A DNA stretch of 47,313 bases from Spirochaetes bacterium RBG_16_49_21. Lineage in GTDB: Bacteria; Spirochaetota; UBA4802; UBA5550. The stretch covers positions 1-47,313 of the forward strand of contig MIBJ01000036.1 of assembly GCA_001829495.1 (NCBI GenBank), read 5' to 3'. The notes under the pieces were generated by a model. The model ran no database searches, was not told where the DNA came from, and saw nothing but the letters and a program-made list of their open reading frames with translations. This document shows, piece by piece, positions 1 through 47,313 of this stretch. Within the stretch, counting starts at the first letter, position 1. Each line of letters starts with the position of its first letter. The position numbers were made by a program, and so were the translations under genes.

Positions 1-246
1 GGCATTGTCGGCCGTTATCTTGCAAAAAATTTTTCGCAGTACTGCGAGGATTGCCGCAGGCTCCTGCTGCACGCCGTTTCGAAGCGCGTGCTCTGCCCCT
101 ATGACCCCAAGCCTTCATGCAAGAAGTGCCCGACACACTGTTACGGACAAGGCTATCGGGAAAAGATACGGGAGGTAATGCGGTTCTCCGGCATGAAGCT
201 TATCCAGCACGGGCGTTTCGGTTTAATAAAAAAATACTTGTTGTAG
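1..246 (+). CDS. YgbA-family (nitrous oxide-stimulated promoter) protein, 3' part
   Basis: This is a reading frame open from the window edge to a TAG stop, giving 81 residues. It carries the cysteine pattern of the YgbA_NO family (Pfam 'nitrous oxide-stimulated promoter'): C-x2-C-R (fragment residues 15-18), a CP pair at 32-33, then KPSCKKCPTHCY at 37-48, followed by the typical REKIREVMRFSG stretch. The six cysteines could hold a metal or iron-sulfur centre. In enterobacteria the homologue is induced by nitric oxide through NsrR; whether that holds here cannot be seen. Only the N-terminal few residues appear to be missing, because the family is about 100-120 residues long. Confidence in the family is high; its biochemical role is poorly defined. 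Confidence 0.8.
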   Translation, partial: GIVGRYLAKNFSQYCEDCRRLLLHAVSKRVLCPYDPKPSCKKCPTHCYGQGYREKIREVMRFSGMKLIQHGRFGLIKKYLL

Positions 247-315
247 ATTTTTGCTATTGACATCATTATAACTCTGAATTTAGTTTACTTAAATAAGACC
301 TTGAGGAGTCGATTC

Positions 316-495
316 ATGGATAAGTTAGTAATCAATTTTGTTAAATACTACCCCACGTTGATACATCATACCATTAATATCGGCGTACTCATCGCCGGCT
401 TTGTCGCGCTCTGCGGCTGCATCAGATTCGGCATTGCCGTTTGGAGAAGGCACAAGGGAATTTATCCTCCTGCGACGAGCCAGATGGGGCATTAA
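316..495 (+). CDS. small single-pass membrane protein
   Basis: A 59-residue protein of unknown function. The ATG at 316 is preferred over the upstream in-frame TTG at 301 because a GAGGAG ribosome-binding site (303-308) sits 7 nt before it. Residues about 21-40 form one hydrophobic segment, and the tail is basic (RRHKG). A TTGACA -35-like hexamer lies at 257-262 with a weak -10 (TAGTTT, 281-286), so the gene may have its own promoter just after the YgbA gene. No family is recognised. The good ribosome-binding site and clear membrane segment make it likely to be a real gene. Confidence 0.6.
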   Translation: MDKLVINFVKYYPTLIHHTINIGVLIAGFVALCGCIRFGIAVWRRHKGIYPPATSQMGH

Positions 496-622
496 TTTTT
501 TAAGGGGCCGCTGCTGCGTAATAAAATATCAGTGCTTTGATCGCCTGATCCTAGGCATAAAAAAATTATAGACAATTCATCCCCTGTTTTTTATCCCGCC
601 TCTGTGGGGTTTACGGAAATTC

Positions 623-1408
623 ATGAGAAATAATTTGTTTACTACATCGGCCAGATGGGGCAGGCTTTCCTACCGTAAAAACGGCGAGTTTCCGGGGACA
701 GCCATTATTTTAATCCATGGCGCCATAGGCGACTCGCGCCTTTTCCGGTACCAGCTTAAATATTTCGGCGACCGGTATAAGACCATCGCCATAGATCTGC
801 CGGGTCACGGCCATTCGCGCACGGGCGATGAGCCCTGCATGGATGATTTTATAACGGCGATTGAGGATCTCCGTGACGAGGAAGGGATATCATCCTGCGT
901 GCTTATAGGGCATTCGATGGGCGGCGGCGTTTGTCTTGAGGCATGCAGCCGGGGTATGCCCGGACTTAAAGGCATGGTGCTCGTCTCAACCTCGCCGGTG
1001 CTGCCCGTATCCCCCGGTCTGGTGGATATCATTGAGCGTGATGATATGGATGCGCTGGCTAAGCTTATCGTGAGCACGGTATTCAGCAAGGGCGTCGACG
1101 TTCTCCTCGGATTCGCCAAACAGGCCCTTAACGGGATCAACAGGGAGGTCATCAAGGTCGATATCGAGATATGCAAGAGAATGGATTATTCCCGCGCGCT
1201 TGCAACAATTGACGTTCCGGTACTTGTCGTATCTAACAGGTTTGACCGGGTTATTGCATGCGACGCCACGGCCTTGCTTCATCAAGGTATCCCGAGCTCA
1301 CGGCACATAGTGTTCAATGAGGCGGGGCATATCCCTTTTTTCGAGAATGCCCGTTCCTTTAACGCCGCTGTTGATTCATTTCTGGAAGAAATGGGCATAT
1401 GTCAATGA
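623..1408 (+). CDS. alpha/beta-fold hydrolase
   Basis: A 261-residue hydrolase of the alpha/beta superfamily, probably cytoplasmic since no signal peptide is seen. The oxyanion region is LIHGAIGD (30-37) and the strand-turn DLPGHGHS follows at 58-65. The nucleophile elbow is GHSMGG (96-101) with Ser98. The acid is likely Asp208 (NRFD) and the base His236 (EAGHIPF), so the catalytic triad is complete. The size fits single-domain esterases, C-C hydrolases and proline iminopeptidase-like enzymes. The substrate cannot be read from the sequence, and the neighbours (a small membrane protein upstream, gap downstream) give no pathway. The ribosome-binding site before the ATG is weak. Confidence 0.85.
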   Translation: MRNNLFTTSARWGRLSYRKNGEFPGTAIILIHGAIGDSRLFRYQLKYFGDRYKTIAIDLPGHGHSRTGDEPCMDDFITAIEDLRDEEGISSCVLIGHSMGGGVCLEACSRGMPGLKGMVLVSTSPVLPVSPGLVDIIERDDMDALAKLIVSTVFSKGVDVLLGFAKQALNGINREVIKVDIEICKRMDYSRALATIDVPVLVVSNRFDRVIACDATALLHQGIPSSRHIVFNEAGHIPFFENARSFNAAVDSFLEEMGICQ

Positions 1409-1458
1409 CATTCTCATTATGAAATACTTGACAAATTGGGTATCATTTAACACTTTAA

Positions 1459-2514
<1,056 letters not shown>

Positions 2515-2554
2515 TTAACTGATATGCTCTGTGTATGTAGAGTAACTGAATTTC

Positions 2555-2583
2555 AAGTCCCCCTTTGGGGGATTTAGGGGGGG
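2555..2583. repeat. dispersed GC-rich palindrome, copy A
   Basis: AAGTCCCCC-TTT-GGGGGATTTAGGGG: a 5-bp C/G stem with a 3-nt loop and an ATTTAGGGGG arm. Related copies lie at 14315, 16740, 41801, 45650 and 45715. The G-run of this copy merges into the ribosome-binding site of tpiA. It looks like a REP-type element. Confidence 0.75.
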
Positions 2584-2592
2584 AGGAGTTTG

Positions 2593-3351
2593 ATGGCGCG
2601 ACGCGAGATTTTTGCCGGTAACTGGAAGATGTATAAGACCCATCAGGAGGCCCTTGACCTGGCTCAAGGGATCCGCGCGTGGACGACGACCGGCATCGGC
2701 AACCGTGAGGTCATTATTTTCCCCCCGGCGCCGTATGCAAAAGCCGTTGCGGAACTTTGCCGGGGCTCACGGATCGACGTGGGAATGCAGAATATGCATT
2801 TCGAGCAGGAGGGCGCCTTCACCGGAGAGGTTTCCCCGCCGATGGTCAGGGATTGCGGTTGCCGGTATGTCCTTATCGGCCATTCGGAGAGGCGGCATGT
2901 CTTCGGCGAAACCGACGATGATGTCAATAAAAAGGTTATCGCCGCGTTTAAAAGTGATATTGAGCCTGTCGTCTGCGTGGGCGAGCTTCTGGAGGAGCGT
3001 GAAAAAGGATTGACCAATGAAGTGCTGCGGCGCCAGGTGGAGAAGGCCTTCACCGGAATAGGCGCAGGCCGGATGAAAAAGGTTATAATAGCGTATGAGC
3101 CTGTTTGGGCGATCGGCACCGGAAAAGTGGCGACCCCGGAAACGGCTGAGGAGGCGCACGGGTATATCAGAAAGGTCGTGAAGAACCTGTACGCTGCTGA
3201 TACTGCCGATTCCCTTCCGATTCTGTACGGGGGGTCGGTTAAGCCTGACAATATAGCCGGCCTCTTCTGTATGGCGAATATCGACGGGGTTCTGGTCGGC
3301 GGAGCGAGCCTGAAGGTTGATTCATTTCTGGAAATCATACGGGTAAAATGA
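2593..3351 (+). CDS. tpiA: triose-phosphate isomerase
   Basis: Cytosolic enzyme interconverting glyceraldehyde-3-phosphate and dihydroxyacetone phosphate. The 252-residue length is normal. Active-site residues are all visible: Asn10 and Lys12 in GNWKMYKT, His97 in IGHSERR, Glu169 in AYEPVWAIGTGK, and the phosphate-binding YGGSV and VGGASL loops near the C-terminus. The ATG at 2593 is chosen because GGAGGAG (2582-2588) lies 4 nt upstream; a TTG one codon earlier is too close. That ribosome-binding site is continuous with the G-run of the repeat at 2555-2583. secG follows after 12 nt, so the two are probably co-transcribed. Confidence 0.97.
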   Translation: MARREIFAGNWKMYKTHQEALDLAQGIRAWTTTGIGNREVIIFPPAPYAKAVAELCRGSRIDVGMQNMHFEQEGAFTGEVSPPMVRDCGCRYVLIGHSERRHVFGETDDDVNKKVIAAFKSDIEPVVCVGELLEEREKGLTNEVLRRQVEKAFTGIGAGRMKKVIIAYEPVWAIGTGKVATPETAEEAHGYIRKVVKNLYAADTADSLPILYGGSVKPDNIAGLFCMANIDGVLVGGASLKVDSFLEIIRVK

Positions 3352-3363
3352 TTGGAGTGATGT

Positions 3364-3714
3364 ATGGGCATAATTATCTCGACACTCACCGTGCTTTTTT
3401 TGATTCTCTGCATTTTGCTGATCATCATCATCCTGCTTCAATCGGATAAGAGCGCCGGCATGGGGATTCTGGGCGGGTCGAGCCAGTCGGCATTCGGCTC
3501 TTCCACCGCGGATGTTATCAGCAAGGCGACCGGGGTCATGATCGCTCTGTTCATGCTCGGCTCGCTCGGTCTTGCCGCCCTGGAGGCCGCCCGGTCGGAT
3601 TCGCTCAAAGAGGAGCTGCTCAAATCCCCCGGAGCGACAAGAAGCGCGCCTGAGGGCATTAAGGCGAACCCCGCTCAAAAAAATAAAACAAAGCAACGCT
3701 CACCGGAACAATAA
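3364..3714 (+). CDS. secG: preprotein translocase subunit SecG
   Basis: Small inner-membrane subunit of the SecYEG channel that assists SecA-driven protein export. The 116 residues contain two hydrophobic helices (about 4-26 and 56-76). They are joined by the hallmark LLQSDKSAGMGILGG stretch followed by SSQSAFGSS, which identifies the family. The tail is hydrophilic and low in complexity. The spacing of 12 nt after tpiA and a GGAGTGA ribosome-binding site suggest it belongs to the tpiA transcript; tpiA-secG linkage is common in bacteria. Other Sec genes (yajC, secD, secF) lie about 7 kb downstream. Confidence 0.95.
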   Translation: MGIIISTLTVLFLILCILLIIIILLQSDKSAGMGILGGSSQSAFGSSTADVISKATGVMIALFMLGSLGLAALEAARSDSLKEELLKSPGATRSAPEGIKANPAQKNKTKQRSPEQ

Positions 3715-3786
3715 CGTAAGCACAGGCCGGTCATCGCGTATCGTGCCGATGATTTCAGCGTATATAAAACGAAGAGGAGTAGATCA

Positions 3787-4944
3787 ATGGTCATAAAGAA
3801 TTATATATTCACCTCCGAGTCGGTATCGGAGGGACATCCTGACAAGGTTGCCGATCAGATATCTGACGCCATCCTTGACGAGCATCTGAAAGGAGATAAA
3901 AGATCCAGGGTCGCCATGGAAACCCTGGTGACGACGGACCGGATCATCATGGCGGGGGAGATTACATCCTCCCAGAAGGTTGATTATGAAAAAGCGGCGC
4001 GGGGCGTTGTGGCGGACATCGGCTACACGGACGCCGATATCGGTTTCGACGCCGGGACATGCCAGGTGCAGGTATACGTGCATTCCCAGTCGCCGGACAT
4101 TTCCCAGGGAGTAACGGAGGGGCAGGGGTTGCATGCCGAGCAGGGCGCCGGCGACCAGGGCATGATGTTCGGGTACGCTGTGGCCGAGACAAAGGAACTG
4201 ATGCCCATGCCGATACTGCTCGCCCATAAGCTGGTTAAGCGGCTGGCGGAGGTGCGGAGAAACGGCGAGCTTACCTTCATCAGGCCTGACTCAAAATCAC
4301 AGGTGACCATCGAGTACAGCGACGGCAAGCCGAAGCGGGCGGAGGCCATCGTTATTGCAACTCAGCACACGCCGGACGTGAGCCATCAGCAGATCACGGA
4401 GGGCGTTATCGAAACGACCATCAAGAAGATTATTCCCCCAGGCTTTATTGATAAAAATACCAAGATATACATCAACCCCACGGGCCGTTTCGTAGTAGGC
4501 GGCCCGCACGGCGATACCGGCCTGACCGGCAGAAAGATCATCGTCGATACCTACGGCGGCATGGGCCGCCACGGCGGCGGCGCATTTTCCGGCAAAGATC
4601 CATCTAAAGTAGACCGCTCCGCAGCCTATATGGCCCGCTACATTGCCAAGAACGTTGTCGCTGCGGGTCTGGCCGAGCGGTGCGAGGTACAGCTTGCGTA
4701 CGCAATCGGGGTAGCTGAGCCGGTATCGGTGCTCGTCCACACCTTCGGTACGGGTGTTATCCCGGAAGAAAAGATATCGGATCGCATTCGTCGGGTGTTC
4801 AAGCTCAAACCTGCGGGCATCATTGAGATGTTGAACTTATTGAACCCCATTTTCAGATCAACATCGAATTACGGCCATTTCGGCAGGGAAGACGCCGGTT
4901 TTGTATGGGAAAAGACGAATCTGGCCGACGCCTTGAAAAAATAG
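3787..4944 (+). CDS. metK: S-adenosylmethionine synthetase
   Basis: Cytosolic methionine adenosyltransferase (ATP + methionine to AdoMet, PPi and Pi). The 385-residue length is typical. The N-terminal motif [20 protein letters not shown] (residues 12-31) contains the ATP-binding His17 and metal-binding Asp19. [12 protein letters not shown] and the [13 protein letters not shown] / [25 protein letters not shown] signatures are complete. An AGAGGAG ribosome-binding site precedes the ATG. The 72-nt gap after secG is too short for a known SAM riboswitch, and none is visible. A terminator hairpin follows the stop codon. Confidence 0.97.
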
Positions 4945-4970
4945 CGCCCCGTAGTATAACAATGCATAAC

Positions 4971-5003
4971 ATAGCCATATAGATCTTTATATGGCTATTT
5001 TTA
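4971..5003 (+). terminator. intrinsic terminator after metK
   Basis: An 11-bp perfect stem (ATAGCCATATA, 4971-4981, with TATATGGCTAT, 4988-4998) and a 6-nt loop, followed by TTTTA. It lies 27 nt after the metK stop and probably ends the gap-to-metK transcript. Confidence 0.8.
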
Positions 5004-5113
5004 TGCTATCGTTTCCAAAATGGGAATAGCAGTTTTTAGTTGTGTCCATCATCAATAAAGAATTCCGATAATATAATAAACTATAAACAATAAATCAGGT
5101 TGAAGGATTGCCT

Positions 5114-5254
5114 ATGAGAGAAATAAAACTAAGGTCCTATTCGTATCGTTGTTCCTGCGGTTATGAGGTCAAGGTTTTTTTGGATTTCGGCACGCCCCAG
5201 GAGGTATGCAGGTGCAGAATATGCGGCGGTTCCGTGCAAAGGAAGGAATCTTGA
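5114..5254 (+). CDS. 46-residue zinc-ribbon protein
   Basis: A short reading frame starting at an ATG with a GAAGGA ribosome-binding site 7 nt upstream. The protein has two cysteine clusters, C-x-C at residues 13-15 and C-x-C-x2-C at 32-37, spaced as in small zinc ribbons. Between them lies YEVKVFLDFGTPQEV, a beta-rich linker. No catalytic part is present. The stop codon overlaps the TTG start of the downstream outer-membrane protein in a TTGA arrangement, so translation of the two is probably coupled. The role is unknown; a zinc-sensing or regulatory part is possible but not shown. The cysteine spacing and coupling argue that it is a genuine gene. Confidence 0.65.
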   Translation: MREIKLRSYSYRCSCGYEVKVFLDFGTPQEVCRCRICGGSVQRKES

Positions 5255-6786
5255 ACGCCGGTCTGATAGCCTGCTGTATCTGTCTTTTCATTCTGCAGCC
5301 CTTGTTTTCTCAAGAAAAAAAGAAAGAGGAGACTGCCACAGCGGCTGCTGCAGCTGAAAAGCACGGCGAAGGAGCCGTGCAGCCTGAAACAGGCGGAGAA
5401 GAAGGGAAAAAAGAGAAGAGCGGCAAGAATCTCAACATCGATGCTAAAATGCTTTACGGCCGGTACAATACGATATTCTGGTCGGGGAGCATAGTGCAGA
5501 ATTTCGACAAATTCACCTATCAGCTGAATTCCAATTTCAAGCGCTCAAACGACTTCGGTTACAAGAATTCCCGTTATTATGTCAATGAGATCGGCTTTAC
5601 CGCGGATGCCGAAGTTACTGATAAGTGGAAATTGACCCCCGAGGTCTCGGTCAATAATGAATCATACGGGATGTTCAGGAACCCCTTCTACAACCGCGAA
5701 GAGAAGGATAGGATAATTTTAAATTTCAAGAATGAATATAAGCCGATGCCGACCCGGTGGGATATCACCGTGGGAGGCGTTTATTTTATCCATCGATTTG
5801 ATTCCTCCCTGTATCCGGACGCCAATGCCGTGCGGAGCTATCACTCAAGCGATTTGTATAAAGCGGATGCCGAACTTGGCTGGGAGTATGTCTGGTCCGC
5901 CGCCAATAAGCTGCGCTTCGACTCAAAATTCTCCCAATATTACTACTCCACTAATTCTGATAATGACACCGTTACGGCAAACGAATTGATCTGGAATTTC
6001 AACCTGTCGGAGTATTTTAAATTCGGGCTGGGGCCGCTGTATACCTACAACCGGGACAGGGGAAATTTTGTGTCAGGAAAAATCGATATCGTGACGGCGA
6101 ATCTGAAATATGTCGTCATCGGCGCTTCTTATCGGTATGACCTGTTTCCTTTCGCTCCCGAGGATTTCTACTTTGCGCAGAAGTACGTGCATCCCTATTA
6201 CAGCCTCAGCGCAGGCAAGGGGCATCATGCGGACTTCAAATTCGGCGTCGATTATACCTCCGCCGGTAAAAACAATTTCTATGTTAAAAAAATAAAGTTC
6301 AGGCTTTCCGGGTCTTATATGACCAACGACCGCTACCATAGCTACTTTTCCTTGCCCGAGCTGGTACTGGCGCCGTATCGGATGAAGCTCCAGCAATGCA
6401 AGGCAAAAGCTGAAGGAGGGATCGGTTTTATGATCTATTCGGTTTATCTTGAACTGGGCGGGAGATACGAGTACGCGTATTTTTATGCCAACAGCCACGT
6501 CACCTATCAGCCCGGGCACGCGGCGGCCGCATATCTCAATTGCAGCGTATGGCGCTTTGAGCTCCAGTATGATACCCTGTTCCGGGGCGCAATGTATGCA
6601 AGTCCATTTTTCAATGTCATTATCCATAAGGCTTTCATCGGTTCAGGTACCCTCCAGTTTAAGGTATTCGATTCTTTTTATCTGTATGGAAGGATTGAGA
6701 ACGTGTATAACATAAAATACAACACCGTGTACGGCTATCCGGAGCCGGGACTGACGGTCAGCGGCGGATTGAGGATTATTTTGTAA
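5251..6786 (+). CDS. outer-membrane beta-barrel protein
   Basis: About 511 residues of unknown function. I place the start at TTG 5251, not the upstream in-frame ATG at 5206. A GGAAGGA site ends 3 nt before the TTG, and the TTG overlaps the zinc-ribbon stop. From here the protein begins directly with a hydrophobic signal peptide (residues about 4-20, ending FSQ). A Lys/Glu/Ala-rich spacer (about 22-60) follows. The remainder alternates hydrophobic and polar residues and is rich in Tyr, Phe and Asn, as in transmembrane beta strands. The C-terminus (YNIKYNTVYGYPEPG, then GGLRIIL) resembles the last strands of TonB-dependent receptors, but no plug domain or TonB box is visible. It is likely a passive barrel or a receptor-derived barrel. 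Confidence 0.65.
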   Translation: MNAGLIACCICLFILQPLFSQEKKKEETATAAAAAEKHGEGAVQPETGGEEGKKEKSGKNLNIDAKMLYGRYNTIFWSGSIVQNFDKFTYQLNSNFKRSNDFGYKNSRYYVNEIGFTADAEVTDKWKLTPEVSVNNESYGMFRNPFYNREEKDRIILNFKNEYKPMPTRWDITVGGVYFIHRFDSSLYPDANAVRSYHSSDLYKADAELGWEYVWSAANKLRFDSKFSQYYYSTNSDNDTVTANELIWNFNLSEYFKFGLGPLYTYNRDRGNFVSGKIDIVTANLKYVVIGASYRYDLFPFAPEDFYFAQKYVHPYYSLSAGKGHHADFKFGVDYTSAGKNNFYVKKIKFRLSGSYMTNDRYHSYFSLPELVLAPYRMKLQQCKAKAEGGIGFMIYSVYLELGGRYEYAYFYANSHVTYQPGHAAAAYLNCSVWRFELQYDTLFRGAMYASPFFNVIIHKAFIGSGTLQFKVFDSFYLYGRIENVYNIKYNTVYGYPEPGLTVSGGLRIIL

Positions 6787-6972
6787 CCAAACGGACGCCG
6801 GCTTACACAAACTTTATTATGTTGTGCTTGACCCGGCAAAGTCGGAACCAACGAAAAAAACAAGAATTATATATTCTTGACATTAAAGCGATGTCATAAT
6901 ATTTATGCACGTCAGTCTAGCAGGCTGTAATCATAAACAGCCGAAGCCTGCTCCTCAATAAATAGGTTTTTC

Positions 6973-9534
6973 ATGAGACGAATTACATTGACAATAATCA
7001 TAGCGGCATCGCTCTGCTTTCCTCAATTTATTTATCCCCAGGCTTCCAAGTATGAAGGCAAAATAGTTAAGAAAATATATTTTCAGGGCTTGAATAATGT
7101 CGATGAGGCTGATTTGCAGTATATGATAAAAACCACCGTCGGCTATCCGCTCAAGGCTGAAGAGATCCGCGGTGACATAAAAAAAATATTCAAGAAGGGG
7201 AATTTCGAAAGCATAGTAGTCGAAATCGAAGAATATGACAAGGGAGTCCGAATCAGATTCATCTGCAAGGAGCGGCCGGTTATTAAATCGGTTGAGTTCA
7301 AAGGAATTAAAGAAGTCTCCGAAACCGATCTTACTGCCGCCATACCGATAAAAGAAGGGGGGATCATCCGGAAGGATTACCTTGAAAAAAGCGTGAATGC
7401 CATAAAGAAAAAGTATGAGGATGAGGGCCTGTTCAACGCCGTAGTCCGGTATGAGGTCAAGCCGGTCAGGGGCGATGAAAATACGGTAAAAGTGATTTTC
7501 ATTATTGACGAGGGAGAGGAGATCCAGATCCGGAAGCTTTCGCTTCTCGGCGTAAAGAACCTCAATACCAGAGAACTCGCTTCGGTTATGGATACCTCTG
7601 AGCGGGGGTTATTCAAGGAAGGCGAATTCAAAAAGGACGTATGGGAGCAGGATAAGGCCAGGCTCCTGGCCTATTACCAGCAGTACGGCTATCTCGACGC
7701 CCAGATACTTGATGAGAACATCGAATACGAGTGGACGGATCCTGAGAAGAGGGAGAAGCGGTGCATCTTCATAACCCTCAAGATAAGCGAGGGGGAACAG
7801 TACTATTTTGACAAGTACACGGTCCAGATCGCCGGCAAAGAGGGAGAGACCGTTTTTACGCCGAAGGAGATCATGAAGGAATTTGAGCAGGAGACAAGCG
7901 GCGCGGTGTTCGACAACACCCTGTTTCAGAGAGACCAGCATATGATCAGCTATATGTACGCTACCAAGGGCTATATTTTCGCCCGGGTTATTCCCAAGCG
8001 GATCGTGAACGAGCGCGAAGTAGTCGTGGACGGCAAAAGGGTAAAAAGGAAATTCGTGACCGCCGCTATTACGATCGAGGAAGGAAGCCAGGCTTATATT
8101 GAAATGATCATCGTCAAGGGGAACAAGAAGACCAAGGACAAGGTAATAAAAAGGGAGCTGACGATCAGGGAGGGGGAGCTTTTTAATTCCGCCAAAGTAC
8201 AGCTGTCACGCGAGAAGGTGTATAATCTCGGCTTCTTCAAACAGGTTAATATAGATGTCCGTCCGGGGGGCCGCGAGGGATACGTGAATCTGATCGTCGA
8301 CGTCGAGGAGCAGCCCTCCGGCACCATCTCACTCGGCGGCGGATACGGAACCACCTCCGGGTTCTCGATATTCGCCGATGTGGCTGAGAACAACCTTCTG
8401 GGCAACGGCCAGAGAGTGGGGGTCAAGTTTGAATACGGGCCGCAACGGCAGTCCGTCTCCCTGTCTTTCAACGAGCGATGGCTCTTCAATTTTCCGGTGG
8501 GGTTGAATACCTCAGTCTTCTACAACCTGTACAAAGTACGGTCGAATCAGACCATCTTCTCGACGACCGGCAGTGACGAAGCCCGGTACAACCGGCAGGC
8601 GTTCGGATACGGGCTCGGTTTGAGCTATCGGTTTTTGGATTACCAGACCATAGGCGGGTCCTGGACTCACGCCTTCACCAAGGTGACGGATCCAACGGGC
8701 AATTCATCGGAGGAGATATTCTATATCCAGTCGCTCGGTTATCAGCAGAAGAGATCGGTCACATTGTTTGTGGCTCATGACTCAAGGGACAATTACCTGA
8801 ATCCGACACGAGGCGCAAGTATCGATTTCGCGGCCAATTTTACCGGCGGCAATGTGCTGGGAGGAACCGATCATTTTATTAGGCTCTCGCCCTCCATATT
8901 TTTTTATTTTTCGCCGTTTCATCTTCCTTTTTTAAAAACCCATCCCTGCGTATTCGAGGTGAGGGTAAGCGGGGACTTCATTGTAAAGCCGTTCGGCGTA
9001 GGCCAGATAGCCAGGAAACAGGAGTATCGAAGCAATGTCCTGTTTAATATTGATCTTAAGGATCCGTGGCTTGAGCCGGAGGACCGGCTGAATCTCGGCG
9101 GGCCCGAGACGCTGCGCGGGTGGGATTATTATGACAAGAGATTCCCGCAATCATGGCAGAGCGTCGGACTGTTCCATCGCATACTCTACGGTATAGAATT
9201 CAGGGTGCCCATAGTGCCTTCAATGCTCTGGCTGGCCCTGTTCGTGGACGCGGGCTCGCTCTGGTCCGATCCATTTTGGGAAAAGACCCTGTATCAGGAT
9301 AATCGGACTCTCATACAAAACGATCTGGATTCGGGAGAGCTGTACCGGATCCAGGATTTCGGCAAGGTGAATTTATTGGGTTATTTCAGGTATTCATACG
9401 GCTTCGGATTCAGGATACAGATCCCGATGATGCCCCTCAGATTCTGGTTCGGCCAGAAGGTGGTCTACGAAGGGAGGTTCAGGCAGCTCGGCGGATTTAC
9501 CTTCCAGTTTGCCATCGGCGACCTGAGGTTCTGA
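6973..9534 (+). CDS. bamA: outer-membrane protein assembly factor BamA
   Basis: Central subunit of the machine that inserts beta-barrel proteins into the outer membrane. The 853 residues open with a signal peptide (about 1-23). They continue through a series of periplasmic POTRA repeats (about 28-440), each with the pattern of a charged beta-alpha-alpha-beta-beta unit. They end in an Omp85 barrel (about 445-853). Diagnostic features are GPETLRGW near 713-716, matching the conserved VRGF/Y lid motif, and a terminal phenylalanine (GDLRF). A TTGACA -35 (6877-6882) precedes the gene, with several possible -10 boxes (CATAAT 6895, TATTTA 6900). The L,D-transpeptidase gene overlaps the stop codon. 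Confidence 0.95.
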   Translation: MRRITLTIIIAASLCFPQFIYPQASKYEGKIVKKIYFQGLNNVDEADLQYMIKTTVGYPLKAEEIRGDIKKIFKKGNFESIVVEIEEYDKGVRIRFICKERPVIKSVEFKGIKEVSETDLTAAIPIKEGGIIRKDYLEKSVNAIKKKYEDEGLFNAVVRYEVKPVRGDENTVKVIFIIDEGEEIQIRKLSLLGVKNLNTRELASVMDTSERGLFKEGEFKKDVWEQDKARLLAYYQQYGYLDAQILDENIEYEWTDPEKREKRCIFITLKISEGEQYYFDKYTVQIAGKEGETVFTPKEIMKEFEQETSGAVFDNTLFQRDQHMISYMYATKGYIFARVIPKRIVNEREVVVDGKRVKRKFVTAAITIEEGSQAYIEMIIVKGNKKTKDKVIKRELTIREGELFNSAKVQLSREKVYNLGFFKQVNIDVRPGGREGYVNLIVDVEEQPSGTISLGGGYGTTSGFSIFADVAENNLLGNGQRVGVKFEYGPQRQSVSLSFNERWLFNFPVGLNTSVFYNLYKVRSNQTIFSTTGSDEARYNRQAFGYGLGLSYRFLDYQTIGGSWTHAFTKVTDPTGNSSEEIFYIQSLGYQQKRSVTLFVAHDSRDNYLNPTRGASIDFAANFTGGNVLGGTDHFIRLSPSIFFYFSPFHLPFLKTHPCVFEVRVSGDFIVKPFGVGQIARKQEYRSNVLFNIDLKDPWLEPEDRLNLGGPETLRGWDYYDKRFPQSWQSVGLFHRILYGIEFRVPIVPSMLWLALFVDAGSLWSDPFWEKTLYQDNRTLIQNDLDSGELYRIQDFGKVNLLGYFRYSYGFGFRIQIPMMPLRFWFGQKVVYEGRFRQLGGFTFQFAIGDLRF

Positions 9535-10235
9535 TGAGAGAAAATCGCCGGTATTGCGGTAGCGGCATGGGGAAGATATTTTTTTGTTTTTTATTGACCG
9601 GATTGATCCTCCAGCCGGCGCGCGCCGGCACGGAAGACGAGATACAGAAGGCTTCTGTTAAATATCCGGGCGAGTACGTGATCTACATCAGCAAAAAGAA
9701 CTATACGCTTGAAGTGTATGACCGGAAGGCGTCGCTCATCGCATGCTTTCGCATTGCATACGGATCCAATCCCGACGGGAAGGCCAAGCTCCATGAGGGA
9801 GACAACAGGACGCCGGAAGGGGTTTATTTCATTAATGAAATACTGAGCATGGATGCCGGCAGGGGATCCGACTCCCGCAAGAAGCTCAGGGGCATGAACA
9901 GGATATATTTCCGCGCCAGGGACGGCCACAGCAAATTCGGCAGGCCGAGCGTTGACCTCGGTTACGATGCCTACGGACCCCGCTTTTTCGGGCTTTCCTA
10001 CCCGAATAATGAGGATAAACGTCGTTACCTGAAGGCTGTCAGGGAAGGGAAGATCCGAAAGATGAACGGCAAAATGCCCGGGATCGGATTCGGAATCGCC
10101 ATCCACGGGTGCAATGATGAGGACTCAATCGGCCATCTTTCATCCAGCGGATGCATCAGAATGCACAACCGCGATATCGTTGAATGCGAGCGGTACGTGC
10201 GCAGGGGCGCGCCGGTGATTATTACAGCGGAGTGA
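9534..10235 (+). CDS. L,D-transpeptidase (YkuD domain), exported
   Basis: Periplasmic cysteine transpeptidase of the YkuD/ErfK family. Such enzymes make 3-3 peptidoglycan cross-links or attach proteins to peptidoglycan. The 233 residues start with a signal peptide (basic residues, then a hydrophobic core at about 14-28 and an AxA-like ARAG site). The catalytic domain covers roughly 46-232. The active-site signature is His191-Gly192 followed by SSSGCIRM with Cys207 and Arg209. The ATG overlaps the bamA stop by one base (TGATG), so the pair is probably co-translated. An inserted segment between 105 and 180 is longer than in minimal YkuD domains. Its exact reaction cannot be told from sequence. 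Confidence 0.88.
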   Translation: MRENRRYCGSGMGKIFFCFLLTGLILQPARAGTEDEIQKASVKYPGEYVIYISKKNYTLEVYDRKASLIACFRIAYGSNPDGKAKLHEGDNRTPEGVYFINEILSMDAGRGSDSRKKLRGMNRIYFRARDGHSKFGRPSVDLGYDAYGPRFFGLSYPNNEDKRRYLKAVREGKIRKMNGKMPGIGFGIAIHGCNDEDSIGHLSSSGCIRMHNRDIVECERYVRRGAPVIITAE

Positions 10236-10315
10236 ATACCCTGCGCATTTTTTATGTTGACATTATATCTCTCGGTCATAAATACTGTCGTTGATTTTTT
10301 TTCAGGAGGAAGACA

Positions 10316-10645
10316 TTGTTACAATTAATGGGAACCGCTTATGCCGCATCCGAGCAGACGGTAAACGGCCAGGGATCTTCTCCATTGAGCCAGTATGGCT
10401 TTTTGATCCTCATGGTGCTTACCATAGGGATCTTTTATTTTTTGATGATCAGGCCGCAGAAAAAAAAGGAGAAGGATCGGCTGGCTATGATATCCGCCTT
10501 AAAAAAGGGGGACAAGGTACTGACCGCGGGCGGCATGTACGGCGTCGTTGACGGCTTCAAAGAGGGAGATATCGTTATCGTGAAGATCGGGGGAAATACG
10601 AAAGTGGAATTCACCCGCACCGCCATCCAGACAAAGGCACAGTAA
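10316..10645 (+). CDS. yajC: preprotein translocase accessory subunit YajC
   Basis: Inner-membrane partner of SecD and SecF in the Sec holotranslocon. The 109 residues contain one membrane helix (about 28-45) followed by the diagnostic FLMIRPQKKK. The cytoplasmic YajC domain has KKGDKVLTAGGMYGVV. The TTG at 10316 is chosen because AGGAGGA (10304-10310) lies 5 nt upstream; the nearest in-frame ATG (10328) is too far from it. A TTGACA at 10257-10262 with an AT-rich CATAAATA region 14-16 nt later is a plausible promoter. An unknown membrane protein separates it from secD, whereas these genes are normally adjacent. Confidence 0.93.
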   Translation: MLQLMGTAYAASEQTVNGQGSSPLSQYGFLILMVLTIGIFYFLMIRPQKKKEKDRLAMISALKKGDKVLTAGGMYGVVDGFKEGDIVIVKIGGNTKVEFTRTAIQTKAQ

Positions 10646-10650
10646 GATCT

Positions 10651-11283
10651 GTGCGGCGAAGCGTTATACATTTTGCGCTGCTTCTTTTAATCCCGTTCTT
10701 TATCTCTGCAAGCGCCGGCGGCCGGGAAAAAGAAGGAAACACGATCAACGGCACGGATACCGGATCCGCAGAGATCTCTGAGGACACGGAGGATGCGGGT
10801 GCGGATGCGCCGGAAAAATCGGGCAGCAAGCAAGGCGCTGTTCCCGGCCAGGACGGTGAAAAACGGGGGGCCGGCGATGTAATAAAAACCGAAAAGCGGG
10901 CGCCGGATGCAGGGAGCATCAGGAAGGAACACAGGAAGAAGCAGGCGATAAAAGAGGACGGCGCCGTCGCGGAAAAAGAGGCGGTCCGAGAGCAGCGGGA
11001 CGACCTGCTATTAGTCGACCATCAGAGTATGCGGTACGGCCGGATTCCCGGAATTACAATCAAAAAAGAAGACAGCCCGGACAACGCGATCGTAAAAATA
11101 CCCGAAGACAAGATTACCGGCAAAACGAAGGATAAAAAACCGAAGGGCGGACTGTTCGGGTCAAGCACGGACACCGTAGCGAAGGTGGGCCTTCTTATTT
11201 TTATTATAATCGTATTAATCATATATAAAACAAGAACGAAAAAATCGAAGCGAAGAGTCGTAAGAACCCTCCCCAAACGATAA
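10651..11283 (+). CDS. unknown bitopic membrane protein in the yajC-secDF operon
   Basis: A 210-residue protein of no recognised family, starting with GTG 5 nt after the yajC stop. It has a cleavable-looking signal peptide (hydrophobic about 6-22, ending SASAGG). A strongly charged, low-complexity region follows (about 23-115, rich in Glu, Lys, Gly and Ala). A short better-ordered part (118-150) leads to a C-terminal membrane helix (about 176-193) with a very basic tail (KTRTKKSKRRVVR). This would place most of the chain in the periplasm with a cytoplasmic basic tail. It fits tightly between yajC and secD (gaps of 5 and 16 nt), so it is probably co-expressed with the translocon. Any role in export is inference from position alone. 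Confidence 0.7.
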   Translation: MRRSVIHFALLLLIPFFISASAGGREKEGNTINGTDTGSAEISEDTEDAGADAPEKSGSKQGAVPGQDGEKRGAGDVIKTEKRAPDAGSIRKEHRKKQAIKEDGAVAEKEAVREQRDDLLLVDHQSMRYGRIPGITIKKEDSPDNAIVKIPEDKITGKTKDKKPKGGLFGSSTDTVAKVGLLIFIIIVLIIYKTRTKKSKRRVVRTLPKR

Positions 11284-11299
11284 TGTTCAGGTGATACGA

Positions 11300-12961
11300 A
11301 TGACCAGAGGAATGATATATAAGACGATTTTTATCGTGGCGTTGATTGCGATTTCAATCATGCTGATTTTGCCCACTATCGGCGTAAAGAGGATGAGGAT
11401 ACTCCTTTCGGAGGATATTACCGCACAGCAGCTGGCCAACATAGAGAATAAATTCCCCCCTGATGACTATTCCCGCGAACGGAGCGGAAGCGTAATTCTA
11501 ATAAAGGGTACAAACATCACCGATGCGATCATGAATGACGTCAGAAATTTTCCCGGGGTACGGGACGCCGTCATATTGAAGCACTGGGCCGAGGATGCGC
11601 TTATGGCGAAGAAGATCAACCTGGGCCTCGACCTTCAGGGCGGCATGTACCTGGTTTTACAGGCTGATTTCAAAAAGATCGAGAGCAAGTCCGCGGACAA
11701 GAAAAAGCTATCGGAACAGGACAAGGCGGAGCTCACCCACCAGGCCCTTGAGCTGATCCGGAACCGGATCGACAAGTTCGGCGTGTCCGAACCGTCAATC
11801 CGTCCCCGGGGCTCCGAGGCCATTGAAATACAGCTCCCCGGCGTGAAGGACCCGCGGGCGGTAAAGAAAGCGATCGGCACCACGGGCAGGGTCGAATACC
11901 GGCTCGTGGATGACGGGTACACCAATAAAGCCGGCGAGTGGATGCAGAATAATTTCAAGGTACAGCAGCTCCCTGACGAACCCGACAAGCTCGACAAGCT
12001 GCTGCCCGAGATCGCCCGCGGGATCAACCTTCCCGATTCACGGGAGGTTTTGTATTACTGGGAGCGGAAAAAGGATTCCAAAAATATAATCCCCCTGTAT
12101 CCCATTGTCTTAATGAAACAGGTTTCCCTGGCGGGCACCGACATCAGCAAGGCGTGGGTCGGCCAGGATGAGTACGGCGGATTCGCCGTTCATTTTACCA
12201 CAACCGCCGAAGGCGCCGCCAAATTTGCGGATGTCACCGCGAAGAAGAACTGGGGTAAAAAATTGGCAATCGTCATAGACGATAAGGCGCGGAGCGCGCC
12301 GCGGCTCAACGTCCAGATAACGAGCGGCCAGGCGGAAATTACCGGGAATTTCACCTTCGAGGAAGTCGACACCCTGACGCGGATAATTAAGGAGGGCGCC
12401 CTTCCGGTCGATCTGAAGGTCATTGAGGAGCGGACCGTCGGCCCGTCTCTCGGGCAGGATTCCATTGAATCGGGCATCACGGCAGGGCTTTTAGGGATAT
12501 CCGCAGTCATGATTTTCATGCTCTTGTATTATAAAGCGGCGGGGATCATAGCGAATATCGGACTCATCCTGAATACCATTTTTCAGGTGGCTCTCCTGTC
12601 GCTCTTGGGTTTTACACTCACCCTTCCGGGAATAGCCGGCATTATTCTGACGATCGGCATGGCCGTTGACGCGAATGTTCTCATATATGAGCGGATGAAA
12701 GAGGAGCTAAGGAGCGGAAAGTCCGTCAGGATGGCGGTGAGCCACGGATTCGACCGGGCTTTCTGGGCTATTTTTGATTCGAACATCACCACCCTGCTCG
12801 CGGCTTTCGTGCTGTGGCAGTTCGGCACCGGGCCCATCAAGGGATTTGCGGTGACCCTTACTATTGGACTGATCGCCAGCATGTTCGTTGCTCTGTATAT
12901 TACGCGATTCATATATGAAATCATATCGTTAAGTAAAAAAATCAAGAGGCTCAGCATATAG
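11300..12961 (+). CDS. secD: protein translocase subunit SecD
   Basis: Inner-membrane subunit that uses the proton gradient to pull exported proteins across the membrane together with SecF. I choose ATG 11300, with AGGTGA at 11289-11294 placed 5 nt upstream; an in-frame GTG at 11291 lies inside that site. The protein (about 553 residues) has an N-terminal membrane helix and the NLGLDLQGGMYLVL motif. A large periplasmic P1 domain follows, then five C-terminal helices with the RND-type signature GMAVDANVLIYERMKEE. This is the standard SecD architecture and length. secF follows after 9 nt. Confidence 0.96.
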   Translation: MTRGMIYKTIFIVALIAISIMLILPTIGVKRMRILLSEDITAQQLANIENKFPPDDYSRERSGSVILIKGTNITDAIMNDVRNFPGVRDAVILKHWAEDALMAKKINLGLDLQGGMYLVLQADFKKIESKSADKKKLSEQDKAELTHQALELIRNRIDKFGVSEPSIRPRGSEAIEIQLPGVKDPRAVKKAIGTTGRVEYRLVDDGYTNKAGEWMQNNFKVQQLPDEPDKLDKLLPEIARGINLPDSREVLYYWERKKDSKNIIPLYPIVLMKQVSLAGTDISKAWVGQDEYGGFAVHFTTTAEGAAKFADVTAKKNWGKKLAIVIDDKARSAPRLNVQITSGQAEITGNFTFEEVDTLTRIIKEGALPVDLKVIEERTVGPSLGQDSIESGITAGLLGISAVMIFMLLYYKAAGIIANIGLILNTIFQVALLSLLGFTLTLPGIAGIILTIGMAVDANVLIYERMKEELRSGKSVRMAVSHGFDRAFWAIFDSNITTLLAAFVLWQFGTGPIKGFAVTLTIGLIASMFVALYITRFIYEIISLSKKIKRLSI

Positions 12962-12970
12962 GGGGCTTGT

Positions 12971-14281
12971 TTGAAAGATCGGATTATCCCATTTTTAAAT
13001 TACCGGTATTATGCCTATGCCCTCTCCTCCGGGCTGTTTGTCATTTTCCTGACAAGCGCTTTCGTATTCAAAGGCGGACTACGGCTGGGAGTCGATTTCG
13101 TCGGCGGCCAGAAGATCATAGCCAAGTTCGAGAAGGGCGTTGATGAGGCCCGGATACGACAAGCGCTCAGGGCGTACAATCCCCTGGTGCAGCAGGTCGG
13201 GGAGCCCGGGATGAATGAATACATAATTTCCACCAAACTGAGCGAGGAATCCCCCGCGTTTTTGAGGGACAAGCTCGTTGAGCGGCTGCAGCGGGAATAC
13301 CCCGGAATTGAATTTCTGTCTGAGGAGGCGATCATTGTTTCATCGAGGGGGGGTGTTGATGAAGCGAATCTGAGAGATAGGCTCGCCGCCATGGACGCGG
13401 TGTTCCAGAGGCTCGGCAGCCCGCAGAAGAGCGAGTATATAATTTACCCGCGGGAATCTTCTGAAAAAAAGAAGCTCGCGTATGATAGCGGCAGAATTGA
13501 AAACATGCTGAGAGCCGATTTCAGGAATATTGACGTGTTGCATGGAATGGCAATCGTCGCCCTGTTTGACAAACTCGCGGATGAATCGAAGATTAAAGAG
13601 ATAGCGAAAGAATCAGGCGTGTCGGTCACGCGGTCTGAATACGCGGCAAAGCGGGCCTATCTGTTTAACAAGATCATGACCGATGAGTCGGAGCAAATCA
13701 GGAGCGATTTGGCACGGAGCTTCAAAAAGGTCGAGATGCTGAGCGTGGAGAATGTCGGGCCGGCCGTGGGCGATTATCTCAGGAAATTGGCCCTGAAGCT
13801 GATCGCCGTCTCGATTATACTGATGACCCTGTATCTCGCGTATCGGTTCGAGTTTCGTTATTCCGTCGGCGCCATGGTGGCGGTGCTTCACGACGTCATC
13901 CTGTCGGTGGCCTTCTGCGGCGTTGCGGACATAGAGATCAACATTCCCGTGGTAGCGGCGCTCCTCACCATTTTCGGATATTCGGTCAACGATACTATCG
14001 TTATTTTCGACCGGATCCGCGAGAACACCCAGATAGAGACGAGATCATCCCTCATGGAGATCGTCAATAAATCCATTACCCTTACCATGTCTCGGACGAT
14101 ACTGACGTCGTTCTTAACGCTGTTAACCGTCTTCGCTCTTTTCCTCTTGGGCGGCGAAGGGATTACCGATTTCGCGCTCGTGCTCCTTTTCGGCATGATC
14201 ATCGGCATTTATTCCACGGTTTATATCGCATCGCCGGTTGTGCTTGCATGGGAGAAATTGGTAAAAAAAGTCCGTGCGTGA
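12971..14281 (+). CDS. secF: protein translocase subunit SecF, enlarged periplasmic region
   Basis: Partner of SecD, with six membrane helices. The TTG start is supported by AGGGGG about 5 nt upstream. Conserved parts are LGVDFVGGQ (39-47), the ENVGPAVG junction (260-267) before helix 2, and the helix 4-5 region with GYSVNDTIVIFDRIREN. At 436 residues it is clearly longer than usual SecF (about 300-320). The excess is all periplasmic. Residues about 57-121, 129-196 and 203-262 look like three tandem copies of the normal single domain: VDEARIRQAL/NEYIIS, VDEANLRDRL/SEYIIY and a more diverged ADESKIKEIA copy. The first two align well; the third is weaker. Family identity is certain; the triplication is inference from the residues. 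Confidence 0.95.
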   Translation: MKDRIIPFLNYRYYAYALSSGLFVIFLTSAFVFKGGLRLGVDFVGGQKIIAKFEKGVDEARIRQALRAYNPLVQQVGEPGMNEYIISTKLSEESPAFLRDKLVERLQREYPGIEFLSEEAIIVSSRGGVDEANLRDRLAAMDAVFQRLGSPQKSEYIIYPRESSEKKKLAYDSGRIENMLRADFRNIDVLHGMAIVALFDKLADESKIKEIAKESGVSVTRSEYAAKRAYLFNKIMTDESEQIRSDLARSFKKVEMLSVENVGPAVGDYLRKLALKLIAVSIILMTLYLAYRFEFRYSVGAMVAVLHDVILSVAFCGVADIEINIPVVAALLTIFGYSVNDTIVIFDRIRENTQIETRSSLMEIVNKSITLTMSRTILTSFLTLLTVFALFLLGGEGITDFALVLLFGMIIGIYSTVYIASPVVLAWEKLVKKVRA

Positions 14282-14314
14282 TCGGCAATCATGTGCCGTG
14301 CGACTGTCTGACAA

Positions 14315-14340
14315 CCCCTTAAATCCCCAAGGGGGGATTT
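14315..14340. repeat. dispersed GC-rich palindrome, copy B
   Basis: CCCCTTAAATCCCC-AA-GGGGGGATTT: an AAATCCCC/GGGGATTT stem of the same family as the copies at 2555 and 16740. It lies 33 nt after the secF stop, without a T-run. Confidence 0.7.
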
Positions 14341-14354
14341 GACCTCGCCCCCGG

Positions 14355-14377
14355 CCCCTCTCCAAATCGGAGAGGGG
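14355..14377. repeat. GC-rich palindrome between secF and ribD
   Basis: A perfect 9-bp stem, CCCCTCTCC (14355-14363) with GGAGAGGGG (14369-14377), and a 5-nt loop AAATC. It differs in sequence from the AAATCCCC family. It is one of three consecutive palindromes in this gap. Confidence 0.7.
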
Positions 14378-14403
14378 GGCATATAACTAATAAGCTTTAT
14401 GTA

Positions 14404-14433
14404 CCCCCCTTCTCTTATTGAGGAGAAGGGGGG
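14404..14433. repeat. GC-rich palindrome before ribD
   Basis: An 11-bp perfect stem, CCCCCCTTCTC (14404-14414) with GAGAAGGGGGG (14423-14433), and an 8-nt loop. It ends about 30 nt before the ribD start, so it would lie in the ribD leader if transcription begins upstream. No FMN riboswitch consensus is present. Confidence 0.7.
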
Positions 14434-14465
14434 TAGGTGGGGATGGGGTCAGTGGATCGGAGCAT

Positions 14466-15695
14466 ATGGATGATCATAAGAAATACATGCTTCAGGCCCT
14501 GAAGATCGCCTTCGATCGGATGGGGAAGACCTCGCCGAACCCCCCGGTCGGGAGCGTGATCGTGAAAAGCGGCGCCGTCGTTTCCGCGGCCGGCACCGGA
14601 GCCTACGGCGAAAGCCACGCCGAGGCTTCCGCAATCTCCGGCGCCGGGGTCGACCTGACCGGCGCGGACATGTATGTCTCCCTTGAGCCGTGCAATCATT
14701 ACGGCAAAACCCCGCCCTGCACCGCAGCCATTATTAAGGCCGGCATCAGCCGCGTATTCATCCCCCTGAAAGACCCCAACCCTCTGGTGTCGGGCAATGG
14801 CGTCGCCGGGCTTAAAGCCGCCGGGGTTGAAGTCGTGTTCATGGAGGATATGGCCGATTACGCCGCGGATTTGCTCAGGCACTTCAAAAAATTTATTCTG
14901 CAGCATAAGCCCTTTGTCCTGAGCAAGAGCGCGATGACGCTTGACGGCAGAATAGCGGCGAAGACCGGCGACTCACGATGGATATCGTCTGAAAACTCGC
15001 GGTTTATAAGCCACAAGCTTCGCGCCAAGGTCGATGCCGTGATCGTTGGCCGTAATACCTTTATCCATGATAATCCCTCTCTCGCCGTGCGGCTTGACTC
15101 TTTCAGCGTCGCGGTAAAAGAATATTTCAGCGCCGCTCCCCCCGTCATGTGCGGCAGGGACAATTTTTTTCTCAAGTCGCTGTTCGTTGAAGAGATCTCC
15201 GACGTGCGGATGCCGCTCAGGGTGGTGATCGGGCTCCCCGGCGATATCGATATGGCAAGCAACATCTTCTCGGACGATAATTATCTTTTTTTCGAAAAGC
15301 ACTCCGCAGTCGACCGCCTCGTCAGAGCAGACCGGAGCATGGCGAAGAAGCTTGGGAGCTTGCAGCTTGTTCCGGTCGACGCCGAATCGCCGGTTGAGGA
15401 GGCACGCTTGATCTGCGACGATCTGGGCCGCAGAGGGGTCATGTTCGCCATGGTGGAAGGCGGCGGGAGGCTTGCCGGCTCGCTTTTCGACGCGGGCGAA
15501 ATAGACCAGTTTTTTTATATTATCGCGCCGAAGGTCGCCGGCAACGGCATCCCCTGCCTGGCTGCGACCGGCGCGGATTTTATTGTTGACGCTTTGCCGC
15601 TTCACGATGTTACGATAATGCCGGTGAAGGATGACCTTGTCTATAACGGGTACAAAACGCCCGCTCATTTTGAGCGGGCAGTGAGGCGAATCTGA
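14466..15695 (+). CDS. ribD: bifunctional riboflavin biosynthesis deaminase/reductase RibD
   Basis: Cytosolic enzyme catalysing the second and third steps of riboflavin synthesis: pyrimidine deamination, then NADPH-dependent reduction of the ribosyl chain. From ATG 14466 the protein begins MDDHKKYMLQAL, the family's usual start, with CGGAG just upstream; a longer frame to 14418 runs into the palindrome and is rejected. The zinc deaminase site is complete: His51-Ala-Glu53 and PCNHYGKTPPC with Cys76 and Cys85. The reductase half starts near residue 150 (KSAMTLDGRIAAKTGDSRWIS) and holds VEGGGRLAGSLF. At 409 residues it is somewhat longer than usual (about 370), with extra sequence in the middle of the reductase domain. 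Its stop overlaps the ribE start (TGATG). Confidence 0.95.
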   Translation: MDDHKKYMLQALKIAFDRMGKTSPNPPVGSVIVKSGAVVSAAGTGAYGESHAEASAISGAGVDLTGADMYVSLEPCNHYGKTPPCTAAIIKAGISRVFIPLKDPNPLVSGNGVAGLKAAGVEVVFMEDMADYAADLLRHFKKFILQHKPFVLSKSAMTLDGRIAAKTGDSRWISSENSRFISHKLRAKVDAVIVGRNTFIHDNPSLAVRLDSFSVAVKEYFSAAPPVMCGRDNFFLKSLFVEEISDVRMPLRVVIGLPGDIDMASNIFSDDNYLFFEKHSAVDRLVRADRSMAKKLGSLQLVPVDAESPVEEARLICDDLGRRGVMFAMVEGGGRLAGSLFDAGEIDQFFYIIAPKVAGNGIPCLAATGADFIVDALPLHDVTIMPVKDDLVYNGYKTPAHFERAVRRI

Positions 15696-16354
15696 TGTTC
15701 ACGGGCCTTATCGAAGAAATCGGCGAGATCGCGGAGGTTAAAAGCTCCGGAGGCGGCATTACGTTCACGATCATTGCTGATGCAGCGCTTGAGGGAACGA
15801 GGATCGGCGATTCAATTTCAATCAATGGCGCCTGCCTGACCGTGACGTCTCTTTCCGACGGCTCGTTTACCGTGTTCGCATCATCCGTGACCGCATCGGC
15901 CACGGCGCTCGGCTCATATGCAAAGGGAAAAAGGGTCAACCTCGAGCGGGCGATGACCCCTGCTGCCCGGTTCGGCGGCCATTTCGTCCAGGGGCATGTG
16001 GACGGGACCGGCAAGGTGGAAAGGGTGAAGCGGGATTCGATGGGCGCGGGCGTCGGCATAGCGGTAGGGCATGAGCTAAAGAAATACATTGCCGGCAAGG
16101 GCTCCGTGGCCGTGGACGGAATATCCCTCACCGTCGTATCCGTGACGCCCTCGGGCTTTTTCCTGTACGTGATTCCCGAGACGCTTGTCAGCACCGTAGC
16201 GGCGGATTGGAAACCCGGTGATGCCGTGAACGTCGAAGTCGACATCATTGCCAAGTATGTGGAGCGGATGCTCTCTTTCATGAAAGGCGGCGGGGATATC
16301 CGATCCGACGACGGGAGGCTCATGAAAAAGCTGGCGGACGAGGGATTTGTTTAG
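15695..16354 (+). CDS. ribE: riboflavin synthase alpha subunit
   Basis: Last enzyme of riboflavin synthesis, a dismutation of two 6,7-dimethyl-8-ribityllumazine molecules. The 219 residues show the two internal lumazine-binding repeats. The first starts MFTGLIEEIGEI and has INGACLTV. The second has RFGGHFVQGHVDGTGKV and VDGISLTV. Length and motifs are standard. It is translationally coupled to ribD. No ribBA or ribH gene lies in the window, so the rest of the pathway must be elsewhere. The stop codon overlaps that of the convergent STAS gene (TTAG shared by the two strands). Confidence 0.96.
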   Translation: MFTGLIEEIGEIAEVKSSGGGITFTIIADAALEGTRIGDSISINGACLTVTSLSDGSFTVFASSVTASATALGSYAKGKRVNLERAMTPAARFGGHFVQGHVDGTGKVERVKRDSMGAGVGIAVGHELKKYIAGKGSVAVDGISLTVVSVTPSGFFLYVIPETLVSTVAADWKPGDAVNVEVDIIAKYVERMLSFMKGGGDIRSDDGRLMKKLADEGFV

Positions 16355-16698
16355 AGGGGGATTCCGGGATAAATCGTTTTAAGCTTGGACGATGTCGAGA
16401 TAATAAAAAATTTGTCCAGGTAGGCGACCTTGAAGAGGTTGATGATATCCTTGTTCAGATTATATAAAATGACATTGATATTGAGATTTTTCGCAGAGTT
16501 CATGAATAGTATCAGGACTCCCATGCCGGATGAATCGATGAACTCAACATGAGAGAAATCGACGAATACGGTTTTCATGCCCTCCCGTATGATCGGTACG
16601 GTTCCTTCTTTAAAAACCTCTATCTGCTCAATGGTGAACTTCCCCTTCAGATGGATAACCGCGCAATCATCGGTTGGCGTTGTGGTCGTCATCTCCAT
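16351..16698 (-). CDS. STAS-domain anti-sigma factor antagonist
   Basis: A 115-residue single STAS domain of the SpoIIAA/RsbV type. These proteins bind an anti-sigma kinase and are switched by phosphorylation of a serine. The key loop reads EFIDSSGMGVL, with Asp55 and Ser56-Ser57; Ser56 matches the serine phosphorylated in SpoIIAA. The C-terminal helix region (NKDIINLFKVAYLDKFF) is also typical. No kinase gene is adjacent. A second STAS protein (36006-36329) and a SpoIIE phosphatase (34358) occur in the window and may belong to the same switch. The gene is convergent with ribE, with overlapping stop codons. Confidence 0.9.
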   Translation of the reverse strand: MEMTTTTPTDDCAVIHLKGKFTIEQIEVFKEGTVPIIREGMKTVFVDFSHVEFIDSSGMGVLILFMNSAKNLNINVILYNLNKDIINLFKVAYLDKFFIISTSSKLKTIYPGIPL

Positions 16699-16739
16699 AT
16701 TTTACTATCACCGGGCGAAAAGATTGGGGATGACTGATG

Positions 16740-16781
16740 CCCCCCCTAAATCCCCCGAGGGGGACTAAAAAGCTGAAAATG
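16740..16781. repeat. dispersed GC-rich palindrome, copy E, with conserved tail
   Basis: CCCCCCTAAATCCCCC-GA-GGGGGACT, followed by AAAAAGCTGAAAATG. The same tail follows the copy at 41801, so the repeat unit extends beyond the stem. It lies between the STAS gene start and the oxidoreductase stop. Confidence 0.75.
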
Positions 16782-16841
16782 CTGCAACTTATTCTCGATA
16801 GAATGATCGAGCGCAAATTGCCGTTTGTCAAAAGCTTTTTA

Positions 16842-17918
16842 TCACAAATCAAATATTTTTTGCAGATTGATCCGCCGGGGATCTACCGGCAGGGTTATCG
16901 GCTTTTTGTTGCGGTGAGCCGAAAGATAGATCGCATGGATCACCTCAAGCGCCTGGTACCCGTCGCTCCCGCTCGATGCGATCGGCCCTTTCCCGTTGAG
17001 TGCCCGTTTCGCCTCGAGATAGAGATCGCAGAAGCAGTTCTTTTTTTTATACGAAGGGAATGGTACCTCCGCGATGTCGCGGAAGCCGGAATAGAAGCGC
17101 GAGGGCCTGCTCCGGTGCAGCTTCTCATAACCGTTGCCGATGACGATTTTCCCCTCAGTGCCGGATATCTCAAGCTCGAATACGAAATAATTTCTGCTTC
17201 CGCCGGCTTCAAGGAAGACCTCGACTCCGTGCTCGGTCGTGAGCCATGCCAGCGCCCGGTCCTCATATCCGCTCCTCCTGCCGGTCCGCTGGAAAAGGCC
17301 TTCGACCGCAATGATCTCGCCGAAGAGATAGCGGAGCATATCCACGAGGTGCGTACCGTCATGGAGGAGGGGGCCGCCGCCCTCCTCGTGTAAGGGGCGG
17401 CCGCCTCCCGAGGTAAGAATCGACGCGTGAACGGTTTTTATCTCCCCGATTTTTCCCCGGCCGATGAGCTCCTTTACTTTCCGATAGCGGCTGTCATAGC
17501 GCCTTTCATGGTTGATGATTATCGCCGTTCCCTGATCCGAGCATTCCGTGATGATCCGGCGGCATCTGCTCAGGCTCGATGCCATCGGTTTCTCAAGAAC
17601 GATCATGCGCGCACCATTACGCGCGGCCTCGACCGCTATCGCATCGTGGCTCCCCGTCCAGGTGGCGATGATAACCAGCTCGGGACGAACCCTCCGTAAA
17701 AGATCGCGGTAATCGCGGAACCGGTTCTCGGGCGGGATGCCGGCCTTTTCCGCAAACAGTTCCCGGCGTTCCGCATTGATGTCGCAGCAGTGGCTCACGA
17801 AAAGTCCGGCGGCACGCGCGCCGCCATAATGGGTGCACGGCTTGTACCTGAGCGGGTCCTGTTCGAGGAGAAAACCTATCCTGCCGCAGCCGATCAAGGC
17901 TGTTTTTAATTCGGTCAT
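16842..17918 (-). CDS. Gfo/Idh/MocA-family NAD(P)-dependent oxidoreductase
   Basis: A 358-residue cytosolic dehydrogenase. The N-terminal Rossmann fold starts ALIGCGRIG (7-15). The family's EKP motif is at 109-111 with the catalytic Lys110. The second motif, GGGPLLHDGTHLVDMLRYLFG, gives His186, Asp187 and His190. These enzymes oxidise or reduce sugars, inositols, amino sugars or related hydroxyl compounds; the substrate is not readable here. The ATG overlaps the stop of the glutamine-synthetase-like gene (ATGA), so the two are probably translated together and may act on linked steps of one pathway. It is the last gene of a three-gene minus-strand operon. Confidence 0.9.
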   Translation of the reverse strand: MTELKTALIGCGRIGFLLEQDPLRYKPCTHYGGARAAGLFVSHCCDINAERRELFAEKAGIPPENRFRDYRDLLRRVRPELVIIATWTGSHDAIAVEAARNGARMIVLEKPMASSLSRCRRIITECSDQGTAIIINHERRYDSRYRKVKELIGRGKIGEIKTVHASILTSGGGRPLHEEGGGPLLHDGTHLVDMLRYLFGEIIAVEGLFQRTGRRSGYEDRALAWLTTEHGVEVFLEAGGSRNYFVFELEISGTEGKIVIGNGYEKLHRSRPSRFYSGFRDIAEVPFPSYKKKNCFCDLYLEAKRALNGKGPIASSGSDGYQALEVIHAIYLSAHRNKKPITLPVDPRRINLQKIFDL

Positions 17919-19240
17919 AGGATGGGGAGATATTCCTTTATCTCATAATCGGTAATGTACCGGTTGCTCCGTTTGAGCTCAGAGCTTTTATTTTCGATGA
18001 ATTTATTGAAGAGCACCTCGCCGAGGGTCTCCTTCATGAGCGCGCTCTTCTCAAAATAGCGCAGGGCATCATGCAGGTGCGTGGGAAGTCGGGGGCAGTC
18101 AGATTCGAATTTTTGGCGCCTGTCGGGGTCTGAATCATCGACCGGCTCCGCCAGCCTATATTTTTCATCGATTCCTTTCATTCCCGCCGCGATGATTGCC
18201 GAAAACACGAGATAGGGATTGCAGGCAGGGTCGGGATTCTGAAGCTCGATCCTCATGGCATTCGGCTTATCCGGCCTGCACAGCGGCACCCGTACCAGAG
18301 CGTTCAGGCTGGAGCAGCTCCAGGTGGCGTGGGTCGGCGATTCGAAGTCTTCATGGAGCCGCTTGTACGAGTTGATCCACTGGTTCGTGAGTACGAAAAA
18401 CTCATTGCAGTGCGCGAGCAGGCCCGCGATGTAGCGTTCGGCCGTTTCGGACAGAAAGTATTTGTTGTTCCTGTCGTAGAACATGTTCCGATCGTCTTTG
18501 AACAACGATTGATGTATGTGGAGTCCGGAGCCGTTCTGTTCGGCGAGCGGCTTCGGCATAAAGGACGCATGGATATTGTTCATCAGGGCGATTTCTTTGG
18601 TGATGAGCTTAAAGGTCATAATGTTATCAGCGGTGGTGAAGGCGTCCTCGTGCCTCAGGTCGATCTCATGCTGGCTGTTGGATGCCTCATGATGGGATGA
18701 GATAACGTCGATACCCATTTTTTCAAGCGTAAGAACCGTCCAGCGACGGTAATCCGTTGCGGCATCGAGGGGGGTCAGATCGAAGTATCCCCCCTGGTCG
18801 AGGATTTCCGGCCGGATGGAATTCTTGAAGTAGAAAAATTCAATTTCAGGACCGGTATAAAAGGTGAAGCCCTTTGCCGCCGCTTTTTGGAGATTTTTTT
18901 TTAAAATCTGGCGCGAGTCGCATTCATAGGGAGTCATGTTCATTTGGTATATATCGCAGAACATGCGCGCTACCGAATCCTCTTTCGGCCGCCAGGGAAG
19001 TATTTTAAAGGTGGAGATATCCGGGAGCGCGATCATTTCCCGCTCATCGGTTCTTATGAAGCCCTGAAGGGTTGAGCCGTCGAACCGGACGCCTTCCACG
19101 ATGGCGTCTTCAAGCTCATCGATGGTGATGGCGAAGCTCTTGAGAAATCCCAGGACGTCGGTAAACCAGAGCCTGATGAACTTGACGTTGTTGTCATGGG
19201 CGAGTTTTAAAACATATTCCTTGTTTTGATCCGTGTCCAT
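17915..19240 (-). CDS. glutamine synthetase homologue with altered active site
   Basis: A 441-residue type I glutamine-synthetase-fold protein. Many catalytic elements are intact: FDGSTLQGF (53-61), GPEIEFF (130-136), HHEASNSQHEI (183-193), NGSGLHIHQS (236-245), NSYKR with Arg294 and the flap Glu300. However, the nucleotide/phosphate motif usually reading S-A/G-R-N-R-S is WSCSSLN (307-313). The arginines matching Salmonella Arg337 and Arg339 are Ser310 and Leu312, whereas Arg317 (Arg344) remains. The later E-x-R is ELQ, so Gln334 replaces Arg359, which contacts the glutamate substrate. It may therefore be a ligase for another substrate rather than true GlnA. It lies between an unknown tail-anchored protein and a Gfo/Idh oxidoreductase. 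The family is certain; the changed function is inference. Confidence 0.9.
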   Translation of the reverse strand: MDTDQNKEYVLKLAHDNNVKFIRLWFTDVLGFLKSFAITIDELEDAIVEGVRFDGSTLQGFIRTDEREMIALPDISTFKILPWRPKEDSVARMFCDIYQMNMTPYECDSRQILKKNLQKAAAKGFTFYTGPEIEFFYFKNSIRPEILDQGGYFDLTPLDAATDYRRWTVLTLEKMGIDVISSHHEASNSQHEIDLRHEDAFTTADNIMTFKLITKEIALMNNIHASFMPKPLAEQNGSGLHIHQSLFKDDRNMFYDRNNKYFLSETAERYIAGLLAHCNEFFVLTNQWINSYKRLHEDFESPTHATWSCSSLNALVRVPLCRPDKPNAMRIELQNPDPACNPYLVFSAIIAAGMKGIDEKYRLAEPVDDSDPDRRQKFESDCPRLPTHLHDALRYFEKSALMKETLGEVLFNKFIENKSSELKRSNRYITDYEIKEYLPIL

Positions 19241-19246
19241 ACAGTA

Positions 19247-20263
19247 TTACCAGCTTAGGATAATCAGAACGAGAAAGAGGACGAGGATAAGCAAAAAGAG
19301 GGAAAGCATGGTTATCGTACCCTTGGAGAATCCCGTTCCGCGGGCGTCTTTCGGTGCTATGGCCTTATTTTTGCGAGCGGCCTTTCCGTCGCGCGGAACC
19401 GTCATCGGGCCGTCGATTTCCGGATTGTATATTTTCAGCTTAACCTGTTTTTCGGTTTCAGTGAACTTTCCGTATATGCCGGGGGATACGAGCGTCAGGA
19501 TATCGACGGGATTATTTTTCCCCGACCCGGCCTTTATGTCGATAATCTGGGCTGCGGTGGGACGGACATCCTTCTCCTCGCGGAGATCTAAAAGATCTAT
19601 GACATAGTTCGCCCGGTCGGACAGGGGCTGTATATAGACCATGAGCTTGTCCCCGACCCGGAGTTCGTAAATCGGCTTCCCTTTTACCGGCGCGACGATC
19701 GGCTTCACCGGCAGGATAAGTGCGCCTTCCTCAAGGGAATAATCTTCATACGGGGAAGAAGGGGTTGCGTCCTCTTCGGAAGCGGCGGCCGGAGCCGAAA
19801 GCGCAGAAGCCTCCCGGTATTCCGACGGCGTGATCTCCTGTATTGCGGTCTCCACAATCAAATCCTTGTCGTGGACGATTCTGTTCACCAGATCGTACAG
19901 GGTCGATTCCAAGGCGTTATAATCGTAATCCGATACGTTAGTGTAGAGAAAGGTCAGGGAATGCATCTGCTCGGAAAATTTTTTGAACTGCTCCATGATT
20001 CCGGTTGTCATATTGGCGTTGAATGTTCCCTTCCATCTTGCGTTTGCTATAAACTCTTTGTATTGCAGCCAGTCTTCATGGGGCTCCAGGTCATAGAGGT
20101 CGGAGTAGGTTGACACGACGGCGTTATAGATATCAAAATTGGTTTTGTCTTTGAATGTGAGGATAAACTGGCCGTACAGATTCAGGGAGCCTGATTTGAA
20201 TCTTCCCTTCACGATCAATATGGAATCCCTGATTTCCTGTAACTCGGCTTTATCTGGAGTCAT
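19247..20263 (-). CDS. unknown tail-anchored protein
   Basis: A 338-residue protein of no recognised family. Residues about 1-150 look like a soluble alpha/beta region without cysteines. An Ala/Ser/Glu/Pro-rich linker follows (about 152-178), then a second beta-rich domain (about 183-285: LPVKPIVAPVKGKPIYELRV and later). A basic stretch leads to a single C-terminal membrane helix (about 316-336) that nearly ends the protein. With no signal peptide, most of it should be cytoplasmic and anchored by its tail. It is the first gene of the operon with the glutamine-synthetase homologue, 6 nt downstream. A good promoter lies at 20280-20308, which would leave a leader of only about 10 nt. Confidence 0.7.
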   Translation of the reverse strand: MTPDKAELQEIRDSILIVKGRFKSGSLNLYGQFILTFKDKTNFDIYNAVVSTYSDLYDLEPHEDWLQYKEFIANARWKGTFNANMTTGIMEQFKKFSEQMHSLTFLYTNVSDYDYNALESTLYDLVNRIVHDKDLIVETAIQEITPSEYREASALSAPAAASEEDATPSSPYEDYSLEEGALILPVKPIVAPVKGKPIYELRVGDKLMVYIQPLSDRANYVIDLLDLREEKDVRPTAAQIIDIKAGSGKNNPVDILTLVSPGIYGKFTETEKQVKLKIYNPEIDGPMTVPRDGKAARKNKAIAPKDARGTGFSKGTITMLSLFLLILVLFLVLIILSW

Positions 20264-20279
20264 ATCTCAATCCGCTCTG

Positions 20280-20308
20280 ATTATAATAGACTTGACCCAA
20301 AACTTCAA
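20280..20308 (-). promoter_or_regulatory. sigma-70-like promoter of the minus-strand operon
   Basis: On the minus strand TTGAAG (20303-20308), a 17-nt spacer and a perfect TATAAT (20280-20285). Transcription would start near 20273, about 10 nt before the ATG at 20263. Confidence 0.6.
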
Positions 20309-20456
20309 TAATTCTATTATTTAATGAGTTGTTTAATCAGGGTAATAGTAGCCTTAAACCCGTACGTGTCAATATAAAAATATCGCGATTCACCTCCGCC
20401 CTTCCCGGTCGCTAAGTCGAGTAATAATTTATGGAATAATCATTAAAAATATTTGA

Positions 20457-20486
20457 TTTACAGAGGGCGATTACGATATATATAAT
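20457..20486 (+). promoter_or_regulatory. sigma-70-like promoter, plus strand
   Basis: TTTACA (20457-20462), an 18-nt spacer and a perfect TATAAT (20481-20486). It drives the gene at 20586 with a leader of roughly 90 nt. Between the two divergent promoters (20309-20456) the sequence is AT-rich and I see no other signal. Confidence 0.6.
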
Positions 20487-20508
20487 ATTAGAGTCGGCGA
20501 TTAGGCTT

Positions 20509-20535
20509 CCGGAGCATGCTTCCGCATGCATCCGG
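20509..20535 (+). other. leader hairpin upstream of 20586
   Basis: CCGGA-GCATGC (20509-20519), loop TTCC, then GCATGC-A-TCCGG (20524-20535): 11 base pairs with one bulged A. It lies in the predicted 5' leader, has no T-run and ends about 50 nt before the start codon. It may stabilise the mRNA or regulate translation. Confidence 0.5.
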
Positions 20536-20585
20536 TTTATAACAATTCAGGGAATGAATATATCATGAGCGGGAGAACTGATGGG

Positions 20586-21866
20586 ATGAAAATAATTAGC
20601 TCAAAATCATGGCTCCTTGGTGTTGCGGCCCTTATGCTGCTTTCCTCTAAGGGAGCACTATCCTTCTCCGACCAGACCACGACCGAGAGGATATTGCGGG
20701 AGAATAAGCGCTTTATCGAATTCCTCAATGTCTGCATGACGAATTTTTCCGAAAATAAGAGGGATGACTTCAGAAAGGCCTATGAAAAGCATTTCAATGC
20801 TGATGTCGCGTATCTTCAGTCGGATTTTAAAAGGGCATATAAGCGGGTGTATTCTTCCCAAGGGGAGATGGAGAAGCTGTATCGGGATATTGTCAAGGAT
20901 TACTACCTGGAGGACTCCAAGACGATTCTTGACAAGATCGCCCCGGCGATCATACGCTCAAAAAACGCCCGGGCGCGTTTATATCTGACGCTGGGTTATC
21001 GAGACCGTACCGTGGGGTGGAACTACTATACGGTCGCGGAGGCCTCCAATCCGAAGCTCTATGCATACAAGTTGTTCAAGTATGGGGACGCCATAACCAT
21101 GCTGCGGCGCGCAAAGCGATTCGCCTTTCTGTCGCTCTTTGAGGGGCAGGGCATCGAAACAAAGAAAAAAATATACAACCAGCTCTGCAAGTCCGAGCGC
21201 AGCGCGGGCAATCCCTTTTTCAGCCGCTTTATAGACCTTAATGAAGACGAGTTCATAAAAGAGATGAATAAAAGTTACGATGAGAAGTCTGAAGAGACGG
21301 CAAAGGCTTCGGCCTCGGAAGCGGAACGGAAGGAAGCAAAGAAGGAAGGGGAGATCAATAAGGAAGGTGAGATAAATAAGGGGCAGGCGGAGACCGGCCC
21401 CGGCGGTACCTTCGAAAAGAAAGTGGAGCGGCGTGTGCGGTTCAGAAGCGAAGCGCGGGCGGCCCGCCACCTTATAAACGGCGAGTTTGACAGGGCGGAG
21501 GAGATTATGCGCCCGCATATTGATGATTTTAATTTTAAGCTCATCAACGCGACCTTTAACGTGCTCACCGTCCCCGAAGGGGGCACTGCCGCAGATGAGA
21601 AAATGGATTACGCAAAGCTCAAGGTTCATCTCATTGATAATTATTCGCGGTTTTCAAATAAGTCCCTGCTGGACAGCTTTGCCGGATCCGTTACGGTGGA
21701 AGAGCGCACGGCTGAGGCAAACAAGGAGAAACAGGGGCCGGAAGGAATATCCGGCGACAAGACACCGGAAGAGGCAAAAACAGAAATGCGCGGGAAGAAT
21801 GGGGAAAAAGCCCTTGAACAGGGGAATAAAGAAGAGAAGCGGGATGCCGCTAAGGAAAAAAAATAG
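20586..21866 (+). CDS. exported helical protein with acidic/basic C-terminus, unknown
   Basis: A protein of about 426 residues. The start at ATG 20586 is preferred because it opens directly with a signal peptide (MKIISSK, then a hydrophobic run to ALSFS); a GGGAG site lies 10 nt upstream. In-frame ATGs at 20526 and 20565 would add a polar leader. The mature part (about 25-240) looks all-helical and is rich in Lys, Arg and aromatic residues. It is followed by a Glu/Lys-rich low-complexity stretch (about 243-280). A second compact segment (about 285-370) and a charged tail follow. No domain is recognised. It is followed by a 31-codon membrane peptide and the cyclase gene on the same strand, so a shared envelope-signalling role is possible. 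Confidence 0.7.
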   Translation: MKIISSKSWLLGVAALMLLSSKGALSFSDQTTTERILRENKRFIEFLNVCMTNFSENKRDDFRKAYEKHFNADVAYLQSDFKRAYKRVYSSQGEMEKLYRDIVKDYYLEDSKTILDKIAPAIIRSKNARARLYLTLGYRDRTVGWNYYTVAEASNPKLYAYKLFKYGDAITMLRRAKRFAFLSLFEGQGIETKKKIYNQLCKSERSAGNPFFSRFIDLNEDEFIKEMNKSYDEKSEETAKASASEAERKEAKKEGEINKEGEINKGQAETGPGGTFEKKVERRVRFRSEARAARHLINGEFDRAEEIMRPHIDDFNFKLINATFNVLTVPEGGTAADEKMDYAKLKVHLIDNYSRFSNKSLLDSFAGSVTVEERTAEANKEKQGPEGISGDKTPEEAKTEMRGKNGEKALEQGNKEEKRDAAKEKK

Positions 21867-21912
21867 AATGGAGCCGGAATGAACGGCGAGAAAATATTTT
21901 CGGTGATGAGGC

Positions 21913-22008
21913 ATGGGTAAAAGAATTCTGTTGATACTGATCATGGCTTTTTCCGCCGTTTTTGCGCTTTTTATTTTTTTGGATATACTGTACTGGTTGT
22001 TTTATTGA
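21913..22008 (+). CDS. 31-residue membrane peptide
   Basis: ATG 21913 is preceded by GGTGA 6 nt upstream and opens a frame encoding MGKRILLILIMAFSAVFALF plus 11 residues. Positive charges precede one hydrophobic helix, which fills nearly the whole peptide. It sits between the exported helical protein and the cyclase, 31 nt before the cyclase start. Such tiny membrane proteins often regulate neighbouring membrane enzymes, but that is speculation here. It could also be a chance frame or a leader peptide. Confidence is moderate because of the ribosome-binding site and positive-inside design. Confidence 0.45.
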   Translation: MGKRILLILIMAFSAVFALFIFLDILYWLFY

Positions 22009-22039
22009 TCGGCTCGCACCGGTCTGTTGCGGAGGTTCT

Positions 22040-23899
22040 ATGAATGTAAAAAGATTTTTCTCGAAATTAAAAATCCGCGCCAAGCTCATATCAATCATCT
22101 CCCTGATAATCATCACGTCACTGACGGGGATGATTTTTTTTGCTTCATATTTTTTCAAGGACGACACTAAAATCCGCGCGGTTGAGTTGAACCATAAGGT
22201 CGCCGAAGTGACGTCTTTAATAATGTTGACGGATTTCACCTCCCTGGTCGAAAAACTCAATCTCATGGGGAATACAATGATACAGCAGTTTCCCCAAAAG
22301 GTATTATTCACCGATCTCTTCTTCACTAATGACAAGAATCTATTATATGTAGGCATTGCCGCCAGAAAAGGTGATCGGCTGCTGTTTGAAAACGCAATAT
22401 TCAACAAGTCATATTTTTCCGAAAACAAACTTACGCTCGCGAATATGAATACGATCAACGCATTGTATACCGAATCATTTTTCGCGGCATTTAACAACGA
22501 GGCCACCGTGCAGAATGTTTCAAAAAGCTTTAACGTACCGGTCATTGCCGTAGCCCTGCCGTTCCAGAAAAATCCGAATCAAAGCGTCCTGTCGATCATC
22601 ATCGGGTATGTCAAGCTCGACAAATTCCTCCGGGCGTTCCCGGCGCGCGATATTTTCGAGACATTTATGGTGAACAGAAAGGGCGATGTCATGGCTCATT
22701 CGGAGGGTAAGGTCATCTTATCTCATGGAAATTTTTTGAACCTCCCCATCGTAGTGGAAATGCTTAAAAGCAGGCTGGATAACGGCCAGAAGCGGTATCG
22801 GGATGCCGACGGGTCCTATCGCCTCGGCTCCTTTAAAAAAATCGGGTTCAGCGGCCTCGGCGTTATCGCCACCGTGAGCGAGGAAAAAGCGTTCGCCGCG
22901 GTATATAAGATACAGCGTCAAAATATTCTCATTATGATTATTGTTCTCACCCTCGCCATAGTGATTGTTTATTTTTTCAGCAAGACCATCACGACGCCCA
23001 TCATCAGGCTTTTCAGAGCCACCCGGGAGATCGAGGAGGGCAGGTTCAGGGTTGATATAACGCCCGCTTCAGAGGACGAGATAGGCGAGCTCACCCGGTC
23101 ATTCGTGGCGATGGGTCTCGGCCTGGAAGAGCGGGAAAAGATGAAGGAGGCGTTCGGAAAATTCGTAAACAAGGAAATTGCCGAACAGGTGCTCAAGGGT
23201 GGAGTAAAACTCGGGGGTGAGCGAAAAACAGCGACGATTTTTTTCTCGGACATTCGCTCCTTTACCGCTATCTCGGAAAAGCTTGAGCCGGAAGAGGTGG
23301 TGGAATTCCTTAACCAATACATGACCAGGATGGTAAATTGCGTTAATATGACACGGGGGGTGGTGGATAAGTTTATCGGAGATGCGATCATGGCGGTATG
23401 GGGCGCGCCGGTCTCCTACGGCAACGACACCGAGAACGCGGTCAACGGCGCTCTCATGATGCGGAATGAGCTCATGGGATTCAACAAGGGGCGGGGCGGG
23501 GTTAAGAAGCCGATTATCAGGATCGGGTGCGGCATCAACACCGGCCCGGTGCTGGCGGGCCAGATCGGCTCCGAAGAGCGGATGGAGTACACGGTAATCG
23601 GCGACACGGTCAATCTTGCATCGAGGATCGAACAGCTCAACAAGCCGTTCGGCACGGACATTCTGATTTCAGAAGAGACCTGCCACCTGATAAAGGGAAT
23701 CTACCGTGTGGAGCCGATGCGGAAGATCAAGGTCAAGGGGAAGGCCGAGGCGCAGCAGATATACGCCGTTCTCGGCAGGAATGACGATCCGGATTCCCCC
23801 AAAAATTTAAGCGAGCTAAGGGGCCTGCTGGGAATCGATGCGAACGTGAACATCGAGAACCCTGTCGAGGAAGAAGTGAAATATGAAATTCTTGAATAA
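22040..23899 (+). CDS. membrane class III adenylate/guanylate cyclase with HAMP
   Basis: A 619-residue inner-membrane receptor cyclase that makes a cyclic nucleotide, probably cAMP. ATG 22040 is preceded by GGAGG (22031-22035). Membrane helices lie at about 17-39 and 294-313, enclosing a periplasmic Cache/CHASE-like sensor (about 40-292). A HAMP domain follows (about 314-366). The catalytic domain (about 396-575) has both metal aspartates, Asp404 in FFSDIRSFTA and Asp448 in FIGDAIMAVWGAP. The transition-state residues Asn525 and Arg529 are in GDTVNLASR. The site therefore looks active. Substrate choice (ATP or GTP) cannot be fixed with certainty. The downstream FecR-domain gene overlaps its end by 17 nt, so sensor and cyclase are probably co-expressed. 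Confidence 0.92.
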   Translation: MNVKRFFSKLKIRAKLISIISLIIITSLTGMIFFASYFFKDDTKIRAVELNHKVAEVTSLIMLTDFTSLVEKLNLMGNTMIQQFPQKVLFTDLFFTNDKNLLYVGIAARKGDRLLFENAIFNKSYFSENKLTLANMNTINALYTESFFAAFNNEATVQNVSKSFNVPVIAVALPFQKNPNQSVLSIIIGYVKLDKFLRAFPARDIFETFMVNRKGDVMAHSEGKVILSHGNFLNLPIVVEMLKSRLDNGQKRYRDADGSYRLGSFKKIGFSGLGVIATVSEEKAFAAVYKIQRQNILIMIIVLTLAIVIVYFFSKTITTPIIRLFRATREIEEGRFRVDITPASEDEIGELTRSFVAMGLGLEEREKMKEAFGKFVNKEIAEQVLKGGVKLGGERKTATIFFSDIRSFTAISEKLEPEEVVEFLNQYMTRMVNCVNMTRGVVDKFIGDAIMAVWGAPVSYGNDTENAVNGALMMRNELMGFNKGRGGVKKPIIRIGCGINTGPVLAGQIGSEERMEYTVIGDTVNLASRIEQLNKPFGTDILISEETCHLIKGIYRVEPMRKIKVKGKAEAQQIYAVLGRNDDPDSPKNLSELRGLLGIDANVNIENPVEEEVKYEILE

Positions 23900-26879
23900 G
23901 ATCGACGACGATCATCTGGTTGTTGGTATAAGCCTGCTCGTTATTATGACCTGTTCGGTGCTCCTGTATGCCGAATTTACCAGAAAGGTTGAGGCGGGCG
24001 GGGCGAAGATGATCGGCACCGTCTCCTACAAGAGGGAGGTCGCCCAGCGGAAATACGCATCCCAGGTGATATGGGAGGATGTGGATCAGAACGCGCCGGT
24101 GTATGATAATGACTCGGTGAGGACCGCCGACCTCTCGGAAGCGGTCATAAAGCTCAAGGATGGAACGAGTATCAATCTTGATGAAAACAGCCTGATCCTC
24201 CTTTCTTTGACCGGAGAGGGGATCAACATAAACTTTTCGCACGGCTCGATGTCCGCCAGCCGCGAGGATGTGCAGGAAGGCGGGACGGCCAGAGTGGAGA
24301 TACAGTCCCGGGACGCGGTGGTATCCGTGGAAAAGGGGGAAGTAAAGCTTTCAAGAACCGGGGATAAGAAAATGGATGTCACGGTGACGGAGGGGAAGGC
24401 CGAGATAACAACCGCAGCGGGTGAAAAGACGATTGAGAAGGACGAGAAGGCGGTGATCACCGCAGATGAGGCTCCGAAGGTTTTGAAGCTGAAGCTAAAG
24501 CTCAAGGCGCCCCTGCCGAATGAAATTTTTATCGCTGCCGGCGGAGTCGTTTCGACCGATTTTTCATGGGAGCATGCAGCCGATGATGCGGAGGTTTACC
24601 TGGAGATAGCCGGGGACAGCAGGTTCACCAGGGGAATCGTTGTACGCCCGTCTACGAAAGATTCCATCAGTGAAAATCTTGGAGCGGGCAGCTATTTTTG
24701 GCGCATCAAAGCGGTCAATGCCTCGACGAAGAGAGTCGAATACAGCGATGCATGGAAGTTCAACATACTGCAAGACGAGCCGGTGCTGCTCATCGCTCCG
24801 CGGAACGGCGAAACCGTATCCTACAGCTCGAAGCCGCCCATAGTCAGTTTCCGCTGGCAGAAGAACCGGCTTGCGTCCGAATATGCAGTTGAGATAGCGA
24901 ACGACGCAGCGTTCACGGCGATCTTGTTTTCCGCGCCGACCCGGCTCGAGGACCTTTCCATCGATACGCTGGAAGCCGGCTCCTATTATTGGCGGGTCAG
25001 GACGAAGAACGCGATCGCCGCCTCATACACCGGCTCAAGCCCGATCTGGCGGCTCGCCGTTGAGAAGCGCATTCAGGTCAATCCGCCGGTTTTGCTCTCG
25101 CCGCCCGACGCCAGCACGGTGAGTCGGGCCATGTTTACTGCCGGTAAGGATTTCATTTTCAGCTGGAGTTTCGACAGCCAGGTCAAACAGTATGAGCTTG
25201 CGATATCCCGGGATAAGGATTTCAAGGACGTCGCGTTCAGAATCAGGAGCAGCGGGAATTTCCATGTTGTTCATGAACCGCTTCAACCCGGCACCTACTT
25301 CTGGCGGGTGGCAGCGGCAACCGGTTCCGGTATAGAGGCGGTTTCCTCCGCCAACGCGCTTGTCGTTGTGCCGGTTGAGGATATCAGGCTCAATGATCCG
25401 ATGGTGCTGAGCCGCTCCGGGCCCGGTACGGGTGACGGGTATGCGAAAATACTCTTTTCATGGTCAAAGAGCAGCTATCCGGCCGATTACCGGTTTGAGC
25501 TGGCGAAGGACAAGGGTTTTCTCGAAATCAAAGACCTGAGCACGATCGCGGATAACAGCAGGGCGGTGGACGGGGTCCGCGCCGGGGTCTATTTTTGGCG
25601 CGTGAAGCTCCTCGACCGGAGCGGCAACCAGCTGCTCGAAAGCAGGTCGCGGCCGCTGTATGTCAGCGCAAAGGGCGCCATCGTGGCGAGGCTTGAAGAT
25701 ATCCAGCCTCCGGAATCCCCTTCCATGGGGAAGGAGGAGGTGAAAGCCGCAAAGGAGGGTAAAGCTGCCGTCAAGCAGGAAGCTGAGGCGAAAAAGACGG
25801 AGGAAACAGCGAAAGAAAAAGAATCTGAAAAGAAGGGTGAAGCCCGGGCTGACAAAAAAGAGGACGCCCCGACCAGTGCGGTCATTACGAAGCCTGAGCA
25901 CGAAGAAAAATTCAGGGGAAGAAGAGTAGCGTGGAAAGTCAATCTGGCCTCCACGGTCATGTCGCAGCCCGTATCCTATAATAATATATTAATCACCACC
26001 ACCCGGAGCGGTTTTTTGGTCGGATTAAGCCGGCACGGGGCGCGGCTCTGGCGGGTCAACCTGGGAGGCGCGGCCCGGTCGACGCCGGCCGCCGCTCGCG
26101 GCGTTGCGTACGTCGCCACGGTCAAGGGGCTCCTCTACGCAGTCAGTACCGCCGATGGAGCGGTCAAATGGACCAAACCGGTCGAGGGCCCTCTTCTGTA
26201 CGGCTCCGCGCCGATAGTCGAAAACGACCGGGTGTATGTCGCCACGGGCTACGGAGTGGTGCAGGCCTTTTCTTCCGAGGGGAAAGAGATATGGAGACGG
26301 GATCTTGAGGAGGGAATATTCAGCCCCATGACCTATGCGAAAGGGCTCCTGTATGTGGGAACCGATCGGTCAAAGATATACGCCCTGGACGCGGATGACG
26401 GCGATATAGAGTGGGAATATCAGACCGACGGCAGGATTTTCTACTCCTCTCCCAAGGTGTACAAGGGGCTCCTTTTCGCGGGCTGCTACAGCGGCACTTT
26501 TTACGCCCTTCAGGCAGGCAGCGGAAAACTCAAGTGGAAGTTCGCGGCGAAAAGGGCGATACTCTCAACTCCGGCTTTTTTTAATGATGCGGTATATTTC
26601 GGATCAGAGGAGGGCATGGTTTACGCCCTGAGCATCGATGACGGAAAAAAGCTCTGGGAATTCAAAACGGGCGCCACTATTGTGGCCGGGCCCGATGTCT
26701 CGCGGAATAATGTTTTGATCCCGAGCGGAAACACCATATATTCGATAGACGGGGGATCCGGAAGGCTTAACTGGAAAGAGGGATTTGCCGCAAGCATCAA
26801 TACGCCGGTTACCATTGTGGGCGGTATGGCGTTCGTCGGACTCGACAACGGCGAGGTCGTTTCCCTGCGCTCATATTGA
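23883..26879 (+). CDS. FecR-domain / Ig-like / PQQ-propeller membrane protein
   Basis: A 998-residue bitopic protein. Residues 12-30 are a membrane helix with a short cytoplasmic start. A FecR domain follows (about 65-200: VYDNDSVRTADLSEAVIKL, INLDENSL and later). Then come at least four Ig-like/fibronectin-like repeats, each ending in a Y-F/Y-W-R-V/I strand near residues 269, 369, 473 and 570. Next is a Lys/Glu/Ala-rich linker (about 615-660). The C-terminal part (about 670-998) is a beta-propeller of PQQ/BamB-type blades with repeated YALD.DG..W motifs. FecR normally relays an outer-membrane signal to a membrane regulator. Here it is fused to binding modules and its gene overlaps the cyclase gene. 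Domain calls are good; the function is inferred. Confidence 0.85.
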   Translation: MKFLNKIDDDHLVVGISLLVIMTCSVLLYAEFTRKVEAGGAKMIGTVSYKREVAQRKYASQVIWEDVDQNAPVYDNDSVRTADLSEAVIKLKDGTSINLDENSLILLSLTGEGININFSHGSMSASREDVQEGGTARVEIQSRDAVVSVEKGEVKLSRTGDKKMDVTVTEGKAEITTAAGEKTIEKDEKAVITADEAPKVLKLKLKLKAPLPNEIFIAAGGVVSTDFSWEHAADDAEVYLEIAGDSRFTRGIVVRPSTKDSISENLGAGSYFWRIKAVNASTKRVEYSDAWKFNILQDEPVLLIAPRNGETVSYSSKPPIVSFRWQKNRLASEYAVEIANDAAFTAILFSAPTRLEDLSIDTLEAGSYYWRVRTKNAIAASYTGSSPIWRLAVEKRIQVNPPVLLSPPDASTVSRAMFTAGKDFIFSWSFDSQVKQYELAISRDKDFKDVAFRIRSSGNFHVVHEPLQPGTYFWRVAAATGSGIEAVSSANALVVVPVEDIRLNDPMVLSRSGPGTGDGYAKILFSWSKSSYPADYRFELAKDKGFLEIKDLSTIADNSRAVDGVRAGVYFWRVKLLDRSGNQLLESRSRPLYVSAKGAIVARLEDIQPPESPSMGKEEVKAAKEGKAAVKQEAEAKKTEETAKEKESEKKGEARADKKEDAPTSAVITKPEHEEKFRGRRVAWKVNLASTVMSQPVSYNNILITTTRSGFLVGLSRHGARLWRVNLGGAARSTPAAARGVAYVATVKGLLYAVSTADGAVKWTKPVEGPLLYGSAPIVENDRVYVATGYGVVQAFSSEGKEIWRRDLEEGIFSPMTYAKGLLYVGTDRSKIYALDADDGDIEWEYQTDGRIFYSSPKVYKGLLFAGCYSGTFYALQAGSGKLKWKFAAKRAILSTPAFFNDAVYFGSEEGMVYALSIDDGKKLWEFKTGATIVAGPDVSRNNVLIPSGNTIYSIDGGSGRLNWKEGFAASINTPVTIVGGMAFVGLDNGEVVSLRSY

Positions 26880-26881
26880 GG

Positions 26882-27463
26882 TCAGAAGAACTTTTCCTTT
26901 ACGTTATATTCCCACAGCTCCACCAGCTTGTCGAACTCCTTGTCGCGCGGCTGATTTTGGTATGCGCCGTTCCTTCTTTTGATCAGATACGCCGCCGTCG
27001 AATCTTCCAGAAGGAAGTGCTCGTTCAGGCCGTTCAGCTTTACGATCAGGTAGTTCAGGTTATAGGTCTGGAAATCCCCGATCGCTTTTGAGGCTACGGT
27101 GGGCTCGTACTTGAGCAGAAGCTCGGTAAAATAGAGGGCCGTCCTCCACGAGACGACGCTTCCGGAAAGGCCGGATTTGAAGTGCATGCTCAATTTTTCA
27201 TACAGATCCATGTTCTTGTAGTATGAGTCGTAGATTATCCGGATGAATTCAGGGAAGTAATTCTGCACCTCCATGATGTCGATCGGCTCATCCTTTTGCC
27301 GAAACGTGTCGAATACCATCCTGCTCTTTTCGCCGCCCGGTTCGACCGGGACGAGCTCAATATACAGATCCTTTATAACCGTACGTACCTTGCCGGCCTT
27401 TTTTAAATAGACTTCGATTTCGACCGGCTCAACGTAATAGTGCTTGTTCCGGTCGATATTCAT
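26882..27463 (-). CDS. unknown cytoplasmic protein coupled to the LysM protein
   Basis: A 193-residue protein without signal peptide, membrane helix or recognisable motif. Its N-terminal third is beta-rich (VEPVEIEVYLKKAGK, IKDLYIELVPVEPGG), the rest mainly helical with many Tyr and Leu. The ATG overlaps the stop of the 821-residue LysM membrane protein (ATGA), so both are probably made together and may interact. It ends 2 nt from the convergent FecR/PQQ gene, leaving no room for a terminator between them. No family is recognised. Confidence 0.65.
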   Translation of the reverse strand: MNIDRNKHYYVEPVEIEVYLKKAGKVRTVIKDLYIELVPVEPGGEKSRMVFDTFRQKDEPIDIMEVQNYFPEFIRIIYDSYYKNMDLYEKLSMHFKSGLSGSVVSWRTALYFTELLLKYEPTVASKAIGDFQTYNLNYLIVKLNGLNEHFLLEDSTAAYLIKRRNGAYQNQPRDKEFDKLVELWEYNVKEKFF

Positions 27464-29925
27464 TTAGGGGGGTCCCGGGGTATGCCGGGGGGCAGCTTGC
27501 CGATTGTCTTTTTGAGCAGCTCCTGCTGCTCTCCGGTGTATGCGTGCCGCTTTGCGCGCTCAATGAGGAGCGCCTTTTCCCTTTCATCTGCGGTGTTTAT
27601 TTTTTTCATGATGGCATTGAACGCGATGGTGGCTTCAACGAGCTTGTTTCTGGACAGGTTCCACAGGGTATCGCCCTTGCTTACGATGACTTTTTGACCG
27701 TCCAGCATAATGAATATATTATCAGGATATATCCAGTCCGGATTCTTATATTTGATCCTTGTCTCGGCTATTCTGTGGTACCCGTTTTTTACTGCCACCC
27801 GGTTTGCATAATCCAGGACGTCGTGATCTTTAATCCGGATATTGAGTTTTTTTGCGAGCTCGCTGAACCGGGTGTCGATTTCGCGGCTCTGGATAACGCC
27901 TCCTTTTTCCGCCTCCAGCAGGCCTTTGATCTTATCCGAATTGGTCACAAAGAGGAGGAGAGCTATGATGACGAGAATGGCGACCGGGACGATTATTTTG
28001 ACGATCCGGGAAATAGATGCGCTGCGGGTTGCGCGTAAGCTCTTTCCGATCTTTATTTCCGGCGCTCCTGTATGCGTGTCGGGCGTCTCCGGAGCAGCGA
28101 TCGGGATTTTAGCCTTTTTGCTTTCTCTTTTTCCCCTGCCCGGCCGCATATCTCCCGCGCCGGCATGATCCAGGCTGAGGTTTTCCTTATTGTACTGTTC
28201 CTTACGCGCGGCGATCGCCTTGTCCAGCTTTTTCAACTCGGCCATGTTTTTTTCGCCATATTGTTCCGACGCCATATATATCTCGATCAGTTTCCGCAGC
28301 CGGTCGCGGTCGGAGAGTATGCGGTTATAATGATCCTGCATATATTGGACGGGTTTCTGGATGGTGTCCGCTTCCGGGTGCCCGATTTCATCAAACAGTC
28401 GTATTTCCTGCCGGCCGGGGCCGGCCGCATAATCCGCGATAACCGGGAAGATGGAGCCGTGGTACAGCGCCAGTACGACCGTAAAGCGCGATGCATCCTC
28501 GAATTGGGACGATCGGACGATCGACCGCCGAAGGGCATCAGCGAGGTTTTTGAGCTTCGATGAGGTTTTTCTGTTCTTCGTATTCCGTAGATGCAGCAGC
28601 ACAATCGACAGGAGATTGAACAGATTTTTTTCGTGGCTCCGGTCCGCTCCCTTATTTTCAAGGGCATTTTGGATCAGGCCGGCCAGGGCGTCGGGATCAG
28701 ATCTCATCCCTGAGAGAGCGGCATCGTCTATTACCGGAAGGGCGAGGAGGGCGTCAAAGCTGTCGAACATGCGGAATTCATACTGAATGCCGCGGTGTAA
28801 AATCGTCTGATCCCCGGGGCCGAGCTTCGCTATATTCTTATTCCCGTCGTCAACGATGACATACGGAACGCCGGTGGATTTCAGCAGGAGGTGTATGTCT
28901 TCGAAAGCCGTATACGTAATGATCAGCGCATCGAGTTTTTCTTTAAAGATGGCTTTGACCCCGGATGATCCCTTGATGAAGGCGGCGGTGAGGCTGTTCC
29001 CGTGCGGGGGGACGGCCTCGAATTGCAGTTTAAGGTTATAGCTCCCGGGGTAATTCTTGATGCTCAGGCCGGAACCGGCTTTATAGGCAAGCGAGCTGAA
29101 TTTTTCATTTTTTATGGCGCAGTTCGAGAAGATTTTTTTTACCAGTGCGATATCCGCGGTGTTGGCAAAAATCCTTATCTTTTTCTGGTAATAGTTCAGC
29201 CATTTGAAGAATTTTGATATATTGATAAGATTCGGTGACGGGTGAAATACAGTCTGAATTTTCCCGGGATCGATACCGAGGAGGGAAAATTCGTAGAAAT
29301 AGCTTGCCGGAAAAAGATAGGAATAAAAGTATTTTTTATGGTAAAATATCGGATTGTGCCCCACGATGACGATGCCGGAGGAGTCATACCGCTTGCTGTC
29401 CGCATACGCCTCGGACAAAAGATCATGGAAATTATGATTGGTGATGGGGTTCCTGATGATTTTGTTCAGGTCAAAAATGGTGTTCTTGTTAAGCAGCACC
29501 TTGAAGTTCCCATCCCGGTAGAAGACGCCGATGAACTGGTTTTTATAAGAGATATTTTTTTCAGCGGAGAGCACCGGCAGGTCTTTCTCGATATCGACCA
29601 CGGATGCGTTAGCCAGGTCGAGCCCGAAGATTTTCTGATATTCCAGGAATTTCACAACGATAGACCTGCTTCCGATATAGCGGTTGGTCGAAAGGTAGCG
29701 GACGTCGATGTTGAACTGCTCGTGGGACGGGTTTCCGATCAGGCTGTCCGTAATTATGATGTTTTCTACCAGGGGGATCAGCTCGATGGGCATATCCATC
29801 CAATTCCCTATCCGGATGAATGGCTGGATATCGTCTTTCGTTTCGCCGGTGAATAATATGTAGCATTCCGGGTCCACGATAAAGAGGCGGTCCGCATCGG
29901 TTTTGATTATGTCTTTTATTTCCAT
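27460..29925 (-). CDS. large membrane protein with C-terminal LysM-like domain
   Basis: An 821-residue protein with no signal peptide. The N-terminal 600 residues look like a soluble alpha/beta region (DADRLFIVDPECYILFTGE at the start). I do not recognise its family. A basic linker precedes a single membrane helix (about 643-661). The C-terminal 160 residues contain a LysM-like motif near 740-770 (VIVSKGDTLWNLSRNKLVE), which in known proteins binds peptidoglycan or glycans. This topology would put the large N-terminal region in the cytoplasm and LysM in the periplasm, linking an internal process to the cell wall. The downstream gene overlaps by 4 nt. A degenerate metallo-hydrolase fold in the N-terminal part is possible but not supported by clear motifs. 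Confidence 0.7.
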   Translation of the reverse strand: MEIKDIIKTDADRLFIVDPECYILFTGETKDDIQPFIRIGNWMDMPIELIPLVENIIITDSLIGNPSHEQFNIDVRYLSTNRYIGSRSIVVKFLEYQKIFGLDLANASVVDIEKDLPVLSAEKNISYKNQFIGVFYRDGNFKVLLNKNTIFDLNKIIRNPITNHNFHDLLSEAYADSKRYDSSGIVIVGHNPIFYHKKYFYSYLFPASYFYEFSLLGIDPGKIQTVFHPSPNLINISKFFKWLNYYQKKIRIFANTADIALVKKIFSNCAIKNEKFSSLAYKAGSGLSIKNYPGSYNLKLQFEAVPPHGNSLTAAFIKGSSGVKAIFKEKLDALIITYTAFEDIHLLLKSTGVPYVIVDDGNKNIAKLGPGDQTILHRGIQYEFRMFDSFDALLALPVIDDAALSGMRSDPDALAGLIQNALENKGADRSHEKNLFNLLSIVLLHLRNTKNRKTSSKLKNLADALRRSIVRSSQFEDASRFTVVLALYHGSIFPVIADYAAGPGRQEIRLFDEIGHPEADTIQKPVQYMQDHYNRILSDRDRLRKLIEIYMASEQYGEKNMAELKKLDKAIAARKEQYNKENLSLDHAGAGDMRPGRGKRESKKAKIPIAAPETPDTHTGAPEIKIGKSLRATRSASISRIVKIIVPVAILVIIALLLFVTNSDKIKGLLEAEKGGVIQSREIDTRFSELAKKLNIRIKDHDVLDYANRVAVKNGYHRIAETRIKYKNPDWIYPDNIFIMLDGQKVIVSKGDTLWNLSRNKLVEATIAFNAIMKKINTADEREKALLIERAKRHAYTGEQQELLKKTIGKLPPGIPRDPPK

Positions 29926-30061
29926 ATAAATTCCATTAATTACCGGTAGTTATGCACCAAGTCTAATATATTGCAATTAAATTTTTTATATAATATGGCG
30001 ATTATTATATCAGATTCTGTTGACCGGTGTTATATTATTCAATAGACTTGTTATAGAGTTT

Positions 30062-32206
30062 ATGGCGCGTTTACTATCATATTTGATGAATTTTTATTTT
30101 CGCCGCTCCTGTTTACGCAAGGCGGCGTGGTCCGTCATCGGGCTCGTTCTTTTTGCCCCTGTTGCCGCCCTTGTTTTCCAAAACAGCAGGGTGTCGACGT
30201 ATCCCGTCGGATGGGAGCGGAGCTTTCAGCTGTCTTCGTTTAATGTTGTCGCCCGGAATGCGGCCGCCGCATCGCAGGATAATTTCATCGCGGTCGTGTA
30301 TGAGGGAATCTCCGGAAAGGGGCGGGAGATATACGCCTCATTCTCGTTTAATGCGGGTGCGTCCGTTCTTCCGTCCTTAAAAGTCGCGGATGCGAGCTCT
30401 AAAACCGAACTGAATCCCCATGTCGCGATAGCGCGCAGCGGCGCCGTCTCCGTTATGTGGCAAGGTTACGTGGATGGCGAATCGGCCACCCGGATATTTT
30501 ATTCCACGTCCAAGGATTTCGGCGCCACCTGGACCGCTCCCCGAAAGCTTATCCTGGGAAAACAAACGGAGATGCTCCCCCGGATATATTATGACGACCG
30601 GAACGTCCTCCATCTCTTTTACCACGGCAGCGTCGACGGGAATATCAATCTCTTTCACGCGGAAAGCCCGGACGGCGTTGATTTCACGACAACCGGGTCC
30701 CTGATCCGGCTGTCGGGCAGCGTGCGGGGAGCGTTTTTCCCGTCCATCTGCCTTTCCGGGGAGGATTTCCACATCGTGTGGCAGGGCAAGGAAGAGGATT
30801 TTTCGGACGAGCTCTTTTTTATTAAATCTTCGAATTACGGCAGATCCTGGAGCTCCAAGAAGCGTATCACCGGCAGCGCGGGCAATAACGAGGTGCCGGC
30901 TGTTGCGAAGTACGGGAATGTGCTGTATGTCGTATATCAGAACAATGACGAAAAAAACTGGGCTATCAAGATGATCAGGAGCAATGACCGCGGCCGGACA
31001 TGGGAGGCGGTGCCGCTCAAGGTCTCCACGACCGTGGCCAACTGCTATTCCCCCGCGGTCGGGATATTCGGCACTGATCTCTTGATAGTATGGTACGATA
31101 CAAGAGCGGCGGGGGGCACGATATACTCCCGCAAGTATTCAATTAAAGATGATGCCTTTATGCCTGAGGTTCCGGTGTCGGATACGCCGCAGGGGTCCAA
31201 AAATCCTGCCATTCTTGTTCTGAGCAACCGGTCTTTCCTGTTTTGGGAGGGAAAAAACGTTATCATGGCCAAACAGACCGATGTCTCCGCTGAACCGCCG
31301 CGGGTTTATTCCGATACGAACCCCGAGGGGAGGTGGTCCCGGCTCCCGTATGTCATGATGCGGTGGTATCCTCCCGCTGATGAATCCGGAATCGCCGGCT
31401 ATGCTGCAATCATGAATGATCAGCCTGATTTTAACCCGACGGTCGTGAACCTTAAACCGGAGGTTACCCGGCAGAGGATCACCGATTTGAGCGATGGGGT
31501 ATCCTACTTTCATATCCGCGCCGTCGACAATGCCGGGAATTACAGCCGCACCATACACTACAAGCTGCAGCTCGCGATCAATCCCATGCCGGAGCCGTCG
31601 ATTGCTTCGGCGACGCACGAGCAAGGCAAGCCGAACCGGTCTCCCGCCCCTTCATTTACGTGGAGTCTCGGCGGCATGGAGCGGGTAAAAGGGTTCGTAT
31701 ACGGTCTTTCCCGGGATACCATCAGGATGCCGGACCATTTCACAACGGATATGAATGTCCAGCTCAAGGGAAAGGGATTGGAGGATGGTAATTATTTTTT
31801 CAGCGTTGCCGCGGTGGATAAATCCAATCAACCAGGCAGGGTGTCCACCTATGCTTTTATCGTGGGCGGTAGGGAAAACGCCGATCCTGATTATTACAAA
31901 AAAGTCGCCAAAGAGGAGAGGAAGTTCGAACGTCGGTACGCATTCGCTCCGGCACCCGTACGCGCAGGCATAGCCCGGCCTCCAAAGGTAACCATCAACC
32001 CTCCGGCTGAACGCTCGCCGTACGTGTATTATACCGAGCGGATAATGGGGAAGCTCTCGAGCCGCCTCGGCTTTATGAGCGTGGCTTTTTTCGGGCTTGC
32101 GATCGCGGCGACGACCCTGGGGTACGGCAAGCGGATACGCTTCTATGTTTATCTATTTTTGTTCAAGATTAGCGTGGCGTATCGGCTTTTTTTGAAAAAA
32201 AACTGA
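30062..32206 (+). CDS. exported Asp-box (BNR/sialidase-like) repeat protein
   Basis: About 714 residues from ATG 30062 (the frame is open to a TTG at 30020, but the ATG gives a normal basic start before the membrane helix at about 24-41). Three Asp-box motifs, S-x-D/N-x-G-x-x-W, occur at 150-157, 256-263 and 307-314, as in sialidase-type beta-propellers. The catalytic residues of true sialidases are not evident, so it may be a binding rather than a hydrolytic protein. Residues about 415-500 and 520-600 look like fibronectin/Ig-like modules. A Pro/Arg-rich segment and one or two C-terminal membrane helices follow (about 672-710). It would be anchored at both ends with its bulk outside the cytoplasm. 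The upstream region is AT-rich with TATAAT at 29989 but no clear -35. Confidence 0.75.
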   Translation: MARLLSYLMNFYFRRSCLRKAAWSVIGLVLFAPVAALVFQNSRVSTYPVGWERSFQLSSFNVVARNAAAASQDNFIAVVYEGISGKGREIYASFSFNAGASVLPSLKVADASSKTELNPHVAIARSGAVSVMWQGYVDGESATRIFYSTSKDFGATWTAPRKLILGKQTEMLPRIYYDDRNVLHLFYHGSVDGNINLFHAESPDGVDFTTTGSLIRLSGSVRGAFFPSICLSGEDFHIVWQGKEEDFSDELFFIKSSNYGRSWSSKKRITGSAGNNEVPAVAKYGNVLYVVYQNNDEKNWAIKMIRSNDRGRTWEAVPLKVSTTVANCYSPAVGIFGTDLLIVWYDTRAAGGTIYSRKYSIKDDAFMPEVPVSDTPQGSKNPAILVLSNRSFLFWEGKNVIMAKQTDVSAEPPRVYSDTNPEGRWSRLPYVMMRWYPPADESGIAGYAAIMNDQPDFNPTVVNLKPEVTRQRITDLSDGVSYFHIRAVDNAGNYSRTIHYKLQLAINPMPEPSIASATHEQGKPNRSPAPSFTWSLGGMERVKGFVYGLSRDTIRMPDHFTTDMNVQLKGKGLEDGNYFFSVAAVDKSNQPGRVSTYAFIVGGRENADPDYYKKVAKEERKFERRYAFAPAPVRAGIARPPKVTINPPAERSPYVYYTERIMGKLSSRLGFMSVAFFGLAIAATTLGYGKRIRFYVYLFLFKISVAYRLFLKKN

Positions 32207-32211
32207 AGATG

Positions 32212-32283
32212 AGCGGGTGATGGGGTTCGAACCCACGACGTCCAGCTTGGGAAGCTGGCATTCTGCCACTGAATTACACCCGC
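32212..32283 (-). tRNA. tRNA-Gly (anticodon CCC)
   Basis: Read on the minus strand, the 7-bp acceptor stem GCGGGTG/CACCCGC, a D-arm with CAGTGG, the anticodon arm CCAGC-TTCCCAA-GCTGG, a 5-nt variable loop and the T-arm GTGGG-TTCGAAC-CCCAT fold into a complete cloverleaf. The anticodon CCC (32251-32249) reads GGG glycine codons. The discriminator is U, as usual for bacterial tRNA-Gly. CCA is not encoded, so it must be added afterwards. A run of eight T follows on the minus strand about 10 nt downstream and may help termination. Confidence 0.95.
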
Positions 32284-32296
32284 GAATTTGCATGAT

Positions 32297-32330
32297 ACCG
32301 AAGGCGGGGATGCGCGTCCCCGCCTTCGGT
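32297..32330. other. strong GC-rich hairpin beside tRNA-Gly
   Basis: A 14-bp perfect stem, ACCGAAGGCGGGGA (32297-32310) with TCCCCGCCTTCGGT (32317-32330), and a 6-nt loop. No T-run follows on either strand. It lies 13 nt upstream of the tRNA 5' end and so would be in its primary transcript if the promoter at 32336-32365 is used. Confidence 0.75.
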
Positions 32331-32335
32331 GTGGT

Positions 32336-32365
32336 ATGATGTTGAAGATATATGAATTATTTCAA
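32336..32365 (-). promoter_or_regulatory. possible promoter of tRNA-Gly
   Basis: On the minus strand TTGAAA (32360-32365), an 18-nt spacer and CATCAT (32336-32341, 4 of 6 to consensus). Transcription would start just before the strong hairpin. Weak evidence. Confidence 0.3.
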
Positions 32366-32413
32366 GAAAATTTTGGCTTTGTATGGTAAATTATTAGGGC
32401 GCACCCCCAAGCT

Positions 32414-34354
32414 ATGATTCTAAAGAAACGATACTATAAAATTTTTTTTATCGCCCTGCTGGCCTCCCCGGCGTTCACCCCCCTGCATTCGGCCACCGTC
32501 AGGGAGATGGACCGCGAGGCCCAGGCTTTTTTTGACAAACGGAATTACAACCAGGCCATAACTATATGGCTCGGCGCGCTCGAGATTGAGCCGGGCAATG
32601 AGCGTATACAGCAGAAGATCGAAATCGTGTATGATATTAAACAGAGAAAGGACACCGCATTTCAAAAATCAAAATTGAATTACCGTATCGCCCGGAAAAA
32701 ATTAAGGGATGATTCCGACGCAGAGGTCGAAACGGGTGTGGCCGCTGGAAAGATCGCTGTCAAGGATTTTACGGATGCCTTCAGGATCGATCCGCATGAT
32801 GACGAGATCAAATCCATGGCCGAAAACATAAAGGCCCTGGATCAGGAGATCAGGGCTGCCCAGGAAAGGTTGCGGCTGTCCCGTGTGATGCGGGAGAAGG
32901 TGGAGATTTTGAAAAAGATGGCCCGGGATGAGATGGCCCGCGGGTATCCCGATTATCAAAAGGCATTAAATCTTTGGAACGAGGTGCTTTCGTATGTGCC
33001 CAAGGACGGCGAAGCCTTGGAGGGGAAGCGGGAATGCCGGCTTGCCCTCGATAACCGGCTCAAATTCGAGAAAATCCGTGGCTATATGGCCCGCGGCATC
33101 GCTTATTTCGAGAGAAAGGAATATAGGCTTGCGAGGCCGGAGTTTGAAGAGGTATTGAAGATTGATCCAGAGAACCGGGATGCGCGGGATTACATTGAGA
33201 GAATAGATGAGATTCTTGAGGAGCGAAGCCTCTACGCTCATAGGCTGGATCAGGCGGAAAATTTTTACCGGTCAGGGATGATCAACCTTAATAACAACCG
33301 GTTCGACGAAGCACGGGACGATTTCGAGAGCACCCTGGCTCTTGTCAGGGATTACAAGGATGCGCGGGAGCTTCTTTATAAGATAGACCGGCTGAAGAAG
33401 GAATACGGCGACCGGGAGCGCCTGAAAAAGCTTGACCGGATCAATCTGAAGTTCCCGGAGGGTATCATTGCCTACACGCAGGGGCGCTACCGGGAAGCGA
33501 TCGACTCTTTCGTCGAGACCCTGTCTTTGGATAAAAAAAATGAACGGGCAATGGAATATCTGCAAAGAGCCCGCAACGCCCTCCTCCTTGAAGAGGAGGA
33601 GATCGTCGGTCCCAATTCCCCCTATTACGATATCGTGAATTCGCTCATACTCGCCGGCAGGAGCCTGTATGAAAAGGGAGATTATGCGGAATCCAGAAAG
33701 AAATGGGACAGCATTTTGAGGCTGTTCCCCAATAACCGGATTGCGCGTGAATACATCATCCAGTGCGACATCAGGTTTAATCCCGATAATAAGGCGCGCG
33801 TGGTGGCGGAGCGGATTCTGGAGGGGAAGAGATCTCTGGGAAAAAAGGATTACCGGGCCGCCCTGAAGATTTTCAATATCATAAAATCTATTGACAGGAA
33901 TTATCCCGGCCTCGATAACTTAATTGCCGAGGCGGACAGCGGCCTGAAAAATGCGTCTGCCGGGGATATAAACGCTGCCGAAAAGGCCGAGATAAACCGG
34001 AGATACCAGGCCGGCATGGAGCTGTACCAGCAGGGCGGCAAGGATAACATCCAGAAGGCGCTCGCACAGTTCCGGATCGTGGTCCAAAGAGACCCGAACA
34101 ATATCAAGGCCGTCATCATCGTCAACAAGATCGAATCCGAGCTGCGCATCGGCGGCGAGGGCGAGCGGATGCTCCCGCTTACCGACCGACAGCGGGAGCT
34201 CGTGAACAGATATTATTACAGCGGTATAAATTACTATACGAACAATAATTTCCAAAAGGCGGTGCAGGAGTGGCGAAAGGTGCTCGCGATTGATCCGGGC
34301 AACCTCAAGGCGAGGAACAATATACGGAAGGTGCTGGCCTTCATGGAACGGTAG
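32414..34354 (+). CDS. exported TPR-repeat protein
   Basis: A 646-residue protein with an N-terminal signal peptide (MILKKRYYKI, hydrophobic to about residue 26, ending LHSA). Most of the chain consists of tetratricopeptide-like helix pairs. Clear units include FFDKRNYNQAITIWLGALEI, YFERKEYRLARPEFEEVLKI, AYTQGRYREAIDSFVETLSL, LYEKGDYAESRKKW and, near the C-terminus, YTNNNFQKAVQEWRKVLAI. TPR arrays serve as protein-binding scaffolds, here in the periplasm or on the outer membrane. The SpoIIE phosphatase gene starts 3 nt after the stop, so the two are surely in one operon and the TPR protein may feed a signal to the phosphatase. The ribosome-binding site is weak. Confidence 0.88.
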   Translation: MILKKRYYKIFFIALLASPAFTPLHSATVREMDREAQAFFDKRNYNQAITIWLGALEIEPGNERIQQKIEIVYDIKQRKDTAFQKSKLNYRIARKKLRDDSDAEVETGVAAGKIAVKDFTDAFRIDPHDDEIKSMAENIKALDQEIRAAQERLRLSRVMREKVEILKKMARDEMARGYPDYQKALNLWNEVLSYVPKDGEALEGKRECRLALDNRLKFEKIRGYMARGIAYFERKEYRLARPEFEEVLKIDPENRDARDYIERIDEILEERSLYAHRLDQAENFYRSGMINLNNNRFDEARDDFESTLALVRDYKDARELLYKIDRLKKEYGDRERLKKLDRINLKFPEGIIAYTQGRYREAIDSFVETLSLDKKNERAMEYLQRARNALLLEEEEIVGPNSPYYDIVNSLILAGRSLYEKGDYAESRKKWDSILRLFPNNRIAREYIIQCDIRFNPDNKARVVAERILEGKRSLGKKDYRAALKIFNIIKSIDRNYPGLDNLIAEADSGLKNASAGDINAAEKAEINRRYQAGMELYQQGGKDNIQKALAQFRIVVQRDPNNIKAVIIVNKIESELRIGGEGERMLPLTDRQRELVNRYYYSGINYYTNNNFQKAVQEWRKVLAIDPGNLKARNNIRKVLAFMER

Positions 34355-34357
34355 CGT

Positions 34358-35944
34358 ATGAACAAAAAGAATGATCCGGCAGAGAAAGCGAATAATCCGG
34401 AAGCCGGGCGCTCGACCGCAGAGCATCATAAAGGATCCAGAATCAGATTTGGAATCAGGCTTAAATTTTCCCTGGCCATCATATTCCTGGCGTTCATGAT
34501 CATTATTTCAATGACCCTCTATTTCGTGTGGCGGGAGAGCAACATCCTTAAAAAACAGGTGATCGAGGCTGTAGAGCGGGAAATGGCCCATCTCTCCAAT
34601 ACGGCCCAGCAGTCCATCGGCGTAGATGAGCTGTCAATCATCGCCGCCATAAACGCCCTGAAAAAAATCGATTACATCAAATACGCCTTTGTCCTGGACA
34701 AGGACGGGCGGATCATCCAGTACTTCGACCGGCGGCGGAGCCGGACGTTCGAGCATGCCCTGGACGATCAGGTCGACCGCAAGCTTATAGCGAGGGGCAC
34801 CAGCGAGGATATCGAGCTTCTCAACGTGCCGGATCCCAACGACCCCCAGGGCAGGATCTACGATTTCTCCAAAACGGTCCTGAACAAGCTGGACAGAAAG
34901 AATATCGGCTCAGTGATCATCGGCCTCTCCGACATCGTCATCCGCAACGAGATCGAGAACCTTATTAAATTCATCATACCCATAGCCCTCATCTTCCTGG
35001 CGATCTCGGTATCCGGGGCGGTTATCCTGGCGAGCATAACCATCCGGCCGGTGAAGGCGCTGTCCAAGGGAGCCGAGATCATCGGGAAAGGGAACCTCGA
35101 TTACCGTATCGAGATCAAGAGCAGGGACGAGCTCGGCATGCTCGCCCGGGAATTCAACCAGATGACCGCGCAGATCAAGGAAGCAAAGGAGAAGGAGATC
35201 GAATCGCGGATCATGGAAGAGCAGATCGAGATGGCCAAGGAGATACAGGAGGGCTTGAATCCGATGGCCTTTTACGACAAGGGGGGAATACAGATCAAGG
35301 GACACACGAAAGCCGCCCGCGGAGTCGGGGGCGATTACTTCGATTATATCGACATAAATGAAGATAAGGTGGGCGCCCTCATCAGCGACGTTTCCGGGAA
35401 GGGGATTCCCGCCTCGCTTGTCATGGTGATGATCCGCACGGTTTTCACGTCATACATATCCCGCGGGGACGTGGGCTGCGCCAGCGTGGTCAGTGCCATA
35501 AACGATTCGCTGAGCGCGGATTTCGCCATCGATAAATTCGCCACCCTGTTTTTCATGATCTACGACCGGAGAACTGAAGAGCTCTCTTTTTCGAATGCCG
35601 GGCAGGGCCCCCTGTTCTGCTACCGTTCATCCCTGAAAGCCTGTACTGTTTCCAAACTCGACGGTGTCCCTATCGGCATTATGGAGGATTTTGAATATAA
35701 ACAGGCCAAGGTGAAATTAAATCCCGGGGATATCGTCACTCTGTATACCGACGGCGTCACGGAGATGCGGAACGCCCGGCAGGAGGAATACGGCTTGAGC
35801 CGGGTGCATCGTCTGCTTATTGATAACCACGACCTTGACGCGGCGCAATTTGTGGAGCTTCTGGTAACCGACCTTGAAAAATTTCGCGGCGAAGAGCCGC
35901 CCCATGACGATACGACTATTCTCGTATTGAAGAGAACATCGTGA
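34358..35944 (+). CDS. membrane sensor with HAMP and SpoIIE-type PP2C phosphatase
   Basis: A 528-residue inner-membrane protein. Helices at about 35-57 and 203-226 enclose a periplasmic sensor domain (about 58-200). HAMP follows (about 227-280), then a coiled-coil linker (280-300) and a PP2C/SpoIIE phosphatase domain (about 310-525). Metal-binding residues are present: RGVGGDYFDY with Asp326, LISDVSGKG with Asp344, TDGVTE and the final DDTTILVL. Such phosphatases (RsbU/RsbP, SpoIIE) dephosphorylate STAS antagonists to release a sigma factor or other target. A STAS gene (36006-36329) lies convergently 62 nt away and is a natural candidate substrate. Partner choice is inference. Confidence 0.92.
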   Translation: MNKKNDPAEKANNPEAGRSTAEHHKGSRIRFGIRLKFSLAIIFLAFMIIISMTLYFVWRESNILKKQVIEAVEREMAHLSNTAQQSIGVDELSIIAAINALKKIDYIKYAFVLDKDGRIIQYFDRRRSRTFEHALDDQVDRKLIARGTSEDIELLNVPDPNDPQGRIYDFSKTVLNKLDRKNIGSVIIGLSDIVIRNEIENLIKFIIPIALIFLAISVSGAVILASITIRPVKALSKGAEIIGKGNLDYRIEIKSRDELGMLAREFNQMTAQIKEAKEKEIESRIMEEQIEMAKEIQEGLNPMAFYDKGGIQIKGHTKAARGVGGDYFDYIDINEDKVGALISDVSGKGIPASLVMVMIRTVFTSYISRGDVGCASVVSAINDSLSADFAIDKFATLFFMIYDRRTEELSFSNAGQGPLFCYRSSLKACTVSKLDGVPIGIMEDFEYKQAKVKLNPGDIVTLYTDGVTEMRNARQEEYGLSRVHRLLIDNHDLDAAQFVELLVTDLEKFRGEEPPHDDTTILVLKRTS

Positions 35945-36003
35945 CGGGTGATCGTGTCGCGTGACGGGTGATACGTAGGGGCAGTGCCCTGCCCCTGCCA
36001 CGT
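35941..36003. repeat. 20-bp direct repeat plus GGGGCAG hairpin
   Basis: GTGACGGGTGAT occurs at 35941-35952 and again at 35961-35972, the first copy containing the phosphatase stop codon. It is followed by a perfect 8-bp hairpin AGGGGCAG-TGCC-CTGCCCCT (35977-35996) inside outer ACGT repeats (35973-35976 and 36000-36003). It could act as a two-way transcription barrier between the convergent genes, but there is no T-run. Confidence 0.6.
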
Positions 36004-36005
36004 AA

Positions 36006-36329
36006 TCATACTATCTCATCTTCCGAGTCGTATATCTTAAAGAATCTATCCAGGGTGGCAAGCTTGAGGATGTTGAGGACGTCTTCATGGATGTTCATCA
36101 AGGCGAATCTTCCGTTATGGGCTCTCATTTTTTTCTGACCGGCAACGAGTGCCCCGATTCCCGATGAATCCATGTAATTGACGTTTTTCATGTCGACAAT
36201 AATGCTGTGGTGTCTGCCGTCCGTGATGCTGAAAAGCGCTTTTTTGAGCTCGCTGACATTATAGAGATCAACCTCGCCGCTGACTTGGATTATCTTATGT
36301 TCTCCAATGTCCCTGAATTCAATTTCCAT
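36006..36329 (-). CDS. STAS-domain anti-sigma factor antagonist
   Basis: A 107-residue STAS domain covering the whole protein. It shows the antagonist pattern: GEVDLYNVSELKKAL near the start, then VNYMDSSGIGALVAGQ with Asp54 and the phosphorylatable Ser55-Ser56. The C-terminal part has LKLATLDRFFKIY, much like the LFKVAYLDKFFII of the STAS protein at 16351, so the two are probably paralogues. It should cycle between phosphorylated and free forms under a kinase (none seen here) and a PP2C phosphatase such as its convergent neighbour. A GGAGG-type ribosome-binding site (plus-strand CCTCCT) precedes the ATG. Confidence 0.92.
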   Translation of the reverse strand: MEIEFRDIGEHKIIQVSGEVDLYNVSELKKALFSITDGRHHSIIVDMKNVNYMDSSGIGALVAGQKKMRAHNGRFALMNIHEDVLNILKLATLDRFFKIYDSEDEIV

Positions 36330-36371
36330 CCCTTCCTCCTGGGAAAAAAGCGTAGCCCTTTAAAAAGCCAT

Positions 36372-36429
36372 TTCGGCAAGCTCAATGCGGCGCTCCGCAG
36401 GCCGCAGGCGCTGCACTGAGCCTGTCGAA
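36372..36429. repeat. 58-bp imperfect palindrome (REP-like)
   Basis: TTCGGCAAGCTCA (36372-36384) pairs with TGAGCCTGTCGAA (36417-36429), 11 of 13 matched. The pairing continues inward through TGCGGCGC and GCGCTGCA. The TTCGACAGGCTCAG arm matches a REP-like motif common in many bacterial genomes, by memory only. It separates the STAS gene start from the VWA gene stop. Confidence 0.65.
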
Positions 36430-36433
36430 GCGG

Positions 36434-36457
36434 GCTTCCCCGAGCGCTTCCCCGAGC
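36434..36457. repeat. 12-bp tandem duplication
   Basis: GCTTCCCCGAGC occurs twice back to back, next to the palindrome at 36372-36429. It may be slippage in, or a part of, the same repeat element. Confidence 0.6.
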
Positions 36458-36485
36458 GCGAGTCGGCAGTTTCGCAAAAAATCTA

Positions 36486-37853
36486 TTATAGGTCAATGAA
36501 TAATTTGTCAATAAATTCTGAGAGATCAAGAAAATTATTTACCTCCTTCATTTTATCGCAGTATTGTGCGTACAGGTCGGCGATACTGTCCGCCCAGCTC
36601 CACAGGTGCCTCCGGTCAGGGTTAAGCCAAAAGAGGTTGCGCGAGCGCTCCTTGATCGTGATGAATGCGCGCAGTCCCGGGTCCTGATAATTGTTTCTGC
36701 CGTCGCCGAGTATGAGCACCGTTGTCTTGCTCGTCAGCGAGTCGCTGTGATCGCTGACGAATTGCTCGAAACACCTTCCGTAGCTGCTTCCCCAGCCGTA
36801 GGTGAAATTAGTGTCTGTAAAAATGGAGTTCAACGCCCGCTCAGGATCCATCTCCATGAAAAGAGGAGTGATCTCCACGATCTTGCTGATGAAAGCGAAG
36901 CTCCGCACCTTGGAAAAGAGGCTCTGGAGCGTGTATGTCAGGAGGAGCATAAACCGGGAATACTGGTTTACCGATCCCGAGATGTCGCACAGAACCACGA
37001 GCCGGGGCCTTTCTATCTTCCGGTCCTTGGAGAATATTTTAAACGGTACGCCGCCGTACTGAAGGCTGGTCCTGAGCGTCCGCTTGATGTCTATGCCGCC
37101 GTGTTTAACCCGCTTTTTTCGCAAGGATATCCTGTTCTTGAGCTTCTGCCCCAACCGCCTGATGAGGTCGCGCATCTCCTTTATCTCTTCCGGCGTTATC
37201 TGATATATGGGCTTGTTTAAAAGATATTCTTCACGCTCGCGGATCTGCGCTCCCGTCGTGTTCCGGGACAGCCTTCCGCGCATCATGCCTTCGACCGCGT
37301 TTGCGATTCGGCCGTACTGTTCCCGCATCCTTTCATCCCCGAAGCCTCCCTTCTGCCGGCCGGCCGGGTTTCGCCCGCGAAAGTTAAAAAGCATCATGCC
37401 CATGCCGCCTGATGAATCGGAATTCGCCATTTCTTCAAGAAAGATACTGACAAGCTCTTCCGGGCTTTTTTCGAAGATGAGATTGCCGGGAAGGGAGTCG
37501 AGAAAATCGGCAAGCGACTTCTCCAGCGCCGTAACCTGATCGTGCGGCATGCCGGTATCCTGAATGATCTCACGCGAGCTTAGTTCTCTGAACGCGCCGA
37601 CGACCTCGGCCTGGGCGTCGTTTTTGAAGCTGAAAAAATCATCGAAGCATTTGTCGAAGATGGGGATATCGGTGTAGTCCTTTATCAGGCAGGTCTTCAG
37701 GGTCTGCTTAAAGGCGTTTTTTTCCAGGATCTGAATGTGGGGCAGGGCCGTGAACAGGGACAGCACCTCGTCGGCGGAGATCGCAATGGTCGCGTCCCTG
37801 AGGACATCGATAAAGTCGTACAATTTGCTTTCAAGAGCGGCGGTTTCCGCCAT
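36486..37853 (-). CDS. CoxE-like protein with VWA domain
   Basis: A 455-residue cytoplasmic protein. The C-terminal von Willebrand A domain starts near 284 with LVVLCDISGSVNQ. Asp290, Ser292 and Ser294 make the DxSxS metal-dependent adhesion site, and ILGDGRNNYQDPG follows. The N-terminal 280 residues are mostly helical, with a Gly/Met-rich patch (149-175), and resemble CoxE/DUF58-type VWA proteins. These proteins work with MoxR AAA+ ATPases as chaperones that mature metal enzymes or remodel complexes. The MoxR gene lies directly upstream, 11 nt away. The client is unknown; no CO dehydrogenase or other obvious metalloenzyme is nearby. Confidence 0.88.
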   Translation of the reverse strand: MAETAALESKLYDFIDVLRDATIAISADEVLSLFTALPHIQILEKNAFKQTLKTCLIKDYTDIPIFDKCFDDFFSFKNDAQAEVVGAFRELSSREIIQDTGMPHDQVTALEKSLADFLDSLPGNLIFEKSPEELVSIFLEEMANSDSSGGMGMMLFNFRGRNPAGRQKGGFGDERMREQYGRIANAVEGMMRGRLSRNTTGAQIREREEYLLNKPIYQITPEEIKEMRDLIRRLGQKLKNRISLRKKRVKHGGIDIKRTLRTSLQYGGVPFKIFSKDRKIERPRLVVLCDISGSVNQYSRFMLLLTYTLQSLFSKVRSFAFISKIVEITPLFMEMDPERALNSIFTDTNFTYGWGSSYGRCFEQFVSDHSDSLTSKTTVLILGDGRNNYQDPGLRAFITIKERSRNLFWLNPDRRHLWSWADSIADLYAQYCDKMKEVNNFLDLSEFIDKLFIDL

Positions 37854-37864
37854 ATGGCCTCTGC

Positions 37865-38773
37865 TCAGTGCACAAAGATGCTGCGGGAATTATCTTTTGC
37901 CTGCTCGATGTCTTTTTCGTATTTGAGGATCAGATTCAGGGTCTCCACGGCGACGTCGTGCGTAAGCTCCTGTATGCCGAGGATGACGAGCGCCCGCGCC
38001 CAGTCCAGGGTTTCGCTGATGCTCGGCTCCTTCTTGAGCTGAAGCTCCCTGATCTTATGCACGGCTTCCACGACGTCCGAGCGGAGCTTGCCGCCGCATT
38101 CCGGAACCTTGAGGGCGACGATCCGCTCTTCAAGCTCGCGGGTCGGATAGTCGATGTAGAGATGGAGGCACCGGCGCTTCAGGGCGTCGGACATCTCACG
38201 GGCGTTGTTTGACGTAAGGAATACGCACGGCTTTTTGCCGGCCCGGATGGTGCCGATCTCGGGGATGCTCACCTGGAAGTCCGAGAGCACCTCGAGGAGG
38301 AAGGCCTCGAACTCCGAATCGGATTTGTCGATCTCGTCGATCAGCAGGAGCGCACGGTTTTCACCCGATATGGCCTTGAGTACCGGCCGGGGGAGAAGGA
38401 ACTTATTTGAAAAGAAAACGTCGTCCTCCTTTGAGAGGCGGTCCACGGCCTTCGCGAGCGTCTTCTCATTTTTCATGATCGCTGAAAGCTTGTCCTTGAG
38501 GATCTGGGTGTACAGGAGCTGCTTGGCGTATTCCCACTCGTATAGGGCCTTGGACTCGTCCAGCCCCTCGTAGCACTGGAGGCGTATAAGATCCAGGGAA
38601 AGCGCGCCCGCGATGCTTTTGCCGAGCTCCGTTTTACCCACGCCCGCCGGGCCTTCGACCAGAATCGGCTTTTCCATCTTCAGCGACAGGTACACCGTGG
38701 TGGCTATGTCTTCCGAAGCGATGTACTTCTGCCCTGCCAGGCCCTCGATGGTGCTTTTAATGCTGTCGAACAT
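37865..38773 (-). CDS. MoxR-family AAA+ ATPase
   Basis: A 302-residue cytoplasmic ATPase. The Walker A motif GPAGVGKT is at 41-48 and Walker B LLLIDEIDKSD at about 142-152. The sensor 1 region is FLTSNNAREMSDALKRRCLH. The family teams with VWA-domain proteins, here encoded 11 nt downstream, to activate or assemble target complexes using ATP. It is preceded by argG on the same strand with a gap of about 40 nt and no terminator, so read-through from argG is likely. The link to arginine synthesis is probably only positional. Confidence 0.92.
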   Translation of the reverse strand: MFDSIKSTIEGLAGQKYIASEDIATTVYLSLKMEKPILVEGPAGVGKTELGKSIAGALSLDLIRLQCYEGLDESKALYEWEYAKQLLYTQILKDKLSAIMKNEKTLAKAVDRLSKEDDVFFSNKFLLPRPVLKAISGENRALLLIDEIDKSDSEFEAFLLEVLSDFQVSIPEIGTIRAGKKPCVFLTSNNAREMSDALKRRCLHLYIDYPTRELEERIVALKVPECGGKLRSDVVEAVHKIRELQLKKEPSISETLDWARALVILGIQELTHDVAVETLNLILKYEKDIEQAKDNSRSIFVH

Positions 38774-38813
38774 GCGGATAGTGTCGATGCGGGGGATGCT
38801 GTTGGCAAGGAAT

Positions 38814-40019
38814 TTATTTCTTCTTCTTCTCCAACAGCGCCCTGACCTTCAGCGGCAGGCCGAATATCCGCAAGAATCCGGTAGCGTCCTTCTGGTCGTA
38901 CAGGGTGCCCTCGTCAAAGGTCGCGATGCCGGGATCGTACAGGGTGTTCGGCGATCTGCGTCCGACGACCGCGCAGCTCCCTTTATAGAGCTTCACGCGG
39001 ACGAAGCCGGTGACGTTCTTCTGCGTCGCGTCCACAAAAGCGTCCAGCGCCTCACGCTTCGGGGTGAACCAGAGCCCGTAGTATACGATTTCCGCGTATT
39101 CGTGCGCGAGCCGGTCTTTTAAATGCTGGGTCTCCCGGTCAAGGGTAATAGATTCGAGATCGCGGTGCGCGATATGGAGCACGGTACCGGCAGGCGTCTC
39201 GTACACGCCGCGGGACTTGATCCCCACGAGTCTGTTCTCGACGATATCGACGCGGCCGATCCCGTTCTCGCCCGCGAGCCTGTTCAGCCTCTTCATCAGC
39301 TCGACCGGCTTTAAATCCTTTCCGTCCAGGGAGACCGGCACTCCCCGGTCAAACCCGATCTCCACATACGCGGGTTTGTCCGGAGCCTTCTCAGGGGATT
39401 TGGTGAGTATGAACATGCTTTCGTCCGGCTCCCGGTACGGGTCTTCCAGTATCCCGCCCTCGTATGATATGTGCATGATGTTTCGGTCCATGCTGTACGG
39501 CTTGTCGCGGGTTACGGGAACCGGTATGTCGTGCTTTTTCGCATAGTCAAAGAGCTTTGAGCGCGAGTTCAGCTCCCATACGCGCCAGGGTGCGATTATC
39601 GCAAGCTCCGGCGCCAGCGCCATGTACGCCATCTCGAACCGGACCTGGTCGTTCCCCTTTCCGGTCGCGCCGTGGCAGACCGCATCGGCTCCCTCTTTAA
39701 GGGCGATCTCCACCTGCCGCTTTGCGATGATGGGGCGCGCCAGAGAGGTACCCATGAGATATCGGTTCTCGTATATCGCGTTTGCCTTTATGGCCTTGAA
39801 CACGTATCCGGTGACGAACTCCTCGGCCAGGTCCATAATATAGCATTTACTTGCGCCGGTTTTTTTCGCCTTTTCTTCGAGGCCGTCAAGCTCCTCCTCC
39901 TGGCCTATATCAGCCACAAAGGCGATGACCTCGCAGCCGTGGGTCTCAATCAGCCATTTGAGGATGATCGAGGTATCCAGGCCCCCGGAATAGGCGAGAA
40001 CGACTTTTTTTATATTCAT
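38814..40019 (-). CDS. argG: argininosuccinate synthase
   Basis: Cytosolic enzyme joining citrulline and aspartate with ATP to give argininosuccinate, the seventh step of arginine synthesis. The 401 residues begin [17 protein letters not shown], with the PP-loop SGGLDTS for ATP pyrophosphate. Substrate motifs [25 protein letters not shown] and [10 protein letters not shown] are all present, and the length is normal. An AGAGGTG ribosome-binding site precedes the ATG, and a promoter lies at 40067-40095. The C-terminus is Lys-rich (EKKKK). argF, argD and argJ lie further upstream on the same strand; argH, argB and argC are not in the window. Confidence 0.97.
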
Positions 40020-40066
40020 AAAAACACCTCTGTTATTTACTCCCGTCAGCCGAAGGCAGCGTGGTA

Positions 40067-40095
40067 AATATAAATCATTAATCCTGGTATTGCAA
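40067..40095 (-). promoter_or_regulatory. argG promoter
   Basis: On the minus strand TTGCAA (40090-40095), a 17-nt spacer and TATATT (40067-40072). It leaves a leader of about 40 nt before the argG ATG. It sits just beyond the terminator of the acyl-CoA ligase gene, so argG has its own transcript. No clear ARG-box palindrome is visible. Confidence 0.55.
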
Positions 40096-40143
40096 CAGGT
40101 CTAATGCACTACCAAGAGTGTTTTTCTTAATTATTTTTTCAAT

Positions 40144-40180
40144 GAAAAAAACAGCAATACCGGCTCATGAGCCGGTATTG
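40144..40180 (-). terminator. intrinsic terminator after the acyl-CoA ligase gene
   Basis: A perfect 26-bp palindrome (40155-40180, CAATACCGGCTCA and its complement) is followed on the minus strand by CTGTTTTTTT (down to 40144). It lies 28 nt after the ligase stop codon. Confidence 0.88.
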
Positions 40181-40207
40181 AATAATGAAGAGCCTGCCCC
40201 GCTTCTT

Positions 40208-41713
40208 CTACTGCAATTTCCTTAATTCCTTTTTAAGAATCTTGCCCACTACCGTTTTAGGCAGCGAAGGCAGGATGGCAATCTCTTTCGGGAGATAGAA
40301 GCTTTTGAGTTTGGTTTTGCAGAATTCCATTATTTCTTCCGTTGTCGCCTTTTCCCCCGGCTTTAAGGTTACAAAGGCCTTGATTGCCTCGCCATAGACA
40401 TCGTCTTTTATGCCGATGACCGCAGCCTCGGCAATACTGGGATGGGCATAGAGAGCTTCCTCTATGGTGCGCGGCGATATGTTTTCCCCGCCCTTGATGA
40501 TAATATCCTTTTTGCGGTCGGTAATGAAGAAGTAACCGTCCTTGTCAACATACCCGATATCGCCCGTATAGAGCCAGCTGTCCTTGATAACCTCGGCCGT
40601 TTCCTTCGGCATGTTCCAATATCCCTTCATGACCATCGGGCCCCGGATGACGATCTCTCCCTCTTTGCCGTGCGCAATATCCTTTCCGTTTTCATCGAAA
40701 ATTTTCATTTCGATGCCTATGTTAGGAATGCCGATGGAACCGACTTTTTTCATACCATCGAGCGGATTAACGCACGCATTTGCGCCGGCTTCCGTAAGCC
40801 CCCAACCTTCGGCAATTTCGCGGTTGTATCTATCTTTAAATTGTTTCCAGGTCTGCATCGACAAGGGAGCGGAGCCGCAGATGAAGTTTTTTACCGAACT
40901 TATGTCATATTTGGCGTAATCGGGAAACAGAAGCATGTAGATGTACATCGTAGGCACCGCGGAGAGGGTCGTTACCTTGTGCTTATCAATGGCCGCAAAG
41001 AGCTGCTCCAGGTTGAACTGCCGCAAAATGACTGTTTTACCATGCGTACGCATGTATCCGGTGTTCATGGTCGCCACGCCGTAAGAATGGCAAAGAGGGA
41101 GAACGGCCATGTTCACCGTATCCATCGGAAGCTTCGTCGCGTCCTGCCCGCACTTGGCGGTATAATAGAGCCCGTAATGGGTGAGCATTACGCCTTTCGG
41201 TTTGCCGGTCGTACCGGAGGTATAGATGAGTACGGCGATGTCATCGTCGGCTGTTGGGACCAATTCCAATTTGTCGGAACTCTCGTCAACGAGCTTTGAA
41301 TAATGGAGCGTCCCTTCAACCGGATTGGGAGAGACCAGAATAATGTTTTTGACTCCGGGCGCAGTGGCCATTGCGGCCCTGACCTGATTGATATAATCCG
41401 GGGAGCTTATGACCGTATTGGCGCCGGAATCCTGATAAATGAAGCTCGTTTCTGTAGGAGCGACCAGGTAATTGATCGGCACGGCGATTGCGCCGATTCT
41501 CCATATGGCTTGAAATGCATTGAAGACCTCCGGACAGTTGGGGCATTGTATAATGACCCTATCGCCCCGCTGCACTCCCAGTTTTTTCAAGGCGTTTCCC
41601 AATTTTCTGGCTGCACGATCCATCTGCATATTGGTAAATTCCTGCCCTTCGAACATGACGCTTACATGCTCTCCAACTTCTAAACTTTTTAAAGCTAATT
41701 CTGCAATATTCAT
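40208..41713 (-). CDS. acyl-CoA synthetase / AMP-forming ligase
   Basis: A 501-residue ANL-superfamily enzyme that activates a carboxylic acid to an acyl-AMP and then to the CoA thioester. The P-loop LIYTSGTTGKPKGVMLTH is at 162-179, followed by GWGLTEAG. The hinge motif YTGDIGYVDKDGYFFITDRKKDIIIKGG is split between the large and small domains. The catalytic lysine is in KTVVGKILKKEL near the end. No signal peptide or membrane helix is seen. Chain-length preference cannot be read; medium- or long-chain fatty acids are the common case. It lies between argG and argF on the same strand but has its own terminator, and the gap to argF is 216 nt, so it is probably an independent unit. Confidence 0.93.
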   Translation of the reverse strand: MNIAELALKSLEVGEHVSVMFEGQEFTNMQMDRAARKLGNALKKLGVQRGDRVIIQCPNCPEVFNAFQAIWRIGAIAVPINYLVAPTETSFIYQDSGANTVISSPDYINQVRAAMATAPGVKNIILVSPNPVEGTLHYSKLVDESSDKLELVPTADDDIAVLIYTSGTTGKPKGVMLTHYGLYYTAKCGQDATKLPMDTVNMAVLPLCHSYGVATMNTGYMRTHGKTVILRQFNLEQLFAAIDKHKVTTLSAVPTMYIYMLLFPDYAKYDISSVKNFICGSAPLSMQTWKQFKDRYNREIAEGWGLTEAGANACVNPLDGMKKVGSIGIPNIGIEMKIFDENGKDIAHGKEGEIVIRGPMVMKGYWNMPKETAEVIKDSWLYTGDIGYVDKDGYFFITDRKKDIIIKGGENISPRTIEEALYAHPSIAEAAVIGIKDDVYGEAIKAFVTLKPGEKATTEEIMEFCKTKLKSFYLPKEIAILPSLPKTVVGKILKKELRKLQ

Positions 41714-41800
41714 ATCGTAGCTCCTTAATTATTTTTTTCCAAAGTAGTAGAGTTATTGTTAAATTCCATAATCAGCGATTTTCACGAGGCGGTCTAATAA

Positions 41801-41843
41801 TCCCCTCAATCCCCCAAAGGGCGACTTAAAAAAGCTGAAAATG
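41801..41843. repeat. dispersed GC-rich palindrome, copy F, with conserved tail
   Basis: TCCCCTCAATCCCCC-AAA-GGGCGACTT, followed by AAAAAAGCTGAAAATG. It shares the tail of the copy at 16740. It lies in the gap between argF and the acyl-CoA ligase gene. Confidence 0.75.
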
Positions 41844-41929
41844 ATTATGATTAGTTATACAACAACTCTAATATCTGTTTTAATTTTTGCAACAAATATT
41901 TCGTCGTTCAGGAAAATGGTTGGTTACGG

Positions 41930-42871
41930 TCATCTGCGCATAAGCGCGCACATGATTGCTTTCTGCACGTGCATCCTGTTTTCGGCCTGGTCAAACACGA
42001 TCGACCGGTCTGAATCGAGGATATCGCCTTCGATCTCCTCGTCCCTATGGGCCGGGAGGCAGTGCATGACCATGCAGTTTTTTTTACAGGAGGCCAGCAG
42101 GTTCTTCGTGATTTTATATTTTGACAGGATTTTTTTCTTTTTCGCCGCCGCCTGTTCCTCGCCCATGCTGATCCAGACGTCGGTATATACATAATCTGCG
42201 TCCTTGACCGCTTTGTGAGGGTCGGGAGTGATTTCCAGGCTTGAACCGGACGCGGACGCAAGCCGCTGCGACTCTTCGATCACCGACGCATCCGGCGTAT
42301 AATCCGACGGGCATGCGACTGATATGTTCACGCCGAGAAGGGCGGCGCACTGGATAAGCGAGTTGGCCACGTTGTTGCCGTCTCCGACATATGCCAGGGT
42401 CACGCCTGACAGGCTCTCTTCGCGCTCGTAGATCGTAAAGAAGTCGGCCAGCGCCTGGCACGGGTGGAAGGTGTCGGAAAGGCCGTTGATGACCGGGATG
42501 GACGCGCTGTTTGCCAGCTCGACCACGTTTTGATGGGAGAATGTCCGTATCATGATCCCGTCGACATACCGGGACAACACTCTGGCGGTGTCCACGATCG
42601 TCTCGCCGCGCTTGAGCTGGATGTCGTTGCCGTCCAGAAACAGGGCATGGCCGCCGAGCTGTGATATGCCGGTCTCGAACGACACCCTCGTCCTGGTGGA
42701 GCTTTTCTCGAAAATCATGGCCAGGGATTTCTTGTTGAGCAGATTGGGGTGTTTTCCCCTGGCCGCATTTTTTTTAAGCCGCGCGGCGAACCGGAAAATC
42801 TGCATGATCTCGTCCCTCGTCAGATCGGTTATGCTGACGAGGTCTTTTGTTTTCAGCCTAGGGATTCGCAC
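41930..42871 (-). CDS. argF: ornithine carbamoyltransferase
   Basis: Cytosolic enzyme making citrulline from ornithine and carbamoyl phosphate. From the GTG at 42871 the protein has 313 residues, the normal size, and begins MRIPRLKTKDLVSITDL. AAGG lies 8 nt upstream; GTG 42880 and TTG 42904 are alternative starts. The carbamoyl-phosphate motif STRTR is at 58-62 with Arg60. HPCQ is at 136-139, and HCLPAHRDEEI lies near the C-terminus, as in true ornithine enzymes. The start region overlaps the end of argD, so the two are translationally coupled. The gene ends 216 nt before the acyl-CoA ligase start. Confidence 0.96.
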   Translation of the reverse strand: MRIPRLKTKDLVSITDLTRDEIMQIFRFAARLKKNAARGKHPNLLNKKSLAMIFEKSSTRTRVSFETGISQLGGHALFLDGNDIQLKRGETIVDTARVLSRYVDGIMIRTFSHQNVVELANSASIPVINGLSDTFHPCQALADFFTIYEREESLSGVTLAYVGDGNNVANSLIQCAALLGVNISVACPSDYTPDASVIEESQRLASASGSSLEITPDPHKAVKDADYVYTDVWISMGEEQAAAKKKKILSKYKITKNLLASCKKNCMVMHCLPAHRDEEIEGDILDSDRSIVFDQAENRMHVQKAIMCALMRR

Positions 42872-44084
42872 CTGGACCACCTTCCTCCCGGAACGTAGAT
42901 TCAAGGATCTTCATGCCGGCCCGGGCGGCCTCCGGCGTGATGTTCAGGGGAGGCATGATTCTTATGACCTTTTCCGCCGTGCAGTTTATAATAAGTCCCT
43001 TGTCCAGGGCTTTTGACACGAGACGGGCTCCCGGCTTGGTGAGCTCAATTCCGATATGGAGCCCCATGCCGCGGACCTCGGCGATGAAATCTACTTCACT
43101 CTTAAGATGGTTCAGGCGGTTGAGGAAAAACCGGCTTAGCCTGTTGACGTTTGCCAGAAAGCTTTTTTTACCCACCTGCTTCAGCACCGCAGAAGCGGCT
43201 GCGCAGGCAAGATGGTTTCCTCCAAACGTTGAGCCGTGGCTTCCCCGCGGAAAGTAGGCGGCCAGGAAATCTTTCGCGTGGATCGCGCCGACCGGCACGC
43301 CGTTTCCCAGCCCCTTGGCGAGCGATATGATATCCGGGGACAGATTGAAATGCTGAAAGGCGAACAGGGCGCCGGTTCTTCCGATGCCGGTCTGCACCTC
43401 GTCGATGATCGTGAGCACCCCCTTTGTACCGCAGAGATCGAATATCTCGCGGACGAATGCCGGATCCGCGATCACGATCCCGCCCTCGCCCTGGATGAGC
43501 TCAAGCATGACGGCGCAGATGTTTTTGTTTTTTTTCAGCGCTTTCCGGAACTTCCCGATATCATTAAAGGGAAGATAGGTAAAGCCCGGCACCAGGGGGC
43601 CGAAGCCCTCATGTATCTTTTTCTGGGCTGTTGCCGACATGCCGCCGTACGTCCGGCCGTGAAATGAGTTCGTGAAGGTCACGATCTCGTATCTATTTTT
43701 ATGAAGGGAAAGACCGTACCGGCGCGCAAGCTTGATGGCCGCTTCATTGGCCTCGGTGCCGCTGTTTGCAAACAGGGTCTTGCCGGGAAACGAGAGCTTC
43801 GCAAGAAGCCCGGCAGCCTCGTTCTGCTCCCTGTTGTAATACCAGTTCGAGGTGTGCAGGAGGCTGTCGATCTGGCGGTGCAGGGTTTTCCGGTACTCCT
43901 TGTTGCCGTGGCCGAGGTTCGTCACGGCTATGCCGGAAAAAAAGTCGATGTACCGTTTATCGTCCTGATCGTATAAAAAAGAGTCCTTGCCCCTGACGAA
44001 GCAGACGGGGAGGCGGTCGCCGTAGTTCTGGAACAGGCACTGTTTGTCCTCGGAAATAATTTTTTTTAACTTTTTGGAGCCCAT
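42858..44084 (-). CDS. argD: acetylornithine aminotransferase
   Basis: A pyridoxal-phosphate enzyme of class III that makes N-acetylornithine from the semialdehyde with glutamate. The 408 residues contain FANSGTEANEAAIKLAR (105-121), the cofactor aspartate Asp228 in IIDEVQTGIGRTG, and the Schiff-base Lys257 in SLAKGLGNGVPVGA. Nearby argF and argJ support acetylornithine rather than ornithine or GABA as substrate. The coding end overlaps argF. The leader upstream holds a promoter, a short open frame and an intrinsic terminator (44131-44230), so expression may be attenuated. Confidence 0.94.
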   Translation of the reverse strand: MGSKKLKKIISEDKQCLFQNYGDRLPVCFVRGKDSFLYDQDDKRYIDFFSGIAVTNLGHGNKEYRKTLHRQIDSLLHTSNWYYNREQNEAAGLLAKLSFPGKTLFANSGTEANEAAIKLARRYGLSLHKNRYEIVTFTNSFHGRTYGGMSATAQKKIHEGFGPLVPGFTYLPFNDIGKFRKALKKNKNICAVMLELIQGEGGIVIADPAFVREIFDLCGTKGVLTIIDEVQTGIGRTGALFAFQHFNLSPDIISLAKGLGNGVPVGAIHAKDFLAAYFPRGSHGSTFGGNHLACAAASAVLKQVGKKSFLANVNRLSRFFLNRLNHLKSEVDFIAEVRGMGLHIGIELTKPGARLVSKALDKGLIINCTAEKVIRIMPPLNITPEAARAGMKILESTFREEGGPGANP

Positions 44085-44130
44085 AATCCATTTTCCCGGC
44101 CGCAGTTTTTAATGCGCCCTTGGCGGATAC

Positions 44131-44160
44131 AAAAAATAAAAATCGGGAACGATCCCGATT
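44131..44160 (-). terminator. intrinsic terminator in the argD leader
   Basis: On the minus strand AATCGGGA, loop TCGT, TCCCGATT (44141-44160) is followed by a T-rich run TTTATTTTTT (to 44131). It points toward argD and ends about 47 nt before its ATG. It would stop most transcripts unless a read-through mechanism exists. Confidence 0.75.
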
Positions 44161-44203
44161 ACGTGATGAGCCGATACTGATTTAATACAACGATCATCTG
44201 CAT
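44159..44203 (-). other. possible 14-codon leader ORF before argD
   Basis: On the minus strand ATG 44203 opens MQMIVVLNQYRLIT and ends with TAA, whose last bases form the first bases of the terminator hairpin. It has one arginine codon (CGG) near its end. No ribosome-binding site is visible, and transcription may start inside it. It could be a chance frame. Confidence 0.3.
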
Positions 44204-44230
44204 ATTCTAAAAAGTTGATATATTAGTCAA
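44204..44230 (-). promoter_or_regulatory. argD promoter candidate
   Basis: On the minus strand TTGACT (44225-44230) is followed by TAGAAT (44204-44209) with a 15-nt spacer, or GAATAT (44202-44207) with 17 nt. It points toward argD, and the terminator at 44131-44160 lies in its leader. Confidence 0.45.
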
Positions 44231-44260
44231 GAAATTAATTTATGCCCTTTTGAAAAGATA

Positions 44261-44289
44261 TTGACTATTTGTTTTGGTCGACTTAGGAT
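44261..44289 (+). promoter_or_regulatory. promoter of the HAMP protein gene
   Basis: TTGACT (44261-44266), a 17-nt spacer and TAGGAT (44284-44289). It precedes the start codon at 44338 by about 45 nt and is divergent from the argD promoter. Confidence 0.5.
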
Positions 44290-44337
44290 CGCACCCGGCT
44301 TTTGGAAGTGCCCATAATTTTATGAAAGGGGTTAACC

Positions 44338-44877
44338 ATGAAAAGGCGGAAGCGGATAATCATAGATAAAAAATTTCAGTTCAAAACCACTTTTTCAATC
44401 ATCGGCCTGGTAACCTTGCTGGCCGCCATTATCGTAGCTGCCATTGCGATCAGCGTGGTCTATAACAATCACCGGATTGAGCGGATCAATGTAATGGAGG
44501 ATACTATCGTCCAATACCTTCAGGTGAAAAGCATAATGCGGAAATCCGCTGATCTTGATGAAAAAGCGATGAAACAGATCGCCGTCAACCACAGCGGCAA
44601 CATGAAGGCGATGTCGGCGATGATCAGATATAACAAGATTCTGCTTGCGTTTCTTATCGTTTTCGTAATCGGCCAGGGCGTAATACTGTTTCTGGTGTTG
44701 ATCAGGAAGACGCATCAGATAGCCGGCCCCGTATACGTCATGACCGGCTACCTTCAGGATATGATAGCAGGAAAATATCCGACAACACGGAGCCTCAGAA
44801 AAAAGGATGAGCTTCAGAATTTTTATTCCCTTTTCTGTAAAATGCTCGATGCCGCGCGGAATAAAGACAAGAAATGA
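44338..44877 (+). CDS. two-helix membrane protein with HAMP-like domain
   Basis: A 179-residue inner-membrane protein. An AAGGGG site precedes the ATG. A basic start (MKRRKRIIIDKK) leads to helix 1 (about 17-41). A short periplasmic loop (42-98) and helix 2 (about 99-121) follow. The cytoplasmic end (122-179: RKTHQIAGPVYVMTGYLQDM, KKDELQNFYSLF) looks like a HAMP linker. No kinase, cyclase, phosphatase or chemotaxis domain follows, so it has the layout of a sensor input without an output part. It may pair with a separate protein or be a truncated chemoreceptor. Its gene ends 13 nt from the convergent exported-protein gene. Confidence 0.7.
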   Translation: MKRRKRIIIDKKFQFKTTFSIIGLVTLLAAIIVAAIAISVVYNNHRIERINVMEDTIVQYLQVKSIMRKSADLDEKAMKQIAVNHSGNMKAMSAMIRYNKILLAFLIVFVIGQGVILFLVLIRKTHQIAGPVYVMTGYLQDMIAGKYPTTRSLRKKDELQNFYSLFCKMLDAARNKDKK

Positions 44878-44890
44878 TAATCCTCACCGG

Positions 44891-45586
44891 TTATCTGCCG
44901 CCCATTTCTTTCAACAGCGACTCGACGACTTCAGCCACCACCGGGTCCTTGGAATTTTTACAGTACACGGAATAAGGAATAGGGGGGATGATCTTCAGGT
45001 TGAAGATCTTGTAATAATTTGTTCTGAACTGAAGATCGTACCGGTCCTGGATTTTATTGAAGTAAAACTCGCTCATCTGAGTTGAAGGGGGATCGGGATC
45101 GAAAAATTGCACCGTGTAGCCGCTTCCGGAATGGTTGATGTCAAAGCCCTCTTCAAGCTTGTAGAGAAGCGAGTCCAGGGACTGCATCTTATATGAGTAA
45201 TTATCGCGAAAGATCTTTCCCTCTATTATATCTTTTTTCAGCTGTGCTATGTTTTCAGTAAAAAACTGCGATGAGCATCTTCTTATCTTTTTGAACTGGC
45301 CGATGTCCGGATAATATTCGTATATTTTATCGATCGTATTGTCGCTGTTCTCATCAATGAGATGGACGATAAGCCTTTTTCTGCCCGTGAAATCGCCGAT
45401 AATTATTGATGTTGAATTTCCGATGGACTGAAGAAAGAAGTAATTTCTATAATCGGGCGGATTGGGGAATAAACTCAGCCGCTCGTTTGAAATGGGTTCA
45501 ATGTAGAAAGCTTCACCGGCTCCCCACACAATCGTCCCCACAAGAACAAAAACCCCCGCCAAAACCCGTGCTCTTATTTTATTCAT
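44891..45586 (-). CDS. exported protein, unknown
   Basis: A 231-residue protein with a clear signal peptide (MNKIRAR, a hydrophobic run to about residue 22, ending WGAG-EAF). The mature part contains NSTSIIIGDFTGRKRLIVHL and DENSDNTIDKIYEYYPD. The latter resembles an Asp/Asn-rich calcium-type or EF-hand-like 'D-x-N-x-D' loop describing a stored physical quantity, but I do not recognise a family. There is one cysteine in the middle (RRCSS) and one near the C-terminus. It is probably periplasmic. Upstream lies the MITE-like element rather than a partner gene, and no promoter is obvious. Confidence 0.7.
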   Translation of the reverse strand: MNKIRARVLAGVFVLVGTIVWGAGEAFYIEPISNERLSLFPNPPDYRNYFFLQSIGNSTSIIIGDFTGRKRLIVHLIDENSDNTIDKIYEYYPDIGQFKKIRRCSSQFFTENIAQLKKDIIEGKIFRDNYSYKMQSLDSLLYKLEEGFDINHSGSGYTVQFFDPDPPSTQMSEFYFNKIQDRYDLQFRTNYYKIFNLKIIPPIPYSVYCKNSKDPVVAEVVESLLKEMGGR

Positions 45587-45649
45587 AGCCTGCTTTTCGC
45601 ACTCCTCTGCCTATGCTGCTAACTTCTGCCCACATCTCATTCTCTCATG

Positions 45650-45675
45650 CCCCCCAACCCCCCATAGGGGGGCTT
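45650..45675. repeat. dispersed GC-rich palindrome, copy G
   Basis: CCCCCC-ATA-GGGGGG stem (45658-45672) preceded by CCCCCCAA; first palindrome inside the MITE-like element. Confidence 0.7.
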
Positions 45676-45714
45676 ACGTTCACCTGCAAGTCAACTCATT
45701 TGACAGAAGCTTCT

Positions 45715-45741
45715 AAGTCCCCCTCAGGGGGATTTAGGGGG
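45715..45741. repeat. dispersed GC-rich palindrome, copy H
   Basis: AAGTCCCCC-TCA-GGGGGATTTAGGGGG, nearly identical to copy A at 2555; second palindrome inside the MITE-like element. Confidence 0.75.
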
Positions 45742-45781
45742 CCAACGCGTAAGATGTGGGTAAAGGTTAGCCCTATGCTGC

Positions 45782-45998
45782 GCTACAGGTATATCCAGCC
45801 CGTGCCCCTAGACTCAAGCGAGTGTATGCAAATATTAATAATTTGTCAAATTAATTATGAGGTGACAATCCCCGTCGCCCGATAATCCGACATAACATGC
45901 TTGTTATAACTTAAGTTGGACGAATTTTGTATCCAACCGACTTTAACAGCTCTACTGCTGAACAGGTAATAACGAGATATAAATCCGCCCGGCTCGAG
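45782..45998. other. intergenic stretch without visible features
   Basis: Between the MITE-like element and the remnant at 45999 there is no gene, RNA fold, terminator or convincing promoter that I can support. Small frames here lack ribosome-binding sites. Confidence 0.5.
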
Positions 45999-46091
45999 TT
46001 ACCAGTGGAATCCGATTCCGCAAAACACGGCGATAAGCTGGAGCGGCTTCCCTTTGAAAAACGCATGTTTATACGACGATCCGAACTGCAA
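45999..46091 (-). pseudogene. possible remnant of an outer-membrane protein C-terminus
   Basis: Just after the argJ stop, a 30-codon minus-strand frame reads LQFGSSYKHAFFKGKPLQLI and continues AVFCGIGFHW to a TAA. The alternation and the final aromatic residue look like the last two strands of an outer-membrane barrel. No upstream part of such a gene is present, because argJ fills that space, and a stop codon directly precedes the frame. It may be a decayed fragment left by rearrangement, or chance. Confidence 0.3.
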
Positions 46092-46101
46092 TTACACCGC
46101 A

Positions 46102-47292
46102 TCAGGTCGAATATTCAGAATTGATCTTTACGTAGTCGACCGATATGTCGGTCGTGAGCATCGATGCTTCCGATCTCCCCAGGCCTATGTCGACCGTAAC
46201 GGAAAAGGCATTGTTCCGCATTATGTCAACGAGTGAATTACTGTTGAAATCCGCGGGCGTACCCTTTACCAGCAGGGGCATGTCGTTGAAGTATATGGAG
46301 AGCGCGGATTCCTCCACCGCGGCCCCGGAATATCCGGCAGCAGCGGCGATCCTTCCCCAATTCGGGTCGTTTCCGAAGAACGCGGTCTTAACCAAAAGGG
46401 ACTCGGCGATTGCCCGCGCGATCGCGGAGGCGTCGGTCTTGGAGCGTGCGTTTTTAACTATTATCCTGACCGATTTCGTGGTTCCTTCCCCGTCGGCGAT
46501 GAGCATTTCGGAAAGCCGGGCAAGGAGGTCATGGAGCGCCTCCTCGAAATTTCGCAGACCGTGCTCATCGGAAAGCGGGGCGTCGGACAGCGGCGACAGG
46601 ATCAGCGCGGTGTCATTGGTCGACATGTCGCCGTCAATGGTGATCGTGTTCAGCGTCGTATCGACGCATCTGCGGAACGCGGCATCGAGGTAGGACTTCG
46701 GCACCGGCGCATCGGTTATTATGAAACAGAGCAGCGTGGCCATGTTCGGCGCTATCATGCCGGCGCCCTTGGCCGCGCCCGCGATGCGGAATTCCCCCTG
46801 TCTGGTTTCAAAGGAAACGCATGCCTGCTTCGGCACGGTGTCGGTTGTTATGATGGTCCGGGGGATGAGCCCGCCGCTCTCGGGGGTGAGCGCGGAGACG
46901 AGCGCGGGATGGGAGCCCATCATTTTTTCAACCGGGAGCTGCCGGCCGATGATGCCGGTCGAGGCCATGAGCACCGATTCCGGAGGGACTCCTGTCCGCT
47001 CTGCGATGTCGCGAGTGAGTTTTTTTGCGTTCAGGTATCCGTGATCCCCGGTGCAGGCGTTTGCGTTGGTGGCGTTGGCGAGGATCGCCTTGATCGGCCC
47101 GTTGATTCTCTCCCTGCACAGCTTCACCGGTGCGGCCGCGATCTTATTGGTGGTGAAGACGCCCGCCGCGTTGCATAGGCCTTCGGACACGATAAGGCAG
47201 TAATCCAGCCTGCCGTCATACCGTATCCCGCACTCTACCGCCGAGAAGCGGTACCCCGGAACCTTTTCTAGTCCTCCGCTCAAGTATTTCAT
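46102..47292 (-). CDS. argJ: bifunctional ornithine acetyltransferase / N-acetylglutamate synthase
   Basis: Enzyme that moves the acetyl group from N-acetylornithine to glutamate, making the arginine pathway cyclic; many members also acetylate glutamate from acetyl-CoA. From ATG 47292, which has GGGGA 6 nt upstream, the protein has 396 residues. An in-frame ATG at 47313 touches the window edge. The self-cleavage site GMIAPNMATLLCF is intact; cleavage falls between Ala and Thr, leaving Thr186 as the N-terminal nucleophile of the beta chain. The TIDGDMSTNDT motif and NDPNWGRI near the C-terminus are also typical. Together with argD, argF and argG it supplies most of the arginine pathway's second half. 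Confidence 0.95.
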   Translation of the reverse strand: MKYLSGGLEKVPGYRFSAVECGIRYDGRLDYCLIVSEGLCNAAGVFTTNKIAAAPVKLCRERINGPIKAILANATNANACTGDHGYLNAKKLTRDIAERTGVPPESVLMASTGIIGRQLPVEKMMGSHPALVSALTPESGGLIPRTIITTDTVPKQACVSFETRQGEFRIAGAAKGAGMIAPNMATLLCFIITDAPVPKSYLDAAFRRCVDTTLNTITIDGDMSTNDTALILSPLSDAPLSDEHGLRNFEEALHDLLARLSEMLIADGEGTTKSVRIIVKNARSKTDASAIARAIAESLLVKTAFFGNDPNWGRIAAAAGYSGAAVEESALSIYFNDMPLLVKGTPADFNSNSLVDIMRNNAFSVTVDIGLGRSEASMLTTDISVDYVKINSEYST

Positions 47293-47313
47293 GTATGTTC
47301 CCCATTTTCTCAT

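Follow-up and report, generated by a model that had tools for sequence, protein, structure and literature searches.

In the window, by which we mean the whole 47,313-nucleotide stretch of DNA analysed here (contig 36 of an 83-contig genome that is 94.7% complete), a gene for a tail-anchored (TA) protein is followed after a 6-nt gap by a glutamine synthetase (GS)-like gene, whose stop overlaps the start codon of a Gfo/Idh/MocA oxidoreductase gene by 4 nt. The features of the locus are as follows.

20,280 to 20,372, minus strand: two promoter-like sites upstream of the TA gene, 10/12 matches each (consensus matches only)
19,247 to 20,263, minus strand: TA protein, 338 aa, unknown function, a single transmembrane helix at the C-terminus
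17,915 to 19,240, minus strand: GS-like protein, 441 aa, ATG start, without equivalents of Arg339 and Arg359 (from the ORF, Pfam and the structural model)
19,037 to 19,087, minus strand: Asp50' loop codons (residues 52–68), including the clade-fixed R52, T57 and E68 (computed from the ORF)
18,302 to 18,316, minus strand: CSSLN codons (residues 309–313), the loop that bears Arg339 in other GS (computed from the ORF)
18,239 to 18,247, minus strand: ELQ codons (residues 332–334), Gln334 replacing Arg359 (computed from the ORF)
16,842 to 17,918, minus strand: Gfo/Idh/MocA oxidoreductase, 358 aa

The window GS has the GSI fold, with both the GS beta-Grasp and catalytic domains, and scores above the Pfam cut-offs for Gln-synt_C (PF00120, 363.8 bits) and Gln-synt_N (PF03951, 88.8 bits). 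It misses the curated NCBIfam cut-offs for GlnA (TIGR00653, 416.8 vs. 429.15 bits) and for gamma-glutamylputrescine synthetase (NF045547, 259 vs. 650 bits). The nearest solved structures found by HMMER are those of Methanosarcina mazei GlnA1 (8s59 and 8tfb), and 8s59 is also the best Foldseek match in the PDB (TM 0.94) of an AlphaFold2 model with pLDDT 90.9 and pTM 0.92, in which 10-residue block means across residues 301–340 are 90–94. The original prediction held that two active-site arginines are missing from this protein, and the motifs read in the ORF and the alignment exactly as claimed, C-S-S-L-N at 309–313 and E-L-Q at 332–334. When the protein is aligned to M. mazei GlnA1 by HMMER, both motifs are free of gaps, and the sole indel near them is a 3-residue insertion between them; a shift that would restore both arginines is ruled out by this ungapped alignment and the confident model. 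Salmonella residue numbers are placed on the window GS by motif spacing, an assignment that agrees with the homologies given in PMC10799026 and PMC11957540. On this numbering Leu312 occupies the Arg339 position and Gln334 the Arg359 position, as the ungapped alignment also has it, and the equivalents of Arg321 (R294), Arg344 (R317), Arg355 (R330) and Glu327 (E300) are all present, as predicted, along with those of Glu129/131/212/220/357 and His269. Compared with GlnA, the window GS lacks the catalytic R339 and the phosphoryl-contact R359 (L312 and Q334) as well as the ribose-binding Glu207 and the adenine-stacking aromatic (I180 and H197). The six metal ligands and the glutamate clamp (E131, N264, G265 and R321) are present, and the ammonium pocket retains D54, Y152, N236 and E300, S53 alone being replaced, by Thr.

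Loss of Arg339 characterizes a single clade. Our search set comprised the window's genome, 45 relatives from the same order of Spirochaetota and 13 genomes from more distant members of the phylum. Orthologues of the window GS (clade A) are present in 39/46 genomes of the order; three others (G024, G028 and G033) carry a canonical relative in its place, and in four (G017, G022, G038 and G043) neither was found. Across 392 genomes of the phylum, the 49 matches at E ≤ 1e-130 are the 39 clade A members, the three canonical relatives and seven others with 51–53% identity, all seven with Arg at both positions. Among the best 80 of 582 confirmed relatives in a contig database, seven belong to clade A, from MAGs labelled Spirochaetes, Spirochaetae, Spirochaetia or Spirochaetota, and the remaining 73 retain Arg339. 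Both arginines are also present in the nearest relatives (group B, 29/29), in outer GSI rows (group C, 49/49), in six further Spirochaetota relatives and in eight more distant GS rows outside groups B and C, among them L147, whose sequence close to these positions contains ambiguous bases. A tree was built from 84 rows (37 clade A, 29 group B, 17/49 group C and the other GS of the window's genome). In it, clade A forms one side of a single branch (SH-aLRT 100), which suggests that R339 was lost once within the sampled sequences; group B does not form a clade, and three actinobacterial group C rows adjoin clade A (SH-aLRT 94). The restriction of R339 loss to clade A is stated for the sequences named here within the GS superfamily.

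Clade A shows a consistent pattern of lost, kept and gained residues (counts are from 37 non-redundant rows plus G037 and G029, 39 in total). R339 is missing in 39/39 members, replaced by Gln (9), Asp (9), Pro (8), His (6), Asn (4), Tyr (2) or Leu (1), the Leu being peculiar to the window GS. Residues 309–313 rank high in variability within the clade (84th–95th percentile), and seven different residues at position 339 in a variable loop suggest that no single new catalytic residue replaced the arginine there. At the R359 position, Arg persists in 31/39 members, with Lys in two and Gln in six, Gln being confined to the window's genus (6/6 members). The ribose-binding Glu207, counterpart of MtGS Glu189 (PMC10799026), is missing in 39/39 (Ile 33, Lys 5, Leu 1), and the adenine-stacking Tyr/Phe at position 225 is His in 39/39; the counterparts of this aromatic are MtGS Phe206 and M. 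mazei F204. Three Asp50'-loop residues, R52, T57 and E68, do not vary across clade A (39/39), at positions where group B has Gly, Ser (27/29, otherwise Ala) and Asp, respectively. Invariant throughout clade A are the six metal ligands, E131, N264, G265, R321, D50', Y179 and the triphosphate contacts H271, S273, R344 and R355. E327 is retained in 37/39 (Asn and Asp once each), the glutamine-feedback arginine (R63 here; R62 in Bacillus subtilis and R66 in M. mazei) is also retained in 37/39, and S53' is Thr throughout. Clade A switched at 12 of the 137 positions that groups B and C conserve, including 3/6 ATP contacts and 0/12 metal, glutamate or ammonium positions; the associated Fisher P = 0.009 is descriptive only, since the site classes were set after looking, and S53' and N264 lie outside this pool because both vary in group C.

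The residue pattern indicates that the change sits on the ATP and phosphoryl-transfer side of the active site and not on the glutamate side. The losses on the ATP side are R339, the ribose Glu207 and the adenine-stacking aromatic at 225, to which the new residues of the Asp50' loop, a contact of R339, are added. Arg339 is the "catalytic arginine" of GSI and moves in two known controls of GSI-alpha, 2-oxoglutarate activation and glutamine feedback (PMC10799026 and PMC11957540). This arginine (BsGS R316, MtGS R321) binds the triphosphate of ATP, and the Asp50' loop either restrains or frees the loop that carries it (PMC10799026). Arg359 had been described in the original prediction as a glutamate contact, but in simulations of human GS, R340 contacts the gamma-phosphate of ATP and gamma-glutamyl phosphate rather than glutamate (PMC4737493). 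We equate human R340 with Arg359, so that loss of Arg359 also belongs to phosphoryl transfer. The view that the active site was selectively changed stands, but the clearest losses are on the ATP/phosphoryl-transfer side. Likewise, the proposal that the enzyme activates something other than ordinary glutamate is disfavored by retention of E131, N264, G265 and R321 and, in the ammonium site, of D50' and Y179, although a different donor or acceptor for the window GS is possible.

Published work on these arginines points in two directions. Upon activation of M. mazei GlnA1, R66 (R63 here) moves out of the pocket and its place is taken by R319 (L312 here) (PMC11957540), so that R66/R62 and R319/R316 swap between locked and active states (PMC11957540 and PMC10799026), and an R66A mutant retains activity with no significant glutamine inhibition (PMC11957540). 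In Escherichia coli, R339C and R359C raise the Km for ATP and glutamate 40- to 100-fold and lower kcat similarly (PMC12018205, citing Dhalla et al. 1994). In Fusarium, R311A grows without glutamine like wild type and an E330/R332 mutant does not (PMC3829961); we equate R311 with R339 by spacing, which implies that R339 loss alone need not cripple a GS.

The gene is under purifying selection in the window's genus. Among six congeners, 12/15 pairs gave a finite dN/dS, of 0.04–0.10; dS is saturated in the remaining three, and several further pairs come close to saturation at synonymous sites. These values bear out the claim of selective rewriting as opposed to decay, and they rule out a pseudogene. 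Sequencing error, misalignment or decay is a highly improbable explanation overall: the window GS alone has Leu at 312, its five congeners having His, but open frames without Arg339 occur in 39 genomes, gene order is conserved and the confident model shows no shift, which refutes an artefact at the level of the clade.

Nearly all clade A genomes encode another GS. The second, canonical glnA sought in the window's genome lies on contig 28 and carries both arginines; type III GS was not found in this genome. Another GS is present in 38/39 clade A genomes, identified as type III by family model in 36/39 and as another type I in G000 and G011, and its residues were read only for the window's genome and a handful of others. 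None was found in G035, a genome that is 76% complete. In the window's genome the GOGAT central domain was not found and two PII genes were, an observation that favors none of the readings discussed below.

Gene order around clade A is conserved. At the 29 loci where it was read, the TA gene is upstream of GS in 29/29, with a small opposite ORF called between them at two loci and an apparently broken TA gene in G037. The Gfo/Idh oxidoreductase is downstream in 25/29; it was not found at three loci (L128, L131 and L133) and lies past the contig end in L152. TA and Gfo genes are adjacent without GS in G017, G022 and G028, making GS a dispensable middle member, and in G024, G028 and G033 the canonical relative sits elsewhere, without TA/Gfo neighbours. 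A stretch resembling a GS C-terminus lies between TA and Gfo in G022, but the resemblance lacks significance (E 0.065). An obligatory TA–GS pair is also rejected, since TA relatives are spread through much of this phylum and also occur where clade A is absent; TA profile matches are present in 57/59 genomes, many of them weak or to paralogues. The window TA protein is weakly similar to Pfam DUF4899 (19.1 bits vs. a gathering score of 25), which matches 25/29 TA members at E ≤ 1 (best 5.7e-07). A fold search with the TA model gave no match (best E 0.14), the TA profile found no PDB sequence at E ≤ 1, and a literature search for DUF4899 returned no paper. The Gfo/Idh protein carries Rossmann and C-terminal domains above the Pfam cut-offs (PF01408, 58.4 bits; PF02894, 67.7 bits) and reaches no NCBIfam equivalog cut-off. 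By Pfam and NCBIfam, neither partner is a known nitrogen-assimilation gene, consistent with the claim that they lie outside that pathway. Congeners have a 301-aa gene after Gfo; a search of the window's genome, run without a positive control, did not find it.

Our preferred reading, to which we give a probability of about 0.4, is that a catalytically weakened GS may have been reused as a glutamate- or glutamine-responsive partner of the membrane protein. Under this model, a duplicated GSI-type GS would have lost the machinery for fast phosphoryl transfer in a single event at the root of clade A, and been kept mainly for binding and not for making glutamine; the residues predicted to bind the amino acid (glutamate or glutamine), the metals and the triphosphate are still in place. 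In GSI-alpha enzymes R63 locks the pocket on glutamine, and its active-state replacement, R339, is missing here, so a protein with R63 kept and R339 missing would rest in, or easily enter, the ligand-locked shape. That shape could be read by the membrane-anchored TA partner, and the Gfo/Idh oxidoreductase would be a functionally linked enzyme. We infer ligand binding, low turnover, physical partnership and a signalling role from residue pattern and gene context. The absence of R339, Glu207 and the stacking aromatic in 39/39 members and the presence of R63 in 37/39 would fit such a role; the upstream TA gene (29/29) and the additional GS (38/39 genomes) support it, and the heliorhodopsin–GS pair described in PMC9529153 is a precedent for a membrane-bound regulatory partner. 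Against it, R344, R355, H271, S273, the metal ligands, D50' and Y179 are invariant although a protein that only binds ligands could do without them, Arg359 is kept in 31/39, the invariant new Arg52 could substitute for Arg339, and the TA relatives outside clade A and the TA–Gfo pairs without GS argue that the TA–GS partnership is not obligatory.

The same invariant residues fit nearly equally an active GS-fold ligase with an altered phosphoryl donor, nucleotide or amine that still phosphorylates glutamate or a close analogue and forms an amide, an explanation that we regard as a serious contender though short of probable. Here the neighbouring subunit's R52, two residues before D50', could replace R339; the metal ligands, the triphosphate contacts, which argue that a nucleotide is still bound, and most ammonium-site residues are invariant; and R52, T57, E68 and H197, fixed in 39/39, look like remodelling and not loss. 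The dN/dS of 0.04–0.10 is in keeping with an active ligase, and by residue reading the actinobacterial neighbours in the tree resemble the group of Streptomyces GlnA2, which glutamylates polyamines (PMC8998196). However, residue 339 varies freely, Pro and Asp included, both phosphoryl-transfer arginines are missing in the window's genus, the GlnA2-type changes at S53 and N264 differ from those here (S53 is Thr and N264 is kept), and none of the immediate partners was recognised as a polyamine or amine gene. The functional Fusarium R311A (PMC3829961) favors this ligase over our preferred reading, and it would equally suit an ordinary second glutamine synthetase that tolerates these changes. Such an enzyme would explain the full GS fold, the intact metal, glutamate and ammonium residues, a score close to the GlnA cut-off (416.8 of 429.15 bits) and the lack of another GS found in G035, but we consider it unlikely in view of at least four clade-wide changes at otherwise near-invariant ATP/Asp50'-loop positions, the other GS in 38/39 genomes, absence of the gene from G017 and G022 though its neighbours persist and the severe impairment of E. 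coli R339C and R359C (PMC12018205).

A more far-reaching reading, in which GS became a membrane-docked glutamine/glutamate switch that works with TA and the oxidoreductase, is one that we hold possible but less likely than not; an alternative to it would be a GS-fold enzyme with a non-ATP phosphoryl donor. A natural clade without Arg339 and with a near-complete glutamate/metal site offers a test of whether sensing is separable from catalysis in GS, and of whether an arginine from the neighbouring subunit can take over from Arg339. A literature search for glutamine synthetase with the spellings Arg339 and Arg359 returned no paper. For strong GlnA-like matches in this order, the active site should be checked before they are counted as nitrogen-assimilation enzymes.

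With GSI-alpha (M. mazei GlnA1, 44% identity, and B. subtilis GlnA) the window GS shares the whole fold, the metal, glutamate and most ammonium residues and the feedback arginine R62/R66, but lacks Arg339 and, in the genus, Arg359, and has an altered ribose Glu, stacking aromatic and Asp50' loop. Group B (Desulfobacterota, Humimicrobium and other Spirochaetota), the nearest canonical relatives at 50–56% identity, has the same 3-residue insertion between the motifs, yet 29/29 keep Arg339, Arg359, Glu207 and the stacking Tyr/Phe, and their gene neighbours differ. Lengsin (2j9i) is a GS-fold protein described as non-catalytic, but it is very distant from the window GS (E 2.5e-7) and no close relative. 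Gamma-glutamylpolyamine synthetases of the PuuA/GlnA3 type have the same fold and another product, with changes at Asp50, Glu327 and elsewhere in the ammonium pocket, which is nearly intact in the window GS; membership of this known family is rejected given the low NF045547 score and the retention of Asp50, Tyr179, Asn264 and Glu327. The actinobacterial GlnA2-like GS are represented by the three rows that adjoin clade A, beside which heliorhodopsin was expected; the 7-TM genes at two loci of similar layout that we tested are HlyIII-like. The heliorhodopsin-associated AbGS of an actinobacterium lies in an operon with a membrane partner and a Gfo/Idh/MocA gene (PMC9529153), a layout that recalls the window locus, but its membrane partner is unrelated to the window TA protein, and AbGS and the GlnA2-like GS (PMC9529153 and PMC8998196) differ from clade A in keeping Arg339 and Arg359 and changing S53 and N264.

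The tail-anchored and Gfo/Idh/MocA oxidoreductase genes that flank the glutamine synthetase (GS) homologue in its operon also occur together with no GS gene between them, at three relatives' loci in separate genomes (L168 in G028, L175 in G022 and L176 in G017). Further genes around these three in the window are as follows.

16351-16698 (-), STAS-domain gene, anti-sigma-factor antagonist-like, after the Gfo/Idh gene and on the same strand
20526-21866, gene for a 446-aa protein, divergent to the operon
21962-26879, adenylate/guanylate cyclase, then a FecR and PQQ-type beta-propeller protein

Gene-order comparison found the STAS-domain gene again at the equivalent place in many relatives' loci, and among the compared loci 25 retain the gene for the 446-aa protein, which has no Pfam match, in the same position. 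The cyclase carries a HAMP domain, plus a weak dCache. Members of the window's genus and of two other genera have a conserved gene of ~300 aa between the Gfo/Idh and STAS genes (L113-L117, L120 and L033); it is absent from the window, and a search of the window's genome, run without a positive control, gave no match.

Within GS itself, three further positions, residues 382, 409 and 422, are conserved as Ile, His and Trp in both the nearest canonical relatives and the outer GSI rows, and all three are switched among the orthologues that lack Arg339. These positions lie close to the C-terminal helices by which other GSI hold their two rings together, so the Arg339-less proteins may form a different oligomer.

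Two PII genes are present in the window's genome, where the GOGAT central domain was not found by a search that was positive in 13/14 control genomes.

Some actinobacterial relatives have a membrane-protein gene adjoining the GS gene.

L065:7350-8000, HlyIII-like 7-TM gene
L069:7376-8026, HlyIII-like 7-TM gene

At both loci it sits beside the GS gene, with NAD synthase and LeuA genes on either side. This is the layout described for the heliorhodopsin-GS operon (PMC9529153), although the membrane gene here is HlyIII-like.
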